Positions 1 to 64,000 of a stretch of DNA of 64,000 bases are shown here, piece after piece. Both the position numbers and the translations under genes were made by a program. Within the stretch, counting starts at the first letter, position 1. Every line of letters begins with the position of its first letter. The notes under the pieces were generated by a model, which saw only the letters and a program-made list of their open reading frames with translations, was not told the origin of the DNA and did no database searches. The stretch comes from Streptomyces mirabilis (GTDB lineage: Bacteria > Actinomycetota > Actinomycetes > Streptomycetales > Streptomycetaceae), in NCBI RefSeq assembly GCF_039503195.1, contig NZ_JBCJKP010000001.1:10354001-10418000 (forward strand). The letters run 5' to 3'.

Positions 1-846
1 GACCGCTTCGAGGACATCGAGGCGATGTACGAGGCGGCGGACCGCATCCTGGGCCACCTGGTCAAGGTCACCCCCTCCTCCAAGGTCGTCGGTGACCTCG
101 CCCTGCACCTGGTGGGTGCCGGGGTGGCGCCGGAGGACTTCGAGGCGACACCGGACAGGTTCGACATCCCCGACTCCGTCATCGGCTTCCTGCGCGGCGA
201 ACTGGGCACCCCGCCCGGCGGCTGGCCGGAGCCGTTCCGCACCAAGGCGCTTCAAGGCCGTGCAGAGGCCAAGCCCGTACCGGGGCTGAGCGCCGAGGAC
301 CGTACGGGCCTGGAGAAGTCCCGGCGTTCGACCCTCAACCGGCTGCTGTTCCCCGGGCCGACGCGCGACTTCGACACCCGCCGCCAGGCCTACGGTGACA
401 CCAGCGTGCTGGACAGCAAGGACTTCTTCTACGGGCTGCGCCCCGCCAAGGAGTACTCCGTCGACCTCGAGCCCGGCGTGCGGCTCCTCATCGAGCTCCA
501 GGCCATCGGCGAGGCGGACGAACGCGGTATGCGCACCGTGATGTCCTCCCTGAACGGCCAACTGCGGCCGATCCAGGTCCGGGACAACGCGGCGGCTTCC
601 GACGTACCGGTGACCGAGAAGGCCGACAGGGCCAACCCCGGACACGTGGCGGCGCCGTTCGCCGGTGTGGTGACGCTCGCGGTCGCCGAGGGCGACGAGG
701 TGGAGGCCGGTGCGACCGTGGCCACCATCGAGGCGATGAAGATGGAGGCCTCCATCACCGCCCCGAAGGCCGGCCGGGTGACCAGGCTGGCCATCAACCG
801 GATCCAGCAGGTGGAAGGCGGCGACCTGCTCATCGAGGTCGGCTGA
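1..846 (+). CDS. pyc: Pyruvate carboxylase, C-terminal part (5' end outside window)
   Basis: The frame is open from base 1 and ends at TGA 844-846, giving 281 residues of the C-terminus. It holds the end of the carboxyltransferase/PYC_OADA region followed by a biotinyl domain with the classical EAMKMEA motif; the biotinylated lysine is at codon 247 of the visible part (bases 739-741). Family knowledge: this enzyme carboxylates pyruvate to oxaloacetate (anaplerosis), and the biotin arm shuttles carboxyl groups between the two active sites. The lipoyl-like tail ends about 35 residues after the lysine, which is normal, so the 3' end is intact. A strong hairpin follows at 889-920. Methylmalonyl-CoA or oxaloacetate decarboxylase subunits are alternatives, but the fused arrangement favours pyruvate carboxylase. 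Confidence 0.93.
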   Translation, partial: DRFEDIEAMYEAADRILGHLVKVTPSSKVVGDLALHLVGAGVAPEDFEATPDRFDIPDSVIGFLRGELGTPPGGWPEPFRTKALQGRAEAKPVPGLSAEDRTGLEKSRRSTLNRLLFPGPTRDFDTRRQAYGDTSVLDSKDFFYGLRPAKEYSVDLEPGVRLLIELQAIGEADERGMRTVMSSLNGQLRPIQVRDNAAASDVPVTEKADRANPGHVAAPFAGVVTLAVAEGDEVEAGATVATIEAMKMEASITAPKAGRVTRLAINRIQQVEGGDLLIEVG

Positions 847-888
847 GGCTGGTCACGGTGCACGCGCGCACCGTCAGGACCGACCTGC

Positions 889-920
889 GCCGCCCGCCTG
901 ATCTTCGACAGGCGGGCGGC
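889..920 (+). terminator. Hairpin terminator downstream of pyc
   Basis: A perfect 12-bp GC-rich stem (889-900 with 909-920, arm GCCGCCCGCCTG) encloses an 8-nt loop, 43 bp after the pyc stop codon. There is no U-tract, as is common in Streptomyces. It separates pyc from the relic-rich segment that follows. Confidence 0.8.
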
Positions 921-929
921 GAGCGGGGT

Positions 930-1335
930 GCTACGGAGCCGCGGCGCGGACTGCGACGGTGTCGCGCGAGCGGGTGTCGCGGCCGGCCGTGTGCGGACGC
1001 CAGTGCCGCATCAGGCGACGTTCGCCCTGCCGACCACCTTGCGTAGGCGTTTGTCGACAGCGTGCTTGTTCCGCCAGATGCCACGGGCCGCGACGTCTGC
1101 GTGGACCCGCTTGGAGGAGCACGCCTTGTCTGCGAGCAGCACGGCCGGGGTGGTTCGTGGTCTGCCGCGGCCGAGTCGCGGGACCCGGATGTCGCCCAGC
1201 ATGAGGGGGAGGACCTGCGCGTCGTGGACCTGGCCCGGAGTGACTACGACGGCCGGCGGGTGGCCGTTGCCGTCTGCCAGGGACCGAACTCGCCAGGCGT
1301 GCCCACCGCTCGTCGGTCAGCAGACGCACGCGCGC
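930..1335 (-). mobile_element. IS5-family transposase relic
   Basis: On the minus strand the N-terminal signature LTDERWARL of IS5/IS1182-type Streptomyces transposases (near 1325) is joined out of frame to the middle of a DDE domain: VTPGQVHDAQVLPLM and then GRGRPRTTPAVLLADKA, read at about 1130-1260. The block containing the first catalytic aspartate is missing, as is the C-terminus, and the frame changes at least once. No terminal inverted repeats were found. This is a dead fragment, not an active element. Confidence 0.7.
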
Positions 1336-1775
1336 GGGAAGCCGTCATCGTTCAGGTCCGCATGGCTCACGTGGCGTGCGCTCGGCGTCATCGCTACCAG
1401 GTCGGGGCACCCAGCCTCGTCAGGGTCACGGCATGCTCCACCTGTGCGGTGACGGCGGCCTCGAAGAAAGGGTCCAGCGCCCGGTGCAGGCGCTGTTCCT
1501 CGGTCGGGTCGATCGTGACCATCGCAGGCAACCGGCCGCGCAGCTCGACCAGGTGCCGCCCGGTGGGACGGACTACGATCGACTGGCCGGTCGGGCGCAG
1601 CACGCGGTGGAACTCGGCCGGGTTGTGCGGGGCGAACATGTCCAGTACGACATCGGCCACCCCGTCGGTCAGCGGGAAGGGACGGAAGATGTCCCAGGCC
1701 ACCGCGGCGGCTCGGTCGTGGGCACGGGCTGCCGAGCGCCGCGCGCACCGATGTGTCCAGACCCAGACCACGCGC
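1330..1775 (-). pseudogene. 23S rRNA guanine-N1 methyltransferase (RlmA/TlrB-like) relic
   Basis: The minus-strand translation from about 1770 contains VAWDIFRPFPL, DGVADVVLDMFAPHNPAEF and a HRVLRP motif, typical of the SAM-binding second half of RlmA/myrA/TlrB-type methyltransferases (motif IV NPAEF region). The C-terminal part continues in another frame with the recognisable MTPSARHVS box near 1385, so there is at least one frameshift. The N-terminal zinc-finger half and the SAM glycine motif are absent; the remnant starts abruptly beside the snapalysin stop codon at 1794. The family methylates G745/G748 of 23S rRNA and can give macrolide resistance; this copy cannot be functional. Confidence 0.7.
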
Positions 1776-1793
1776 GCCGCGGCGGTGCGGCGC

Positions 1794-2480
1794 TCAGGTG
1801 GTCGGCGGGCCGGTCACCGTGCCCCGGGCCTGCGCGAGTCCGGTGGCCCACAGCTGGTCGACACGCGAGCGCTCGGTGACGTTCGGATAGCGGTTGGTGC
1901 AGGACGGGCCGGCGCTGCCGCCCGACATCAGCTCACTGCACAGCCCGTTGTAGTCGTCCGTCAGGCCCAGTACGTGCCCGGTCTCGTGGGTGGCGACGCG
2001 GACCGAGTCGTACTGCTGGCTCTGGGTGTAGTCGAGGAAGACGTAGCCACTTCCGTGGCCGTCGGTGGAGGCGTAGGACCCGCGCGGGTCGTTGCCCTCG
2101 TAGTAGGAGAAGTCGGCACCGCTCGACGCCTCCTGGAGCTTGACGTTGGACTCGGAGCTGTTCCAGATCGAGGCCGCGCTCGATATCTGCGAACGGAAGC
2201 TCGGTGCCTGGGAGGCGTTGTAGTAGACGGTCACCGCCTGCCCGTACGGCTGGGCGGCGCGCTTCTCGGCGACGGACTTGAGCACCGCCTCGAAGAACGC
2301 CTTGTTGTTCGCGGCCTCCTCAACCGACCCGGCGTACCGTGCCACGGAGGTACCGGCGGCAGCGGACGGGGTGGCGGCCGTCTGGGCGCTCGCCGGCACC
2401 GCCGCGCCCAGCGCGCTGGAGGCCAGACCCAGGCCGAGAGCGAGGGCGAGGAGTCTCGCGGACGTTCGGGACGACTTCAT
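1794..2480 (-). CDS. snpA: Snapalysin, secreted M7 metalloprotease
   Basis: The gene encodes 228 residues. A Sec signal peptide (basic n-region, Leu/Ala-rich core, AXA-like site near residues 30-33) is followed by a short propeptide and a compact zinc-protease domain. The zinc motif [12 protein letters not shown] has ligands His165, His169 and Asp175, the M7 variant of HExxHxxGxxD. Snapalysin is a small extracellular neutral protease of Streptomyces. An RBS (GTAGGAG) lies about 7 nt before the ATG. In model strains snpA is divergent from a LysR activator; none is seen here, and the upstream 500 bp looks empty. Length and all key residues are normal, so the gene is probably functional although surrounded by relics. 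Confidence 0.95.
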
Positions 2481-3560
<1,080 letters not shown>

Positions 3561-4189
3561 GCCGGGGCTGGAGCTGCCGCCCTGTCCCGCCAGGTCAACC
3601 GAGCGACCGGCTCGCGCGTATTTTCCTAAAACCTATTGACTAGGGATATATGCGGCGCATCATGGTTAATAGCCCACAAACCGAAAGAGTCACAAAGTCG
3701 ACGAGGACGTCTAGTCGGCGGAGCGAACTCGGACAGGATGTGGTTCAGGCCCCCGGCAAGCCGGCGCGATACCGAGGCGACAGTGACGACTGAAGCCCCA
3801 GGACACGTGCAGCACTACCGGGGACTGTTTTGCCCTCGGAGCCTTCGCACCGCAGCCTGACCTCGGTGCGAAGGCTCTGCCACGCCTGCGCTCCGCAGGG
3901 AACGAAGAGCATCAAGCGTGGCCTGCAGTGCCCACCCAGCGGCCTCCGTATCGAGGCTTGCCCTTCCGCTCGACCGTCGGGAACTCCGTCCCGCCTCCGT
4001 CGCCCTCCCCGATCCCCAGCGACTCGGCCATGCAACACCTCCGCTCCGCCGTCGTGACGGACAAGAGAGCCGGGCCGGCCGACACGACATCCGTGGTGGT
4101 GGCGCGTGTGGACCGGCAGGAGCGGGCTGAGGAGAGATCGGTTCAAGAAAGGGCGGAAGAAGTCCGTGGCGAGCACGCGTTCCGGTTCG
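3561..4189. other. Decayed region with a compositional dip
   Basis: No gene is supported. About 3620-3720 is clearly richer in A/T than its surroundings (it includes AAAACCTATTGACTAGGGAT), unusual in this GC-rich sequence. It contains a TTGACT hexamer but no well-spaced -10 box that I would defend. The strong hairpin at 3839-3877 is described separately. Confidence 0.4.
3839..3877. repeat. Perfect 14-bp inverted repeat (hairpin)
   Basis: GAGCCTTCGCACCG at 3839-3852 pairs perfectly with 3864-3877 around an 11-nt loop. It could be a terminator left from a lost gene or the end of a vanished mobile element; there is no U-tract and no intact gene adjacent. Confidence 0.6.
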
Positions 4190-4311
4190 GTGTCGCAGTT
4201 GTCGGTGCGGTCTTACGAGGCGGGGGACGAACAGGCCGTGCTGGATCTGATCGATGCCGACCGGCTGCCCGGGCAGCCTCCCCCGTCCGCGGCCACGCTT
4301 GCCACGTTGCC
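4190..4311 (+). pseudogene. GNAT acetyltransferase N-terminal relic
   Basis: The frame reads SVRSYEAGDEQAVLDLIDAD then RLPGQPPPSAATLA, the usual beginning of a GNAT acetyltransferase domain in Streptomyces, and then loses all similarity. It abuts head-to-head with the GAF relic of the opposite strand at about 4312, suggesting a rearrangement junction. Confidence 0.5.
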
Positions 4312-4474
4312 CCTCGGCGAGCAGCCGGGCGTTGTCTATGGCTACTCCGGCCGCGACGGCGAGCGTGCTGACGACCGACTCGCCCTCTGCGTCGAACTCC
4401 TTCGCCGACCGCTTGTTCGCGTGGTTCAGGTTGACGAAGATCTCGTCCCGCACCCGCACGGGAACTCCCAGACC
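4312..4474 (-). pseudogene. GAF-domain (DosS-like sensor) relic
   Basis: The minus strand encodes LGVPVRVRDEIFVNLNHANK then EFDAEGESVVSTLAVAAGVA and IDNARLL, the C-terminal half of a GAF domain as found in DosS/DevS-type sensors and GAF-phosphatases. No kinase or phosphatase region is attached. The family senses ligands such as haem-bound O2 or cyclic nucleotides; this fragment of about 55 residues cannot. Confidence 0.6.
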
Positions 4475-4877
4475 TCGGCGTGCGCGATCAGACCCGCGAT
4501 CGCCGAGGCACCCGAGGCACGCCAGCATGAACTCGTACCTGTCGAGCGCACGGCGGAGTTGGCGAGGTGACCTACTCCGGGGCGGCGCAGGGTACCCAAG
4601 TCGCTCCGGGAAGCGTCATAGTGGCTCACCTCCACCTCGGTCACGCGTTCCCATCGCTTCCAGGTCGGATCGCCCAGGCACGCCCGGCGCCCCGAACACC
4701 ACGGCGCTGCCCTCTTCGGCGGCGGCCCCGATCCCAAGGTTCTGAGCGAGAACGGTCTCAAGACGGGTCCGCGCGTGCCGCAGATGGTCGCGGCTGTTCG
4801 CGTAGCCCGCGGAGAGTGGTCCATGCTCGTCCTCTCCGGGTTCGTCGGGCTGCCCGGTGTGGTCGCTTGCCATGCCT
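4475..4877. other. Unresolved decayed segment
   Basis: On the minus strand an ATG at about 4823 with an upstream GGAGAGGA begins a reading (MDHSP...) that appears to continue after a frameshift as YANSRDHLRHARTRLETVLA (about 4720-4800). I do not recognise the family. It is probably the 5' part of another broken gene. Confidence 0.25.
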
Positions 4878-4985
4878 CTACAGCGGTACGACCTGGTCGG
4901 CCTGTGGCCCCTTCGGCCCTTGGACGATGGTGGACTCGACCCATCGGCCCTCCTCCAAGCGCCTGTAAAGAGGTACCGAAGATCG
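4878..4985 (-). pseudogene. Cold-shock protein (CspA family) C-terminal relic
   Basis: The minus strand reads YRRLEEGRWVEST followed by IVQGPKGPQADQVVPL and a stop at 4878, matching the last strand and tail of actinobacterial cold-shock proteins (usual form: LxEGQxVEFxxxQGxKGPQA). The RNA-binding RNP1/RNP2 motifs in the N-terminal two thirds are missing. Cold-shock proteins are RNA chaperones. Confidence 0.6.
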
Positions 4986-5310
4986 GGACGCACTGTCCGT
5001 CGGCACGGTACCGGGCTACGGCCACCGACCAGGTGCCGCCACGGCGCGGACAGCTGCATGACGTCTGGCGGGTAGCAGCCTTCTCGCCGGCACGGCGCTG
5101 TGTGCCGCCTGCTCGCTCCGGCCATGTGGCTTTTGTCGTTTCTGGCAGAGTGAACGGGGGCCTGGGGCGGTGTGTCCGAGAGCCACTGCTTCGGCGGTGA
5201 GAACGGGAGCCACCTTGGTCTGTCCGGGTGGGCATGCCGCTTTTGACGTAATGGGCATGTGGGGCTGTTTGACCGTGTCATGCTGTGCTCTTGTTTGATC
5301 ATGGTCGCGC
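4986..5310. other. No recognisable gene
   Basis: Neither strand gives a recognisable product. It lies between the cold-shock relic and the remnant preceding the GAF gene. Confidence 0.35.
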
Positions 5311-5475
5311 CTGTCGGAGGCCGGGAAGGTGTACCGCTCGCGTGAGTCGCCGTCCGAGCGGATCCGCCGTGACGGGCGGCACGACACCCAGGTGCGGGCC
5401 GAAGGCGCCCAGATCCAAACCGGCACCAACCCCTACCGGCTCAAGCCGACCGAAGGACACCAGGCCCGCCCATGA
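5311..5475 (+). pseudogene. 3' end of an unidentified gene coupled to the GAF gene
   Basis: A frame (LSEAGKVYRSRESPSERIRR then DGRHDTQV) runs to a TGA at 5473-5475 that overlaps the ATG of the next gene in ATGA. This stop-start overlap is typical of translational coupling, so these 50 or so codons are probably the surviving tail of an upstream operon partner whose 5' part is gone. I do not recognise the family. Confidence 0.35.
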
Positions 5476-6101
5476 CGGACGCACAAGAGCCACCCCGGCC
5501 ACCGCACCTTTCTGATCTGCGGCAGCGACAGGCTGCCGAGCTGGGTCAGATCGCCGAACAGCTGCAGGTGCTGGGCCAGGCCAAGAACCGGCTGCAGGAC
5601 CTGCTGGACGCTGTACTGTCCTTCAGCCGCGAGCTGGACCTGGACGCGGTGCTCCACCGCCTCATCACCACCGCCATGGAACTCGCCGGCGCTCGCTACG
5701 GGGCGCTGGGGGTGCTGGACGAGTCCGGACAGTACCTGAAGCAGTTCATCACTGTCGGCCTGTCCGAACAGGAACGGGCCGACCTCGACGGGCTGGAATT
5801 CCCCCGCGGCCTGGGCCTGCTCGGGCACTTGATGCGCGATCCCGCTCCGCTGCGAGTCGATGACATCGCCTCCGACCCGGATTCCACCGGCTTTCCGCCC
5901 GGCCACCCTCACATGCGCACCCTGCTCGGGGTCACGGTCGGCTTCCGCGGCAAGATCTACGGCGACCTGTACCTGTCCGATCGCTACGACGGGCAGCCCT
6001 TCGACGCCACTGACGAGAGCACGGTCGTCACCCTGGCCACCGCCGCCGGCATCGCGATCGAAAACGCCCACCTCTTCCTTCAAGCCCGCGAAAGCGCCTA
6101 A
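5472..6101 (+). CDS. GAF-domain half of a GAF-PP2C phosphatase (ends at in-frame stop)
   Basis: The product has 209 residues: an N-terminal helical linker (about 1-45, likely coiled coil) and one GAF domain (about 50-205) with the DosS-like pattern RYGALGVLDESG, a PRGLGLLGHLMRD loop and TVVTLATAAGIAIENA. It stops at TAA 6099-6101. The next codons in the same frame read HFQRMLLPTLPDL and continue directly into the PP2C domain at 6114; homologous proteins have RESAEHFQRMLLP here, so a Glu codon seems to have become TAA. Either this is a recent nonsense mutation or the two halves are made as separate polypeptides. The start overlaps the preceding remnant (ATGA). Confidence 0.8.
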   Translation: MTDAQEPPRPPHLSDLRQRQAAELGQIAEQLQVLGQAKNRLQDLLDAVLSFSRELDLDAVLHRLITTAMELAGARYGALGVLDESGQYLKQFITVGLSEQERADLDGLEFPRGLGLLGHLMRDPAPLRVDDIASDPDSTGFPPGHPHMRTLLGVTVGFRGKIYGDLYLSDRYDGQPFDATDESTVVTLATAAGIAIENAHLFLQARESA

Positions 6102-6113
6102 CACTTCCAGCGG

Positions 6114-6830
6114 ATGCTGCTGCCCACCCTGCCGGACCTGCACCCGTTCGAGGCCGCCGCCATCTACCGGCCGGCTGCCGAGCCGAGCACCCTCGGTGGG
6201 GACTGGTACGACGCCGTCCCGCTGCCCGACGACGCGGTGGGCGTCATCGTCGGCGACGTGGTCGGCCACGACCTTCGCGCGGCGGCAGCCATGGCAGCCG
6301 CTCGCAACATGCTGCGCGCCCTGCTGTTTGACCGGCGCACTCCGCCCAGCGCGGTTCTCACACAGCTCGACCACACCGTCGTCGCCATCACTGACATCCC
6401 CGTCACCACTGTCTGCCTGGCCCGCATCGAGCCCCAAGAGTCCGGGTGGGGACTGCGCTGGAGCAGCGCCGGCCACTTCCCCCCATTGCTCATCACACGC
6501 GACCATCGGGCGGAGTACCTGCATGCCGAGCCCGGCCTGCCCCTCGGGGTGGACCCAGAACAGCCTCGGTCCGACCACGTCTGCTCGCTGCCCTCGGGCG
6601 GCATCGTGGTCTTCTTCACCGACGGGCTCGTCGAACGCCCCACTCAGACCGTCGACCAGGGCCTCGATGCCCTCGCCGACCTCGCCCTCACCCACGCCGA
6701 CCAGTCACTGGACGCCTTCGTTCAATCCCTGGCCGACAACCACCCCAGCGACGGCCATGACGACATGACCATCCTCGCCCTGCGCATCCCGGCCAGCGTC
6801 TGTCATGAGGGGCCGTCCCTGCGGTCGTGA
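6114..6830 (+). CDS. SpoIIE/RsbU-type PP2C phosphatase domain (second half of split gene)
   Basis: 238 residues in the same frame as the upstream GAF gene. The SpoIIE-type PP2C signatures are all present: GGDWYDAVPL (metal-binding GGDxxD region), VIVGDVVGHD, GLRWSSAGHFPPLL, FFTDGLVERP, and a C-terminal GHDDMTILALRI. Such proteins dephosphorylate anti-sigma-factor antagonists (STAS proteins) to control stress sigma factors. The ATG at 6114 is actually an internal Met of the ancestral protein, and no RBS precedes it, so expression as a separate protein would need reinitiation after the TAA 12 bp upstream. Catalytic residues look intact, so loss of function is not certain. Confidence 0.8.
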   Translation: MLLPTLPDLHPFEAAAIYRPAAEPSTLGGDWYDAVPLPDDAVGVIVGDVVGHDLRAAAAMAAARNMLRALLFDRRTPPSAVLTQLDHTVVAITDIPVTTVCLARIEPQESGWGLRWSSAGHFPPLLITRDHRAEYLHAEPGLPLGVDPEQPRSDHVCSLPSGGIVVFFTDGLVERPTQTVDQGLDALADLALTHADQSLDAFVQSLADNHPSDGHDDMTILALRIPASVCHEGPSLRS

Positions 6831-7140
6831 ACTCACTCGATCGGGGCGGCTCCCAACCTGGTTGCCGATCATGAACCGTTGACGAGTTCCTCCGTTCCAC
6901 GAACGGAGCGAAGTGGCTCCTGATCAACTTGCCGGAGTGGCTCTCATTCACCCTGTCGAAAACACCCTTTGTCGACCGGAGCAACGCCTTCGAGTTCGCG
7001 CCGAACCTGGACTCCGGTCTCGACAGGCATTGGTAGCAGCTTCTTTATGACACCGAGGTTGAGGGCTGCCGTGGGTTGCCGTGCGCTACGACTGCGGGTT
7101 CGCTCCACGGCCTGCCGATCGCGGATTCACCGAGTTGGCG
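6831..7140. other. Intergenic region after the phosphatase
   Basis: No gene recognised. GAGGGGCCGT near 6808-6817, at the 3' end of the phosphatase gene, resembles one half of the palindromic box described at 28267-28280, but the second half is not conserved. Confidence 0.35.
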
Positions 7141-7495
7141 GTGCCCTGTCCGGCGCGCAAAGTCGGTGGCCGGGAGGTCTACTGGAAGGAGCGGAGGCAG
7201 GTTTGGGGTGTCACCGCAAGGGGTGGCGGGGAGGTGGAGGTGCTGCTCAACACGCCCGTCGATCTGCCGTTGCGGCTGTGGGTGGGCTCGGAGCCGACGC
7301 GGATCGCTCTGCCGGCCGCCGACCTGGAGTCCTTCGGTGCCCTCGGCTTCCAGGAGCAATCGCCGGGCGCGGCCTTGATCCGCGCACTGGTCGGCACCGG
7401 CGCGGAGCTGGTGGTCGTGGAGCCGGAGGAGCTGCCCTCTGGAGGACGGGGTGGGGGTGCTGCCGCGGTACACCGATCCGGGGGTGCCGCTGTGA
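7141..7495 (+). pseudogene. Vms1/eRF1-like (Rv2629 family) C-terminal relic
   Basis: The frame reads GEVEVLLNTPVDLPLRLWVG, then ALIRALVGTGAELVVVEPEE, which parallels the C-terminus of the intact paralogue at 17940-19043 (GRVKALFLNNHPESPFRLWAG ... ALARALVGTRAELVVVPEQ). A frameshift near 7440 interrupts it; the remaining tail LEDGVGVLPRYTDPGVPL ends at the TGA at 7493-7495 in another frame. The N-terminal two thirds are missing. Confidence 0.75.
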
Positions 7496-7561
7496 CGCCC
7501 CGTCGCCCGGCCGGGGCTGCCGCTGCGGGTTCTGCTCGTTGCTGGGAAGAGTTGGTCGGGT

Positions 7562-8434
7562 ATGTCTGAGGGGCCGGTGGTGGTGGGGACGGACGGCTCG
7601 GCCGGAGCGGCACGCGCCGTGCTGTGGGCCGCGCAGGAGGCCGCGCTGCGGCATCAGCCCCTGCACATCGTGTGTGCCGTCGACCTCGACCTGGCGGAGC
7701 GCCTGTCCGCCGAAACCGCCCGGCGCGTGCGTGAGGCCGCCCGGTCTCTGGTGACCGAGGCGGCGGCCGCGGCCACCGAGAGGGCGCCTGACCTGACGGT
7801 CACCACGGAGGTCGGCCGGGAACCCGTGGCGGACAGCCTGCTACGGGCCGCATCGGCAGTGCCACATGCCGGGGACGCCGCGGTGGCGATCGTTGTGGGT
7901 TCGCGGGGGATGGGCGGTTTCTCCGCGCTGCTGCTGGGCTCGGTCGCGCTGACGCTGGCCGGACAGGCGAGGTGCCCGGTGGTCGTCGTGCGTGATACGG
8001 CGCGGCCGTCGAGCGGGGTGGTCGTGGTGGGCGTACGGGATGAGGGGGACCTCGGAGCGGTGCGCTTCGCCGGGGAGATGGCCAGGCGGCGGAAGGCGTC
8101 CTTGCGTCTGCTCAGTGCGTGGACCTACATCCAGTACGTCGGAAGCATGGCGCCCATGGCCGACGTGGCGCGGGGTGCCGTGGAGGCGAAGGCCGCGGCG
8201 AGCACGCGCGTGCTCGGCTCCGTCCAGGCCGAGTTCCCGGACCTCGAGGTGACCGAAGAGGTGGTGCGGGTCCCGTCGCCGGCCGGTGCACTGGTCGCGG
8301 CGTCCCTGCGCGCGGATCTCGTCGTGTCGGGCACGCGCAGGCCCGCGCACCACGTAGGCCGTTCCCTGGGCAGGGTCACGCACGCCGTTCTGCAGCACGC
8401 GCACTGCCCGGTGGCTGTCGTCCCGCGGGGGTGA
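7562..8434 (+). CDS. Universal stress protein, two UspA domains
   Basis: 290 residues with tandem UspA folds. Domain 1 (about 5-145) opens with VVVGTDGSAGAAR and ends with the ATP loop GSRGMGGFSALLLGSVAL, matching G-2x-G-9x-G(S). Domain 2 (about 152-288) is degenerate at the nucleotide loop (SGTRRPAHHVGRSLGRVTHA), so probably only domain 1 binds ATP. Tandem USPs are a hallmark of the mycobacterial DosR regulon and of Streptomyces hypoxia clusters, where they act in dormancy survival. A GTTGGTCGGGT precedes the ATG with no strong RBS. Confidence 0.92.
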   Translation: MSEGPVVVGTDGSAGAARAVLWAAQEAALRHQPLHIVCAVDLDLAERLSAETARRVREAARSLVTEAAAAATERAPDLTVTTEVGREPVADSLLRAASAVPHAGDAAVAIVVGSRGMGGFSALLLGSVALTLAGQARCPVVVVRDTARPSSGVVVVGVRDEGDLGAVRFAGEMARRRKASLRLLSAWTYIQYVGSMAPMADVARGAVEAKAAASTRVLGSVQAEFPDLEVTEEVVRVPSPAGALVAASLRADLVVSGTRRPAHHVGRSLGRVTHAVLQHAHCPVAVVPRG

Positions 8435-8591
8435 CTTGTGTGACCCGGTGCTCCGGCCCTGGCACCCTCGGTATGGCCCCGGCGCGCAGCGCGAGCAGGT
8501 GGGCGTCCCGCTCCAACGGGTCGGAACGGTGGTGGCGGGTCCCCGGTGACGGGAGATGCGCGGCCGGTCGGGACGCCCGCGCAGCGCGGCC

Positions 8592-10319
8592 TCAGTCCGC
8601 CCGGTCTTTGCGCAGGAACCGGCGCAGCCGTCGCAGCGGCCAGGTGTTGATCACATCGTCCGGGGTGATCCATCCGCGTTGTGCCGTGCCGATGCCGTAG
8701 CGGAGGTAGGCGAGCTGGGGGATGGAGTGGGCGTCGGTGTCGATGGCGAACTTCGCCCCGTGACTCCTGGCCCGGAGGATGTCCTCGTCGCCCAGGTCGA
8801 GGCGGTCTGGTTGGGCGTTGATCTCCAGTGCTGTGCCGGTGCGGGCGCAGGCGGCGAAGACCTCGTCGAGGTCGGCGTCGATGCCTGGCCGTTTGCCGAT
8901 CAGGCGGGTGGTGGGGTGTCCGATGACGTGGATGTGGGGGTTCTCGCAGGCGCGTACGAGCCGCCGGGTCATCGCCTCCCGGCCGAGGTTGAAGTGAGAG
9001 TGCACCGAGGCCACGCAGATGTCGAAGCCCTGGAGGAAGTCGTCGGGCCAGTCCACCTCCCCGTCGGGGCCGATGTTGAGCTCGGTGCCGTGCAGCAGCC
9101 GCATCCCGTGGTGCCTGCCGTCCAGTGCGCGTACGCGCTCGCGCTGGGCGAGGACCTTCTCGTCGGTCATGCGCTGCATGTACAGGTTCGGTGCATGGTC
9201 GGTGACCGCGTAGTACGCGTAGCCCCGCTCGGCGGCCGCTGCCATCATCTCCTCCAGCGGGGCGAGGCCGTCGGTGAGGTCGGTGTGGGTGTGCAGATCA
9301 CCACGGATGTCCTGCTCGGTCACCACCTCGGGCAGTTCGCCGCGCAGGCCGGCTTCGATCTCCCCTCGGTCCTCGCGCAGCGTGGGCGGGATCCAGGGCA
9401 GGCCGAGCCGGGCGTACACCTCGTCCTCGGAGCGGGAAGCGACCCGCTTCCCGCTCTCGGTGTCGAACAGGCCGTACTCGGAGAGCTTCAGCCCCAGGTG
9501 GACGGCGATCGTGCGGGTGCGGATGTTGTGCGCCTTGGAGCCGGTGAAGTACTGCATTCCGGCGCCCCACGCGTCCGGTCGCACCACGCGCAGGTCGACC
9601 TGTACGCCCGTGACGGTACGGATCGAGGTCTTCTTCTCGCCGTGCGCGATGACCTCGGCGGTGGAGGGCAGTTCGGTGAGGGCCTCCATGAACGGGGCCG
9701 ACCGGTCGGAGGCGACGAGGATGTCGATGTCGCCGATGGTTTCCTTCATGCGGCGCAGCGAACCGGCGTATGCACACTGTGCACAGCCCGTGATCCGGGA
9801 GAGTTCCGTGACGATGTCCTCGGCGGCCTCCATGGCGGTGCTCAGCAGGATCCGCCCTCCCGCCTGCTGCATCAGGGCGATGCCGTGCAGGATGTTCTCC
9901 TCGGTCTTCTCTCCGAAGCCCTTCAGGTCGCGCAGCTTCTCCGCCTTGATGGCGTCGGCCAGTTCGCTCACCGAGGAGATGCGCAGATCCTCGTAGAGCT
10001 CCATCGCCTTCTTGGGGCCGAGGGTGGGGATGGTGATGAGTTGCCGTACCCCTGCCGGAATCCTGGCCCGCCTCTCCTCGACCACCGTGACCTTGCCGGT
10101 GCGGAAGTACTCGATGACCTTCTCGGCGATCGACTTGCCCACGCCCGGGATCTCTTTCAGACCCGCGGCGTCCAGGTGGGAGACGTCGGCGGGGTAGCCG
10201 CCGATGGCGCGGGCCGCCTTTTCGTAGGCGCGCGCCTTGAACGCGTCGCCTCCGGTGATGGCGATGAGGTCCGCATACTCCTGCAGGAGTGCCTCGACCT
10301 CCTCGTTGGGCCGCACCAC
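8592..10319 (-). CDS. polX: DNA polymerase X family / PHP-domain protein (PolX)
   Basis: 575 residues, normal for bacterial PolX. Order: a helix-hairpin-helix polymerase-beta N-terminal domain with IPGVGKSIAEKV and IPTLGPKKA; a nucleotidyltransferase palm with GSLRRMKETIGDIDILV, carrying two of the catalytic carboxylates; and a C-terminal PHP phosphoesterase domain from about 335 with DLHTHTDLTDG, HGTELNI, HSHF and DTDAH metal-binding motifs. The family does gap-filling DNA synthesis and has 3'-5' exonuclease or AP-endonuclease activity in base-excision repair. The start GTG at 10319 is the first in frame. It is convergent with the USP gene. Codon usage and motifs are intact. Confidence 0.93.
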   Translation of the reverse strand: MVRPNEEVEALLQEYADLIAITGGDAFKARAYEKAARAIGGYPADVSHLDAAGLKEIPGVGKSIAEKVIEYFRTGKVTVVEERRARIPAGVRQLITIPTLGPKKAMELYEDLRISSVSELADAIKAEKLRDLKGFGEKTEENILHGIALMQQAGGRILLSTAMEAAEDIVTELSRITGCAQCAYAGSLRRMKETIGDIDILVASDRSAPFMEALTELPSTAEVIAHGEKKTSIRTVTGVQVDLRVVRPDAWGAGMQYFTGSKAHNIRTRTIAVHLGLKLSEYGLFDTESGKRVASRSEDEVYARLGLPWIPPTLREDRGEIEAGLRGELPEVVTEQDIRGDLHTHTDLTDGLAPLEEMMAAAAERGYAYYAVTDHAPNLYMQRMTDEKVLAQRERVRALDGRHHGMRLLHGTELNIGPDGEVDWPDDFLQGFDICVASVHSHFNLGREAMTRRLVRACENPHIHVIGHPTTRLIGKRPGIDADLDEVFAACARTGTALEINAQPDRLDLGDEDILRARSHGAKFAIDTDAHSIPQLAYLRYGIGTAQRGWITPDDVINTWPLRRLRRFLRKDRAD

Positions 10320-10721
10320 GTCTCACAGTCTAGAAACCGACCTGTCCGACATGCCAGCGCGCGAAGCCATGCGCAGGAGGGTGTACCGGAAGTCAGCAGA
10401 AGCCGCGCAGCGAGAGATCCGAAGCGTGCGCGTGATCAACGATGGCGTGGTGCGCACACCGCGTATCACCCCCTGAGCGGCCGGGGCGCGGCCCGTGACC
10501 CGGCCGGGTCGTCCCTCGCGGGGGAGTTTTCCCAGGAGGTTTGATCCAGCACCGCGCCGCGCACGTCGTGGGTGTATCCGCGACACGCTTCGCAGGACTC
10601 CGAACGGCTGCGGGCGGCGACCGGCGACCCTGGACCGGTTGAGCCAGTTCTGCGGCTCCCGCACCAACCGTGAGCCCGACGGCACACCCACCCTCCGGCC
10701 ATCGCACGGAAGACAGCGGAG
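10320..10721. other. Region between polX and the PCMT relic
   Basis: It should contain the polX promoter. No product is recognised in any frame; several long frames are artefacts of high GC. Confidence 0.35.
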
Positions 10722-10975
10722 ATGACCGAGGCCGCCCATCCGACCGAAGATCTCGTACGGGCCGTTCGAGCGGCGGGCATCAGAGACGAGCGCCTGCTCC
10801 AGACCACCATCGAGATGCGGCCGGAGAGCGGCCGGCAGGCACGGTCCAACCTCGCCCGACAGGGCATTCGCGATGTCGAGCTGCGCATCGGGGACGGCAG
10901 TGGCGGCGTTCCGGACCATGCTCCGTACGACGCGGTCATCGTGTCCAGCCTGAGTACGGAACACGGCGCCCGGGC
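10722..10975 (+). pseudogene. Protein-L-isoaspartate O-methyltransferase (PCMT) relic
   Basis: A plausible start (ATG 10722 after GCGGAG) begins LVRAVRAAGIRDERLLQT, then jumps to RPESGRQARSNLARQGIRDV, GDGSGGVPDHAPYDAVIVSS and then loses similarity near 10970. The order matches the N-terminus and the SAM-domain middle of PCMT (motifs ending in HAPYDAIIV), but the SAM glycine motif between them and the whole C-terminal domain are missing. PCMT repairs isoaspartyl residues in ageing proteins, which fits a dormancy island. Confidence 0.65.
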
Positions 10976-11275
10976 TGAAGGGTGTCCCCGGTCCGCGATC
11001 CGTGCCGGGGCGAGCGTGATGTTGTCGGGTTCGCCGGCCGCGACGGCGGCCTTCAGTAGGGGGAAAGTGATCTGCTCCGCTTCCCGCTGCCGGTCCGCCA
11101 GCTCCGTCGCGGAGGGGTTTCCCGACATCATCGGCCGGACCGACCGGTGATGTCGAGGACCGTTCGGCCCCTGTCGTCGCGTACGCCGCGCGCGCATGAT
11201 GACCTTACGACCCGGCCGCGCCCAGGCACGGCGCTCCAGATTGGGCCGCGAGGAGGAATCTGGGAGGTGGTCGCC
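10976..11275. other. Region downstream of the PCMT relic
   Basis: A minus-strand reading (SGNPSATELADRQREAEQ followed by LKAAVAAGEPDNITL, about 11010-11130) has protein-like composition but is not identified. The segment includes the box at 11157-11170 and the leader of the next ORF. Confidence 0.3.
11157..11170. promoter_or_regulatory. Candidate DosR/OsdR-like box
   Basis: GGACCGTTCGGCCC is an imperfect palindrome (one mismatch to GGGCC-N4-GGCCC) 105 bp upstream of the GTG at 11276. It shares the core CCGTTCGGCCC with the box at 28267-28280. Confidence 0.45.
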
Positions 11276-11566
11276 GTGAGCACGGCTCCCTGGCGCCAGT
11301 CACGCGGGCGCTCGATATCCGTTCTGGACCTGCCGTGCGCGGAGCGCACCGTCGGCGTGGAAGCAGCCCTGAAGCTGCCGAATGTGATGGTGCTAGTGGT
11401 CGAGGACACCTGCGCCCAGATCGCGCACGAAGACTGGCAGCACCGTGAACCAACACGCTGGCACCTGCAAGCTCACCGTTGCTGGCGTTCCGAGGGTCGG
11501 CTCCTTCGAGCCAAGAAGACTCGTTTGAAGGAGCTGGCAACGCAGTGCCTGGACGCCCCGGACTGA
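11276..11566 (+). CDS. Conserved-looking hypothetical protein, 96 residues
   Basis: The GTG start is preceded by a good RBS (GGGAGGTGG, 5 nt). The product starts STAPWRQSRGRSISVLDLP and contains KLPNVMVLVVEDTCAQIAHE, with a basic C-terminal half rich in Arg, Trp and Lys that looks like an amphipathic helix. Third-position GC is fairly high but lower near the 3' end, where several codons such as CGT, CTT and CGA are atypical. No family recognised. A candidate DosR-like box lies 105 bp upstream, which suggests it is an island regulon member. Confidence 0.5.
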   Translation: MSTAPWRQSRGRSISVLDLPCAERTVGVEAALKLPNVMVLVVEDTCAQIAHEDWQHREPTRWHLQAHRCWRSEGRLLRAKKTRLKELATQCLDAPD

Positions 11567-12035
11567 GCACCCTCCGAGAAGCGGTAGCGCATTGCGGCCC
11601 GTCCACAAGCCGTAGTTGAGGGATAGGGCCCTCCCGGGCGCGGCGCGCATCCTGCGTTGCGCCCGGGAAGGGGGTTCACCAGAGTCAGTGCGCTGGGGCC
11701 GCGCCAACTCCTCGTTGAGCATTGGGTGGTGGAGTGCAGCGAGGGCACCGGCCTCTTCGCGCACCTGGCGACGACTGTCGACGACGCCCAGGAATCCCAG
11801 TAGTGGTCCCGGCAACGGCGACGAGACCGTGCCCCGAGCACGAGGCTTCTGGAAAGTGGCGCCGCCCTGCCGGCCCTGATCGCCTCGGCGTCGCCGCACG
11901 TCGGCCGCCGGAGCATGCCCTCCCACAGCATCCGTGCCGTGCCGGTGCAAGTCGCAGACCGGGCAGCCGCCGCTCATGATGGAGAGCGAGAGAGTCACAC
12001 GGCTTTTCGAGTCCACGTCCGCGGAGGTGAGCCTC
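11567..12035. other. Gap between the hypothetical gene and hsp20
   Basis: No gene supported. A short plus-strand frame around 11705-11800 (LLVEHWVVECSEGTGLFAHL) looks protein-like but ends at TAG near 11803 and is not recognised. The 3' part must hold the hsp20 promoter. Confidence 0.35.
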
Positions 12036-12494
12036 ATGACTCTGCCCGCACGACACCGGCACGGCAGCATGCTGGAGCGGGCCTACCCGCCGATAGCCGC
12101 CGAGTTCGACGAATTCTTCGAGCGGATGAACCGGTTCCTGGAGTCCGCCGCACCGTCCTGGACGGAGCCCATGGCCTGGGCGCCGTTGGCCGACCTGAGC
12201 GAGACCGACGAGGCCTACAAGATCGAGTGCGAACTGCCCGGCATCAAGCGCGAGGACATCAACGTCGAGGTCAGCGGTCGGGAACTGCACATCACCGGGG
12301 AGCTGAAGGAACGCGAACGGGAAGGCGTCCTGCGCCGCGCCATGCGCCGCACCGGGCGATTCGAGTACCGGGCGCTGCTGCCCACCGATGTGAAGGCCGA
12401 GGACGTGCACGCCACCCTTGCCGACGGCATCCTCACCGTCGCTGTCCCCAAAGCTCAGGCGGCCAAGCCCCATCACATCGAGATTGAGAGCTGA
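12036..12494 (+). CDS. Hsp20 small heat-shock protein
   Basis: 152 residues. I chose the ATG at 12036 because GGAGGTGAG lies 4 nt upstream; the frame is open further 5'. The alpha-crystallin domain spans about 45-140: PLADLSETDEAYKIECELPG, INVEVSGRELHITGE and the final ADGILTVAVPK (GILxxxxPK motif). A C-terminal I-x-I motif (IEI) mediates oligomerisation. The protein is an ATP-independent holdase in the cytoplasm. In M. tuberculosis the equivalent (Acr/HspX) is the most strongly DosR-induced gene. A broken paralogue lies at 19885-20130. Confidence 0.93.
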   Translation: MTLPARHRHGSMLERAYPPIAAEFDEFFERMNRFLESAAPSWTEPMAWAPLADLSETDEAYKIECELPGIKREDINVEVSGRELHITGELKEREREGVLRRAMRRTGRFEYRALLPTDVKAEDVHATLADGILTVAVPKAQAAKPHHIEIES

Positions 12495-12599
12495 ATCGCC
12501 GCCCCTGAGAACTCCTAACAAAGTGAGAGGTTCCTCGACTCCTGCTGCCACGGCGCGTGCCGCGTCTGCAGCCGGCACCGCGCTCACCGTGAGATGTCC

Positions 12600-12726
12600 G
12601 CCCGGCCCGGGAGCTGGTCGAGGCGGGGGACGCGGTGCGTCCCGCCTCTTGGCGCAGCGTGATCGAGGAGGCACCGGAGGCGTACAAGGACGTCGACGCC
12701 GTTGCGGGGGCGCGGCTGAGAGGAAC
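12600..12726 (+). pseudogene. RtcB RNA-ligase C-terminal relic
   Basis: The frame VRPASWRSVIEEAPEAYKDV DAVAGA resembles the penultimate segment of RtcB (usual form: VRAASRGTLAEEMPEAYKDVDRVVE), including the EEAPEAYKDVD block. The preceding catalytic domain and the last HRVARL-PxxxKG tail are absent. RtcB ligates 3'-phosphate/2',3'-cyclic phosphate RNA ends and repairs RNA. The fragment lies directly before the next gene. Confidence 0.55.
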
Positions 12727-12729
12727 GGC

Positions 12730-13497
12730 ATGCTTGACAGAGTTCAGGACGTGCCCTCCGGGGTGGACGCTGTGAAGGCGATCGGCACAGTGTCGAAGGG
12801 CGACTACGAAGCGGTGATCGAACCGCTCGTCGACAACGCACGCAGGGAAGGCCGCCGGATCCGGCTTCTGTACGAGTTCGGCCCGGAATTCGGGTCGTTC
12901 ACCCCGGCGGCCGGCTGGGAGGACTTCAAGGTGGGGATCGGCGCCATGCGCCTGTTCGAAGGGTGCGCCGTCGTTAGCGACATCGGCTGGATCCGGCAGT
13001 CGACCCGGCTCGCGAGCTTCCTGATGCCCTGTCCGGTACGCGTCTTCGGCGGCCAGGATCGCGCAGAGGCCCTGCGCTGGCTCATCTCACTGCCCGAAGG
13101 CCCCGGCGTCTCCCACCAGCTCCTGCCCGAGTCCAAGATTCTCGTGGTCGAGGTCGAACAGCCCTTGCGTGAACAGGACTTCGACGCGCTGGCGCAAACA
13201 GCCGACAGCTGGCTCGAAACCCATGACGAACTGGCCGGTGTCGTGGTACACGCTCGTACCTTTCCGGGATGGGAGAACATCGGAAGCCTGCTCCGGCATG
13301 TGCGTTTCGTCCGTGACCATCATCGCAAGGTCAGGAGGATCGCGTTGGCGGCCGACAGCAAGCTCGCGGGCCTCGTGCCTCACTTCGCGAACCACTTCAC
13401 CCAAGCCGAGGTACGGCAGTTCGGCTACGGAGAACTCGACGTCGCCGTCGCCTGGGCCTCGAGTCCGCCCGACCGTAACCCCGCGGGCGAGGGTTGA
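12730..13497 (+). CDS. Tandem SpoIIAA-like (DUF3478/STAS-like) protein
   Basis: 255 residues. GAGAGGAAC sits just 5' of ATG 12730, fixing the start. Two SpoIIAA-like domains (CRAL-TRIO-like fold, PF11964 type) appear in tandem: domain 1 (about 5-125) has AIGTVSKGDYEAVIEPLV, IRLLYEFGPEF and KVGIGAMRLFEGCAVVSD; domain 2 (about 135-245) has ILVVEVEQPLREQDFDAL, AGVVVHARTFPGWENIGS and VRRIALAADSKLAGL. Single-domain members are the common form. The function is unknown; the fold suggests lipid or protein partner binding. It follows hsp20 in a likely stress operon. Confidence 0.85.
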   Translation: MLDRVQDVPSGVDAVKAIGTVSKGDYEAVIEPLVDNARREGRRIRLLYEFGPEFGSFTPAAGWEDFKVGIGAMRLFEGCAVVSDIGWIRQSTRLASFLMPCPVRVFGGQDRAEALRWLISLPEGPGVSHQLLPESKILVVEVEQPLREQDFDALAQTADSWLETHDELAGVVVHARTFPGWENIGSLLRHVRFVRDHHRKVRRIALAADSKLAGLVPHFANHFTQAEVRQFGYGELDVAVAWASSPPDRNPAGEG

Positions 13498-13714
13498 GGT
13501 GACAGCCGTCCTCTGCCCAGGCGCTACGTTCAAGGGTCGTGTCGAGCCGTAAGGATTCCGCAACCCGGCGTTCTTGAGCGCAGGGGAAGACGATCGCGGT
13601 GGGCGGCTGGCATCCGCTTCGAACTCATCCGTGCCAGGCGGTCGACGGCCTCGATGGCGTGTGCACTGTCCTCGCGCCCTTCGTCGTACTCGGTGCCTGT
13701 ATCGCTCCGCATGA
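13498..13714. other. Gap without recognisable gene
   Basis: No product seen on either strand. It leads into the GH65 relic. Confidence 0.35.
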
Positions 13715-13880
13715 TTGGCAGGGGCTACTTGGCTACGCGGGCGTGGTGCCCGAGAGCCTCGGGCGGGCCTGGTGCACTGCCCAGCAACCCCAGCGCCCGA
13801 AGTGCTGCCACCGCCAGGAGTCGACCGGGGCAGGGCGGCCGATGGTGTGCGAGGGCCTGGCCGGAGCGCGGAGGCGCTGC
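13715..13880 (+). pseudogene. GH65-family glycosidase/phosphorylase N-terminal relic
   Basis: Pieces in three frames line up with residues 24-75 of the intact GH65 gene at 36610: GYLATR (cf. GYFATRG), RAGLVHCP (identical to the intact gene), CCHRQESTGAGRPMVCEGL (cf. CYNRLESTVAGRQVVNEDL). At least two frameshifts separate them. The DNA around GGCCTGGTGCACTGCCC is identical in both loci. The remaining 750 residues are absent. Confidence 0.6.
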
Positions 13881-14102
13881 GTGAAGGGCGCGCCGGTTTC
13901 CGCGCCCTGGCCACGGACGCTGGACAGGCCTGCGGCCTGTCGGACGCGTCCGAGCGGCCATGCGGCGCAGGCTCTGACACGCCGTGGGTACCGTTCCGCG
14001 GCATGCGGACGGGAGGCGATGTATCCACACTGGTCTTGAGGGGGGTGCCGGGCGGGCCGGACTCCACGGGTTCTTTCCGCGCGGACACAGAAGGAGAGTC
14101 CC

Positions 14103-14162
14103 ATGACCACCGCCCGAAAGATCATGCAGACCGGTGCGGCCCCCTGGCCGACCGATGGCTGA
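14103..14162 (+). pseudogene. Start of an Hrp1-like CBS protein (19 codons left)
   Basis: After a strong RBS (GAAGGAGAG, 5 nt) the ATG at 14103 opens MTTARKIMQTGAAPWP and then hits TGA at 14160-14162. The first eleven residues mirror MTTARDIMHTGA of the intact Hrp1-like gene at 24715. A deletion has removed the rest. The translation signals survive, so a 19-residue peptide could still be made. Confidence 0.6.
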
Positions 14163-14236
14163 GACGCCTGCGCGGCACGTCCGATGGCCATGGTCACCCC
14201 ACCGCAACACCGACGTCCGTCTACCCGGGAGAGGAA

Positions 14237-15079
14237 ATGACTGGTCCGATCGTGGTCGGAGTCGATGGCTCCGGGCGAAGTCTGCGAGCTCTGGTGTGGG
14301 CCGCCCACGAGGCGACTCTGCGCCAGTGCCCCTTGCGCATCATCCATGTCCTGCCCCTGTTCCACTCCTACGCGACCACCGAGGAGGGGCGCGCCCAGGA
14401 GGCACGGCAATGGGACCACGGCGTCGTGGACGAGGCCACCGCCATCGTGCAGGAAGCCCATCCGGACCTGGAGGTCACATCCGCTCTCCCCTCGGGCACC
14501 CCGGCAGCGGTGCTGTTGGCCGAAGCCGAGCACGCCCACACGGTGGTCCTCGGGGCAAAAGGCATGGGCGGCTTCGGCAGTCTGTTGCTCGGCTCGGTCG
14601 CCTTGCAGGTGGTCGGTCACGCGGCCGGCCCGGTGGTCATCGTCAACCACGCCACCACTGGCCATGGCCGCATCGTCGTCGGCGCCGACGGGTCGGCGCA
14701 CTCCCGGGCCGCTCTGGCCTATGCCTTCGAGCAGGCGTCGCTGCGCGGTGCCCAGTTGCAGGCCGTGCACGCCTGGAGCCATCCAGGGCCCCACGCCTAT
14801 GTCAGTGTGGCCCAGGACGCCATGGCCAAGGAGCAGCGGCAGGCGTTGGAGGAGTGGCTGGATCCGCTGCGCGAGGAGTACCCCGACGTCGAGGTGGTGG
14901 AACAGCTGCCCGACGAGCCACCGGTGATCGCGCTGGCCCGCGCCTCGGACCGGGCCGACCTTCTGGTCGTCGGCTCTCGTGGACTCGGCGGCTTCCACGG
15001 TCTGGCGCTCGGCTCCGTCAGCCACCACCTCCTGCAGTTCTCCCAGTGCCCCCTGGCAGTCATTCGCCCACGGGCCTGA
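14237..15079 (+). CDS. Universal stress protein, two UspA domains
   Basis: 280 residues from ATG 14237 (GAGAGGAA upstream); the frame is open much further upstream but that part is non-coding. Domain 1 opens IVVGVDGSGRSLRALVWAAH and has the ATP loop GAKGMGGFGSLLLGSVAL; domain 2 opens IVVGADGSAHSRAALAYAFE with the loop GSRGLGGFHGLALGSVSHHL. Both nucleotide loops fit G-2x-G-9x-G(S), so two ATP sites are expected. It directly follows the truncated CBS start at 14103, so it was probably the second gene of a CBS-USP operon. Confidence 0.94.
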   Translation: MTGPIVVGVDGSGRSLRALVWAAHEATLRQCPLRIIHVLPLFHSYATTEEGRAQEARQWDHGVVDEATAIVQEAHPDLEVTSALPSGTPAAVLLAEAEHAHTVVLGAKGMGGFGSLLLGSVALQVVGHAAGPVVIVNHATTGHGRIVVGADGSAHSRAALAYAFEQASLRGAQLQAVHAWSHPGPHAYVSVAQDAMAKEQRQALEEWLDPLREEYPDVEVVEQLPDEPPVIALARASDRADLLVVGSRGLGGFHGLALGSVSHHLLQFSQCPLAVIRPRA

Positions 15080-15240
15080 GCATCGCTGACCACTGACCGC
15101 GTACGACGCCACGCCTTCCCCGAGCGGCTGCGCCGGCGGCTTCAACACGCTGGCGTCGCCGCGCCAGCCGCCACCATCACTGTATGAAATGACAGGTGCC
15201 GGTCGAGAGGCCGCAGGCGCGAGCGGGCAAGGAGAAGATC

Positions 15241-15660
15241 ATGCCCATTGACGGAGAGTGGTACAACGAGTTCGGTTCGCTCATGAACCTCGAGTCGGAC
15301 CCGGAGGGTACCGTCACCGGAAGGTACGTCACCGCCGTAGGACACACGCCGGGGGCGTACGTCCTCACTGGACGCCATGACGGGCCGACGAGCCCGGGAA
15401 ACGGCATCGCTGTCGGTTGGACGGTCGCCTGGCGCAACGAGCATGGCAACGTGGGCTCCGTCACGAGTTGGAGCGGCCAGTTCTTTGCCGACCCGGACCG
15501 TATCTTCACCACCTGGCTGCTGACCCGATCCGCCACGGCGGAGGCATGGGAGGCCACTGTGGTCGGGCAAGATGTGTTCACTCGGCAGAAGCGGACCAGC
15601 GAGGACGTCGAGCGCGCTCTTCACAGCGGCCGACCCGTCTCGCACCCGATGCCGACCTGA
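15241..15660 (+). CDS. Streptavidin/avidin-family protein without signal peptide
   Basis: 139 residues from ATG 15241 (AAGGAGAAG RBS). The whole chain is one avidin beta-barrel: GEWYNEFGS (cf. GTWYNQLGS of streptavidin), GRYVTAVG, YVLTGRHD, GWTVAWRNE, TSWSGQF, TTWLLT, and AWEATVVGQDVFT. The biotin contacts known from streptavidin are kept: the Asn and Ser of the first strand, Tyr43, Trp79, Ser88, Thr90, Trp92, Trp108, Trp120 and Asp128 equivalents; Ser45 is replaced by Thr and Asn49 by His. Streptavidin is secreted; this protein starts directly at strand 1 and has no signal peptide, so it should be cytoplasmic. The alternative GTG/ATG upstream (15196) adds only a basic, non-signal stretch. 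Confidence 0.9.
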   Translation: MPIDGEWYNEFGSLMNLESDPEGTVTGRYVTAVGHTPGAYVLTGRHDGPTSPGNGIAVGWTVAWRNEHGNVGSVTSWSGQFFADPDRIFTTWLLTRSATAEAWEATVVGQDVFTRQKRTSEDVERALHSGRPVSHPMPT

Positions 15661-15872
15661 AGGTCTACAGCCGCCTCACGGTTCTCCGGCGGTCGGGAGC
15701 CGACGGCCAGTTGCCGCTCGGCCGCTGCGAGGACGCGAAGCCCCTGGCGGGCGAATGCGTCCACCTGTCCGGCGATCGGACGGCGTCGCTGCCCGGTGAG
15801 CGGGCCGACCGTCCCGTCCTCCTCCCTGATAGTGGTGCACTGCGGCAGGAGCGCCTCGGGAGCTCCCTTGAC
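15661..15872 (-). pseudogene. P-type cation ATPase N-domain relic
   Basis: On the minus strand VKGAPEALLPQCTTI, DEDGTVGPL-like residues, and VDAFARQGLRVLAAAER follow the nucleotide-binding domain of P2-type ATPases (KGAPE motif and the GLRVLA box). It is fused in another frame to the USP start at 15873-15979. Phosphorylation (DKTGT) and hinge motifs are absent. Confidence 0.6.
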
Positions 15873-15979
15873 GTCGTGAGCTCGGCCTGAGCGACCGCCC
15901 ACCGCGGGGCCGCCTTCGATTGCTCCGACCCGTCGACCCCGACCACGATCCGTCCGGCGGATGCCGTCTCGCCGCTCAC
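15873..15979 (-). pseudogene. Universal stress protein N-terminal relic
   Basis: From a GTG at 15979 with a GGGAGGCGG leader the first 34 codons read ASAGRIVVGVDGSEQSKAAP RWAVAQAELT, the first strand and helix of a UspA domain. The sequence then joins the P-type ATPase relic. Confidence 0.6.
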
Positions 15980-16227
15980 CGCCCGCCTCCCGGTTCCTTC
16001 CGCCCCTGCCCCCGTTTCCCCGGCGCACGCCGATGAAGGCCGCTGCGGCCTTCACACTCACCCGTTTCGCCCCTCTCGTTCCTCCCACAGAGGCTCACAC
16101 GGGGCCAGAGGAGCGCACGGTGGGCACGACTGCGCGGACGGCTGACACCCATGGGAGTCCCTGAGGTGGGCGGCAAACGGCCGGGACAGCCGACCGTAGC
16201 GGCACGCGGGGCATAAGGTGATCAAGA
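15980..16227. other. Divergent intergenic region
   Basis: No gene. It would hold the promoters of the USP relic (minus) and the acyltransferase (plus). Confidence 0.35.
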
Positions 16228-16962
16228 GTGCTCGCCGCCGCGGCAACGACAAGGGCAGCCATCGGCGTTCGCCACCCTGGGGGTGCAGTGGTGATCAGTC
16301 GCCTCGCAGACGCCGTAGTGCCCGTCTTCGGCCGCCTGGACGTCACCACAGATGCCGGGTCCGGACCGATTGCGGGCAGCGTCATCATCGCCAACCACAC
16401 CTCCCTCAGCGACCCCGCGATCGTCCTCGCCGCCCTGCACCGCCTCGGCACCGAGCCCATCGTCCTGACAGCCGCAGGGCTGTGGCACGTCCCCCTGCTC
16501 GGCCGTGTCCTCACGCGCGAGGGACACATCCCGGTTCACCGGCACGACCCACGAGCCGCCCAAGCACTGCACGAAGCCCAAGCCGCACTGACCGCGGGCC
16601 GCTCCGTCCTGCTCTACCCGGAAGGCGGCCTCCCACATCGCAAAGGCGTCCGCGAGGCTCCGCCCCGCCCCTTCCACCCCGGCCTGTTCCATCTCGCGCA
16701 CGCCACCGGCGCCCAGATCGTACCCGTGGGCCAGGCCGGAGCCCGCGCACTGGCATCCGGCAGCCCCCTCGAACAGGTGGCGAGGCTGCTCACCGCTCCG
16801 CTGCGCCGCCCACGGCTTCACGTACACATCGGTGGACCGCTGCGCCTGGACAGCGAACAGACCCAGGCCCAGGCACTCGCCCTGACACACAGCGCGCTGG
16901 CCCAAGCCTGGCACACCTCTGCCCGGCAGATCGGCGCACCGGTGCTCCTCACTGGGCGCTGA
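16228..16962 (+). CDS. 1-acyl-glycerol-3-phosphate acyltransferase (PlsC family)
   Basis: 244 residues from a GTG with AAGGTGA upstream; a GTG near 16291 is an alternative. The acyltransferase blocks are block I NHTSLSDPA (NHxxxxD), block II around GRVLTREGHIPVHR, block III LLYPEGG (usually EGTR; here EGGLPHR, a mild variant), and block IV VPVGQAGA. The enzyme would acylate lysophosphatidate or a related acceptor at the membrane face. No transmembrane helix is evident. It stands alone between relics; a role in membrane or storage-lipid remodelling in dormancy is inference. Confidence 0.85.
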   Translation: MLAAAATTRAAIGVRHPGGAVVISRLADAVVPVFGRLDVTTDAGSGPIAGSVIIANHTSLSDPAIVLAALHRLGTEPIVLTAAGLWHVPLLGRVLTREGHIPVHRHDPRAAQALHEAQAALTAGRSVLLYPEGGLPHRKGVREAPPRPFHPGLFHLAHATGAQIVPVGQAGARALASGSPLEQVARLLTAPLRRPRLHVHIGGPLRLDSEQTQAQALALTHSALAQAWHTSARQIGAPVLLTGR

Positions 16963-17119
16963 ACCTCGGACCCACCCATCTGATCCGTCGCCCGTTCGGC
17001 CGGCCCCTGTGAACGCGGCTGCCGACGACATCCCGGACAGGAAACCGTGGGCAAGAGCAACGACATCTCTGATCGGGCCCGTCAAGGGCGGAGGCCCCGA
17101 CGCGGCCATCAGGTACGCC

Positions 17120-17135
17120 GGGGCCGATCGGCCCC
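17120..17135. promoter_or_regulatory. Perfect palindrome, candidate DosR/OsdR box
   Basis: GGGGCCGATCGGCCCC is a perfect 16-bp palindrome 81 bp upstream of the slipin-relic start (17217). It fits the GGGxC-N4-GxCCC pattern shared with the DosR-box core. Confidence 0.5.
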
Positions 17136-17207
17136 GGCCGACGGGACGGATGGCACGGGTCCTGCCGCACGCGCCCGGGTCACGATGAAAACCAGAGCCT
17201 CAAGGAG

Positions 17208-17526
17208 GTGGTTGTCGTGCCGAACCTCGGAGGCGCGATCGTGCGGCAGTACCAGCGCGATGTCGTGTTCCCCTTCGGAAAACTGCGCAATGTCCGGGAC
17301 CCGGGAGTTCGGCTCATGATCGCCCTGCAACTGCGCAACCTGCAGATCCTCGCCGAGATCACCGCGGAGAAGAACTCCACCATCGTCTTCCCCCGCCCAG
17401 TTCCTCAAAAGCGCCCGCGCCCTGACCCGATTCGTGGCGAACGAAGCCGGAAGGACCGCCGTGACTCCGCCGGAACCTGGGGCGCACAGGAAACCGGTGG
17501 CGAGCGGCAGCTCCGTCGAGGTCTGA
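17208..17526 (+). pseudogene. Slipin/stomatin (SPFH, Band 7) relic
   Basis: After AAGGAGGTGG the GTG at 17217 starts a reading with VRQYQRDVVFPFGKLRNVRD PG, the start of slipin SPFH domains, which jumps directly to LQILAEITAEKNSTIVFP from the domain's end. A frameshift near 17398 leads to AQFLKSARALTRFVANEAGR and a stop at 17526. About 150 central residues are missing. Slipins organise membrane microdomains. Confidence 0.75.
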
Positions 17527-17596
17527 GCCCGTTGGGCCCTGGGACATTCGGGAGCGGGGCACCACCGGAAGAGGCCGCATTCACGAAGGAAGGCTG

Positions 17597-17896
17597 ATGA
17601 CCATGGTCCAGGCATCATGGACGACGACAGGTGTGTTCACGGGGCAGGGCGGCGTTCGTACCGACGAGGCGGGGATCGTCACCGGGGAGCTGACCGTGCA
17701 TACCACCTGGGACGGCAGGCAGGCTGATGTGAAGATCCAGTACACCGGCACCTCCGAGTGGTACACCCTGACCGGCAGCCCGGTGCCGTGTCCTTCTCAG
17801 CAGGCCAGCCGAAACCTGCACCAAGCAGTGGTGGAAGCCGTACGGGCCGGCGGCGCCACCATCGCGCAGCACGACCAACTCCGGGTACGCCCTTGA
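17597..17896 (+). CDS. Conserved hypothetical protein, 99 residues
   Basis: Start ATG 17597 after GAAGGAAGG. The chain has regular alternating beta-strand-like segments: WTTTGVFTGQGGVRTDEAG, VTGELTVHTTWDGRQADVKI, QYTGTSEWYTLTGSPV and a C-terminal helix with HQAVVEAVRAGG. No signal peptide or cysteine motif. I believe similar small proteins occur in Streptomyces stress clusters but cannot name a domain. It is convergent with the Vms1-like gene. Confidence 0.75.
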   Translation: MTMVQASWTTTGVFTGQGGVRTDEAGIVTGELTVHTTWDGRQADVKIQYTGTSEWYTLTGSPVPCPSQQASRNLHQAVVEAVRAGGATIAQHDQLRVRP

Positions 17897-17939
17897 GCAG
17901 CGGCTAGAGCAGATGTCCTGTCGCTGCCCGGATGCCCTT

Positions 17940-19043
17940 TCATGCGCGGGATGGGGTGTCGGCGTAGCGCAGCAGTACGCCAACGCCTTCGCTCAACCAC
18001 AGCTTTTGCTCGGGCACCACGACCAGTTCGGCCCTCGTGCCGACGAGGGCGCGGGCCAGGGCCGAGTCAGCTCGTTCCTCGCTGACCTCGTGTATTCCGT
18101 AGGAGCGCAGCTCCTGTTCGGCGAGGGCGAGTTGGCCGGGTTCCGGGCCGGCCCACAGACGGAACGGCGACTCGGGGTGGTTGTTGAGGAAAAGGGCCTT
18201 GACCCGGCCGCGTTGCAGCGCCGACACGGCGGGCGCGAGGCCTTCCGCGGAGGCTCCGTCGCGGGCCCGCTCGGTGAGGAAGGCGTCCAGAAGTGCTCGG
18301 TCATGCGCGGCCAAGCGCCCTTCGAAGAGGCTTTCAAGCCGATGCTCCAGCAGTGCCCGCCCGGGTGCGGACTCGCCGGCGCCCTGCACGGTGGTGACGT
18401 GTGGGCGCAGGGCGGCCGGAAGCCGGTGGACGAGAATGCCGCGGGCCCAGACGTCTCCGGCGACGACCACCGTCTCGACGTCGATGCGCCGTGCGTGACC
18501 TTCCAGCTCCCGGCCGACCTCTCTGGCGGCACGGGTCCAGTCGGCCACCGGGATCTCCTCGTCCAGCCGGTGGCCCGGCGTGACCTTGGTCAGCGGCCAT
18601 GTGCCCACCTCGGCTTCGATCCGTACGGTGCCGGTGGCGTCCGTCGAGTGACGGCCGCCGTAGTGCACGTGAACCGCCAGGTACGGGATCCCGGGCGCGT
18701 GCTGGACGATCAGCGGCATGGTGTCCGGCAGCGTTCCGAAGTGCGCGGTGTCCCGTGCGGGCGGTGCGGGCAACTCGTCCAGCAGGGCCAGGTGTCCGTG
18801 AGCGGTGAACACGGCCTGCCCGTGGGTGCCGGGCACGTCCGTGTCGCTGCCCACGGTGCCCGCCACCGCGGTGATGGAGTCCCGGTCCGCTCCCTCCGAC
18901 ATCAGTGCGTCCCGAAGACGCCGCCAGCGCCGTTGTACAGCGGCATCGGGATCCTCGATGGCGGCGTCGCGGGACGTGTCCAGGTAGACGGACGCGAAGG
19001 GACCGGGCTGCTTGTAGAGAGGTTCCAGGAAGGAAAGTCTCAT
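17940..19043 (-). CDS. Vms1/eRF1-like protein (Rv2629 family)
   Basis: 367 residues from ATG at 19043 (GGGAGTGGCC upstream); the longer frame to 19217 is not coding. N-terminal MRLSFLEPLYKQPGPFASVYLDT is typical of actinobacterial Rv2629 proteins. A middle domain (about 130-270, VETVVVAGDVWARGILVHRL) resembles eRF1 domain 2, and the C-terminal part (about 285-365, FLNNHPESPFRLWAG, ALVGTRAELVVVPEQ) resembles eRF1 domain 3/pelota. The eRF1 GGQ is not evident. Vms1-type proteins act on peptidyl-tRNA at stalled ribosomes; Rv2629 is in the DosR regulon. A broken paralogue lies at 7141-7495. Confidence 0.88.
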   Translation of the reverse strand: MRLSFLEPLYKQPGPFASVYLDTSRDAAIEDPDAAVQRRWRRLRDALMSEGADRDSITAVAGTVGSDTDVPGTHGQAVFTAHGHLALLDELPAPPARDTAHFGTLPDTMPLIVQHAPGIPYLAVHVHYGGRHSTDATGTVRIEAEVGTWPLTKVTPGHRLDEEIPVADWTRAAREVGRELEGHARRIDVETVVVAGDVWARGILVHRLPAALRPHVTTVQGAGESAPGRALLEHRLESLFEGRLAAHDRALLDAFLTERARDGASAEGLAPAVSALQRGRVKALFLNNHPESPFRLWAGPEPGQLALAEQELRSYGIHEVSEERADSALARALVGTRAELVVVPEQKLWLSEGVGVLLRYADTPSRA

Positions 19044-19217
19044 GGCCACTCCCGAATGGACTGTCGGCGCCACGTGCCACCACGCCCGGGATGCCGCCGT
19101 ATCAAGACACGTTCGGGTTGGCGTGCCGCAGCTTTTCCAACTCCAGGATGCGCCCGCCTCACGAGCCGTGCCCGCTCGCCGTACGAGCCCCCGGCCGGCC
19201 GGCGCCGACCTGGTCAT

Positions 19218-19231
19218 GGGCCCGACAGCCC
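19218..19231. promoter_or_regulatory. Weak candidate DosR-like box
   Basis: GGGCCCGACAGCCC keeps the GGGCC and CCC ends but deviates inside the right arm. It lies 100 bp upstream of the DUF1918 gene (19331) and 174 bp upstream of the divergent Vms1-like gene. Confidence 0.25.
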
Positions 19232-19330
19232 ATCAGAGGTACCCGAACGGCCCTTCTGCGCGCGCCACCCGCCGGAGTCATCCTGAACGAAGACACGGAA
19301 AGACGGCAGCAGGAAGCGAGGTGAGCCACG

Positions 19331-19558
19331 ATGAAGGCGCATGAAGGTGACGTGCTGCGGTTCGTCGGCAGAACAGTGGGAGCCACCGAACACCATGCCA
19401 CTGTCGTGCAGGTGCTCGGCGAAAACGGAGAACCGCCCTACCGGGTGTGCTACGAAGACGGTCACGAGACAGAGATCTTTCCCGGCCCGGGATGCGTGAT
19501 CGAGACCCATCCGGCACACGAGACCTCGTTCGGGCAGGCGCATCGGGAGAGGCAGTGA
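19331..19558 (+). CDS. DUF1918 domain protein
   Basis: 75 residues, GAGGTGAGC RBS. The DUF1918 pattern is complete: MKAHEGDVLRFVGRTVG, VVQVLGENGEPPYRVCYEDG and the terminal IFPGPGCVI. The fold is a small SH3-like barrel of unknown function, common in actinobacteria and recurrent in hypoxia clusters. A partially fused second copy lies at 34056. Confidence 0.88.
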   Translation: MKAHEGDVLRFVGRTVGATEHHATVVQVLGENGEPPYRVCYEDGHETEIFPGPGCVIETHPAHETSFGQAHRERQ

Positions 19559-19884
19559 CCAGGTACGCCGCAGGGGGCGGCAACAGCTCCGCGCGGCGGC
19601 CTGTATGCGGCGCCAGGCTGCCACGGCGCCGGGCAGTGCGAGGCACGGCCGCCGCAGGGGCGGGCGGCAGCAAGGGCTGCAGGGACGAGCTTGGGTGGTC
19701 GCTGCTGCCCAAGCTCGGCTGGAGGCGCATCGACACGATCCGGGTGCGCCGTCTGTTCGGCTGATACTGCGGCCCGGCTTGCTGTCGCAGGCGTGCTGGG
19801 GCTCGGCGGACTGTGCCGTGGCCACGGTGACGGCCATTGCGCCGTCGCCGAGGGTCTATCGGCCTCGTCGCGTCCCAGGTTCTT

Positions 19885-20130
19885 GTGCTCCCCGGTGACG
19901 CGCAGTTCCCGCTCGTTGATTTCGATGTCGATGCCATCTTGCTTGAGGCCGGATGGTTGGACCTCGACGACATGGGTGTCGTCGGTGTCCCGCATGTCCG
20001 CTGCCGGCAACCGGGCCAGTGCGGCGGCAGCGGTGGCAGATCCCACAGCCCTTGTCACGCGCTGCAAGAGTTCGTCGAACTCGGCGGCCACCGGTTCAGC
20101 CCGCTGTCCACCTGGGCGAGTCGGCCGCAA
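19885..20130 (-). pseudogene. Hsp20 N-terminal relic
   Basis: Minus strand: EFDELLQRV, then LPAADMRDTDDTHVVEVQPS and IDIEINERELRVTGEHKN. This matches the first half of the alpha-crystallin domain and aligns with INVEVSGRELHITGE of the intact hsp20. The sequence then diverges and the GILxxxxPK end is missing. Confidence 0.7.
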
Positions 20131-20276
20131 AGGCCCAGCCAGCAGCCCCGGTGACTCGATGATGGCCTGTCATCACGGAGTGAAAGCAGGGGCGTTGGCG
20201 CCTTGGGCAGCGCCGTGCACGGCTTTCGAGTACCTCCCGCTCGCATGCCTCGACCTCGGCCAGCTCGTGCGGTCCG

Positions 20277-21933
20277 TCAAGCGGCCCTGGCGAGGCACAC
20301 GCCCCTGCGCGCGGTCTCCCGTGCGGTGCGGCAGGCTTCTACGATCACGACGGCCGGCGCGAGATCTCCGTCGAGGTACAGATCCGCACCCCAGGGCGAT
20401 GTCCCCTGCGGGTCGGCGACGCCGACGCCCACGTCGGCGGCCATGAGCGCGCTTCGTTCGTGGGAGACCAGCAGCACGCCGTCGCCGTCACCGCTGCAGG
20501 GCCGTACGACATCGGCCAGCCGTTCGCCCTCCTCGCTGACTGCGTCGGCCTCCCGCACGCAGGCGTCGGTGGTGTGCGCGCCCGCAGCCACGATCCTGAG
20601 CCCGGCCGCGTGGGGGGCAGCAGGGACGAAGGCGCTCGCGGCGTCGCGCATCCCGGGGAACCACGCTGATCACGGTGAGCAGGTGCCGTCCGCGCGCCAG
20701 GCCCGGCACGCGCCGCGCACCCTCCCGGCGCAGCCGCTCCCGGGCCCGCTTTCCGGCGCGTCCCCGCAACATCAGATGTTCGACCGGTCCCAGGACCCAC
20801 TCGCCGTCCCACTGCAGGCGGTCAGGAGCGGAGCCGTCGAAGAGCCGGTAGGTCATCGCGGCGCGTTCCCCCGAGGGCGCGTCCTCGTCCAGGGCGACCG
20901 GATGGGCCGGCAACTGGGAGCCGGTGGTCAGCGCGTCCGTGTCGAGGAGCAGGAGCACGATGCCGATCCGGTCCAGCCTTCGCGGCGCATCGGGGTCCGT
21001 CACGACGACTCCCCGGCGGGCCGGCCCTCGGCCGACGGCACAGGCAAAACCTCACGCGCCAGGAGCGGCGCCTTCGGGATCGCCGCCAGCGCCGCGCCGA
21101 CGGCTCTTCCCGGACCCCGGGTGAACCAGCAGCGACCCGCGAAAGAGGCGGCGGCCACGGCGAGTGCCTGGTCGGCGTACGTCTCGACCGGGCCGGGCTT
21201 CAACCGCGTCTCGCGGGCAGGTTCCGCGGTCGGTGTCCCGGCGCTGCCCGCGAGGCCGCGCGGCCCGAGCGGCGGCCTCCGCGTCGGCCTCCATGGCGCG
21301 CAGAGCGTGCTGGAGGGCGTCCACGCCGACCCCGACCAGACCGCCGGAGCCCGCCTGGCCCACCGCAGTGATCAAGGCCAGGATCAATCCGGCGTTCTCG
21401 GTGCCGACGGTCTGTTCCATGAGGCGGCGGAGCCGGGGGTGGGTGTCGACGAGCGGGGCGAGCGCCGCCAGGCTCGCGGGGACGGGGGCGCGGCCCATCA
21501 GCCCGGCCAGCGCCGCCATGGGGGCGGCCGCCATGTGCAGGGCCATGGCCGAAGTGGCCCTGCGGCCTGCCGCGCCCGACACAGGATGCTCGGGCAGCGG
21601 GTGCATGACGCCATGGGCTTCCTCCACCACCTCGATCAGGGCATCCGTGATCGTTGCGATCTCGAAGGAGCCCTCGGCGCCGACGACGGCATGACCGAGC
21701 ACGGTGTTCGCCACGGCCCATTCCACCCCGGGCAGGGCCGCGAGGACGCGCTCGACGTCCTCGGCCAGCTTCGCGGCTGCGGACTCCGGCCAGACAATGC
21801 AGCTCGTTCCCTCGCCATGGGTGACCTCCGGACATGCTTCTAGCGGCATCTGGGTGAACAAACGGGGGCGACTGAGCCGCGGTGCCGTCGCCGAGGCCGG
21901 ACCATCTGGTGGTCGATCTCGATCGCGAAACAA
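20277..21933 (-). pseudogene. CtpI-like P-type ATPase, heavily decayed
   Basis: Reading from the right, an N-terminal HMA-like part (LAEDVERVLAALPGVEWAVA, then PEHPVSGAAGRRATS and AMEADAEAAARAAR) breaks near 21230. Other frames continue with GPVETYADQALAVAAASFAG, AVGAALAAIPKAPLLAREV, then after an in-frame stop DAPRRLDRIGIVLLLLDTDA, GPVEHLMLRGRAGKRARERL and, after another shift, ADAVSEEGERLADVV and AADVGVGVADP. The order agrees with the long actinobacterial CtpI-like ATPases, but there are at least three frame changes, internal deletions and no C-terminal membrane domain. Confidence 0.7.
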
Positions 21934-21999
21934 CGTCTGCTGCCCGCGGTGGGCTCGGTCGGGCTTCCCGCGCGGGCTCGGTATGCCAGGTGACGGCCG

Positions 22000-22800
22000 C
22001 TACTCGACGGGGGAGATCAGGCCGTAATGGCCGTCGTAGCGGTGGTACAGGACGTTTCCCCGCCCGGTGGCGGCGTCGGCGAAGAACACGAACGGGAATC
22101 CTGTGAGGTCCAGCCGCTGCTTCGCCTCGCCTCCGTTCATCCGGGGAGCGGGGAGGTCGCTGACGGTGAGCTGCACGGCCGCGGGGCCGACCAGGTGGGG
22201 GTGGGGATGGACCTGGGCGAGGCGGTAGCCCGTCGGGCCGGACCGGTACAGGACGCTGTCCTCTCCGGTGCCGACGTCGGTGAAGAGATGGAAGTCGTAG
22301 TCCATCGACTCCAGCTCGAAGGCCGCCTCGTCGGGCGACTCCCGGGCGAGCGAGTAGGACTTGTGCCGTACGACCTGTCGTTCCTCGGCCGGGCGCGGGA
22401 AGTAGTCGGGTCGGTGGGCGGGCCCGCTGCCGTGACGCCACTCGTGCGGGCCCGGCGCCGGCGTCTTGCCCCGCCGGGCCTCCCAGTGCTCCTCCAGCCG
22501 CTCCAGCCGTGCAGCGAGCCGGTCCTGCAGCAGGTCGACGGCCTCGATCACGGCCGTGGCGGCGACGTGCGCGCGGAGCGGACGCCCGTTGACGTCCAGA
22601 TTGGCCTGGGCGATCGCGGGCCGCTCCACGGCGGGGTTGGCCATATGGGTCAGCTTGACGCGAGCGTACAGAACCGGCTCCCGCGTCCGGCCGGTGAGCA
22701 CCCGTACCTTCTCCTGCGCGTACTCGACGGCTCCTGGTGGCATCGGTCCCTGTGCCTCCACCTGGATTTCCGGAGCCCGCTGTGGTGCCGATCGCTTCAT
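22000..22800 (-). CDS. Long ribosome hibernation promoting factor (HPF/RafH-like)
   Basis: 266 residues. N-terminal part (about 8-105) is an HPF/YfiA ribosome-binding domain (EIQVEAQGPMPPGAVEYAQE, VLYARVKLTHMANPAVE). The C-terminal part has two copies of the S30AE C-terminal dimerisation motif: MDYDFHLFTDVGTGEDSVLY near 160-180 and FPFVFFADAATGRGNVLYHR near 238-260. Canonical long HPF carries one such domain; tandem copies occur in actinobacterial hypoxia-linked members. It silences ribosomes by forming 100S dimers or stabilised 70S. RafH of M. smegmatis is a DosR-controlled relative. Start ATG at 22800. Confidence 0.88.
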   Translation of the reverse strand: MKRSAPQRAPEIQVEAQGPMPPGAVEYAQEKVRVLTGRTREPVLYARVKLTHMANPAVERPAIAQANLDVNGRPLRAHVAATAVIEAVDLLQDRLAARLERLEEHWEARRGKTPAPGPHEWRHGSGPAHRPDYFPRPAEERQVVRHKSYSLARESPDEAAFELESMDYDFHLFTDVGTGEDSVLYRSGPTGYRLAQVHPHPHLVGPAAVQLTVSDLPAPRMNGGEAKQRLDLTGFPFVFFADAATGRGNVLYHRYDGHYGLISPVE

Positions 22801-23285
22801 GTCAGCCTCCTCGCTCCGTACGTGCCACTATCCACACTTGCGCTCATCGGGCCGGTCCGCACGGTCGGCGTGCCCGTCCCCGGCCGATCAACCTCTTTGC
22901 GTCCGATCGGGACATGGCGCAACTGCTGTTGCAGGGGCGGGCTCGGGAACTCGGTCGGAGAAGCCGGCCGGGTGCAGGCACAAGGCCAGGGGGCAGGGCG
23001 ATCGCCGCGTCGGCGTATCTCGGCGCTGGAAGACCCCGGTGGTCCTGGACATACGGTCGCGTGGTGCCGTGTGGTGGTGCGGCTGCCAACTGGCCCCGCC
23101 CGTCCTAGCATGGAGTCCTGGGCGGGGAAAAGAGAAGCCGCCGCGGCGTCATTGATGTCTGCGCGGACGCCACCAGGCCGGTGCCGTAACCCCGCCGCTT
23201 CCGGACAAGTCGGCGTCTGCGGATGAGGCCTCTCGGCATTCGGCGAAACAGGCGAATTCCGCGGACAGGCTGGAAGGAACTCTCC
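22801..23285. other. Divergent regulatory region between hpf and DUF2267 gene
   Basis: 485 bp with no defensible gene. It contains GTCCGATCGGGAC (near 22897-22909), an imperfect palindrome of the opposite sense to the other boxes, and GGACCGGCCC on the minus strand near 22853, which looks like a shortened box. Promoters for both flanking genes must lie here. Confidence 0.35.
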
Positions 23286-23717
23286 ATGCCCCCCACACAC
23301 CCCGCTGACTTCGAGCACGCCATCCACAGCGCGAACATCTGGCTCAAGGCCGTGTCGGAAGCCCTGGACACGGAGGACCGCCACTACGCCCACCGCATCC
23401 TCCGCACCTGGCTGCACACGTTCCGTGACAGGCTCACCGTCGACGTGGCCGCTCACTTCGCCGCACAGCTCCCCGATCTACTGCGGGGCGCCTACTACGA
23501 CGGCTGGGACCCCAGTGTCGTACCGGTCAAGTACGACCGTGAGGGCTACGTGGACCGCTTCGTCCAGGAAGCCAAGGTCACCGCCGAGGACGTCCCGCGG
23601 ATCGCCGCCGTGGTCACCGCCGTCGTACGCGAGCACGTCTCGCCCGGGCACCTGGAGGCGGCGCTGGAACAACTCCCGCACGACATCCGCGTTTTGCTCC
23701 TCCAGCCAACTGCCTGA
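23286..23717 (+). CDS. DUF2267 domain protein
   Basis: 143 residues from ATG 23286, GGAAGGA RBS. An all-helical DUF2267 protein: DFEHAIHSANIWLKAVSEAL, HRILRTWLHTFRDRLTVDVA, FAAQLPDLLRGAYYDGWDPS and the C-terminal VSPGHLEAALEQLPHDIRVL. The family is of unknown function and often sits next to CBS or USP genes. It starts the plus-strand run of CBS genes that follows. Confidence 0.88.
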   Translation: MPPTHPADFEHAIHSANIWLKAVSEALDTEDRHYAHRILRTWLHTFRDRLTVDVAAHFAAQLPDLLRGAYYDGWDPSVVPVKYDREGYVDRFVQEAKVTAEDVPRIAAVVTAVVREHVSPGHLEAALEQLPHDIRVLLLQPTA

Positions 23718-23894
23718 CCGGTGGCACGAGACGGCGGACAGCACTTTGCCGCGTGGCTCGACCGGCCTTTGGTACGTCCGTCAGGACTGACGTACTCAGG
23801 ACGAGTGGGCGCTGAGTCGGCTTCTCACGGGCGAACCGGGCGGCCGGTGTGAGGAGAACCGGACTTATCGGCGATCGAGGTAGGGGGTGTAGGC

Positions 23895-24566
23895 ATGCAG
23901 CACCGGAGAGTCGGAGAGCTCATGACGACGGCGGTGGTGCGCGTGCGGCGTGACACGGGCTTCAAGGACATCGCCGTACGGCTCGCGGAGCACGACGTCA
24001 CGGCGGTCCCGGTCGTCGACGACCAGGAGCACCCGATCGGCGTGGTGTCGGAGGCGGACCTGCTGCGCAAGCAGCAGCGTCAGCTGGATCCGGGGGGACA
24101 TCTGGCAGGCGCCCACCTTCCGCCCGCGGAAAGTGCCAAGGCGCATGCGCTGACCGCCGAGGGGTTGATGACCAGCCCGGCCGTCACAGCACGGCCGGAC
24201 TGGTCGGTGGTGGAGGCGGCCCGCACCATGGACCGTCACCACGTCAAACGGCTGCCCGTCGTGGACGACGCCGACCGACTGGTGGGGATCGTCAGCCGCG
24301 CGGACCTGCTGCGCGTCTTCCTGCGGCGAGACCTCACGATCTGCGAGGAGATCACGGCCGAGGTCCTGACCCGGACCCTTGGTCTGGACCCCGCCTCGGT
24401 CACGGTCCGGGTCACCGGCGGACGGGCGACGCTCAGCGGCATCGTGCCGCACAGCAGGCTCATCCCCGTCGCGGTACGTCTGTGCGAAAGCGTCGACGGC
24501 GTCATCGACGTCACCAACCACCTCAACTACGCCGTCGATGACACCGGGAGTACACCACGGCCATAG
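23895..24566 (+). CDS. CBS-BON domain protein
   Basis: 223 residues. CBS1 (VGELMTTAVVRVRRDTGFKD, GVVSEADLLRKQ), a linker, CBS2 (LMTSPAVTARPDWSVVEAAR, GIVSRADLLRVFLRRD) and a C-terminal BON domain (about 150-215, VTVRVTGGRATLSGIVP, VDGVIDVTNHLNY). CBS pairs bind adenosine nucleotides as energy sensors; BON suggests membrane or ligand association. A second intact gene of this type is at 25433, and broken ones at 33690 and 35690. Confidence 0.9.
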   Translation: MQHRRVGELMTTAVVRVRRDTGFKDIAVRLAEHDVTAVPVVDDQEHPIGVVSEADLLRKQQRQLDPGGHLAGAHLPPAESAKAHALTAEGLMTSPAVTARPDWSVVEAARTMDRHHVKRLPVVDDADRLVGIVSRADLLRVFLRRDLTICEEITAEVLTRTLGLDPASVTVRVTGGRATLSGIVPHSRLIPVAVRLCESVDGVIDVTNHLNYAVDDTGSTPRP

Positions 24567-24714
24567 CCCCCTCCGTGCTACGCGACGCCGGCACCACGGG
24601 CTCTGCCCGACACCGGTTCCGTGGCTGCGGCGCCCTGGCTGCCGCTTGCCGGCGTGCGTAGGGCACTTCGAGAACCCATACCGGGCATGAGCCCACATCG
24701 GAAAGGGAGAAGCC

Positions 24715-25134
24715 ATGACCACTGCGCGGGACATCATGCACACCGGCGCCACCTGCATCCAGGAAAGCCAGACGCTGGAGGACGCAGCGCGCAGGATGAA
24801 GGAACTGAACGTCGGCGCTCTGCCGATCTGCGGGGAGGACGACCGCCTCCACGGGATCATCACCGACCGAGACATCGTGTTGAAGTGCCTCGCCAAGGGC
24901 AAAGACCCGCGGACCATGACCGCGGGCGAGCTCGAACAGGGCAAGCCGATCACGATCGACGCGGACACTGACAGCGACCGTGTCCTCCAGGTCATGGAGG
25001 AGCACAAGATCCGAAGGCTGCCGGTCATCGAGAACCACCGCCTCATCGGCATGATCAGCGAGGCGGACCTCGCACGCCGTTTGCCGCAAGAGCAGGTGGG
25101 CCACTTCGTCGAGGTCGTCTGTGCGGCCACCTGA
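24715..25134 (+). CDS. hrp1: Hrp1-like CBS protein (hypoxic response protein 1)
   Basis: 139 residues, GGGAGAAG RBS. Two CBS motifs only: MTTARDIMHTGATCIQE..., LNVGALPICGEDDRLHGII, TDRDIVLKCLAKG, then MEEHKIRRLPVIENHRLIGM and SEADLARRLP. This is close to M. tuberculosis Hrp1 (Rv2626c), which begins MTTARDIM and has GALPICGDDDRLHG; the cysteine in LPIC is kept. Hrp1 is secreted and strongly DosR-induced; no signal peptide is visible here or there. The first codons also survive as a relic at 14103-14162. Confidence 0.92.
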   Translation: MTTARDIMHTGATCIQESQTLEDAARRMKELNVGALPICGEDDRLHGIITDRDIVLKCLAKGKDPRTMTAGELEQGKPITIDADTDSDRVLQVMEEHKIRRLPVIENHRLIGMISEADLARRLPQEQVGHFVEVVCAAT

Positions 25135-25135
25135 A

Positions 25136-25288
25136 TTCGAAGGGCGACTCATGGGGATGGTCTCCTTCGACGACCTGTTGTGGCGGCTGACCCAGGAACT
25201 GGCAGACCTGGCCGCCGTGGTCGACGCCGTGCGGAAAATCCCCGACACCTTTCACGGTACGAGGCAGGCGCCGCTGCTCGAGGGCTGA
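25136..25288 (+). pseudogene. C-terminal relic of another CBS protein
   Basis: The frame EGRLMGMVSFDDLLWRLTQE LADLAAVVDAV ends at TGA 25286-25288. GMVSFDDLL followed by a helical LADLA tail is the end of CBS proteins (cf. GIVTxDDLL). Translation from the ATG at 25151 would give 45 residues. The upstream CBS1 part is missing; the fragment overlaps the end of hrp1. Confidence 0.5.
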
Positions 25289-25432
25289 GACGGGTACAGC
25301 TTCGGGCCGTATGTCGCCGGCATTCGGGAGTATCGGCCCGGGAAACGGTCGGACATGCAAGGAGCACAGTGGAAGGCAAGGGACGCGAGTCGGCGTCCAC
25401 GCGATGCGCGTACGCAGGAAGGAGCTGTCACG

Positions 25433-26098
25433 ATGTCCGCCCAGCACAGCACCGTCAGCGAAGTGATGACACGCGACGTCGTCACCGTCAGTCCTGACAC
25501 CCCGTTCAAAGAGATCACCTCCGTACTGACCACCCATGGCATCGGCGCCGTGCCCGTGGCCGACACACGTGGTTCCCCCATGGGACTGGTCTCCGAAGCC
25601 GACCTGCTCCGCAAGCAGGCCGAGCAACCCGACAAATACGCCCAGCAGGAAACACCCCCCGGGTGGCCGCACGAGAGGGCCAAGGCGCGCGCGGAGAACG
25701 CCGCCGGGCTGATGACCACCCCCGTGGTCACCGCTCACGCCGACTGGCCGGTCGCCGAGGCAGCCCGGGCGATGGACCGCCACCGGGTCAGGCGGCTGCT
25801 GGTCGTGGACGAGACCGACCGCATCATCGGCATCGTCAGCCGCTCGGACCTGCTCCGCGTCTTCCTGCGCCCCGACGAGGAGATCCGCGAGGAGATCCGC
25901 GACGACGTACTGAAAGGGATGCTACGGCTGACCGGAACGGAAGTGCAGGTTCAGGTTCACGAGGGTGTCGTCACCCTGCGCGGGGAGGTCGAGAACCGCA
26001 GCACCGCCCAGATCGCCGAACGACTTGCCAACGGTGTGGACGGGGTCGTCAACGTCAGGCCGCTGATCGACTACGCCGTCGACGACATGATCGCGTAG
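25433..26098 (+). CDS. CBS-BON domain protein
   Basis: 221 residues; ATG 25433 chosen because AGGAAGGAG lies 9 nt upstream. CBS1 (VSEVMTRDVVTVSPDTPFKE, LVSEADLLRKQAEQPDK), CBS2 (LMTTPVVTAHADWPVAEAAR, GIVSRSDLLRVFLRPDEEI) and BON (about 165-215, VQVQVHEGVVTLRGEVENRS, VDGVVNVRPLIDY). Strongly similar in order and motifs to the gene at 23895, so they are paralogues flanking hrp1. Confidence 0.92.
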   Translation: MSAQHSTVSEVMTRDVVTVSPDTPFKEITSVLTTHGIGAVPVADTRGSPMGLVSEADLLRKQAEQPDKYAQQETPPGWPHERAKARAENAAGLMTTPVVTAHADWPVAEAARAMDRHRVRRLLVVDETDRIIGIVSRSDLLRVFLRPDEEIREEIRDDVLKGMLRLTGTEVQVQVHEGVVTLRGEVENRSTAQIAERLANGVDGVVNVRPLIDYAVDDMIA

Positions 26099-26450
26099 AA
26101 CCGGCCGGCACCGCATGGCCGGTGCGCATCAATGGCCGACAGGCTCGTTCGGCGCCCGGGAACAGCAGCCAACAACGGACGCAACAAACGGGATGCATCG
26201 CAGATCGGGTCCGGCTCGCGCACGGAATCGTTCAGACGCCCGCAGGGACGTCTGCCGCGTGGCAGGCCGCCGCAGCGAGGTCTGCATTTGGCACGGCGGG
26301 ACAGGAACTGACGGGCGGGGAGGACGCAGGCGGCGGAGGAGGCGCCATCGGGGCCTGACCTGCCTGTCCGTACGTGGCCGCTCATGTCGCGGTGTCCGGC
26401 AATCGACGTTGTACTGGTGGCAGGAGTGTCATCGAGCGAGGGGAGCAGCC

Positions 26451-27941
26451 GTGTCGCCGTCCGACATTTCTGGTCCCGCGAAGCCGAAGACGGTTTTCGA
26501 CCGCGACGCCGAGTGGGACGCACTCGTCGCATTCGCCGGGGACACCCGGTCCGGACCCGGCCTCGGTGTGGTGTCGGGACGGCTGCGGCACGGCAAGACA
26601 TACCTCCTGAAGGCACTCACCGCGGCCCTGGGCGGCTTCTACTTCGGAGCGCAGTCGGCGGCTCAGGCCGAGTCCTTGCGTCGGCTTGCCGACGAACTGT
26701 CCCAGTACACGGGCACAAAGCCGCCGAGCCCCTGGCGTGGCTGGGAGGACGCCGTCGACGCGTTGCTCGCGCTGGGGGACCGGCGGCCTGTCCCGATCGT
26801 CATCGACGAATTCGCCGACCTCGTACGGCAGAGTCCTCCGCTGCCCTCCGTCATCCACAGCGCCTACCGGCGTCTGCGCGAGACGGACCCTGACAACCGT
26901 GCGCGCCTGGTGCTGAGCGGCAGCGCCCTGCCAGTGATGCACCGACTGTTCAGCGCGGCCTCACCGCTGCACGAGCTGACCGACCTGGAACTCACCCTTG
27001 GTCCGCTGGACTACCGACAGGCCGCGAGGCTTTGGAACATCGACGACCCCGGCCTCGCCCTGCTGGTCCATGCCGTCGTCGGTGGAACGCCTGCCTACCG
27101 GGGCTATGTCGGGGAAAGCGCGGCCGGCGGGTCGGACGACTTCGACACCTGGGTGTGCAGAACCGTGCTCAATCCCCGGACTCCCTTGTTTCTGGAGGCA
27201 CATCACCTGCTGCAGGAGGAGACCGACCACTGGGACCGTGCCCTGTGCCACTCCGCGCTCGCCGCCATCGCGTCGGGCTGCTCGACACAGGGCGAGATCG
27301 CAGAACGCCTCGGCGCTCCGCTCACCGATGCCGCTCGCTGGCTGGCGCTGCTGCGGGACAACGGTCTGCTGCACGGTGAGCCCGACGCCTTCCGCCCGAA
27401 TCTGATCCGGCTGCGCATCACTGAGCCGCTGCTGGCCTTCGAACATGCGGCTGTCTGGTCCTACCGCTCGGCGCTGGAGCAGCAGGACGCCGGCGAGGTC
27501 TGGCAGCGCATGCGTCCCGTCTTCGACTCCGCGGTGGTCGGCCCTCATTTCGCCCAGATCTGCCGGGACTGGGTCATGAACTTCGCCGACCCGGCCGTCT
27601 TCGGCGCGCACCCCGTGACGGCGGCCCACGGCTCACTCCCCGACCCCGCGCGCCGTGCCGGCCCCGACGCACAAGCAGAGGTGGTCGTACGCGGCCCGAC
27701 CGACACACGACCCTCGGCGCTGCTGTCCGTGGGGGTGGCGCGCTGGGACGCGGTCATGGACCTGCACCACTTGGAACAGCTCCGCCACCTCCTCGACCTC
27801 CTCGCCGCCCACGGTGAGGATGTCACCCACACCCGCCCCGCCTGCTACAGCGGAGTCGGCTTCACCTTCGCGCTTCGCGCGGCCGAAGCCAACGGACACG
27901 TCGTGCTCGTCGACCTCGACCGGTTGTACCGGGGGAGGTAG
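26451..27941 (+). CDS. Archaeal-type (DUF234/PF01637) ATPase
   Basis: 496 residues from GTG 26451 (GGGGAGCAGCC). N-terminal P-loop ATPase: FDRDAEWDALVAF, Walker A GRLRHGKTYLLK, Walker B VPIVIDEFADLV, sensor LVLSGSALPVMHRLF, then a winged helix (STQGEIAERLGAPLTDAARW, about 270-330), and a C-terminal DUF234-like domain (about 360-495) ending in a nuclease-like VLVDLDRLY. The family is of unknown function in bacteria, sporadically distributed and often near mobile or defence DNA. The upstream 350 bp is otherwise empty. Confidence 0.85.
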   Translation: MSPSDISGPAKPKTVFDRDAEWDALVAFAGDTRSGPGLGVVSGRLRHGKTYLLKALTAALGGFYFGAQSAAQAESLRRLADELSQYTGTKPPSPWRGWEDAVDALLALGDRRPVPIVIDEFADLVRQSPPLPSVIHSAYRRLRETDPDNRARLVLSGSALPVMHRLFSAASPLHELTDLELTLGPLDYRQAARLWNIDDPGLALLVHAVVGGTPAYRGYVGESAAGGSDDFDTWVCRTVLNPRTPLFLEAHHLLQEETDHWDRALCHSALAAIASGCSTQGEIAERLGAPLTDAARWLALLRDNGLLHGEPDAFRPNLIRLRITEPLLAFEHAAVWSYRSALEQQDAGEVWQRMRPVFDSAVVGPHFAQICRDWVMNFADPAVFGAHPVTAAHGSLPDPARRAGPDAQAEVVVRGPTDTRPSALLSVGVARWDAVMDLHHLEQLRHLLDLLAAHGEDVTHTRPACYSGVGFTFALRAAEANGHVVLVDLDRLYRGR

Positions 27942-28396
27942 CCCGGCAGCAGCCGCGCAGCGAGCGGTACTCGCCGGTGATCCGGTTCAGCCGGCACCCC
28001 GCTTGCCGTGGCCGCCCGGGCAGGTGCCTCCGGTGCCCCCGGGGGCCAGTGCCAGAACGCCGACGGCGCGGCATACGGTGCACGGCGAGCACGCCTTCCC
28101 CGAGGGCCTGGCCAGGGTCGCGGTGGCGCGACGCCCTCAGCGACAAAGGACGTGTTGTCCACGCGACGCTGACGCGCCGGAAGGCGACTTCCTCGTCGCG
28201 GGTCACCGTCCCTCGACCGCAGCGGATCACAGCGAATCCACCATGGCCCGCCCAGTACCCCGTGAGGGGCCGTTCGGCCCACGACTCGGGTGAGAACGTG
28301 GTCCACGATGTAGGGGAGAGAAAAGGGGTTACTTTCCCTTTCTACCCGATGCGAATCGAGCGCAGCGGGTTCGGAATGACACGGGAGGTGTCTGAC
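27942..28396. other. Upstream region of the SPW gene
   Basis: No gene is supported; it carries the palindromic box at 28267-28280 and presumably the SPW promoter. Confidence 0.4.
28267..28280. promoter_or_regulatory. Candidate DosR/OsdR box
   Basis: GGGCCGTTCGGCCC, an almost perfect palindrome flanked by AG and AC, lies 116 bp upstream of the SPW start (28397). It fits GGGxC-N4-GxCCC, the arm pattern of the DosR core GGGACT-NN-AGTCCC. Confidence 0.55.
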
Positions 28397-28843
28397 GTGG
28401 CCGAACGTACATTCCCGGGTATTGAACAACACCCGGACATTCTTGCGCTGCGTGCCGGCTCCGAGCGGGCGACGACGACGGTGACAGCGCAGATCATGGA
28501 AGGGCTGGCCTTGCTGGCCGGTCTGTATCTGGCGGCATCGGCATGGATCGTGGGTTTCCACACGACCCTGCCGACACTCGCCGTCACCAACCTGATCACG
28601 GGCCTGGCGTACGCGTTCCTCATGGGTGGCGGCTTCGGATCCGCCTACGAGCGCACCCACGCAATGTGCTGGGCGGCGGCCGGAATCGGCGTGTGGACCG
28701 TCATCGCTCCGTTTGTCGTGTCCGGTGCCAGCAGTTCGCACCCCGCCTCGGTGATCGTCAACAACGCGGTGGTCGGCGGCCTCGCCGTTGTGTTCGCTGC
28801 GGGCACGGGGCTGCTGGCACTGAGGGTCAAGCGCCGGTCGTGA
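28397..28843 (+). CDS. SPW-repeat integral membrane protein
   Basis: 148 residues. I chose GTG 28397 because CGGGAGGTG ends 6 nt upstream; ATGs at 28349 and 28376 lack an RBS. Four hydrophobic segments follow a soluble N-terminus: LALLAGLYLAASAWIVGF, LAVTNLITGLAYAFLMG, MCWAAAGIGVWTVIAPFVV and VVGGLAVVFAAGTGLLAL. The pattern corresponds to two SPW repeats (xxGLWLxxSPWxxGF); here the motif is ASAWIVGF and IAPFVVSG. Function unknown. A 3' relic of a second copy follows ftsH. Confidence 0.82.
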   Translation: MAERTFPGIEQHPDILALRAGSERATTTVTAQIMEGLALLAGLYLAASAWIVGFHTTLPTLAVTNLITGLAYAFLMGGGFGSAYERTHAMCWAAAGIGVWTVIAPFVVSGASSSHPASVIVNNAVVGGLAVVFAAGTGLLALRVKRRS

Positions 28844-28974
28844 CGATCCTCCCGTTTGCCGGTGGGGCCAAGTCCGCTCAGCCCCACCACGCAGGTGGCG
28901 CGGAGCTCACGGGCTCCCAGGACTCGGCAGGTCAAGGGGCACCCCGGTGCCCCGGGAATCCATGCGGGATGCTC

Positions 28975-29289
28975 CGCGTCGTCACGGGTCTCGCCCTCGC
29001 CGACAGCATGCGCGGGCAGTGTCACCTGCTGCTTCTTCGGCGACGGAGCCTTCGCCGAAGGCGAATTCCACGAGACAGCGAACCTCGCATCCCTGTGGAA
29101 TCTGCCACTGCTGCTCGCCTGCGAGAACAACCTCTACGCCATGAGCACAGCCCTCGCCCGCGAGCACGCGCAGACCGACCTGGCATGCGCGCCGCCTCCT
29201 ACGGCATGCCCGCGTGGGCCGTGGACGGCATGGACGTCGAAGCCGTCGAGCAGGCCGCACGGCGGACCGTCGAAGGCATCACCGAGTGA
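28975..29289 (+). pseudogene. Pyruvate dehydrogenase E1 alpha, C-terminal half (inverted)
   Basis: Plus strand: [10 protein letters not shown], then [20 protein letters not shown] and [20 protein letters not shown] in one frame, then [20 protein letters not shown] in another, ending at TGA 29287-29289. [14 protein letters not shown] plus ACENN is the thiamine-diphosphate motif (GDG-NN) of E1 alpha. It continues exactly where the minus-strand half at 29335-29556 stops, so the gene is split by an inversion. Confidence 0.8.
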
Positions 29290-29334
29290 CGGGCGCCGTA
29301 CACCGTCAACACCCGCTACGCGCACGCCAGCCCC

Positions 29335-29556
29335 GCGCGGCCAGCGGGAGACCGCCGGCGACGATGGCGCTGCCGCCGTAGAAACGGCGGCGTCGAACAG
29401 GTGCATGGACCCGCCCCGCCCTCCGCTGCAGCCGGTCGCCGTGCCGTACATCTCGGCCATGACGGCCTCGGCCGTGATGCCGCGGGCCGGCGCGTGGCCG
29501 TGCTCGCGGTAGGTGGAGACGACCGCGTCCTTGGGTGTCAGTGTCCCCAGACTCAT
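29335..29556 (-). pseudogene. Pyruvate dehydrogenase E1 alpha, N-terminal half
   Basis: From ATG 29556 (with a GGAGGGAT leader): [50 protein letters not shown] and, after a frameshift, [18 protein letters not shown]. The first about 50 residues of E1 alpha are also missing. Its start overlaps the stop of the acetyl-CoA synthetase relic in ATGA, showing that the two were once an operon. Confidence 0.8.
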
Positions 29557-29992
29557 GCGGATCCCTCCAAGGTAGACAAGTCCCCGCCCGGGAAGCCGAG
29601 TTCACGTGCACGCAGCAGCCGGTGCATGACCTTGCCGCTGCGGTCCTGGGCAGGTTCTGGTCGAAGGCGATCTCCCTCGGTGCGACGGCGGGCCCCAGCG
29701 TGTGGCGGCCGAAGGCCAGCAGCTCCCGTTCCAGATCCGGAGTCGGCAGGACACCGGGGCGCAGCGACACGCACGCCTTGACGACGCTCCCGGCAACCGG
29801 GTCCGGCCGACCGATCACCCTGGCCTCGGCGACCGAAGCGTGCTCCGTCAGCGCGCTCTCCACCTCGAACGGGCCGATCAGATGCCCCGCCGACTTGATG
29901 ACGGCGTCGGCGCGCCCCACGAACCAGTACCAGCCGTCCGTATCCCTGACGAGCGGGGCGATGACACCGTGCCACATCCCGGTGACCCAGCC
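29553..29992 (-). pseudogene. Acetyl-CoA/acyl-CoA synthetase C-terminal relic
   Basis: Minus strand: [40 protein letters not shown], then AFDQNLPRT, and after a frameshift [18 protein letters not shown] and stop. These are the A8-A10 motifs of acyl/acetyl-CoA synthetases, including the GRxDxVIKSAG hinge; the conserved PRTxSGK lysine region is disrupted by the frameshift. The N-terminal adenylation domain (about 400 residues) is absent. Confidence 0.8.
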
Positions 29993-30192
29993 GGGGGTCG
30001 GCGGTGTGCTCCTCCCGACCCCTGGCTTGACGTCTTTTGAATCGCCGCGCCCTTCCCGGACCGCATCGCGACGGGCGTCGGCTACGACCCCGTCTGCTGG
30101 GCGGCTGTCCCGCGGGTCCAGTGAATAACCAACCCTGCGGTGCGGGAGGCGGGAGGCACCGTGGTGTCACAGTCGCTGTCGGCGTGGGTGCT
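29993..30192. other. Gap between acs relic and adh
   Basis: No gene recognised. Confidence 0.3.
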
Positions 30193-31221
30193 TCACTCGC
30201 GATGCAGTACGACTTTGAGGGCGCCGGTGTCGGTGCCGTGCGAGAAGACGTCGTAGGCGTCCTTCATCCGGTCGAGGCTGAAGGTGTGGGTGACGAGCTG
30301 GGATATCGGTAGGTGTCCGAGCGTCACCAGGTCGAGCAGCCATGGCATGGAGGAGGTGTCGACTTGGCCGGTGCTGATGGTGATGTTCTTGCGCCAGAGC
30401 GCCTCGAGATGCAGCGTGGCCGGTTTGCCGTGCATGCCGATGTTGGCGATGTGCCCCCCTGCGCGCACCACGCGTGTACACAGGGCGAAGCTGTCCGGAT
30501 CGCCTGCGGCCTCGATGACCACGTCGGCGCCGGGCCCCTCGGCCAGGTCGGCGATCAACCGTCCAGGCACTTCGGCGGAATCCGCCCCGAGACGGGCGGC
30601 GGCTTCCAGCCGGGACGGAGACAGGTCAACCGCGATGATCCTGCGGGGCGAGTAGAGCCGCGCGATGGTGAGCGCGGCAAGTCCCACGGGACCCGCGCCC
30701 ACCACGACGACGGTGTCCCCCGGGCCCACGTGTCCGTTGCGCACCCCGACCTCATAGGCGGTGGGGAGGAGCTCAGCGAGCAGGACCGCGTCATCGAGCG
30801 CGAGAGAGGTGGGCCGCCGGTAGGCGGAGGAGTCGGCGAAGGGCACACGCACGAACTCGGCCTGGGTTCCGTTGACCAGATTCCCCAGGATCCACCCGCC
30901 ACCGCCGCGACACTGCCCGTACATGCCGTCCTGGCACAAGGGACAGTGGCCGCAGGCCGAGACGGACGACACGATCGCCTGATCTCCCGGCCGCAGGGTG
31001 TGAACCCCGCGGCCGACTTCCACCACCTCGCCCACGGCCTCGTGGCCGAGGATCGTCCCCGGCTTCACCTCGGGGAGGTCTCCTCGCTGAATGCGCAGAT
31101 CACTGCCGCAGATGGTGGTCGCGTCGACGCGCACGATCGCGTCGGTGTCCTCCTCGATCCTCGGCTCGGGGACCGTGTCCCAGGAGGTCTGTGCCGGGCC
31201 GTGATAGACGAGTGCGCGCAC
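30193..31221 (-). CDS. Zinc-dependent alcohol dehydrogenase (MDR family)
   Basis: 342 residues; the second GTG (31221) is 8 nt after AAGGAG, whereas the first (31230) is only 1 nt from it. Catalytic zinc site ICGSDLR and GHEAVGEV; structural-zinc loop ACGHCPLCQDGMYGQC (Cys positions C-x2-C-x2-C-x7-C); Rossmann motif VVGAGPVGLAAL with an acidic DLSPSR loop, indicating NAD(H) preference. Medium-chain alcohol dehydrogenases of this kind reoxidise NADH during hypoxia; a zinc ADH is a typical member of such Streptomyces clusters. Complete length for the family. Confidence 0.92.
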   Translation of the reverse strand: MRALVYHGPAQTSWDTVPEPRIEEDTDAIVRVDATTICGSDLRIQRGDLPEVKPGTILGHEAVGEVVEVGRGVHTLRPGDQAIVSSVSACGHCPLCQDGMYGQCRGGGGWILGNLVNGTQAEFVRVPFADSSAYRRPTSLALDDAVLLAELLPTAYEVGVRNGHVGPGDTVVVVGAGPVGLAALTIARLYSPRRIIAVDLSPSRLEAAARLGADSAEVPGRLIADLAEGPGADVVIEAAGDPDSFALCTRVVRAGGHIANIGMHGKPATLHLEALWRKNITISTGQVDTSSMPWLLDLVTLGHLPISQLVTHTFSLDRMKDAYDVFSHGTDTGALKVVLHRE

Positions 31222-31520
31222 GGTACTCACTCCTTCAATGCCCCCTCTCCACCGTCACCCTCGGAGAACTCCCGGGCAACACGGACCCTGGGGGTTCTCG
31301 TCAGGGGCGATGGCTCGCGTCGGGTCGTCGCCGTGTCGGTGTGCCTCCTCAGTCCGGTTCCTTGCACGAGCGGCGGAAGACCGGGGCCTGGTCGGGCCCC
31401 CATGGGCGTACGGCTGCCAGCGCCTGGACGACAACGGAATCCAACGGGTGTGACTGTCGATCGACCTCCGGGCTGCAGGGCGCGTTGGCGTGATGCGTGG
31501 CGAGCCTCAGCCCGGACAGG

Positions 31521-31594
31521 GAAGTGCCCGAACCGCTCGTCGTGATGTGCGGCATGCCGACGGACCGCCGTCTGTTCCGACTGGTCGATCGAAC
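31521..31594 (+). pseudogene. COG2187-type kinase fragment (inverted part)
   Basis: Plus strand: EPLVVMCGMPTDRRLFRLVD corresponds to the HLVVMRRMPxDRRLSxLV segment of the bifunctional aminoglycoside-phosphotransferase-like kinases (COG2187-COG0645; Rv2004c in the DosR regulon). It lies inverted next to the N-terminal fragment at 31595-31700. Confidence 0.55.
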
Positions 31595-31700
31595 GGTTCT
31601 TGAGCTCGTAGGCGCGTTCACCGACGAAGAACACGATCGCGGTGTGGGTCTCGCTGACCTCCGCACGTGGGAGCGAGGAGCGTAGAGCCCGGTGCTGCAC
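31595..31700 (-). pseudogene. COG2187-type kinase N-terminal relic
   Basis: Minus strand: ALRSSLPRAEVSETHTAIVF and FVGERAYELK. VSETHTxxVFFVGDRAYKLKKPV is the start of the same COG2187-type kinase family. The next conserved segment is present only on the opposite strand (31521-31594), which indicates a local inversion with loss of intervening sequence. Confidence 0.6.
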
Positions 31701-31839
31701 ATGAGCACGGACACGTCGTCATGAAGCAGCGGCATCGCCGGCTCCCCGGGGCGGTTCGGGCTCCGTGGATGGCGGCTTGTCAGGGGGGACGAGGGCGACG
31801 GGACAGCGCGCGTGATGTTCTCGCGCCAGGTACGGAGGA

Positions 31840-32273
31840 CCTGGGTCAGGTGCTTGAGTGTTTCGGCACGGACGAGGACCACCGGCCGCTCGGCCCGGGC
31901 CGCGACTGGCATGCTGGTATCGCCGAGGAAGTAGCTCTCCACGAGTTCCAAACCTCGCGAACCGAGCACGAGCATCTCGGACTCCGATGCCGCTTGCAGC
32001 AGTGCGTTCCGGACGTCGTCGGCCACCGGACCGCCGATGATGGAAAGGTCCGGGTGGCGCGCTTGGAGCTCCGCCTGAGCGTTGTCCACGATCCGCTTCG
32101 CCCGGTAGTTCTGATCGATCTCCGCGGGGACCCGCGTCGGTTCCGGCGCCGGCAGGGGCCACGCGTGCGGCAGGCGCAGCGTCAGCTTGCGCCTTGGCTT
32201 CATCGGAGGCCCACCGGGCGGCGGCACGGCTCTCGGGTGAACCGTCGAGGCCCACGGTGACGACTGCTTGCAT
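31840..32273 (-). pseudogene. Universal stress protein, frameshifted
   Basis: Minus strand: AVVTVGLDGSPESRAAARWA SDEAK in the first frame, then after a frameshift near 32185 LRLPHAWPLPAPEP, IVDNAQAELQARHPDLSIIG, LVLGSRGLELVESYFLGDTS and RPVVLVRAE in a second frame. Domain 1 of a USP is nearly complete, but the ATP loop is altered (GSRGLELVESYFLGDT) and domain 2 is missing. Confidence 0.75.
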
Positions 32274-32472
32274 GGCGGCGGCCTCCGTCTCATAAGAAGC
32301 TGGAATCGACGGTGAGTGACCGTGAACGAGTTCGGCCGCGTGGATGGCGTCTCCGACATGCCGGGCATGGGCATGGTGCGTTCTCTCACCCGAGGATCAC
32401 CCCCATCCCCTCCGCGGCGCATGCGGACCGGTGGAGCAGGGGCCGGCGTGGAATCCGGCAGGAGAGGAGTCA

Positions 32473-33300
32473 GTGGCGGTGACGATTCCCCTGGTGGTCG
32501 GCATCGATGGCTCCGAGGCGAGCCTGGAGGCGGTGGACTGGGCCGCCGACGAGGCGGTGCGACACGGGGTGCCGCTCCACCTCCTGCACGCGGCGACGCT
32601 GGACCACGAAGTATCCGACGTGATCAGCGCCGCCTCGGAGCGTGCCCGGCGCGGCGCTCCCGCAGTGCGGCTGTCGAGCGAGGTGCTGAGGGAGGACGCG
32701 GCCTCCGCTTTGGTCGACAAGGGGCGCAACGCCTTCGCACTGGTAGTCGGGTCCAGAGGGCTCGGCGACCTCGCCGACATGCTCCTGGGCTCGGTCAGCC
32801 TGGCCGTGGCGGCACGAGCGGACTGCCCGATCGTCGTGGTGCGCGGTGCGGCAGAGCATCGGAATGCCCGGTTCGGGTGCGTCGTCGTCGGTGTCGAGGA
32901 GGGAGAGGGAAGCGACACGGCCGTGCAGTTCGCGTTCCGCGAGGTTCATGCGCGGCACTGCCGACTGGTGGCCGTGCACGCCCGGAGCGCATCGTTCGGT
33001 GCTCTCATCACGCCGCCTCAAGCCCCGTCGTGGCCTCCGGAGGCCCACCGGCGTCCGCCGGCGCAGGTGCTCGACGACGCCCTGGGCGGCCCGGCGGAGC
33101 GGTACCGCGACGCTCAGGTGAGCCGAAACGTCATCGAGGGGCCAGCCCGTCAGGCACTGCTGGAGGCGGCGTCAGGGGCGGACCTGCTGGTCGTCGGTGC
33201 CCGCAGGCGGCAGGGGCACCTGGGCCTTCAGTTGGGCCTGATCAATCACGCGGTGCTGCATCACGCACCATGTCCCGTCGCGGTCGTTCCCCAGATATGA
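32473..33300 (+). CDS. Universal stress protein, two UspA domains
   Basis: 275 residues from GTG 32473; GGAGAGGAG just 5' of it would place the second GTG (32479) also in range. Domain 1: LVVGIDGSEASLEAVDWAAD and ATP loop GSRGLGDLADMLLGSVSLAV. Domain 2 is recognisable (VVVGVEEGEGSDTAVQFAFR, VGARRRQGHLGLQLGLINHA) with a variant loop. Two adjacent hairpins follow the stop. The C-terminus is closely similar to that of the short USP at 36164. Confidence 0.92.
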   Translation: MAVTIPLVVGIDGSEASLEAVDWAADEAVRHGVPLHLLHAATLDHEVSDVISAASERARRGAPAVRLSSEVLREDAASALVDKGRNAFALVVGSRGLGDLADMLLGSVSLAVAARADCPIVVVRGAAEHRNARFGCVVVGVEEGEGSDTAVQFAFREVHARHCRLVAVHARSASFGALITPPQAPSWPPEAHRRPPAQVLDDALGGPAERYRDAQVSRNVIEGPARQALLEAASGADLLVVGARRRQGHLGLQLGLINHAVLHHAPCPVAVVPQI

Positions 33301-33342
33301 CCACGACCGGCGGAGACGGGCCATGTCGCCAGCCGGTCGCTC

Positions 33343-33382
33343 GGGACCGGACGTCGGTCCCACAGGGAGCTTCGCCCCTGTG
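33343..33382 (+). terminator. Double hairpin after the USP gene
   Basis: Two stem-loops in series: GGGACCG (33343-33349) with CGGTCCC (33355-33361), loop 5; and CACAGGG (33361-33367) with CCCTGTG (33376-33382), loop 8. They start 43 bp after the stop codon, as expected for a terminator. Confidence 0.6.
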
Positions 33383-33689
33383 CCCGAAGGCCGCTGCCGT
33401 TCGAAGGTGTGAACAAGTGGTGGGGGAACGGATCCGGCAACGTCTCGCTGGAGCCGACTCACGAGCGCACCCCCAGCCGCCTAGGGAGCCGGCGCTCAAG
33501 GGAGCGCCCCCTGATACGCGCCTCCGACAGGTTCGCATCCTGGTTCCGCCGCGGCGAATGCACGTGTGGTGCTGGATACCGGCACCACGGCACTCACCGG
33601 CCACGGATCCGTACAATGCCATCCGGTGGACCTGAACGGGCCGGAGATCGGCGACGAACTGGCGGCGGGCCGGGCATGGACGACCTCGC
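33383..33689. other. Gap without recognisable gene
   Basis: No product seen on either strand between the terminator and the CBS relic. Confidence 0.35.
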
Positions 33690-33965
33690 CCGGCAGCTTC
33701 TGAACGCCGCCGAGCGCGACATCGAGGGCGTGAGCGCGTCCGCTCGAGCATCCGCGAGGTCGCGGGATGGCCCGGGTGACCTGCCCCTCGCGTACCTCGG
33801 CTGTCGCTTCTCGGGGAGCAAGGCCCGACGTCCGCTCCAGTACGTCCCGGGTGATCTCGTCGCGGATGGCGTCGTCTCGGCGCAGGAAGATCCGCAGCAG
33901 GTCGCCGCGCTGACGATGCCCTGCAGCTCGTCCGTCTCGTCCACCACGGGCCGTGAGAGCCGGTC
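33690..33965 (-). pseudogene. CBS-BON relic
   Basis: Minus strand: SRPVVDETDELQGIVS, then in a shifted frame RGDLLRIFLRRDDAIRDEIT, RDVLERTSGLAPREATAEVR EGQV. This is the end of CBS2 plus the linker and first strand of a BON domain, aligned with LRVFLRPDEEIREEIRDDVL of the intact gene at 25433. CBS1 and the BON remainder are missing. Confidence 0.7.
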
Positions 33966-34055
33966 GTGGCCGGCGTGGTCGGTAACCATCCTGTGCGGGG
34001 GTGGTTCGTACGTGGCAGGTTGGATACAGCGGATTCTGCGGAAACGGCGGCGATC

Positions 34056-34565
34056 ATGCGAGCTCACCTCGGCGACCAACTCGTCATCGAAAGCCCGGCG
34101 ACCGGCGCTGCCAGGCGCGACGGCGAGATCGTCGGACTCCACCATTCGGATGGACCACCGCCCTACGACGTGCACCGGTCGGACACGGACGAGGTGACTC
34201 TCGTGTTCCCCGGGCCCGACGCGTACATCCGTCACGTCGAGCACGTGCTCGGGAGAGCTCATGAGCGTTCCCGGCCGGGTACGGACGAGGCGACCGCCAG
34301 GTCCGACGCAACCCCGCCCGGCGGGACCTGCGGCGGCCGTGGGAATGGACATCGCCTTCGAGGTCGACCATGTGGACGAGGCCATGAGCCAGGGCTGGAG
34401 TGTGCTCGTCGTCGGTCCTGCGAGCGTGGCCATCGAGCCCGATGCGGTGCGGCGGCTCGCCGAGCACGCCCACACCGAGCCGTGGGCCGGGGGCGGCGTG
34501 AGATGTGGGTGTCGAATCGGCCCACACGCCTCACGGGCCGCCGCATCAGCCCGGCCGATCGGTAA
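34056..34565 (+). CDS. DUF1918 protein fused to downstream remnant
   Basis: From ATG 34056 the first about 70 residues are a full DUF1918 domain: MRAHLGDQLVIESPATGAAR, IVGLHHSDGPPPYDVHRSDT and TLVFPGPDAYIRHVEHV. The frame then runs without a stop through the pyridoxamine-oxidase relic and ends with its last residues (PTRLTGRRISPADR) at 34565, giving a 169-residue chimera. No good RBS. The usual DUF1918 is about 70-90 residues, so the tail is an accident of gene decay. Confidence 0.5.
   Translation: MRAHLGDQLVIESPATGAARRDGEIVGLHHSDGPPPYDVHRSDTDEVTLVFPGPDAYIRHVEHVLGRAHERSRPGTDEATARSDATPPGGTCGGRGNGHRLRGRPCGRGHEPGLECARRRSCERGHRARCGAAARRARPHRAVGRGRREMWVSNRPTRLTGRRISPADR
34340..34565 (+). pseudogene. 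Pyridoxamine 5'-phosphate oxidase-like protein, C-terminal relic
   Basis: MDIAFEVDHVDEAMSQGWSV LVVGPASVA and VRRLAEHAHTEPWAGG are the second half of actinobacterial PNPOx-like flavin/F420 proteins (AFEVDxVDxAxxxGWSVxVxG). After a frameshift near 34495 the end reads MWVSNRPTRLTGRRI. The N-terminal flavin-binding half is gone. PNPOx-like proteins (e.g. Rv2003c/Rv3131-region genes) are common in DosR-type clusters. Confidence 0.7.
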
Positions 34566-34655
34566 GCGGCCACGGACGTCCGCTCACCGGCTCGCATTCC
34601 ATGACCAGGTTTCAGAGACAACTGGGTCGGTCAGCTCGCGAAGGAGGAGCCCCCG

Positions 34656-35663
34656 GTGCGCCAACAGCCACTCCCCGAAGAGCGCGTGACGGCCCTGGTC
34701 CACGACGCCGCCGCTGCCCCGTCGATGCACAACGCGCAGCCGTGGCGCTTCCGTTACTTCCAGGGCAGCCGCACCTTCCACGTCCGTGCCGATTTCGACC
34801 GCGTCATGCCGCACACCGATCCCGACACCCGTGCCCTCAACATCGGCTGCGGCGCCGCCCTGCTGAACCTGCGGGTCGCGGTGTTCCACGCGGGCTGGTA
34901 CCCGGCGACCCGGCTCCTGCCCGACCCCGCCGACCTGGCCTTGATCGCCACCGTGCGGCTGACGGACCTCGGAAGCGGCGAGCACAACCTCGCTCCCCTG
35001 TATCCGGCGATTCACCAGCGGCACACCAGCCGCTTCCCGTTCGAGGAAAGGGAGATACCCGAGACCGTGCAGAGGGCTCTGTGCGATGCGGCCCAACTTC
35101 AGGGAGCATCGCTGTCCTTCCCCACCGGATGGCACCTGCAGGAGGTGCTGGAGTTGTTCGAGGAGGCCGAGGCACGCAACAGGACCGACGAGGGCAGCGA
35201 CGAGGATCTGGCCGCCTGGACCCGTATCGACGCCCCGGACGTGGACGTTCCATCGGTGGACGCGGCCCCTGACGGGATCCCCAGGTACGCCTTCGGCCCG
35301 AGCAAGCGCGGTGGCAGGGCCCCGATGCGCGACTTCGCCGGCACAAGGCCGGTGGAGGGCCGCGGCGCGACCGATTTCGAACGCTCTCCTCACCTGGCCC
35401 TGCTCAGCACACCTCGTGACCGGCCGGAGGACTGGCTGCGTGCTGGCCAGGCCATGGAACACGTGCTACTGCTGGCCACCCTCGAAGGCCTTTCCAGCTC
35501 GTTCGCCACCCAGGCCCTGGAATGGACGGACCTGCGCTGGCCACTGCGGGACCCGATATCGGGCACCGGCTGCGCACAGATGGTGCTGCGACTCGGATAC
35601 GGCCCCGAAGGCCCCACCACACCACGCCGCCCCGTGCAGGATGTCCTCGACATCCAGCCCTGA
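34656..35663 (+). CDS. Acg-family nitroreductase (Rv2032-like)
   Basis: 335 residues, GTG start after GAAGGAGGAG. Acg family features: N-terminal AAAAPSMHNAQPWRF (R-x-S-x-x-N-x-Q-P-W motif that contacts FMN in nitroreductases), ALNIGCGAALLNLRVAV, a middle RHTSRFPF, and the C-terminal GQAMEHVLLLATLEGLSSSF. The family has a half-nitroreductase fold repeated once; Rv2032 binds FMN and may store rather than turn it over. Acg genes are strongly DosR-dependent in mycobacteria. Length is typical. Confidence 0.92.
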   Translation: MRQQPLPEERVTALVHDAAAAPSMHNAQPWRFRYFQGSRTFHVRADFDRVMPHTDPDTRALNIGCGAALLNLRVAVFHAGWYPATRLLPDPADLALIATVRLTDLGSGEHNLAPLYPAIHQRHTSRFPFEEREIPETVQRALCDAAQLQGASLSFPTGWHLQEVLELFEEAEARNRTDEGSDEDLAAWTRIDAPDVDVPSVDAAPDGIPRYAFGPSKRGGRAPMRDFAGTRPVEGRGATDFERSPHLALLSTPRDRPEDWLRAGQAMEHVLLLATLEGLSSSFATQALEWTDLRWPLRDPISGTGCAQMVLRLGYGPEGPTTPRRPVQDVLDIQP

Positions 35664-35689
35664 CTGCCCCGCGCCATCGGCGTCCGCCG

Positions 35690-35952
35690 TCGGCGGACCT
35701 GTCACCGTGCGCTTGCCGGTCCGGCCGGATCCTCGGACGCACCGGTGAGGCGTTCTCCTCTTTGGGCAGCAGGTCGGCTTCGGAGACCACGGAGACCACG
35801 CCGATGACGTGCCCCTCGCCCTCCAGGACCGGCAGGGCGCTGACCTTCCATTGCTCCATGGTCTCGACGATCTCCTTGAACGGCGCGTCGCGTCCGACGG
35901 CCACCACCGTCACGGTCATCACATCACTCACGATGTGCGGGGTCTCCGGCAC
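35690..35952 (-). pseudogene. CBS protein N-terminal relic
   Basis: From a GTG at 35952 with GGAGGAGG upstream: HIVSDVMTVTVVAVGRDAPF KEIVETMEQWKVSALPVLEG and VVSEADLLPKEE. This is CBS1 of a CBS-BON protein (cf. LVSEADLLRKQAEQ at 25433), then the sequence is lost. The extra VVSV before SEADLL looks like a small tandem duplication. Confidence 0.7.
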
Positions 35953-36163
35953 TTCAGATCGCCTCCTCCATGTCCGAGACGTGCGCAACGGCCCTCGCCC
36001 TCTTCTGCCCGGGTACGACTTCACCATCGCCGCAATCCGGCGCGGTGCAACCCGGGCGGAAGATCCGCCCCGAGGGCCGGTCCGCATGTCGCGGCGACAC
36101 CTGGGCGGTGCGACGGTAGTCATAGGGGGCTCACGGTGGCCGCACAGGAAGGCGGTGGGGGCG

Positions 36164-36586
36164 ATGGAATCCCCGCTGGTCGTGGGCGTCGACGGATCGG
36201 TTTCCAGTCTGCAGGCGGTGGACCGGGCCGTGGACGAAGCAGTACGCCACGGGCTGCCGCTTCGCCTCGTCCATGCCTCTCTGTGGGAGCGTTACGAGGG
36301 AGCCCTCCCCTCCTTCAGCGTGGGTCGTCCCGCCGAAGCGGTCACGGCGGAGCACATCATCGCCTCCCGCGTGGAACGCGCCGGGCTTCGCAACCTCGAG
36401 GTGAAGGGCCAGCTGGTCGAGGACCCCGCTCACAAGGTTCTGCTGGGGTCATCGGCCGAAGCCGATCTGATCGTCGTCGGCGCTCTGAGGAGGCACGGCC
36501 ACTTCGATCTGCAACTCGGCAGGGCCGCCCACGCCCTGCTGCATCACTCCCCGTGCCCGATCGCCGTCATCCCTCAGCGAGTCTGA
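36164..36586 (+). CDS. Short universal stress protein, probable fusion of two half domains
   Basis: 140 residues from ATG 36164 (GGCGGTGGGGGC upstream). The N-terminal 80 residues (LVVGVDGSVSSLQAVDRAVD, LRLVHASLWERYEG) correspond to the start of domain 1 of tandem USPs, while the C-terminal 60 (EADLIVVGALRRHGHFDLQL, HSPCPIAVIPQ) match the end of domain 2 of the USP at 32473 (VVGARRRQGHLGLQLG ... HAPCPVAVVPQ). So it looks like an in-frame deletion derivative of a 290-residue tandem protein. The reading frame is maintained and the fold could still form one UspA domain. The loop lacks the usual glycine spacing. It is followed by GH65 24 bp downstream. Confidence 0.8.
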   Translation: MESPLVVGVDGSVSSLQAVDRAVDEAVRHGLPLRLVHASLWERYEGALPSFSVGRPAEAVTAEHIIASRVERAGLRNLEVKGQLVEDPAHKVLLGSSAEADLIVVGALRRHGHFDLQLGRAAHALLHHSPCPIAVIPQRV

Positions 36587-36609
36587 AGGCAGGGGAGTGA
36601 GGGCGGCGG

Positions 36610-39009
36610 ATGTCGGATTGGACGTGGGAGTACGAGGGCTACGACCCCTCCACCGAGCGGTTGCGCGAAGCGTTGTGCACGCTCGGCAACGGTTACTTCG
36701 CCACCCGTGGCGCGGTCCCGGAGTGCAGAGCGGGCCTGGTGCACTGCCCGGGAACCTACGTGGCCGGGTGCTACAACCGTCTGGAGTCGACCGTGGCGGG
36801 GCGACAGGTGGTGAACGAGGACCTGGTCAACCTTCCGAACTGGCTACTCCTGCGCTTCCGCTGCCGCCGCGCCCAGGGACGGTGGGGCCAATGGTTCTCC
36901 CCGAACGCCAGCGCTTTCCTGGACTACCGGCACACCCTGGATCTGCGCCGCTCCACGTTGACCCGCACCTTTCGCTATCGGGACGACGACGCCGGCGTAC
37001 TGGGTGTGGAGCAGATCCGCCTGGTGCACATGGGGGATCCTCACCTGGCCGTGCTGCGGACCGTTTTCACGGCCGAGGACTGGTCGGGAGAGATCGACGT
37101 CGAGGCCGCCCTCGACGGTGGCGTGATCAACAGCAACGTACGCCGTTACCGGTCTCTCAACCGTAGGCATCTGGCCCACATACGGACCGGGGCGCAGGAG
37201 CCGGACATGGTGTGGCTGCACTGTCGCACCAGCACCTCCGACATCGCCGTCGCCATGGCGGCCAGGACAGTCGTCACCGGACAGCCGCCGGTCTCCTCGG
37301 CGGTGCGCTCCACCCCGCACCGCGCCGTCCACCGCCTGCTGATACCGATCTCCCGAGGTCGGCCCGTCTGCGTGGAGAAGACGTTGGCGCTGCACACCTC
37401 ACGCGACAGGGCGATCAGCGACCCACTCGGGGCCGCGGTCGACCAGCTATCCGCGGCCCCAGGCTTCCCAGCCCTGCGGAACTCCCATGTCGCCGCGTGG
37501 GAGCAGCTGTGGCGGCGCACCGAGATCCAGGTGCCCGGCCAGGCCGGTCGCATCCTGCGCCTGCATCTGTTCCATGTCCTGCAGACACTGTCACCGCACA
37601 CCGCAGATCTCGACGTGGGCGTGCCGGCCCGAGGGCTGCACGGCGAGGCGTACCGAGGCCACGTCTTCTGGGACGAGCTGTTCGTGCTGCCGTATCTGAA
37701 CCTGCACTTGCCCGAGGTCTCGCGGGCCCTGCTGAACTACCGTCACCGGCGCCTGCCCCAGGCATGCAGGGCGGCCGCCGCTGTCGGCAAGGCGGGGGCG
37801 ATGTACCCGTGGCAGAGCGGCAGTGACGGCCGAGAGGAAACCCAGCAGCTCCACCTCAACCCCCGCTCCGGCCGATGGCTGCCGGATCACTCCCGGCTCC
37901 AGCACCACGTCGGCTCGGCCATCGCGTACAACGTGTGGCAGTACTGCGAGGCCACCGGCGACACCGAGTTCCTGCACACCAAGGGCGCGGAGATGCTGCT
38001 GCAGATCGCCCGCTTCCTGGCGGACATCGCGGTCCTCGACTCCGAGTCGGGCCGCTACCGCATCCGCGGCGTCGTCGGACCCGACGAGTACCACGACAGC
38101 TACCCGGGCAGCGCACAGCCCGGACTGGACGACAACACGTACACCAATGTCACCGCCGCCTGGGTCCTCAGCCGTGCCCTGGACCTTCTGCGACGCCTTC
38201 CCGCATGGCGTCGCGAGGAACTTTTCCAGCGTGTGCAGTTGGACGACCAGGAACTCCCGGAGTGGGAAGAGGTCTCCAGGCGGTTGCGGGTGCCGCACCA
38301 TCAAGGCGTCATCAGCCAGTTCGAGGGCTACGACGACCTCGCTGAGCTGGACTGGGACGCCTACCGCGCGCGGTACGACGACATCCGGCGGCTGGACCGG
38401 ATCCTGGAGGCCGAGGGCGACACGGTCAACCGCTACAAAGCCTCGAAGCAGGCCGACGTCCTCATGCTCGGCTACCTCTTCTCACCCGCGGAACTGCAGC
38501 AGCTGTTCCGGCGTCTCGGCTACCGCCTGGACGACGAGATCTGGCGAAAGACCGTCGACTACTACCTCCAGCGCACCAGCCACGGCTCCACCCTCAGCGA
38601 ACTCGTCCACGGCTGGGTCCTCGCCCGGGTCAGACGGGCCGAGGCGTGGCGGTACGTCCAGGAGGCCCTGGAAGCAGACATCGCCGACATCCAGGGAGGC
38701 ACGACCGGCGAAGGCATCCACCTAGGCGCCATGGCGGGCACCCTCGACCTCGTCCAGCGAGGCCTGACCGGACTGGAGACACGCGAGGACGCCCTGTGGG
38801 TGGACCCAGTACCGCTTCCGGCACTGTCCGAATACGGGTTCTCGCTGCGCTACCGCGGCCACTGGGGTGTCAGCGTACGGCTGCAGAGCGGACAGCTGCG
38901 CATCGGCGTACCGGACTCGGAGGAGTCACCGATCCGCGTGGTGCTGGCCGACCGGGCCGTCAGCATCGCTCCCGGAGAGACGTGCACGCTCGTGCTGCCG
39001 TCGAGGTGA
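36610..39009 (+). CDS. GH65-family glycoside hydrolase/phosphorylase
   Basis: 799 residues, ATG 36610 with GGGAGTGAGGG upstream. GH65 N-terminal beta-sandwich (1-270), then the (alpha/alpha)6 barrel with FWDELFVLPYLNLHLPE, the catalytic general acid in VVGPDEYHDSY (Glu near residue 493), NTYTNVTAAWVL, the phosphate-side KQADVLMLGYLF and TSHGSTLSELVHGWVLAR, and a C-terminal beta domain. The family contains maltose, trehalose and kojibiose phosphorylases and acid trehalases; substrate cannot be told from sequence alone. A beta-phosphoglucomutase partner is often nearby but is not seen here. Possible role: mobilising trehalose or glycogen-derived sugar in dormancy. A decayed copy of its N-terminus lies at 13715-13880. 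Confidence 0.9.
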   Translation: MSDWTWEYEGYDPSTERLREALCTLGNGYFATRGAVPECRAGLVHCPGTYVAGCYNRLESTVAGRQVVNEDLVNLPNWLLLRFRCRRAQGRWGQWFSPNASAFLDYRHTLDLRRSTLTRTFRYRDDDAGVLGVEQIRLVHMGDPHLAVLRTVFTAEDWSGEIDVEAALDGGVINSNVRRYRSLNRRHLAHIRTGAQEPDMVWLHCRTSTSDIAVAMAARTVVTGQPPVSSAVRSTPHRAVHRLLIPISRGRPVCVEKTLALHTSRDRAISDPLGAAVDQLSAAPGFPALRNSHVAAWEQLWRRTEIQVPGQAGRILRLHLFHVLQTLSPHTADLDVGVPARGLHGEAYRGHVFWDELFVLPYLNLHLPEVSRALLNYRHRRLPQACRAAAAVGKAGAMYPWQSGSDGREETQQLHLNPRSGRWLPDHSRLQHHVGSAIAYNVWQYCEATGDTEFLHTKGAEMLLQIARFLADIAVLDSESGRYRIRGVVGPDEYHDSYPGSAQPGLDDNTYTNVTAAWVLSRALDLLRRLPAWRREELFQRVQLDDQELPEWEEVSRRLRVPHHQGVISQFEGYDDLAELDWDAYRARYDDIRRLDRILEAEGDTVNRYKASKQADVLMLGYLFSPAELQQLFRRLGYRLDDEIWRKTVDYYLQRTSHGSTLSELVHGWVLARVRRAEAWRYVQEALEADIADIQGGTTGEGIHLGAMAGTLDLVQRGLTGLETREDALWVDPVPLPALSEYGFSLRYRGHWGVSVRLQSGQLRIGVPDSEESPIRVVLADRAVSIAPGETCTLVLPSR

Positions 39010-39196
39010 CGGCGGACCCAGACGGGGGTGGCCGAAGATCCCCACCTGAAGGAAAACGGGCGAAGGAGCGGGGGTGCCGGAAGGCCGTGGGTCGTGCGCC
39101 ACGGCGCGGCGCTCCGTGGCCTCCCCCAATATGGCGGTGGCGTTCATGGCCTGAGCAATCCCTCGCAGCTCAGGAGCCGGGATGGAAAGAAGCCCC
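39010..39196. other. Short gap before the TSUP relic
   Basis: No gene recognised. Confidence 0.3.
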
Positions 39197-39582
39197 ATGA
39201 CGGCGGTCCTGATCGGACTGGCGATCGGGACGGCCGCCGGGTGCTGTCGGGGCTCGGTGGCATCGGTGGCGGTGTTGTCCTCGTTCCGGTTCTGGTCGTG
39301 CTCGGGTTGACCGCCCAGGAAGCCGGCGGGACCTTGCCCGCCGCACTGCTGATGCCGCTCGGACTGCTCGGCACATTCGAGTACACCCACGGGCACCAGA
39401 TCAAGATCTATTACGCGATCGGTCTTGCGGCAGGGCTCGCGCCGGAAGCAGGCGTGGGTGCCGATGTTGCCGGATGTTTGCCCGATCTTGTACTTCAGTG
39501 CGCGTTCGGGATAGTTCTGATATTCCTCGCCCTCAAGTTCCTGATCTTCCCGACCAGTTGCACACGGGGTGAGCTTCGTTGA
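39197..39582 (+). pseudogene. TSUP (TauE/SafE) permease, frameshifted
   Basis: ATG 39197 opens MTAVLIGLAIGTAAG; a shift near 39240 moves to the frame LSGLGGIGGGVVLVPVLVV, LTAQEAGGTLPAALLMPLGL, IYYAIGLAAGLAPEAGVGA and LQCAFGIVLIFLALKFLIFP. TSUP short forms of about 120 residues with this pattern (GIGGGVVLVPVLV) exist in this kind of cluster, so the gene is probably nearly full length but disrupted by a single indel, plus a lost residue in the GxGGG region. Confidence 0.65.
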
Positions 39583-39675
39583 TCGACGGCGACGAGGCAC
39601 GCCCGTTCGTCGCTCCTGGTCGCCGGCTTGTGGCCGATTGCGAGCCCCGGCGGGACCTGATCGGATAGCCCTATC

Positions 39676-39691
39676 GGGGCCTTTCGACCCC
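39676..39691. promoter_or_regulatory. Candidate DosR/OsdR box upstream of ftsH
   Basis: GGGGCCTTTCGACCCC fits GGGxC-N4-GxCCC and ends 93 bp upstream of the ftsH ATG. It is less palindromic than the others (CCTTTCGA centre). Confidence 0.5.
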
Positions 39692-39784
39692 TCCCGCCCA
39701 GGAACGGCCGGGTTGAGGCTGGTAGATGGGGTCCGGGTCCAGTTCCGACCGAAGGGCGTGGGATCGGTGATCACACGAGTGCGG

Positions 39785-41764
39785 ATGCCGCACCGGCATC
39801 GGACGCCGCCCGCCAAGCCGGGACCGCCGCCCGAACGGCCCTCGCCCCCGTCCCGGCAACCGCAGCCGTTCGGTGGGCGTTGGATGTTCTGGTGGATCCT
39901 GATGACGGTCCTCATCGTCCTGCTGCTTTCTCGCGCCAGGTCCGAGCCACACACGACATCACTGTCCTACAGCGACTTCGTCGGCAAGGTCGGCGCCAGC
40001 CAGGTGCAGATGGTCGACATCAACGACAAAGGCGCGGTCAGCGGCGCCCTCAAGGACGGGACGAAGTTCACCACCCAGATCCCCACCGCGCTGGGCAGCG
40101 GGGCCCAGCTCCAGTCACAGTTGACATCGCACCACGTGCAGATCAGAGCCAGCCAGAGCGGCAGTGGCGGCGGCTCGGCGTGGTGGTCCGTGCTCTTCTC
40201 GTTCCTGCCGTTCCTGGTGCTGATCGGCTTCTTCGTGTGGATGGGGCGCCGGGCCGCGGGGTCGGTGACCGGCGGGTTGAGCGCCATCGGACGCTCGCGG
40301 GCGAAGATCATCGAGGCGGAGCGACCCACCACCGGCTTCGACGACATCGCCGGGTACGACGGGGTCAAGCAGGAGATCAGCGAGGTCGTCGACTACCTGC
40401 GCAATCCCGCCCGCTACACCGCCGCAGGTGCCAAGGGACCCCGCGGCGTGATCATGGTGGGGCCGCCCGGTACCGGCAAGACGCTCTTCGCGCGGGCGGT
40501 CGCTGGCGAGGCGGAGGTACCGTTCCTGTCGGTGACCGGCTCCGCGTTCGTGGAGATGTTCGTCGGGGTCGGCGCCTCCCGGGTGCGCGACCTGTTCGGC
40601 GAAGCCCGTAAACGCGCCCCGTCGATCATCTTCATCGACGAGATCGACGCACTCGGGTCACGTCGCGCCGGCGGAGCCCGGCTGGGCGGCAACGACGAGC
40701 GTGAGCAGACCCTCAACCAGCTGCTGTCCGAGATGGACGGTTTCGACCAGTCCAGCGGCATCGTCGTCCTCGCCGCCACCAACCGGCCCGACGCCCTCGA
40801 CCCGGCCCTGCTGCGCCCCGGGCGCTTCGACCGCCAGGTCACCGTGCCCCTGCCCAACCAGGCCGAGCGGGCCGCGATCCTCGCCGTCCACGCCCAGGAC
40901 AAGAACCTTGCTCCGGACGTCGACCTGGATGCCGTGGCGCGCGCCACGCCCGGGTTCTCCGGCGCCGATCTCGCCAACCTCGTCAACGAGGGCGCCATCA
41001 ACGCCGTACGGGGCAACCGCACCCGGATCGAACGGCATGACCTGGACGCCGCCCGCGACCGGGTGCTGCTCGGACGCCGGGAATCTTCCAACGCGCTGCT
41101 GCCCGAAGAGCGCCGCTCGGTTGCTGTGCACGAATCGGGCCACGCCCTGGTCGCGGCACTGTGCGAGCATGCCGACCCGGTGGCGAAGGTCACCATCCTT
41201 CCGGCCGGCGTCACCCTCGGCGTCACCGAACAACTTCCCGAAGCCGAACGCCACTTGTACAGCGAGAGTTACCTGACCGACCTTCTGGCGGTACGTCTGG
41301 GCGGGCGCGCGGCCGAGCTCGTCGTCTTCAGCGAGGGGTCGACGGGAGCCGCCAACGACCTGGCCGGAGCCACCCAGATCGCCACCCGCATGGTTCGCGA
41401 GTTCGGTCTCTCCTCCGAACTCGGTCCGATCGGCTACGCCTCCGTCCACGCGAACTTCCTCGGTGAGGCCACCGAGGAGCCCGGCCGGCCACCGTACTCG
41501 GAGCAGACCCAGCGCATCGTCGACGAGGAGGTCGCCCGACTGCTGCGCCAGGCCGAACAGCGCGCGATCGCGCTGCTCCGCGATCACCGGGCCGCCCTGG
41601 AACGCCTGGCCGAACAGCTGGTCGCCCGCGAGACCGTCGACGGCTCGGTCGTCCTCGACGTCCTCCGCCAGGAACGCAGCCTGGCGGACGGAAAAGGCGA
41701 TGCCGTCCCTGCGTCACCGCCCCCTGACCGTCCGGAGCCAGATGTTCACACTCCGCCTCACTGA
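39785..41764 (+). CDS. FtsH-family ATP-dependent zinc metalloprotease
   Basis: 659 residues from ATG 39785; GTG 39767 is an equally possible start. N-terminal transmembrane segment (WMFWWILMTVLIVLLL), a periplasmic-like domain, a second transmembrane segment (VLFSFLPFLVLIGFFVWMG), AAA+ ATPase with Walker A GPPGTGKT near residue 225, Walker B IIFIDEIDALG, pore loop FVEMFVGVGASRVR, and the M41 protease zinc motif HESGH near 449. Third zinc ligand Asp is in the STGAANDLAGAT region. It degrades unneeded membrane and cytosolic proteins. This is a second, island-specific FtsH distinct from the essential housekeeping one; the last residues (after about 640) are derived from the SPW relic that follows. 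Confidence 0.93.
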   Translation: MPHRHRTPPAKPGPPPERPSPPSRQPQPFGGRWMFWWILMTVLIVLLLSRARSEPHTTSLSYSDFVGKVGASQVQMVDINDKGAVSGALKDGTKFTTQIPTALGSGAQLQSQLTSHHVQIRASQSGSGGGSAWWSVLFSFLPFLVLIGFFVWMGRRAAGSVTGGLSAIGRSRAKIIEAERPTTGFDDIAGYDGVKQEISEVVDYLRNPARYTAAGAKGPRGVIMVGPPGTGKTLFARAVAGEAEVPFLSVTGSAFVEMFVGVGASRVRDLFGEARKRAPSIIFIDEIDALGSRRAGGARLGGNDEREQTLNQLLSEMDGFDQSSGIVVLAATNRPDALDPALLRPGRFDRQVTVPLPNQAERAAILAVHAQDKNLAPDVDLDAVARATPGFSGADLANLVNEGAINAVRGNRTRIERHDLDAARDRVLLGRRESSNALLPEERRSVAVHESGHALVAALCEHADPVAKVTILPAGVTLGVTEQLPEAERHLYSESYLTDLLAVRLGGRAAELVVFSEGSTGAANDLAGATQIATRMVREFGLSSELGPIGYASVHANFLGEATEEPGRPPYSEQTQRIVDEEVARLLRQAEQRAIALLRDHRAALERLAEQLVARETVDGSVVLDVLRQERSLADGKGDAVPASPPPDRPEPDVHTPPH

Positions 41765-41905
41765 TCGTCAGCGACACAGTGGCGGTGGTCTTGCATTTGT
41801 CTTCGCCGCTGACAAGGGCCCGCTGGCGTGCTGAGGTCCAAGCGCTGTCGTGACGGCCCTCCCCTACGCCGGTGGGGCGGAGTCGGACCGCTCGGCCCTT
41901 TTGCA
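41735..41905 (+). pseudogene. SPW-protein 3' relic with its downstream flank
   Basis: From about 41740 the DNA matches the 3' end of the SPW gene at 28397-28843: CACTCCGCCTCACTGATCGT here, CACCCCGCCTCGGTGATCGT there, and so on through the stop codon (CAAGCGC...GTCGTGACG) and about 60 bp beyond (CCGGTGGGGC, CCGCTC-GCCC, GCAGGTG). The ftsH stop at 41762-41764 lies inside this duplicated segment. Confidence 0.6.
41885..41898. promoter_or_regulatory. Candidate DosR-like box
   Basis: GGACCGCTCGGCCC resembles the box at 11157-11170 (one base different) and lies 76 bp upstream of the ORF starting at 41974. The corresponding position in the 28843 flank is degenerate. Confidence 0.35.
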
Positions 41906-41973
41906 GGTGAGGCGGAGGCCTCGTTCTCCGGATGCGATGGCCAGGGGAGGGAGTGCCGTCTCCGGGGAGGGGA

Positions 41974-42186
41974 ATGAGCCAGAACCGAGAAAACCTCTAC
42001 CGGCTCGGATACCTTTCCCGCCCGGCTCCGACGCGTCCGTGGCCAGAACTGCGGCAGCATCCTCATCACCCTTGCAGGCGTCGTTTCAGTGGAGCTGCCG
42101 GATGGCATGCTGCTGTATCGAACGCTGCAGAAAAGTACCGGCGGGCGGACACCATGGGGTCACTGGCGGTGGCTGGAATGCGCTAG
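41974..42186 (+). CDS. Small hypothetical protein, 70 residues
   Basis: ATG 41974 follows GGGGAGGGG. The product (MSQNRENLYRLGYLSRPAPT ...) is basic and proline/arginine-rich in the middle with no recognised domain. It may be the start of a decayed gene. The upstream box suggests it was once regulated with the island. Confidence 0.3.
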   Translation: MSQNRENLYRLGYLSRPAPTRPWPELRQHPHHPCRRRFSGAAGWHAAVSNAAEKYRRADTMGSLAVAGMR

Positions 42187-42656
42187 CTCGGTGAGGAGTT
42201 CCGCTGGGCCGGCTCTCCTGGAAGGGCGGCCTCCGGCGCCGGGGTGCTTTGTGCGGCTTCCGATGTCGGCCGCGGGGCCACGGCCGGTGCGGCTGGAAAT
42301 GCAGGCGAGGACTCGGCGTGGACCTGTGCTGACTGCTCATGAGAGTCAGGAGCGTCGTCTACGGCCAACCCGGCCTGCTGTGGGGGCGGTGTCGGGGAGG
42401 TGCGAGGCGCGACTGAAGGCCTGGCCTGGGCCGGCGCCTGCCGCTCGTGGGGAGCGGCGGCGGCCGCGGGGTGCGCTTCGGTCTCGGCGGGGGCAGCGCT
42501 CGGGGGCTGCTCGGCTGCCTGTTCGGCCGATATCTGCTCGCGGGTGAGCTCGGCGGGCGGCGGAGGAGCACTCGCGGCCTTGCTGCCGCCGAGGACACGA
42601 CCGCCGGCCGGGCGACGGCGGGTGGGGGGCTTCAGCCTCTCGTCGTTGTCGGTCAT
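42183..42656 (-). CDS. Ala/Pro-rich hypothetical protein
   Basis: 157 residues, about half Ala, Pro, Glu and Ser. Only the N-terminus (MTDNDERLKPPTRRRPAGGR VLGGSKA) has a specific look. It may be the partner of a ParA-like ATPase, because its ATG overlaps (ATGA) the stop of the upstream fragment at 42653-42778. Disordered low-complexity proteins of this kind are hard to validate. Confidence 0.4.
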   Translation of the reverse strand: MTDNDERLKPPTRRRPAGGRVLGGSKAASAPPPPAELTREQISAEQAAEQPPSAAPAETEAHPAAAAAPHERQAPAQARPSVAPRTSPTPPPQQAGLAVDDAPDSHEQSAQVHAESSPAFPAAPAVAPRPTSEAAQSTPAPEAALPGEPAQRNSSPS

Positions 42657-42778
42657 GCGTCGAGCTCTTTCGTGAGCGCGGCGTACTCGCTCGGTTCGGT
42701 CGGGATCTCGCCGCAGGCGATGGCCGCGATGACCCTGTGTCCTTGCTCGGCCGCGCCCTGCCTCTGCAACCCGTCCTA
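42653..42778 (-). pseudogene. Gene tail cut by the IS element (ParA-like?)
   Basis: The minus strand reads GAAEQGHRVIAAIACGEIPT EPSEYAALTKELDA to a TGA coupled to the next gene. The left end of the IS at 42779 removes the rest. The EYAALTKEL ending resembles ParA-family C-termini, but this is weak evidence. Confidence 0.4.
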
Positions 42779-43612
42779 GGCCCTGTCGTCAAATGATGAT
42801 CTTGAGTGGTGGATCATGGTCGGGTGATACGTCGTCATGAACTGTCCGATGCCGAGTGGGAGTTCGTCCGGCCGTTGCTGCCCGCGTCCTTGCGGGGCCG
42901 CAAGCGGTTGGACGACCGAAGGGTCCTCAACGGGATCGTGTGGAAGTTCCGCACCGGCACGGCCTGGCGGGATGTGCCCGAGCGGTACGGATCGTGGGCC
43001 ACGCTGCACACCCGTTTCCGCCGGTGGGCCAAGGACGGCACCTTCGAGCGGATGCTGCGAGCCGCGCAGGCCAAGGCGGACGCGGCCGGGGACATCGAAA
43101 GGGGGGCTCTGCCCGCCGGCACTCGGACGCTCGCGGGGTGGTCTGACCAGCAAGATCCACCTTGCCTGCGATGGGCTCGGCCGCCCGCTGGCCTTCACCC
43201 TCACGGGCGGGAACACCAACGACTGCACGCAGTTCACCGCCGTGATGGAAGCGATCCGGGTGCCCCGTCCCGGGCCGGGACGGCCCCGGGTGCGGCCCGC
43301 CCACGTCCTCGGCGACAAGGGCTACAGCTCCCGCGCGATACGGACCTGGCTGCGACACCGAGACATCCCGCACACCATCCCCGAGCGGGCGGACCAAGTC
43401 CGCAACCGGCTCCGGCGCGGCAGCCGGGGCGGGCGTCCGCCGGCCTTCGACAAGCAGGTCTACAAGCGGCGCAACGTCGTGGAACGCTGCTTCAACCGCC
43501 TCAAGCAATGGCGCGGCATCGCGACCCGCTACGACAAGACCGCCGAGTCCTACCAAGCAGCCGTCACCCTCGCCTCGCTCCTGATGTGGGCGTGACATTT
43601 GACGACAACTCC
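42779..43612 (+). mobile_element. IS5-family element in a CTAG target, transposase dead
   Basis: About 834 bp bounded by CTAG on both sides (42776-42779 and 43612-43615), with terminal inverted repeats sharing TGTCGTCAAATG (left 42784-42795, right complement near 43597-43608). The transposase frame from GTG 42824 has the IS5/IS427-type N-terminus (HELSDAEWEFVRPLLP, WRDVPERYG); after GDIE a deletion of roughly 60 bp plus frameshift leads into KGGLCPPALGRSRGGLTSKI, HVLGDKGYSSRAIR and KRRNVVERCFNRLKQWRGI. The block containing the first catalytic Asp is missing, so the element cannot move itself. Confidence 0.8.
42824..43595 (+). pseudogene. IS5-family transposase, deletion and frameshift
   Basis: Two-part coding sequence of the element: N-terminal helix-turn-helix part up to about 43095 and C-terminal DDE part in the next frame up to TGA 43593-43595. 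The second Asp (LGDKGY) and Glu (NVVERCFNRLKQ) are intact; the first (in VDST) is deleted. Confidence 0.8.
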
Positions 43613-43619
43613 TAGCAGG

Positions 43620-44190
43620 TCGCACCGTTTCGACTTCCTTAAGGCGGCGGCAGAATTACCACTCGTACATCCCGATCGTGCTCGACGGCCCGTCGGACTG
43701 AATCCGGCCATGGTCGGGCTGTTGCTGACCAACGGCAGTGCCAGTGGCATCGTGGGCGCGCTGCTGGCCAACGGGTTCAGTCGGCGGTTCGGTACCGTGC
43801 GCGAGCTGCTTCTCCTGCAGGCCGCCACCGCGCCGTTCGCGCTGCTGGTGCCGCTGACCACGGTGGGGCCGGAGCTACTGCTGTTCGCGACAGGCGGCTT
43901 CTTCGTCGGAATCGGCATCTCCGTGGCCAACATCGTGGTCGGCAGCGTCCGGCAGACCTACTGCCCACCGCACCTGCTCGGCCGGGTCGTGGCGACGACC
44001 ATGATGATCAATCACAGCACCATCCCCGTCGGATCCTTGCTCGGCGGCGTGCTGGGCGACGCGATCGGGTACCGGCCCGCCATGTGGATCACGACGGGCC
44101 TCGTCGCGCCGTGCCGGCTCATCCTCGCCATGAGCCCCCCCATGAGCCCCATGCGCCGCGAGCGTGACTTTCCGCGCACCTACGTGCCGG
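43620..44190 (+). pseudogene. MFS transporter C-terminal half
   Basis: Just beyond the IS, the plus-strand reading contains PAMVGLLLTNGSASGIVGAL, RRFGTVRELLLLQAATAPFA, ELLLFATGGFFVGIGISVAN, LLGRVVATTMMINHSTIPVG and LGGVLGDAIGYRPAMWITTG, six transmembrane helices of a DHA-type MFS exporter. The N-terminal half is missing at the IS side, and a duplicated SPPMSP occurs before the end. It runs convergent into the esterase gene. Confidence 0.75.
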
Positions 44191-45394
44191 AGCGGATCTG
44201 TGGGACGTCCTTGACGAACACGAGCCCGTCGCTGCCCGCCAAGTGGGCCGGGTCCAGCGGGGAGTAGCCGCACCAGGGGGACACGCGGGGCACGGGCGGC
44301 GTGTCGCCGAGGGCGGTGGCCAGCCGCGGGGCGTCGATGACGCAGCGGTCCTCCGGGAGCGCGTACAGGAGTCCTTCGACGGTGTCCGGCGGCGGGGTGT
44401 CCACTCCCTGGTGCCGGATCGTGCCGAGGGCCGTGGCCACGAAGGCGTACTCCTCGCCGAGTTGGGCGCTCACCAGCGCACCGGCGCTCCACCACTCCAG
44501 AGGCATCCCACCCATCCGCATCGTGGACTTGGCCCGCTGGAGATGGCCGTTGTGGGCGTGGATGAATGCCGGGCCCCGTTCAGCGAGGGCGAGGAGGTTG
44601 TGGGCCATCATCTGGTCCCGCAGGCCCACCAGCCGGGTCATACGGCTCGGTGAGGAGTGGGCCATCCAGTCGTGGTAGCGCAGCAGGCCGATGGCGGTGC
44701 GCCCGTACAGGCGCGCCCGGTCCCAGTCGTCCCGCGGGGTCGCCCTGATCAGGTGCGGCGTCTGCGTGTCGAGCAGCGCCACCAGATCGTCGGCGAGCAG
44801 CCGCAGTCGGCCGGCCTCGGCCGACTGTCCCACGGACTGGGCCGGGTCCATCATCGCGGCGGGGTCGGTCCATCGGTCGTCGGTGCCGAGCAGGCGGTCG
44901 AGCGTGTCCTCGGTGCAGGGGAGCAGGTCCGCGTCCACCCGGGCCGAGAGGTAGCCGTGGAGTGCGGTGAGGGCCTGCCGGGGGCTCGCGGCGCCGGTGA
45001 TCTCCAGCGGGCCGTCGAAACCGGCGAAGCGGAGCCGTTCCGGCGCGGGCCGGCCGTCGTTGTAGGCCCGCATCCAGCGCACGAGTTCGCGGTTGGCCGC
45101 GAAGGTGCCCCAGCTGTGGCTGAATCCGTGCTCCATGACCTCCTCGAGAGTGCCTGTGCCCGAAGTGACGTAGTCGTCCACGACCAGGCCCATCACGCAG
45201 TCGCTCTCGATCGCGATCGTCCGGTAGCCCTCCTGTTCGACGAGCTGCCGGAAGAGTTCGTTGCGCAGGTCGAGCAGAGTGTCCTCGCCGTGGGTGGGCT
45301 CGCCCAGGGCGAGCAGCCGAGGCCGGGCCGGGAGCAGCCTCATGACGGCGGCGGCCTCGACGGCATGGGTGATGTCGTTGATGTCAGTCGCCAT
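44180..45394 (-). CDS. Erythromycin esterase family protein
   Basis: 404 residues from ATG 45394. EreA/EreB family (PF05139) pattern: LLALGEPTHGEDTLLDLRNE with the catalytic-site His, YRTIAIESDCVMGLVVDDYV, HGFSHSWGTFAANRELVRWM, FAGFDGPLEI, and the later FIHAHNGHLQRAKSTMRMGG. Such enzymes hydrolyse the macrolactone ester or act on other esters; many homologues are not resistance enzymes. The divergent MerR regulator is broken, and a perfect inverted repeat lies directly upstream of the start. Confidence 0.88.
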   Translation of the reverse strand: MATDINDITHAVEAAAVMRLLPARPRLLALGEPTHGEDTLLDLRNELFRQLVEQEGYRTIAIESDCVMGLVVDDYVTSGTGTLEEVMEHGFSHSWGTFAANRELVRWMRAYNDGRPAPERLRFAGFDGPLEITGAASPRQALTALHGYLSARVDADLLPCTEDTLDRLLGTDDRWTDPAAMMDPAQSVGQSAEAGRLRLLADDLVALLDTQTPHLIRATPRDDWDRARLYGRTAIGLLRYHDWMAHSSPSRMTRLVGLRDQMMAHNLLALAERGPAFIHAHNGHLQRAKSTMRMGGMPLEWWSAGALVSAQLGEEYAFVATALGTIRHQGVDTPPPDTVEGLLYALPEDRCVIDAPRLATALGDTPPVPRVSPWCGYSPLDPAHLAGSDGLVFVKDVPQIRSGT

Positions 45395-45397
45395 GCC

Positions 45398-45415
45398 TTC
45401 AACGGTATCGTTGAA
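45398..45415. promoter_or_regulatory. Inverted repeat, candidate MerR operator
   Basis: TTCAACG-GTAT-CGTTGAA is a perfect 7-bp inverted repeat with a 4-nt spacer, 3 bp upstream of the esterase start codon and between the divergent genes. MerR sites usually lie in 19-20 bp promoter spacers; this fits as part of such a site. Confidence 0.55.
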
Positions 45416-45472
45416 CCTCGATGGAAACTTTCCCGCGATATCGTCCGTCTCTCGGGGCGAAACCTTCAAAAC

Positions 45473-46184
45473 GGTGAGCGGCTCAGGCCGATTGATCTGG
45501 CACGCGGGCACCGTCTGTCCACCCAGGCGGTCAGGAACTACGAAGAGGCCGGCATCCTTCCGGCCGCCGGCCGCACACCCCACGGCTATCGCACCTGTAC
45601 CTCGCTGCACGCGGGGGCCCTGCGCGCGTTCCTCGCCGTGGTGCCCGGCCACGGCCACCAGACGGCGACGTCGATCATGCGGGCGGTGAACCAGGGCGCG
45701 GTCGACGAGGCGCCGCGCCTCGTCGACGAGAGTCACGCGCAGCTCCTCGACGACCGGCGGACCCTCCAGGCCGTGGAGCGCGCCCTCCGCGGCTTGGAGC
45801 CCACTGCGGCGTCCGAGCCCAACGTGGTGTCCGGGCCTGCCGGCAGGTTCATCGGGCCGCTGGCAGGCAGGGGAGCTAGGCATCCGACCCGCGACGCTGC
45901 GCAAGTGGGAGCGCGCCGGGCTGGTACATCCGCGCCGCGACCCGCGGACCGGCTACCGCGTCTACGACGAGGCCGACATGCGGGACGCCGGTATGGCACA
46001 TCAACTCAGGCGGGGCGGCTACCTGGTGGAGCAGATCGCCCCGCTGATCGCCCAGGTGCGGGCGGCCGGTGGGCCGGGGCCGCTGGAGGCCACCCTGCGC
46101 GACTGACACGGTCGGCTGTCCGCCCGCGCGCGCGATGCTGGCCGGGGCCGCCGAGCTGGAGGCGTACCTCCGCGAGCGCGGATG
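45473..46184 (+). pseudogene. MerR-family regulator, multiply frameshifted
   Basis: GTG 45473 starts VSGSG; a one-base deletion at about 45480 moves to LRPIDLARGHRLSTQAVRNY EEAGILPAA and PHGYRTCTSLHAGALRAFLA VVPGHG (MerR helix-turn-helix), then VDEAPRLVDESHAQLLDDRR. A second shift near 45875 gives LGIRPATLRKWERAGLVHPR and TGYRVYDEADMRDA, a second HTH, ending at TGA (46104-46106) where homologues have Trp. The remaining tail (LAGAAELEAYLRERG) follows in another frame. The two-HTH layout is that of TioE-like MerR proteins. No functional protein is expected. Confidence 0.8.
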
Positions 46185-46185
46185 A

Positions 46186-46365
46186 GATTCGATCCACCCC
46201 GGTCGGCGCGCAGTCCACCCCGAACCGGCGGTGGATCACCTCCGCGATCCGCGCCGGCGCCCAGCACTGATCCTCACCTCAGCCGTGCGCGCCCAGGCCG
46301 GCATCCAACTCGCCCGCCAGCAGGACCAGTTGGTCGTCAGTCGGCCTGCCCCGGTGTTGTGTCCT
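46186..46365 (-). mobile_element. IS630-family transposase N-terminal relic
   Basis: Minus strand: LVLLAGELDAGLGAHG, in-frame TGA, GEDQCWAPARIAEVIHRRFG and VDCAPTGVD. The EDQCWTLARIAEVIxRRFGVxYTxxGVD pattern is the winged-helix DNA-binding part of Streptomyces IS630 transposases. About 60 codons only. Confidence 0.6.
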
Positions 46366-46409
46366 GCCCGGACGGGCGCCTGGCCGCCTCCTCGGCCGGA
46401 GAGGCCGGT

Positions 46410-47207
46410 TCAGCCGATCTTGCGAGCCACGCCCCCGTAGAAGCCGATCTCGCCGGATCGTGCCGGCGGCGGGGCGTCCGGGCGCCAGAACGGGACCTGG
46501 GCCAGGCCGGGCTCGACCAGTTCGAAGCCGCCGAAGAACCGCTCCACCTCGGCGCGGGTCCGCAGGTTCAACGTGGCGGTGGCGTTGTTGTAGACAGCCT
46601 GCGCCTCGCTGCGGTCGGCGAAGTCGCCCGTGGCGTGCGAGAGCACGAGGAAGCTGCCGGCCGGCAGCGCGTCGCGAAGGCCGGCGACGACCTGATCGGG
46701 CTTCTCCGCGTCGGTGATGAAGTGGAGGATGGCGACGAGGAGCAGGGCGACCGGCTGGTCGAAGTCGATGACTCGGCGGACGTCGGGGTGGTCGATGACC
46801 GCCCGTGGATCACGCAGGTCGGCGAGCACGATGCTGGTCGCACCGGAGCGGCTGAGCAGTGCGTCGGCGTGTGCCTTCACGATCGGATCGTTGTCGACGT
46901 ACGCGACGCGCACGTCCGGGGCCACCTCATGCGCGGTCTCGTGCACGTTCGGGGCGGTGGGCAGCCCGGTGCCGACGTCGAGGATCTGACGGACGCCGCT
47001 GCTGACGACGTAACGGACCGCGCGTTGCAGGAAGGCGCGGTTGGCCTTCACGCCGATCCGCACCTCGGGTGCCGCGGAGGCGAGTTGGTCGCCGGCCTGT
47101 TGGTCGACCTCGTAGTTGTCCTTGCCGCCCAGCAGGTAGTCGTAGATCCGCGCAGGGTGTGGCCTGCTCGTGTCTATCTCCCCGGTGCGGAAGCCGTTCT
47201 GACTCAC
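46410..47207 (-). CDS. SAM-dependent methyltransferase, DUF574 family
   Basis: 265 residues. Streptomyces-specific DUF574 (PF04672) methyltransferase: IDTSRPHPARIYDYLLGGKD NYEVDQ, the SAM glycine motif ILDVGTGLPTAPNVHE, VAYVDNDPIVKAHADALL, and VALLLVAILHFITD. Substrate unknown. Family members are numerous in Streptomyces and often cluster with secondary metabolism or SARP-like operons. Intact, with normal length. Confidence 0.9.
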   Translation of the reverse strand: MSQNGFRTGEIDTSRPHPARIYDYLLGGKDNYEVDQQAGDQLASAAPEVRIGVKANRAFLQRAVRYVVSSGVRQILDVGTGLPTAPNVHETAHEVAPDVRVAYVDNDPIVKAHADALLSRSGATSIVLADLRDPRAVIDHPDVRRVIDFDQPVALLLVAILHFITDAEKPDQVVAGLRDALPAGSFLVLSHATGDFADRSEAQAVYNNATATLNLRTRAEVERFFGGFELVEPGLAQVPFWRPDAPPPARSGEIGFYGGVARKIG

Positions 47208-47444
47208 GCTGCGCTCCTCTCGACGACTGCCCCGGCCACTTTGCCCGTGAGCGGCTGACGACAGCTTCGCATATCAACTGCCGTGCCCATGACCGCTGTT
47301 ACCGGCGTGAGCGGTACCGTCACGGTCGGTGCGCACAGGAGGCCACCTCGACCGAGGGCGTCGGGCCCGGTGTCGCACGGCCGGCGGTCGACTCGGCCCG
47401 CTCGTCCCGTAGAAGTCTGTGTCAGTGAAGGGAGCGACATCCTC

Positions 47445-48188
47445 ATGCTGGTCCATGCGTCCTCGTTCACGGTCGACCTCGGCGAGAACGGCTACCTGAT
47501 CGGGTTCACCGACGACTACGAGTACCCGCGGGAGATGCCCTTCGGCTGGCGCTGCGGTCCGGCCACCGACGCCGGCGCCGTCGTCCTCACCACCACCGAC
47601 ACCGGCCCCCTCCAGCTGACCGTCCAGGTCCACAACGCCCCGCCGGCACCCGAATCCGGCGCCGAGTGGGAGGCCGCCGAGGAGATCAGCCTGTGGGCCG
47701 ACCTCCCCACTCTCTGCCTCGCGACCCTCGAACAGGGCGACATCCTCGACGCATGGCCGGAAGGGGAACCTCCCCTCCACCTCCCGCCCTCGCCGGACGG
47801 CACCGACTGGGTGCGGATGCGCCTGTACTGCCACACCGACGACCCCGAACCCGGCATCGGGGACCACGGGGAGCGCCACCTGGTCCAACTCTGGCGCGCG
47901 CCCCGGACGCCCCCTGTGCACCCCGAAATCACCGAGGCGGACCACCGCGCCCGCGTCGACTACGCGGCGGACATGGCCCTCCCCGGCATGGCAGAGTCAC
48001 ATGCCTCTTTCGCGATCCGGCCGCCCCGGCAGCCCGACGATGACGGGTCTGGCCCTTGTCTGCGTCACGGCGTTCGTCCAGAAGTCCCACTACGAGGTGA
48101 CGACCAACGGCCCGTATCCGGAGACCGGGTGCTTCGAGCCTCCGTCCGGCCACTGAACGGTCGACGGGGTCCCACGTCGTCACCCTGA
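47445..48188 (+). CDS. Hypothetical protein, 247 residues
   Basis: ATG 47445 with GAAGGGAG 9 nt upstream. No recognised domain. The chain is acidic, with strand-rich segments (VHASSFTVDLGENGYLIGFT, TTTDTGPLQLTVQVH, DWVRMRLYCHTDDPEPG) and a proline-rich, lower-confidence C-terminus after about residue 195, which may be non-native if an indel occurred near 48030. No signal peptide. Confidence 0.7.
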   Translation: MLVHASSFTVDLGENGYLIGFTDDYEYPREMPFGWRCGPATDAGAVVLTTTDTGPLQLTVQVHNAPPAPESGAEWEAAEEISLWADLPTLCLATLEQGDILDAWPEGEPPLHLPPSPDGTDWVRMRLYCHTDDPEPGIGDHGERHLVQLWRAPRTPPVHPEITEADHRARVDYAADMALPGMAESHASFAIRPPRQPDDDGSGPCLRHGVRPEVPLRGDDQRPVSGDRVLRASVRPLNGRRGPTSSP

Positions 48189-48224
48189 GTGGAGCGCGAC
48201 CTCTGCCTCGCCCCGGTGCCCATC

Positions 48225-48243
48225 GGTGACCGTATCGGTCACC
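48225..48243. promoter_or_regulatory. Perfect palindrome upstream of sigma factor gene
   Basis: GGTGACCG-TAT-CGGTCACC is a perfect 8-bp inverted repeat. It lies 37 bp after the previous stop and 147 bp before the sigma-factor ATG. It could be a terminator or an operator. Confidence 0.55.
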
Positions 48244-48390
48244 CCGGAACGCCACACGCTCGGAACCCCACACGCCCGGAAAGCGGCACGTCGGGCCGCT
48301 GCCCGTGCCGCGCAGGCGGAAACGCGGGAGAATCCGAGAGTGGGGTTCCGTGAGGGCCGGGCAATCTCCTGGCGAGGGCGGACCGTATAT

Positions 48391-48984
48391 ATGGGTATGT
48401 CGAGATTCCGGTTCCCCGTGGGCCGTCTCCCGGACGAGGCTCTGCTGTCCGGGCTGGCCACCGGCGACCCGGAGCTGGCCGTCACCTTCGTACGGAGGTT
48501 CCAGCACACGGTCTTCGGTGTCGCCGTCGCCGTCACCGGGGACACACAACTCGCCGAGGACATCGCCCAGCAGACCTTCGAACGTGCCTGGCGACATGCC
48601 CAGATCTACGACTCGCGGCGCGGCTCGGTGAAGACCTGGCTGACGACCATCGCACACAACCTCGCCATCGACGCCGTCCGCGCGCGGCGACCGGAACCGG
48701 TGGCGCCCGAGGACCTCGACGTGATCCTGGGAGTCGTCAGTGACACCCCCGAACAGCACGTCCTGGCCGACGAGGCGTCCTCCCGGCTGCGGGCGGCGAT
48801 GGCGGCGCTGCCCCGCGAACAGGGCCGCGCGCTGGTGATGGCGAGCATCTACGGCATGACGGCCCAGCAGGTTGCCGACTGGGAGAACATCCCCCTGGGC
48901 ACCGCGAAGACGCGCATCAGGACCGCGATGGCGAAGTTGCGCACCACGCTCGCGTCCCCGAAGCGAGGCGACCATGTCCAATGA
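48391..48984 (+). CDS. ECF sigma factor (SigK-like group)
   Basis: 197 residues from ATG 48391; ATG 48397 is equally possible, and the long frame upstream lacks coding character. Region 2: LATGDPELAVTFVRRFQHTV, AEDIAQQTFERAWRHAQIYD; linker; region 4: LRAAMAALPREQGRALVMAS, YGMTAQQVADWENIPLGTAK TRIR. It pairs with the zf-HC2 anti-sigma gene that overlaps its 3' end by 11 bp, so they are coupled. ECF sigma factors direct RNA polymerase to stress promoters. Confidence 0.92.
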   Translation: MGMSRFRFPVGRLPDEALLSGLATGDPELAVTFVRRFQHTVFGVAVAVTGDTQLAEDIAQQTFERAWRHAQIYDSRRGSVKTWLTTIAHNLAIDAVRARRPEPVAPEDLDVILGVVSDTPEQHVLADEASSRLRAAMAALPREQGRALVMASIYGMTAQQVADWENIPLGTAKTRIRTAMAKLRTTLASPKRGDHVQ

Positions 48985-49726
48985 CATGACCTGCGAGAAG
49001 CTGCGGGAGATCGGCGCCGAACTCGCCCTCGGCATACTGCCGGGCCGTGAGCGGGCCGCAGCGGTCGCCCACCTCGACCGATGCGCGGACTGCCGCGAGT
49101 ACGTCGAACAGCTGACCCTCGTCGGCGACGGGCTGATCGGACTGCTGCCGGGCTGCGAGCCGCCGGTCGGCTTCGAGACCCGGGTGGCGCAGGCGCTGAC
49201 CCAGGGGACGCCGGCCCAGGACGGCAGGGCGCGCGCCCGCGTTCCGGGCGCCTGGCGCAGGGGCTTCGGTGGCCGGCTTCGGCTCCGGCTCACCTCCGCG
49301 GTGGCCGCACTCGTCCTCGCCGTCGGCTTCGGTGGCTGGGTGGCCGGAACGGCGATCGAGAACGTGGTGGCCGGTGCCCCCCGGTCCGCCGGCGTGGCCG
49401 ACCTGCTGCATGGCGATCTGACCTCGGTCGCGGCCCCCAGGCAGTCGGCCGGCGAGGTGTACGCCCACACCGGCTCCCCGGGCTGGATCTACATGACGAT
49501 CGACCTCACCGGCACGCATGCCTCGTACAGCGGCATGGTCTCCTGCCTGCTGGAGCGGCGCGACGGCGGCACGGTCCGGACGGGCACCTTCACCCTGCAC
49601 CAGGGCCGCGGGTTCTGGGGCGGCCCGACCCCCGTCGACCCCGCGTCCGTGTCCGGCGCCCGCTTGACGTCGCCCGACGGCACCGTGCTCGCCACCACCC
49701 ACTTCACGTCGGGCGGGGAAACGTAG
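48974..49726 (+). CDS. Anti-sigma factor (zf-HC2/RskA-like)
   Basis: 250 residues; ATG 48974 lies inside the sigma gene. N-terminal zinc-binding segment AHLDRCADCREYVEQL (H-x3-C-x2-C), a linker, a single transmembrane helix (LTSAVAALVLAVGFGGWVAG near 106-125), and an extracellular domain with a RskA-like fold (WIYMTIDLTGTHASYSGMVS, GTFTLHQGRGFWG). The N-terminal Cys of MTCEKLRE lies where the first zinc ligand is expected. Together with the sigma factor it forms a membrane-signal pair. Its 3' end overlaps the convergent kinase gene by 23 bp. Confidence 0.9.
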   Translation: MSNDMTCEKLREIGAELALGILPGRERAAAVAHLDRCADCREYVEQLTLVGDGLIGLLPGCEPPVGFETRVAQALTQGTPAQDGRARARVPGAWRRGFGGRLRLRLTSAVAALVLAVGFGGWVAGTAIENVVAGAPRSAGVADLLHGDLTSVAAPRQSAGEVYAHTGSPGWIYMTIDLTGTHASYSGMVSCLLERRDGGTVRTGTFTLHQGRGFWGGPTPVDPASVSGARLTSPDGTVLATTHFTSGGET

Positions 49727-50648
49727 CGACGTCCCCGGCTCCCGGGTTTCCGGAGGAGGGCATACGAGGGCCGTACGCCGGGAGGATCGTGCCGAGCGAC
49801 GCGGCCAGTTCGGTGACCGTCGGCCGGGCCGACGGGTCCATGTCCAGGCAGCCGTCGATGGCCGCCGCGAGCGCGCGGGGCAGCCGGCGCCGCGCGCCGA
49901 CCGGCGGTGCGCTCACCCCCGGCCGCGGACACCGGTGGTGATCTCCGTCGGCCGTACTTTCCGCGGTCCTGCGCGGGTCGAACGGCGTGTCGCCGCTCGC
50001 CACCTCGTACAACGTGATGCCGATGCCCCAGACGTCGGCGGCGGCCGTCAGCGGGCCGCCGCGGGCCTGCTCCGGCGCGCGGTAGCGGAACGTGCCCAAG
50101 TCGGCCGGGGCGCGCCCCGGCGGCCGCGCCACACTGAGGTCGAGCACTTTCGCATGGCCGCAGTCCACCACCACGTTGGACGGCTTGAGGTCCAGGTGCA
50201 GCAGGCCCCGGCCATGCAGGTAGTGGACCGCGGAACACAACTGCACGCCGAGGAGGGCCACGTCGCCGGCCGCCGCTCGCCGCCGCAGGCGGTGGACGAG
50301 ATGGGACAGCGTCTCCCCGGTCAGCGTCTCCAGGACGACGAGCGGCTCCGGCCACTCCAGGGTCTCGTACGCGCGGACCAGGTGCGGATGGCTGAAGGCG
50401 CACAGCCACCGGCCCTCCCGCAGCAGCCGGGCCCGCGGCACAGCCTTGTCGCGGCGGTCCGGACGTACGACCTTGACGACACACCGGCAGGCCCGCTCCT
50501 CGCTCCACGTGTCGTACAGGTCCAGCCATCCCGTGCGCGTGAGGTGTCGCAGGATCTCGTAGCCCGGCGCGGGACGGGTGCCCGGGGCCAGGGGTGGGGC
50601 CGGGCCCCCGGCCGTGGGCGCCCGTACCCGGGTGCGCGTCCCGGTCAC
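49704..50648 (-). CDS. Serine/threonine protein kinase, atypical motifs
   Basis: 314 residues. Kinase features: catalytic Lys in CVVKVV (about residue 60), C-helix Glu, HLDLKPSNVVV (HRDxKxxN with Leu for Arg), VLDLSVA in place of DFG (Asp kept, Phe/Gly not), then GTFRYRAPEQARGG and DVWGIGITLYEVASGDTPF. The C-terminal 30 residues carry no PASTA or membrane domain. The start GTG overlaps the ABC stop (GTGA), so both are cotranslated. The changed HRD and DFG motifs suggest low activity or a pseudokinase, though Lys and Asp are kept. Confidence 0.85.
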   Translation of the reverse strand: MTGTRTRVRAPTAGGPAPPLAPGTRPAPGYEILRHLTRTGWLDLYDTWSEERACRCVVKVVRPDRRDKAVPRARLLREGRWLCAFSHPHLVRAYETLEWPEPLVVLETLTGETLSHLVHRLRRRAAAGDVALLGVQLCSAVHYLHGRGLLHLDLKPSNVVVDCGHAKVLDLSVARPPGRAPADLGTFRYRAPEQARGGPLTAAADVWGIGITLYEVASGDTPFDPRRTAESTADGDHHRCPRPGVSAPPVGARRRLPRALAAAIDGCLDMDPSARPTVTELAASLGTILPAYGPRMPSSGNPGAGDVATFPRPT

Positions 50649-52507
50649 GACGGCACCGTCCCCGGCAGCGGGCCGCCCGCCCGGACGGGACCGGGCACGG
50701 CGTGCAACCGGTGGAGACCGGCGTACGCACCGCCGCGCGCGAGCAGGTCGTCGTGGGTCCCGGTCTCCAGGACCCGCCCGTGGTCGAGTACGACGATCCG
50801 CGTGGCGTCGCGGACGGTGAGGAGGTTGTGCGAGATGACGACGGTGGTCCGCCCGGTCATCAGGCGACGCAGCGGGTCCATGACGCGCTGGCCCGATCGG
50901 GCGTCGAGGCCGGTGGTCGGTTCGTCCAGCAGCAGCACGGGCGCGTCCCTGATCATCGCGCGGGCGATCGCGAGGCGCTGGCGCTGTCCGCCGGACAGCG
51001 TCCGGCCGCGCTGGCCGACCATGGTGTCGTAGCCGTCGGGCAGCAGTCGGATGAAGTCGTGGGCGTCGGCCGCGCGGGCCGCCGCGACGATCTCCGCGTC
51101 CGTCGCGCCGGGTCGGCCGTAGGCGATGTTCTCCCGCACAGTGCCGTGGAAGACCAGCGTCTCCTGCAGGACCACCGCGAGGCTCTCCCGCACGTCGGAC
51201 AGGGCCAGTTCCGGCAGGTCGGTCCCGTCGAGCCGGACCGCGCCCCGGTCGGGGTCGTAGAACCGCAACAGCAGCTTGGCGGCGGTGGACTTGCCGGCGC
51301 CGCTCGCGCCCACCAGCGCCAGGGTCTCGCCGGGGGAGACGTGGAACGACACCTCGGACAGCGCCGGGGTCGGCGTACCGGGGTAGCGGAAGGACACGCT
51401 CTCGAACTCGACCTCACCGCGGGCCCGGCCGATCCGGCGGGCGTCGGCGGACTCGACGACCTGGGGACGCTGGTCCAGCAACTCGATGATCCGTTCCGCG
51501 GAGGCCGAGGCGGCGTAGAAGGTGTTGCCGAGGCGGGACAGGTCGCGGATCGGGCTGTAGAGCTTGCCGATCAGGGCCAGGAAGACCAACAGTCCGCCCA
51601 GCGTGAGCTGGCCCTGCGCCAGCTTCCAGGTGCCCAGGCCCATGACGGCGAGACCACCGGACACCTCGATGAGCTCGACCACCGGCCGGTAGACGGCACG
51701 GATGCGTGCCGTGGTCATCGAGGCCTGGAACCTGCCGACGTTCTCGCGCTCGAAGCGGCGCTCCTCCCAGCCCTGCCGGTTGTACGCCTGGACCAGGGCC
51801 ACGTTCCCCAGCGACTCCTCGGCGACGGCGCTCAGGGAGCCACTGCGGCGCCTGCGCTCCCGGGACGCCTCCCTGACCAGCCGGGAGAAGTGCCGGGCGG
51901 CGCGCCAGAACAGCGGCACGATGACGAGGGAGAGGAGCGTCAGGTCCCAGCGCAGGTAGAACAGCAGCCCGAGGAAGACGCCCAGCCGGATCACGTGATA
52001 GATGCCGTCCGCCACTCCGGAGAGCAGGAACGTCTCGACGGCGTCGACGTCACCCGTGACGCGCGACAGTACGTCCCCGAGCCGCCGCCGTTCGAAGAAC
52101 CCGAGCGAGAGCTGCTGGACATGCCGGAACACGTCGGCGCGCAGGGCCAGCAGGAAGCGTTCGCCGACCCATGTGGCCGTCATGTCGTCGGCGAACCCCA
52201 GGACGCCGGAGGCGACGACCAGCCCCAGGTAGGTCGGTGCGATCCAGAGGAACGGTCGTAGGTCCCGCGGGACGAGCACGTCGTCGACCACGACCTTGAA
52301 CAGCAACAGTTCGACCGCGTCGACCAGGGGACCGGCGAGACTGAACAGCACGAGCGGCACGAGCCAGTGCCGTCGGCCGCGGGTGTAGGGCCAGAAACGG
52401 CGGAACACCTCGCGCGGTGGCACCGGCGGCGCGGCCGTCACCAGGGGCGCGGACTCCTCGCCCACCAACAGCAGCCGCTTCAGAACTTGGCTCGGGACAC
52501 GCCTCAT
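50645..52507 (-). CDS. ABC exporter, half-transporter with fused ATPase
   Basis: 620 residues. Membrane domain with six helices (about 45-330), preceded by a conserved soluble APPVPPREVFRRFWPYTRGR segment. ATPase domain: Walker A GASGAGKST, Q-loop LQE, signature LSGGQRQRLAIARAMI, Walker B VLLLDEP, H-loop VISH. It would act as a homodimer exporting an unknown substrate. ATG 52507 has a poor RBS and sits after a run of CCGTCAT-type repeats. It is coupled to the downstream kinase. Confidence 0.93.
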   Translation of the reverse strand: MRRVPSQVLKRLLLVGEESAPLVTAAPPVPPREVFRRFWPYTRGRRHWLVPLVLFSLAGPLVDAVELLLFKVVVDDVLVPRDLRPFLWIAPTYLGLVVASGVLGFADDMTATWVGERFLLALRADVFRHVQQLSLGFFERRRLGDVLSRVTGDVDAVETFLLSGVADGIYHVIRLGVFLGLLFYLRWDLTLLSLVIVPLFWRAARHFSRLVREASRERRRRSGSLSAVAEESLGNVALVQAYNRQGWEERRFERENVGRFQASMTTARIRAVYRPVVELIEVSGGLAVMGLGTWKLAQGQLTLGGLLVFLALIGKLYSPIRDLSRLGNTFYAASASAERIIELLDQRPQVVESADARRIGRARGEVEFESVSFRYPGTPTPALSEVSFHVSPGETLALVGASGAGKSTAAKLLLRFYDPDRGAVRLDGTDLPELALSDVRESLAVVLQETLVFHGTVRENIAYGRPGATDAEIVAAARAADAHDFIRLLPDGYDTMVGQRGRTLSGGQRQRLAIARAMIRDAPVLLLDEPTTGLDARSGQRVMDPLRRLMTGRTTVVISHNLLTVRDATRIVVLDHGRVLETGTHDDLLARGGAYAGLHRLHAVPGPVRAGGPLPGTVPS

Positions 52508-52560
52508 CGCTTGCGTCCGTCATCCGTCATCCGTCTGTCGTCCGTCATCCGTTCGTCGAC
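52508..52560. repeat. Imperfect CCGTCAT/CCGTCTGT repeats
   Basis: The plus strand reads GCGTCCGTCATCCGTCATCC followed by GTCTGTCGTCCGTCATCCGT. Short direct repeats of 7-8 bp lie directly upstream of the ABC transporter start (minus strand). Confidence 0.5.
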
Positions 52561-52628
52561 CGTCGCTCGGACGACGAAGCGGACCAGCTCCGGTCGGTCC
52601 TCCGGACGCCGGTCCGCTCCCGCTTTCA

Positions 52629-52799
52629 CTAGTCGTGGCCGGACCGGCGGTCCTCGAAGTCGGAGTGACGGCCTTCGTGCCTGTTCATCGAGTGCTCGTC
52701 GTGACCCGAGTGGTCGTTCCTCCCGTGGTCGTGGCCGTGGTCGTGGCCGTGGTCGTGGTCACCGTGTCTGGCAGGAAAGAGATCACTGAAGATGGCCAT
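52629..52799 (-). CDS. Histidine-rich small protein, 56 residues
   Basis: ATG 52799 follows GTGGGAGGAATGCC (strong GGAGGA RBS, 5 nt). The product starts MAIFSDLFPARHGDHDHGHD and has 13 His among 56 residues, most in HDHG repeats, plus many Asp, Arg and Gly; no Cys. It should bind Ni/Zn/Co/Cu-type ions. It stands 121 bp upstream of the ABC exporter on the same strand, so it could be an operon partner. The tandem GTGGTCGTGGCC DNA on the plus strand is the reverse of its codons. Too short to be in most ORF lists. Confidence 0.65.
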   Translation of the reverse strand: MAIFSDLFPARHGDHDHGHDHGHDHGRNDHSGHDEHSMNRHEGRHSDFEDRRSGHD

Positions 52800-52888
52800 G
52801 GCATTCCTCCCACTGGGGTGTGCCTTGTATCAGATACGGCCCCGGGTGCCGTTTAGATGGCGTTTTGACGTAAATAGTTGGTTTTGTC

Positions 52889-53920
52889 TTATTGGGATTT
52901 CCGCGTCAGTACCTCGGTCGCGGCGTCGGCGTAGCGGCGGGCCAAGTGCGCGAAGGCGTCCTTGAGTTCGGTCGGCCCGACGACCTCGATGTCGGCGTCG
53001 AACCTGCCGAGGGTGGCCGCCAGGCCGGGCCACGACCACGAGCCGAGGACGAGGCGGCAGCGGTCCGGGCCGAGCTCCTCGACGATTCCCTCGCGGGTGT
53101 GGCGCAGGACGACGGCGGCGGGGAGGTCGAGGATCACCTCGCCTCGGCAGGGCCAGCCGTCGGAGCCGTCGGAGCCGTCCGAGCCCTGGAACCTGCTGGT
53201 CACGAAGGCGGCCACGTTCCCGCCGGGCAGTTCACGCGGAGTGAAACGGGGGCCCGTGGGAGTGCGCGGGCTGATCCGGTCGGCACGGAAGGTGCGCCAG
53301 TCCTCGCGGTCGAGGTCCCAGGCGACGAGGTACCAGCGTCCGCCCCAGGTGACGAGGTGGTGGGGCTGCACCCGGCGCGGCGGAGCCCCGGCGGGGTCGC
53401 GGTCGCCGGTGCCCGCTGGGGACTCGGAGGTGTAGTCGAAGCGCAGGACTTCGCGGGCGTGGACGGCGTCGCCGAGCGTCATGAGCACGCTGCTGTCGAC
53501 CTGTGGCTGCGGCCGGGCCACGGGCCGCTCGACGGCGGTGACCTGGAAGGTTTCGACGCGGCGACGCAGTCGCGCGGGCATGACCTGTCGGACGGTGTTC
53601 AGCGCCCGCGCCGCGGCCTCCTCGATACCGGCACCGGTGGTGGTGGCGATCTGGAGCGCGACGGCGAGGGCCACGGCCTGGTCGTCGTCGAACAGCAACG
53701 GGGGCAGTCGTGTGCCTGCGTCGAGTCGGTACCCGCCGTCCGGGCCCTTGGCGGCCACGATGGGGTAGCCGAGCTCGCGCAGGCGGTCGACGTCGCGTCG
53801 CACGGTGCGCGGGCTGACGTCCAAACGGTCGGCCAGCAGCGCACCCGGCCAGTCCCGGCGCGCCTGGAGCAGCGAGAGCAGCGACAGCAGCCGCGCTGAG
53901 GTCTTCTGCATGACTTCCAT
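52889..53920 (-). CDS. WYL-domain transcriptional regulator (YafY-like)
   Basis: 343 residues from ATG 53920; ATG 53911 (MQKTSARLL) is equally likely. N-terminal HTH_11 domain (ARLLSLLSLLQARRDWPGAL LADRLDVSPRTVRRDVDRLR), then WYL domain with RRVQPHHLVTWGGRWYLVAWD DW (W-Y-L region WGGRWYLVAW). A low-complexity GSDGSDGSDG insert around residue 240 corresponds to repeats near 53160-53190. It is divergent from the DinB gene, a common pairing in which the regulator controls its neighbour. Confidence 0.9.
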   Translation of the reverse strand: MEVMQKTSARLLSLLSLLQARRDWPGALLADRLDVSPRTVRRDVDRLRELGYPIVAAKGPDGGYRLDAGTRLPPLLFDDDQAVALAVALQIATTTGAGIEEAAARALNTVRQVMPARLRRRVETFQVTAVERPVARPQPQVDSSVLMTLGDAVHAREVLRFDYTSESPAGTGDRDPAGAPPRRVQPHHLVTWGGRWYLVAWDLDREDWRTFRADRISPRTPTGPRFTPRELPGGNVAAFVTSRFQGSDGSDGSDGWPCRGEVILDLPAAVVLRHTREGIVEELGPDRCRLVLGSWSWPGLAATLGRFDADIEVVGPTELKDAFAHLARRYADAATEVLTRKSQ

Positions 53921-54033
53921 GGTGCCCCGAGAAGCGGACACAACCTGACCGCTTCTCCTGCGACTGTTCTTCCGTGCCGGACAACAGCAACGAACAGCCA
54001 GCCAACAGCAACGAAGAGAAGGCCCCGATCACC

Positions 54034-54618
54034 GTGAGCGCCACCACCACGCCCTCCACGCCCCCCGCACTCGACGACGAGCGGGCCGACCTGCTCGCCC
54101 AGCTCGCGACCGCGCGAGCCGCCCTGACCAACACGACGCACGGGCTCAGCGACGAACAGGCCGGCGAGCACCCGACGGTCAGCGCGCTGTGCCTGGGCGG
54201 GCTGATCAAGCACGTCGCATCCATCGAGGAGGGATGGATGCGCTTCGCGGTCGACGGCCCGTCGGCGATGCGCTACGACCTGCCCGACGGTGTCACCTGG
54301 GCCGACCTCACGGCCGGCACAGCACGCGAGTTCCCGCAGTGGGCGATCGACCACCAGAACGACTTCCGGATGCTGCCCGGCGAGACGCTCGCCGGGATCG
54401 TCGAGCGCTACGAGCAGGTCGCCGCCCGGAGCGAGAAGGTCATCGCCTCCCTGCCCGACCTGTCCACGACGCACCCGCTGCCGGAGGCGCCCTGGCACGA
54501 GCCCGGAGCAGTGCGCAGCGTGCGCCGGGTGCTGATGCACGTCATCGCCGAGACCGCCCAGCACGCCGGGCACGCGGACATCCTGCGCGAGACGCTCGAC
54601 GGGCAGACGTCGACCTGA
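54034..54618 (+). CDS. DinB-family protein (DUF664)
   Basis: 194 residues from GTG 54034 (GAGAAGG upstream); a longer start at GTG 53974 is possible but less supported. Four-helix DinB fold: ADLLAQLATARAALTNTTHG LSDEQ, LCLGGLIKHVASIEEGWMRF with the first metal His, and the C-terminal RRVLMHVIAETAQHAGHADI carrying the other two (H-x3-H). The family includes thiol transferases for bacillithiol/mycothiol. Neighbour of WYL regulator. Confidence 0.9.
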   Translation: MSATTTPSTPPALDDERADLLAQLATARAALTNTTHGLSDEQAGEHPTVSALCLGGLIKHVASIEEGWMRFAVDGPSAMRYDLPDGVTWADLTAGTAREFPQWAIDHQNDFRMLPGETLAGIVERYEQVAARSEKVIASLPDLSTTHPLPEAPWHEPGAVRSVRRVLMHVIAETAQHAGHADILRETLDGQTST

Positions 54619-54771
54619 CCGGTGACGGACCTCGACCGGGCGGCGGCTGCCCGCCGCCCGGTCCCGACCGCGTGACCCGCACGGAATCGATCAAGACCTG
54701 TACGGAACCGAAGGGAACGGCGAGACCGTGAAGATGTGCGAACCGGGGCGGACCGGCATCGGCGTGCCCCG

Positions 54772-55872
54772 ATGACCGTTCTCGACACCCGGGCCCTCAA
54801 CCGCGCGACACTCGCCCGACAACTGCTGCTCGATCACGCCGACCTACCGGTCCACGACGCCGTCGCGCACCTGTGCGGTCTCCAGGCACAGGAACCGCAG
54901 GAACCCTACGTCGGACTCTGGTCCCGGCTGCGGGCGTTCGACCCGGCGGGTCTCTCGGACCTGCTGACCGGGCGGAGTGTGGTGCGGACCCATCTCATGC
55001 GCCGCACCGTCCACCTCCTCAGCGCCGACGACGCCCTGGCCTGGCGGTCCCGCCACGACGCCATGCTGCGCCAACGGGTGCTCGGCACCTACCGCCGCGA
55101 GCTGGACGGGATCGACCTGGACGAGCTCGCGGCGGCGGGCCGGGCGGTGATGGCCGACGACGAGCCCCGCTCGATGACCGAGCTCGCGCGGGCGCTCGCC
55201 GAGCGCTGGCCGGCACCGGGACCCCGGGCCCTGGGGGAGATGCTGATCGCCGCCCTCGTCCCGATGGCACAGCTGCCGCCGCGCGGGCTGTGGCGCACGA
55301 AGGCGGGGGTGCGCAACGTGCCGCTCTCGTCCTGGCTGGGCCGGGAGATCGACCCGCCGACCGAGGACCGCTCCGACCCCGTGGGCCAGGCGCTGGTACG
55401 CCGCTATCTGGCCGCGTTCGGCCCCGCCGCCTCGGCCGACCTGCGCGCCTGGTGCGGCCTCGCCGGACTGCCGGCCGCGGTGTCCGCGATACGCGAGGAG
55501 CTGGTCACCTTCCGCGACGAGCGAGGCCGGGAACTGCTGGACCTCCCCGGAATGCCGCGCCCCGACCCCGACACGCCCGCCCCGGTCCGGTTCCTGCCGG
55601 CGTTCGACAACGCGCTCCTCGGCTACCACGACCGCGGCCGGATCGTCGACGACGCCCACCGCGGGCTGTCGGTCGCGGGCGCCCGCGTCGTCCTCGTCGA
55701 CGGCCGGGTCGCCGCGACCTGGAACGTCGAGGCAGGCACCGTGAACGTCACGCCACTGCGCCGCTTCTCTTCGGCCGAGCGCACCGCCGTCGCCGAACAG
55801 GGGCGGGAACTGGCGTCGTTCCTCTCCGACAGCGAGAGCCGTCGCGTACGGGTTGCGGCGGCTTCTGGCTGA
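54772..55872 (+). CDS. AlkZ-like winged-helix DNA-glycosylase family (HTH_42)
   Basis: 366 residues from ATG 54772. Begins LDTRALNRATLARQLLLDHA with the AlkZ QxQ motif in LCGLQAQEPQEPY (Gln-Ala-Gln), followed by VVRTHLMRRTVHLLSADDAL, a winged helix and VRFLPAFDNALLGYHDRGRI. AlkZ of S. sahachiroi unhooks azinomycin crosslinks; most homologues are uncharacterised. Second of the plus-strand genes behind DinB. Ends 14 bp from the convergent kinase gene. Confidence 0.88.
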   Translation: MTVLDTRALNRATLARQLLLDHADLPVHDAVAHLCGLQAQEPQEPYVGLWSRLRAFDPAGLSDLLTGRSVVRTHLMRRTVHLLSADDALAWRSRHDAMLRQRVLGTYRRELDGIDLDELAAAGRAVMADDEPRSMTELARALAERWPAPGPRALGEMLIAALVPMAQLPPRGLWRTKAGVRNVPLSSWLGREIDPPTEDRSDPVGQALVRRYLAAFGPAASADLRAWCGLAGLPAAVSAIREELVTFRDERGRELLDLPGMPRPDPDTPAPVRFLPAFDNALLGYHDRGRIVDDAHRGLSVAGARVVLVDGRVAATWNVEAGTVNVTPLRRFSSAERTAVAEQGRELASFLSDSESRRVRVAAASG

Positions 55873-55885
55873 GGGGCACGCCCGG

Positions 55886-56893
55886 TTACCGCGCGGCATC
55901 GAGCGCAGCTGCCAGCCGGGACACGACCTCCAGGTCCGGCATGCCGCGCAAGGAGTCGACGACCTGCCGGCTTGCGAACTCGCGCTGCGCGGCGGTCACG
56001 GTCTGGTCGATGGCGCACTCGGCCTGTACGTAGACGAAATTCAGGGCCGTCGCGAAAAGCATCGAGAACGACTGAGGGCCCGTGAGGGCGGCGCGGCCTC
56101 CGGCACTGCGATAGGCCCGCGCCAGCCGCCGGGCGGAGTCGATGTCCACATGATTGCCGCCCGACCATACGTACACGGCGCGCGCGAACTCGCGTTCCGC
56201 CGAGGTGACCCCGGCGTTGTCCCAGTCGAGGAGGACCGGCCCGTCCCGGCCGACCAGAACGTTCTGGGGCTGCAGGTCGAGATGGGATGTCACCAGATCG
56301 CCGGGGTCGGCCGGCGTCACCCAGTGCGCCAACTCTGCCGCGGAGGTGCCGATGAACCGCCCCAGCGCCTCCGCCCAGGGCAGGCCGGCCTGACGGACCT
56401 GCTTGTGCAGGGCCTTCCACTCGACGTCCTGAGGGGACCGCTCGTACCAGGAATCCGGCGTGTCGCTCGCGTCCTGTCCCGCCGTGTGGAGAAGCGCCAT
56501 GGTCCGGCCGAACCAGTCCAGGATGCCCGGATCGGACGCGTCGGCCTCGGCGCCGTCGATCCAGTCGTACAGCTTGACGTAGGACCCGCCCGAAGAACCC
56601 GAAGAACCCGAAGAACCCGAAGAAGCGGTGACGTGTGAGACGTACGCACCGTGGCGATTGGGAAAGAGCCGCGGTGACGCGATGCCCAGGTCCTCCGCGG
56701 CCTGCCGTAATCCGGCCTCCCGGCGGACCTGCTCCTCGTCGCAGCCGAAGAGAAGCTCCTTCACCGCCCATGAGGAGCCGTTCCCGGAGAACCTCCAGAT
56801 CTGGCCCAACGCGCCACGGGTGACGGGCGCCAACGCCCATGGCCCGGCGCCGAGTCGGTAGGTCTCCGCTATGTGATCGGCTGTGAAGTGCAT
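55886..56893 (-). CDS. Aminoglycoside phosphotransferase-family protein
   Basis: 335 residues. Kinase-like fold: WAVKELLFG (catalytic Lys), SHLDLQPQNVLVGRDG (Brenner motif HxDxxxxN), LLDWDNAG (metal-binding Asp). An SSGSSGSSGSSGG insert at about residue 90 comes from a 9-bp unit repeated about four times (56588-56624). APH-like proteins phosphorylate antibiotics, choline or sugars; the substrate is unknown. Convergent with the AlkZ-like gene. Confidence 0.85.
   Translation of the reverse strand: MHFTADHIAETYRLGAGPWALAPVTRGALGQIWRFSGNGSSWAVKELLFGCDEEQVRREAGLRQAAEDLGIASPRLFPNRHGAYVSHVTASSGSSGSSGSSGGSYVKLYDWIDGAEADASDPGILDWFGRTMALLHTAGQDASDTPDSWYERSPQDVEWKALHKQVRQAGLPWAEALGRFIGTSAAELAHWVTPADPGDLVTSHLDLQPQNVLVGRDGPVLLDWDNAGVTSAEREFARAVYVWSGGNHVDIDSARRLARAYRSAGGRAALTGPQSFSMLFATALNFVYVQAECAIDQTVTAAQREFASRQVVDSLRGMPDLEVVSRLAAALDAAR
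56588..56624. repeat. 9-bp tandem repeat (about four copies)
   Basis: The unit CCCGAAGAA is repeated about four times on the plus strand inside the phosphotransferase gene; it encodes the SSG repeat. Unit length is a multiple of three, so copy-number change would not break the frame. Confidence 0.75.
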
Positions 56894-57063
56894 TCAGGAA
56901 CCTCTCCGGACGCTGACGACCAGGCTTCGTGGTCGGGCCGGTTGGGTCGACCTCACCACAGCCCGAACGAGCTCAATCCAACAACAACTCTTGAGTGGGC
57001 CACGAGCACGCGACTGTACAAAGAGCGGGCCGCTGCAGGACGACACTCGAGAAAGGAAATCCC

Positions 57064-58236
57064 GTGGCCACCGAGCAAGTACTGTCCGGCTCCGCGCCGG
57101 CCGACGAGAGCGGCGAAGCCGCCGAGCCCAAGCGCCCCCGCGTCTCCCGGCTGCCCTCCCTCACCGGCCTGCGGTTCCCCGCCGCGCTGGCCGTCTTCGC
57201 CCACCACGCCTTCCTCCCGATACCCCCGCTGCGGCTGCTGTCCGACGACCGTACGGAGTACCGCCTGGCCGACTGGACCTCGCAGGCCGGCGGCCTCGGC
57301 GTGTCGTTCTTCTTCGTGCTCAGCGGATTCGTACTGACCTGGTCGGCGCGGCGCGGCGACACCACGACGGGGTTCTGGCGGCGCAGGTTCGTCAAGATCT
57401 ACCCGAACTACGTGGTCGCCTGGGCACTGGCCATGCTGCTGTTCGCGAGTTCCTACACCTCCACCCATGTCTCCCTCGCCAACCTGTTCATGGTCCAGGT
57501 GTGGGTGCCCAGCTACTTCACCAACTTCAGTGTGGACTCGCCGAGTTGGTCGCTGGCCGTGGAAGCCGTCTTCTACCTGGGTTTCCCCCTGCTGCTGAGT
57601 GTCTTCCGGCGTATCGACGCCCGTCATCTCAAGTACTGGATCACCGGAGCGATCGCCGCGGTGTGGGCGACCCCCGCGCTGGCGTACGCCCTGTTCCCGA
57701 AGACCCCACGGGTGCCCAGCGGCCAGGACCTCTCGGTCTCGCAGTACTGGTTCAGCTATGTGCTGCCCCCGGTCCGTATGGTCGACTTCGCCCTCGGCAT
57801 CCTGGTGGCGCTCGCGGTGAAGCACGGGCGCTGGCGGAACATCGGCATGTTCTGGTCGAGCCTGCTGCTGGTCGGGGGGTATGTGCTGACCTTCCACGTG
57901 CCCTATCTCTACGGTCAGCGCGCCGCGATGATCCTGCCGATCGCGCTGCTGATCGCGGCCGCGGCCACCGCGGACGTCGAGGGCCGCTTCACCTTGTTCC
58001 GCAGCCGCACGATGGTCTGGCTGGGCGAGATCTCCTTCGCCTTCTACCTCCTGCACTACACAGCGCTGTCCACGCTCCGCAAGGCCCTCGGCACCCATCA
58101 GATGTACTCCACCGCGACAGGCGTGGCGATGCTGGTCGGCACGGCCGCCGTCACGGTCCTGCTGTCCTGGGCGCTCTACACCCTGGTCGAGACCCCACTC
58201 GTACGCCGGTTCAGCCGATCACGCCGCCGCGCCTGA
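57064..58236 (+). CDS. Acyltransferase-3 family membrane protein (OafA/YrhL-like)
   Basis: 390 residues from GTG 57064 (AAAGGAAA upstream). About ten transmembrane segments; motif LRFPAALAVFAHHAF holds the catalytic-type His pair (R-x-x-A-x-x-V-x-x-x-H), GVSFFFVLSGFVL, then FVKIYPNY and PSWSLAVEAVFYLGFPLLL (W-S-L-x-x-E). Such proteins transfer acyl groups to sugars or antibiotics in the membrane. Stands alone; a perfect 14-bp hairpin follows. Confidence 0.9.
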   Translation: MATEQVLSGSAPADESGEAAEPKRPRVSRLPSLTGLRFPAALAVFAHHAFLPIPPLRLLSDDRTEYRLADWTSQAGGLGVSFFFVLSGFVLTWSARRGDTTTGFWRRRFVKIYPNYVVAWALAMLLFASSYTSTHVSLANLFMVQVWVPSYFTNFSVDSPSWSLAVEAVFYLGFPLLLSVFRRIDARHLKYWITGAIAAVWATPALAYALFPKTPRVPSGQDLSVSQYWFSYVLPPVRMVDFALGILVALAVKHGRWRNIGMFWSSLLLVGGYVLTFHVPYLYGQRAAMILPIALLIAAAATADVEGRFTLFRSRTMVWLGEISFAFYLLHYTALSTLRKALGTHQMYSTATGVAMLVGTAAVTVLLSWALYTLVETPLVRRFSRSRRRA

Positions 58237-58278
58237 GCTCTCGTAGTCCGACGGCTGTAGATACTTCGGGAAGTACTT

Positions 58279-58314
58279 CCGGCCCCTTCGACATGCGCGT
58301 GTCGAAGGGGCCGG
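58279..58314. terminator. Bidirectional hairpin terminator
   Basis: A perfect 14-bp stem (58279-58292 with 58301-58314) around an 8-nt loop lies between the convergent acyltransferase and aldehyde dehydrogenase genes. Confidence 0.85.
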
Positions 58315-58363
58315 AGTGGGGAGCGGGGCCCGTGAGCCCGGACATCGGTTCGTCCGGCGGATG

Positions 58364-59833
58364 TCAGATCGGGTAGTGGGCGTGGCCGGAGGTCTGGGCG
58401 GTGATCCAGCGGGTGTCGGTGAAGGCCTCGGCGCCCGCCTGCCCGCCGAAGCGCCCGTAGCCGGAACTCTTCACGCCGCCGAACGGAGCCTGCGGCTCGT
58501 CCGCGATCGACTGGTCGTTGATGTGAACGATGCCGGTACGCAGACGGCGGGCGACCTCCAGACCGGTCGCCAGGTTCTCGGTGATCACGCCGGCGGTCAG
58601 GCCGTACGGTGTGTCGTTGGCCAGCGTCACTGCCTCGTCGACGCTGTCGACGACGTGGATCACGGTCGCCGGGCCGAAGATCTCGTCGTAGTAGATCCTC
58701 ATGTCCTTGGTGACGCCGGTGAGTACGACGGGACGGATGAGCGTGCCGGGCTCCTCGACCTGCCCGGTGCCCGCTGCCAGCCGTGCTCCCCGGGCCACGG
58801 CGTCCGCGACCAGAGCGGCGACCCGTTGGGCCGCACCGGGGTTGACCACGGGGCCGACCGCCGTGCCCGGGTCGGCCGGATCCCCGTACGGCAGGGCCCG
58901 GACGCGGGCGGCGAACCCGGCCGTGAACTCCTCGGCGACCGCGCGGTGCACGATGACCCGGTCCACGCACATGCAGATCTGCCCGGCGTTCATGAAGGAG
59001 CCGAAGACGGCGGCGTCCACCGCGTGGTCGACGTCCGCGTCCTCCAGGACGAGCAGGGCGTTCTTGCCGCCGAGTTCGAGGACGGCGGGCTTGAGGTACT
59101 GCGCGGCCTGGACGCCGATGACGCGTCCGACCTCTGTGGAACCGGTGAAGTTGACCATTCGTACCCGGTCGTCGGCGATCAGCGCGGAGACCACCTCGGC
59201 GGCGTCGGCGCGGTCGTTGGTGACGACGTTGAGCACGCCCGCGGGCAGCCCGGCCTCGTGCAGGACGTCCGAGATCAGCAGACCGCAGGCGATCGGTGCG
59301 TCCTCGCTGGGCTTCATTACCACGGTGTTGCCCATCGCGATCGGCATCGCGACCGCGCGCATGCCGAGGATGACGGGCGCGTTCCACGGCGAGATCGCGG
59401 CGATCACGCCCTTGGGGACCCGTACCTGCGCCGAGTGGACGCCCTCGGAGTTGGTGGCGAGCGTCTGCCCGGTGGGGCCGCTCACGGCGGCGGCAGCCTC
59501 CAGGAGGATGTCGGCGGCCAGCTTGGCGTTGAAGCCGGCCCAGGTCGCGACACCCCCGACCTCCGCCGCCATCAGCCGGACGACCTCCTCGACACGCTCC
59601 TCCATCAGTCGCGCGGCGCGCAGGAAGATCCGACGCCGCTCGGCGGGCCTGGTCGCGGCCCACGCCTCGAACGCGGCGTCGGCGGCGTCCACGGCTCGGC
59701 GTATGTCCTCGGGGGTTCCGGCGGCGACCTCGGCGCAGACGGCGCCGGTCCAGGGATTGATGTCGGATGCCGTGCGGCCGGAGGAGGCGGGGACCTCCTG
59801 GCCGTTGACGATCAGGCCTCGGACGGTGGACAT
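58364..59833 (-). CDS. Aldehyde dehydrogenase (benzaldehyde/vanillin type)
   Basis: 489 residues. NAD-binding VIAAISPWNAPVILGMRAVA and FTGSTEVGRVI, ELGGKN with catalytic-pair Glu, MNAGQICMCVDRV with the catalytic Cys, EIFGPATVIHVVD and PFGGVKSSGYGRFGGQAG. Length and residues are complete. Oxidises aldehydes to acids with NAD(P). It follows the aquaporin gene (86 bp gap) and probably shares its promoter; the divergent IclR gene is a likely regulator. Confidence 0.92.
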   Translation of the reverse strand: MSTVRGLIVNGQEVPASSGRTASDINPWTGAVCAEVAAGTPEDIRRAVDAADAAFEAWAATRPAERRRIFLRAARLMEERVEEVVRLMAAEVGGVATWAGFNAKLAADILLEAAAAVSGPTGQTLATNSEGVHSAQVRVPKGVIAAISPWNAPVILGMRAVAMPIAMGNTVVMKPSEDAPIACGLLISDVLHEAGLPAGVLNVVTNDRADAAEVVSALIADDRVRMVNFTGSTEVGRVIGVQAAQYLKPAVLELGGKNALLVLEDADVDHAVDAAVFGSFMNAGQICMCVDRVIVHRAVAEEFTAGFAARVRALPYGDPADPGTAVGPVVNPGAAQRVAALVADAVARGARLAAGTGQVEEPGTLIRPVVLTGVTKDMRIYYDEIFGPATVIHVVDSVDEAVTLANDTPYGLTAGVITENLATGLEVARRLRTGIVHINDQSIADEPQAPFGGVKSSGYGRFGGQAGAEAFTDTRWITAQTSGHAHYPI

Positions 59834-59918
59834 GGGGTCCTCCAGGGTGAGTGGAAAGGGGAGAGCGAGTGGGAGTGAGGAGGGGGAGCGGGGGCCGGGT
59901 CGGCCGGTGACCTTCGGG

Positions 59919-60665
59919 TCACGCCGCTGCCGGCGCGGTCGGTGCGGACCGGTCCCGGCGGGTGCGCAGGGCGCGGTGCGTGAGGCCCACGAGGGCCGGG
60001 GCGACCAGCGGCGCGATCATGTAGTTCCAGAAGTGGTCGTACTGGCCGGACAGCAGCGCCGGGCCGAAGGCGCGCGCCGGATTGATGCTCGCGCCGGTCA
60101 CGGTGCCCAGCGTGGCGATGACCACGCCCACGCCGAGCCCGATGACCGCGGGGATCAGTCCGCGCAGGGCGGGTCGGGACATCACCAGCGCGACCGCGAC
60201 GAACACCGCGGCGAGCGCGGCGCCCTCGACGACGAACAGCTCGACGGCGCCGGTACCGGGTGCGGGATGCACGGCGCCGTACCCGACCTGGCCGACCACC
60301 TTGCCCCACACCACCCGGGCCAGCGCGGTCCCGGCCAGGGACCCGGTGAGCTGTGCGGCGACGTACGGCAGGACGGCGCGGCCCGGGAAGAGCCCGCACG
60401 TCCACAAGAAGACGGTGACGCCGGGGTGGAGATGGCCGCCGGACGCGCGGCCGGGTGGTGAGTGCATCAGCGCCGCGATCAGCGCGGCCACGACGGTTCC
60501 CGCGACGACGAACAGCGTGTCCGGGTCACCGATCGCCAGGGACGAGCCGCGGAAGGCCAGCCAGCGGACCAGGCTGACCACGGCGAAGAGAAGCACCGTG
60601 GTCAGCGCGAACTCGTACGCGCTGTGCCGGATCAGGTCCGCGCGGCTCTGGGCGGAAGTGCTCAT
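59919..60665 (-). CDS. MIP/aquaporin family channel with altered first NPA box
   Basis: 248 residues from ATG 60665 (GAGGACTC upstream). Six transmembrane helices; second pore motif SINPARAFGP is normal, but the first reads SGGHLHPGVTVFLW where Asn-Pro-Ala is expected: the core is HPG rather than NPA. The His-Pro-Gly change may affect selectivity; NPG/NPV variants are known in other MIPs. Probable operon with the aldehyde dehydrogenase downstream; glycerol or aldehyde-type solute transport is inference. Confidence 0.85.
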   Translation of the reverse strand: MSTSAQSRADLIRHSAYEFALTTVLLFAVVSLVRWLAFRGSSLAIGDPDTLFVVAGTVVAALIAALMHSPPGRASGGHLHPGVTVFLWTCGLFPGRAVLPYVAAQLTGSLAGTALARVVWGKVVGQVGYGAVHPAPGTGAVELFVVEGAALAAVFVAVALVMSRPALRGLIPAVIGLGVGVVIATLGTVTGASINPARAFGPALLSGQYDHFWNYMIAPLVAPALVGLTHRALRTRRDRSAPTAPAAA

Positions 60666-60808
60666 GGGAGTCCTCGGGGCAAGGGAGGGGGTCATGGGGC
60701 GCGGCTCGGCTCCGGCCGTGCCGCGGGGAGGCCGGGGCCGGGTGCGGAACGTCCCACGGTGCGCCCGGCAGACGACCTGTGCTCTTGTCGCTGTGTATTT
60801 TCGCTGAG

Positions 60809-60822
60809 TGAACTTCTGTTCA
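60809..60822. promoter_or_regulatory. Candidate IclR operator
   Basis: TGAAC-TTCT-GTTCA is an inverted repeat of the type bound by IclR proteins, in an A/T-richer stretch between the divergent aquaporin and IclR genes; TGAGTG is repeated on both sides (60805 and 60828). Confidence 0.55.
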
Positions 60823-60946
60823 TTTACTGAGTGCGGTGAGTCTGCGGGATCGGGTGACGGCTGTCAATGGCCCGCGAACCGGTAGCGTTCTCCGCACGGG
60901 TCCGGCCGCATGCGCCGACGAGCGGGGAAGCGCGGGAGGAGAGGCC

Positions 60947-62677
60947 ATGGCACGGGGCGTCGCGGGGACGCAGGCCGGGGCGTCGAAGCGGCCCACGGGC
61001 ACCGCGCCGCAGACCGCCGGACCTGAAGCCGGCCGCGGGGAAGCCGTCGGCCCCCTGGAACGAGGTCTGGACGTCCTGCGCGTCATGGCCGATTCCGCGG
61101 AGGCGGTACGGCCGGGTGACCTGGTCCGCGCCACCGGCCTGGCCCGTTCCGCCGTCGACCGCATCGCCGCCACCTTGGTTCACCTCGGGTACCTGCGTGC
61201 CGAGGGCCGCGATCTCGTGCTCGCCCCGCGCCTCATGGAGTTCGGCAACGCCTACCTCGACGCGAGCGGCCTGTCCCGCGCGCTGCGCCCGAGCCTGGAG
61301 CGGCTGACCCGGACACTGGACGAGTCGGTCTCGGCGATCGTCCTCGACGGCTGCGACGCGCGCATCGTCGGCACGGCCGTCCCGCCCGGCCGGGTGATCC
61401 CCCTCGGCTTCCGCGTCGGCGACCTGCTGCCCTCCGAACGCTGCGCCGCCGGAGCCGTACTCGCCACCGGCTGGGACCCGCCGACGCGCGAGGCATGGCG
61501 GGCCCGGCGCGCGGCCGACCCCCTGGACGCCGGTTTCCCGGCCGTCCCCACCCGCCCCACGGCTCCCCGCCCCGAGCGGACGGAAGCCGACTTCACGTCC
61601 TGGACCACGGCGGCGGCCGCGAACGGCTGGGCGTTGGACGACCAACTGGTCGCCCCAGGGCTGGTCGCCCTGGCGGTCCCCGTGCGCGACCCCGACGGCC
61701 GCCCCGTGTGCGCGATCAGCGTGCTCGCGCACACCAGCCGCCACAGCGCCGACGACCTCCGCGCCCACGCCCTGACCGAGATGAACCGGGCCGCCCAGGA
61801 CGTCGCCGACGCGCTGTACGGCACCCCGCACCCCCTGCCCGCCGCGCCGCCGCCCATCGCCGCCCCCGCATACACCGACGCCAAGCCCGAACTGGGGCCG
61901 TCCTTCCTCCAGGCGCTGGCCAGGGGCCTGGCCGTACTGACCGCGCTGGGCGGACAGCGCGGCGGACTCACCCTCGCCGAGGCCGCGGAGGCCGCCGGAC
62001 TCTCGTATCAGAGCGCCCGGCGCAATCTGCTGACGCTGAGTGAACTCTCCTACGTGGAACAGCACGGGCGCCGATTCCTCCCGGGCCCGCGCGTCCTGGA
62101 GCTCGGATACGCGCGACTGTCCACGCTGACCCTCGCCGACATCGCCCGGCCTCATCTGGCCGATCTGGTGGCGCGGGTGCGGGAGTCCGCCTCGCTCGCG
62201 GTGCTCGACGGCGCCGAGGTGCGATACGTCGCACGCGTGGCCACCGGGCAGATCACCAGCGCCCGCATCACCCCCGGCACCCGACTGCCCGCCTACGCCA
62301 CCTCCATGGGGCGCGTCCTGCTCGCGGACCTGCCGCGAGCACAGTGGCCGGAGCGCATCCGATCCCTCCGCCCGCAGGCCCTGACCCCGCACACGCTCAC
62401 CTCGCCCGAGGCGCTCACCTCGGCCTTCGACCAAGCGGCCGACGACGGATTCGCCCTGGTCGAGCAGGAGTTGGAGGCGGGGCTGCGCTCACTGGCCGTA
62501 CCCGTCAGGGACCGGAGCGGGCGCGCCGTCGCGGCGCTGAACGTAGCGATGCACGCCGGCCCGGAGTCACCCGAGCAGACCCGGGACAGCATGCTGTCCG
62601 CCCTGCGCGCGTGCGCCGCCCGTGTCGAAGCGGACCTGGCGCTCGCGAGTGCCCACGCTCCCGTGGAGACGGGTTGA
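60947..62677 (+). CDS. Tandem IclR-family regulator
   Basis: 576 residues from ATG 60947 (GGGAGGAGAGG upstream). Two complete IclR units: first HTH LERGLDVLRVMADSAEAVRP with GLARSAVDRIAATLVHLGYL and effector domain; second HTH LARGLAVLTALGGQRGGLTL with LSYQSARRNLLTLSELSYVE and effector domain (SLAVLDGAEVRYVARVATGQ, YATSMGRVLLADLP). Tandem PcaR/PobR-like IclRs occur in Streptomyces for aromatic catabolism. It is divergent from aquaporin-aldehyde dehydrogenase, which it probably controls. Confidence 0.9.
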   Translation: MARGVAGTQAGASKRPTGTAPQTAGPEAGRGEAVGPLERGLDVLRVMADSAEAVRPGDLVRATGLARSAVDRIAATLVHLGYLRAEGRDLVLAPRLMEFGNAYLDASGLSRALRPSLERLTRTLDESVSAIVLDGCDARIVGTAVPPGRVIPLGFRVGDLLPSERCAAGAVLATGWDPPTREAWRARRAADPLDAGFPAVPTRPTAPRPERTEADFTSWTTAAAANGWALDDQLVAPGLVALAVPVRDPDGRPVCAISVLAHTSRHSADDLRAHALTEMNRAAQDVADALYGTPHPLPAAPPPIAAPAYTDAKPELGPSFLQALARGLAVLTALGGQRGGLTLAEAAEAAGLSYQSARRNLLTLSELSYVEQHGRRFLPGPRVLELGYARLSTLTLADIARPHLADLVARVRESASLAVLDGAEVRYVARVATGQITSARITPGTRLPAYATSMGRVLLADLPRAQWPERIRSLRPQALTPHTLTSPEALTSAFDQAADDGFALVEQELEAGLRSLAVPVRDRSGRAVAALNVAMHAGPESPEQTRDSMLSALRACAARVEADLALASAHAPVETG

Positions 62678-62722
62678 CAGTCCGGAGACAGGAACAGGTC
62701 ACGTACCCGTGTCCGTACGCGC

Positions 62723-63913
62723 TCACGTCCTCGCCGGTACCGGCCGCCGCAGCAGGTACACGGCCGCGGTCGAGACCAGGACGGCCATGCACGCGATGAA
62801 CACCAGCCCCGCGCCCTCCAGGCCGATGGGACCCGCCAGCAGCCCCACACCGATCACCGGCACCGAGATACCCGCGTAGGCCACGACGAACAGTGTGGAG
62901 ATCACCGCCGCACGCCGGTCCGCGGGAGACGCCTCGGCCACCGCGGACAGCGCCCCGCGAAACGCCAGCCCCTGCCCGCCCCCGCCGACGAGCGCGCTCA
63001 GCACCACCAGCGTCAGCAGGTCCCACCGCAGCGCGCCCGCGAGCAGCGCCAGCCCGGCGAGGAGTGCCGCGCTGCCCAGGGGCAGCGATCGCCCCATCCC
63101 GACCCGGCCGGCGGCGAGTTGCCCGGCGGTCGAGGCGAAGAAGGCCAGCGCGACGACCAGGCCGCTGACGGCGTGGTTGTGCACGTTCAGCGACTGGGCG
63201 AGGAACGCAGGGCTGACGGACGTGAACACCCCGAACAGCGCGAACCCCACGAACGAGGCGATCGCCGCGGGCCCGAACACCGCCCGCACCTGTGCGGGCA
63301 GGCCGGGCCGTCGCGGCCGTACGGTGCTCAGCGGTCGCCGCTCCCGCACGGTCTCCGGAAGCCGGAGCAGGACGACGGCCGAGCAGGCCACCAGGGCGAG
63401 ATGCACGGCGAACGGGAGGTACAGCGGCCAGGCGGCGTACTGCGCGAGCACTCCGGAGAGCAGCGGGCCGCAGCCGAGGCCGCCCATGTTGGCGGCCGTC
63501 GCAACGAACGTGGCCCGGGAGGCGCCGCCGTACGGTGCCAACTCCATCACGTACGCCGTGGCAGCCCCGGTGAACAGACCGGCGGACACCCCCGAGAGCA
63601 GCCGCCCCGCGTACAGCCAGCCCAGCCCCGTGGCGCACAGGAAACAGACGGCGCTCGCCGCGGAGAATCCCAGGCCCCACAGCAGTACTGGACGCCTGCC
63701 CACGGCGTCCGAGGCGTTCCCCGTCAGCAGCAGCACGCCGATGACCCCGAAGGCGTACACGGCGTACACGACGGTGACCGTCAGTTCGGAGAACCCGAAC
63801 TTCTCCTGATAGAGGCCGTAGAGGGGAGTCGGCAGCGTGGTGCCGGCCATGCATACGACGAACACCGCCCCGCTGAGCAAACACTGGCGCCACCCTCGGC
63901 GATCACCGTCCAT
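62723..63913 (-). CDS. MFS transporter (DHA-type)
   Basis: 396 residues from ATG 63913; the frame is open further upstream but that part is not coding. Twelve helices. Motif A-like GNASDAVGRRPVLLWG after helix 2, TTLPTPLYGLYQEKFGFSEL in the first loop, and GLFTGAATAYVMELAP in helix 5. Substrate unknown. Convergent with the IclR gene 46 bp away. Confidence 0.9.
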   Translation of the reverse strand: MDGDRRGWRQCLLSGAVFVVCMAGTTLPTPLYGLYQEKFGFSELTVTVVYAVYAFGVIGVLLLTGNASDAVGRRPVLLWGLGFSAASAVCFLCATGLGWLYAGRLLSGVSAGLFTGAATAYVMELAPYGGASRATFVATAANMGGLGCGPLLSGVLAQYAAWPLYLPFAVHLALVACSAVVLLRLPETVRERRPLSTVRPRRPGLPAQVRAVFGPAAIASFVGFALFGVFTSVSPAFLAQSLNVHNHAVSGLVVALAFFASTAGQLAAGRVGMGRSLPLGSAALLAGLALLAGALRWDLLTLVVLSALVGGGGQGLAFRGALSAVAEASPADRRAAVISTLFVVAYAGISVPVIGVGLLAGPIGLEGAGLVFIACMAVLVSTAAVYLLRRPVPART

Positions 63914-64000
63914 GCCGCCGACGGTAACCCCGCACACGGCCCCGGCCCGGTCGGGCCGTGGCCGTGGCGCGTCTGAAACACCCACCTGAGGCGATGCGGA
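63914..64000. other. End of window
   Basis: Only the upstream region of the MFS gene; nothing else seen. Confidence 0.3.

Follow-up and report, generated by a model that had tools for sequence, protein, structure and literature searches.

This study provided evidence that the 139-residue avidin encoded in a 64,000-nucleotide stretch of Streptomyces mirabilis DNA (the whole stretch analysed, hereafter the window) belongs to an intracellular streptavidin branch kept in Streptomyces dormancy/stress islands. The protein combines a predicted avidin fold and the residues of the biotin pocket with the absence of an export signal and a dormancy neighbourhood that recurs among its relatives, and it is probably an intracellular biotin binder in a dormancy island. 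The gene and its translation signal were read as follows:

15241–15660, + strand: signal-less streptavidin-type avidin, 139 aa (ATG start; Pfam Avidin match)
15229–15240, + strand: AAGGAG ribosome-binding site and six-base spacer before the avidin ATG (sequence reading; upstream alignment of nine relatives)

The original prediction assigned the protein to the streptavidin/avidin family from its motifs, and this assignment was borne out. The protein matched Pfam Avidin PF01382 at 90.8 bits (E=1e-25; curated cut-off 24) and no second Pfam family at E up to 1, and phmmer aligned its residues 3–136 with streptavidin 1stp at E=8.9e-32. It falls outside the NCBI streptavidin equivalog NF047623, scoring 135 bits against a cut-off of 300. 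An AlphaFold2 model from a 23-row alignment (pLDDT 87.7, pTM 0.82) is a predicted eight-stranded barrel with the pocket residues intact; its top PDB matches were streptavidins, and tamavidin 2 (2zsc) was among the Foldseek matches. It is the single avidin match in a genome of 11.1 Mb in 2 contigs.

All six biotin-pocket residues named in advance were found: Y29, W64, W77, W92, W103 and D111 correspond to streptavidin Tyr43, Trp79, Trp92, Trp108, Trp120 and Asp128, and N9, S13, S73 and T75 to N23, S27, S88 and T90. Among the sites that we take to be the biotin contacts of streptavidin, the hydrogen-bond and tryptophan contacts N23, S27, Y43, S88, T90, D128, W79, W92, W108 and W120 are kept, S45 being Thr; the changes from streptavidin to the window avidin are L25F, S45T, N49H, A50T, R84G and A86V. 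In 16 signal-less rows, the mean entropy was 0.15 at the eleven hydrogen-bonding and Trp positions, compared with 0.90 over residues 3–114 (shuffle p about 0.00015 for the eleven positions and p 0.016 for all 19 contact positions). The window avidin has the fold, the main biotin contacts, the C-terminal helix and the tail position in common with streptavidin of Streptomyces avidinii and with streptavidins C1/C2, and it is 43–45% identical to the six secreted rows examined. It differs from the secreted streptavidins in having no signal peptide, in a tail of SHPMP instead of GNPL/ANPP, and in N49H and R84G.

The sequence around the start codon agrees with the earlier claim that the protein begins without a signal peptide behind a good ribosome-binding site. 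AAGGAG stands six bases before the ATG, and the sole other in-frame upstream start, GTG at 15196, would add MPVERPQARAGKEKI, 15 residues that are hydrophilic. The relatives of the window avidin use the same ATG, the plasmid-borne relative WP_266656289.1 has an identical annotated start, and L016, L030 and L015 have in-frame stops 1, 5 and 6 codons before the ATG, respectively. Signal peptides were judged by inspection at signal-less and secreted loci alike; by eye they were obvious in L020–L025, the six loci (four genomes) of the secreted group, and a streptavidin-type secretion signal peptide was absent from the window avidin. On the hydrophilic upstream frames and the stops in relatives, we reject a corrected upstream start with a signal peptide; the same evidence makes it extremely improbable that this is a secreted streptavidin of the usual kind whose start was misplaced, no point in favour of that idea having been found.

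The signal-less form is not confined to this genome. Avidins were present in 11 of the 392 Streptomyces genomes of the genus sample, signal-less in seven (G000, G101, G189, G315, G336, G370 and, as a broken gene, G255) and secreted in four (G039, G042, G073 and G158, with two genes each in G039 and G042). A scan of named-species genomes gave 66 matched stretches that reduced to 15 loci, all signal-less, although the scan favours such loci because one of its two peptide patterns from the signal-less clade includes the start Met; three of these loci (L027, L035, L040) are places also found in other genomes scanned. The family sample yielded avidins in 18 of 249 genomes. Outside Streptomyces, there were 22 hits in 14 genomes, 21 of which were inspected: the 20 unbroken avidins have their start codon at most six codons from the first barrel strand, and none shows a clear signal peptide in the 45 residues above that strand, L092 being the least clear. 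L096 is one fragment of a broken gene, the other being L098 (the inspection covered L096), and L079 and L080 denote the same places as L032 and L031. In the order and class samples, which overlap with the other samples, 9 of 293 and 4 of 394 genomes had avidins; the distant avidins in G393, G406, G407 and G914 seem signal-less too, and L067 (= L041, genome G548) is signal-less.

Several further observations concern the family at large. Six Kitasatospora-level loci (L090, L092, L093, L094, L095 and L097) encode a second, divergent signal-less type that ends soon after the barrel without an SHP tail, and some Kitasatospora-level genomes carry two or more avidins. Signal-less avidin with Hsp20 nearby was seen on two plasmid records, L076 (NZ_CP109361.1, 64 kb, linear) and L077 (NZ_CP108366.1, 1.7 Mb). 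Over 19.5 kb, the L076 stretch matches part of a 902-kb contig of Streptomyces sp. NBC_01549 (L015/L027) at 99.98% identity; records of very different size thus carry this piece of the island. Distant avidin-like matches occurred in plasmid records of Rhizobium (37) and Xanthomonas (44), a marginal match of 24.1 bits lies inside a 2739-residue open frame (G411:C22:11534-11758), and 50,697 phage records gave no avidin match at E 1e-3.

Two trees bear on the relation between signal-less and secreted avidins. A tree of 28 rows had a branch with 100/100 support that set all 18 signal-less streptavidin-type rows apart. On the best 43-row tree, the signal-less label takes two changes (a single change sufficed in 54% of 200 bootstrap trees), and the secreted rows, six in number, cluster with a support of 65/99. 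Among the papers listed by our literature search, none dealt with signal-less or intracellular bacterial avidins, and none in the collection searched combined the words avidin, Streptomyces, universal stress protein and biotin, although a figure by Laitinen et al. 2021 (PMC8033661), which marks signal peptides, may already include some signal-less members.

The genes around the window avidin that characterize the dormancy/stress island are as follows:

12036–12494, + strand: Hsp20 small heat-shock protein (PF00011, E=6e-21)
12730–13497, + strand: SpoIIAA-like protein (PF11964, E=9e-40)
13715–15079, + strand: universal stress protein with two Usp domains, directly upstream of the avidin gene, exact start unsure (PF00582, E=3e-51)
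16228–16962, + strand: acyltransferase (PF01553, E=2e-18)
17940–19217, − strand: baeRF family 2 protein (PF18844, E=6e-27)
19331–19558, + strand: DUF1918 protein (PF08940, E=9e-20)
22000–22800, − strand: hibernation-factor-like protein, matched by S30AE C-terminal domains only (PF16321, E=3e-28)
23922–26098, + strand: three CBS-domain proteins, two with BON domains (PF00571, PF04972)

Further island genes encode DUF2267, SPW, nitroreductase, glycosyl hydrolase 65 and FtsH proteins. A small ORF at 17597–17896 is also conserved near the avidin gene in L018 and L033 (70–80% identity) and had no Pfam match at E up to 1.

The dormancy/stress setting that had been proposed for this gene proved to be real and recurrent across the genus. 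In tblastn searches with the window genes (E 1e-8; flanks reaching at most about 10 kb on either side), every one of the 15 other distinct signal-less loci in Streptomyces, which come from 14 genomes, had one or more island-type genes, versus none of 20 random regions drawn from four of the genomes (three PP2C-only hits set aside) and none of the six secreted loci. The 15 loci count the shared place L015/L027 once and leave out L031, L032 and L038, which are without island genes, and L034 is counted through FtsH alone. The contrast of 15/15 with 0/20 corresponds to p about 3e-10 if the loci are independent, a value that overstates the case since several loci are related by descent. Outside Streptomyces (E 1e-6), island genes (Usp, CBS, Hsp20, FtsH, hibernation factor and glycosyl hydrolase 65) abound at both loci of one g150 genome, and the g153 locus has one CBS gene. 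No island genes were found at the Kitasatospora-level loci L031, L032, L067, L102, L108, L109 and L110 or at Actinosynnema L038; L104 and L106 have PP2C alone, and L103, L105 and L107 one distant match each. Usp domain matches per genome ranged from 27 to 56 in signal-less carriers and from 6 to 32 in secreted carriers; in a comparison of 101 genomes, about 35 candidates were scored per genome, so that the counts saturate, and genome size is a confounder.

A regulatory side to this location was indicated by a position weight matrix (PWM) for OsdR, prepared from 17 published sites (PMC5069765, Table 1). Four OsdR-type sites of at least 12 bits were found by the PWM scan in the 5–42 kb part of the window, with no strand assigned:

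11156–11171: OsdR-type site, 16.1 bits
15801–15816: OsdR-type site, 13.6 bits, downstream of the avidin gene
17120–17135: OsdR-type site, 19.2 bits
28266–28281: OsdR-type site, 15.8 bits

Around 15 signal-less Streptomyces loci, 38 sites of at least 12 bits were counted in 250,864 bases, compared with 5 in 390,020 random bases; at this cut-off, two of the 15 loci were without a site. At the same threshold, L031, L032 and L038 had 2 sites in 49,245 bases, the six secreted loci had one, and these secreted loci together with the signal-less L067 had 2 in 123,230 bases. At 8.5 bits, the window held 10 sites versus 4–10 in six random sequences of like composition, which is no excess, and the OsdR-site excess therefore depends on the 12-bit cut-off, set after the 8.5-bit scan. 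By its neighbours and the four sites, the window avidin lies within an OsdR-type island, with Usp genes, nitroreductase and OsdR-type sites in common with the OsdR/DevR regulon island SCO0167–SCO0219 (PMC5069765), a paper whose main text contains neither the word avidin nor the word biotin.

Direct OsdR control of the window avidin gene is unsupported, as no OsdR-type box occurs within 400 bases upstream of it (best score 0.9 bits). Such an upstream box is also absent in seven of the eight closest relatives, the eighth, the broken L018, having one of 17.5 bits. The bases roughly 50–110 upstream of the ATG (within 15080–15240) are conserved in the window's clade and diverged in the window and L026, and no promoter type could be assigned to them by eye. 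Boxes close to the avidin gene were found elsewhere: in one g153 genome, a box of 20.6 bits stops 93 bases short of the avidin ATG, and S. meridianus has one of 14.1 bits in the space between the avidin gene and a divergent hibernation-factor gene. One g150 genome has a hibernation-factor gene (broken in the assembly) whose stop is overlapped by the ATG of the avidin gene; two boxes, of 15.5 and 17.9 bits, stand upstream of this hibernation-factor gene, which shares them with a divergent FtsH gene. Location, together with promoters in a few relatives, thus gives good support to a link between the avidin and the dormancy programme.

The C-terminal tail of the protein may add a further element to biotin binding:

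15640–15654, + strand: codons for the tail SHPMP (residues 134–138), a possible built-in pocket ligand (invariant in the clade; HPQ/HPM peptides bind streptavidin)

SHPMP is invariant in the seven distinct sequences of the clade, with an entropy of 0 versus 0.30 over residues 3–114 and 0.37 over residues 115–127. Tails elsewhere among the relatives are SHPS, PHPP, PHPVP, SHPR and SHPL, with SHPQ in a broken copy, and several relatives have no tail. HPQ and HPM peptides are well-known streptavidin binders (PMC5608804; HPQ/M binding also in PMC11211329), and a co-crystal shows HPQ bonded through its His and Gln to streptavidin Ser88 and Thr90 (PMC5608804), whose equivalents are conserved in the window avidin. 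The tail of streptavidin C1 is described as entering the biotin site (PMC7924230), and the C-terminal residues of bradavidin as an intrinsic ligand (PMC3344845). The tail-bearing streptavidins 2bc3 (2bc3_B) and 7cq0 were in the top three structural matches and aligned to model residue 138. We infer from these data that the SHPMP tail may occupy the empty biotin pocket as a weak built-in ligand.

Substitution patterns showed signs of purifying selection on the signal-less avidin. Pairwise dN/dS (Nei–Gojobori) was 0.10–0.50 among the window's clade and two Kitasatospora relatives, with the exception of the window/L026 pair (94% identical; 1.3 on very few changes), and 0.26–0.71 in the second Streptomyces clade. 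Impairment was seen in three Streptomyces copies, namely the frameshifted genes of L018 (at 9390–9660) and L033 (at 8001–8370) and that of L017, with pocket Trp92 replaced by Arg, for which draft-assembly errors are a possible cause. As the signal-less avidin is rare in the genus sample and impaired in some strains, dormancy does not need it. The patchy distribution, the impaired copies and the copies on two plasmid records would all suit an accessory cargo of a variable island that has little present function and has drifted since secretion was lost; this is very doubtful given dN/dS values mostly below 0.55, the conserved pocket and tail, and a signal-less state common to the whole branch.

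Concerning function, biotin sequestration in dormancy, as first suggested for this protein, is a possible role and, broadened to biotin capture inside resting cells, our leading reading. The island avidin would be made when growth stops, form a streptavidin-like oligomer in the cytoplasm and capture free biotin or biotin-like molecules, which would leave less biotin for charging newly made acyl-CoA and pyruvate carboxylases, while the captured vitamin would be held in store; the SHPMP tail would fill the empty pocket weakly until displaced by biotin. As a joint explanation this is the best that we can offer, and we give it slightly less than an even chance. Against it, the Kitasatospora and Actinosynnema relatives mostly lack the island, and the tail is absent or different in several relatives. 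A wider scenario is on the whole unlikely to hold, namely that the streptavidin family of Streptomycetaceae is mainly intracellular with the secreted forms as a side branch that gained a signal, and that the avidin, as a member of the OsdR dormancy programme alongside ribosome hibernation, would be a vitamin-level switch whose HPM-type tail sets the level of the biotin response.

The original prediction also pointed to competition with the pyruvate carboxylase at the window's left edge and a shut-down of carboxylation. The carboxylase C-terminus at 25–846 is real (PYC_OADA and Biotin_lipoyl), but it lies 14 kb from the avidin gene, a nearness that is uninformative on competition, and the shut-down is unsupported. 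Both bioB and BioY were present in all 11 avidin genomes tested, and a depletion of biotin could therefore be made good. The possession of bioB also speaks against a biotin store that serves germination only, without a metabolic brake; such a store would agree with the dormancy context and the conserved pocket, yet streptavidin-type binding hardly releases biotin unless the protein is degraded, and we regard it as very unlikely.

Tamavidins 1 and 2 of a mushroom, called cytoplasmic biotin-binding proteins (PMC6238071), bear on both the leading reading and a serious rival. Neither E. coli nor an expressing fungus suffered toxicity from cytoplasmic tamavidin 1 (PMC6238071), which argues against a simple biotin-starvation effect. 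The rival, modelled on what was proposed for tamavidin, is that the avidin is a stored anti-grazer protein, kept in the cytoplasm of resting hyphae or spores, that would starve nematodes, amoebae and fungi of biotin once the cells are eaten or lysed. Tamavidin 1 expressed in a fungus cut nematodes to under 4% of the control without harm to its producers (PMC6238071), and the secreted streptavidins C1/C2 inhibit Fusarium in a biotin-reversible manner (PMC7924230). Tamavidins are fungal, and it is for them that the grazer effect was tested; the dormancy genes and OsdR-type sites are not specially predicted by grazer defence, which we consider unlikely but weighty.

The second serious rival, intracellular resistance in which the avidin would soak up biotin-like antimetabolites of competitors such as acidomycin, seems quite unlikely to us. 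The biotin-synthesis enzymes targeted by such antimetabolites are cytoplasmic, which counts in its favour. Streptavidin also binds and neutralises acidomycin (PMC13336041). Resistance leaves the dormancy context unexplained, and the window avidin sits in a dormancy island in contrast to the published two-avidin biotin-antibiotic region (PMC13336041); judged by the single avidin alone, the window genome is without that arrangement.

The roles proposed in the bacterial literature examined concern secreted avidins. With an intracellular branch that is conserved and tied to dormancy genes, the control of biotin inside resting cells becomes a natural role open to testing, and signal-free avidins with a possible self-displacing ligand could serve biotechnology.
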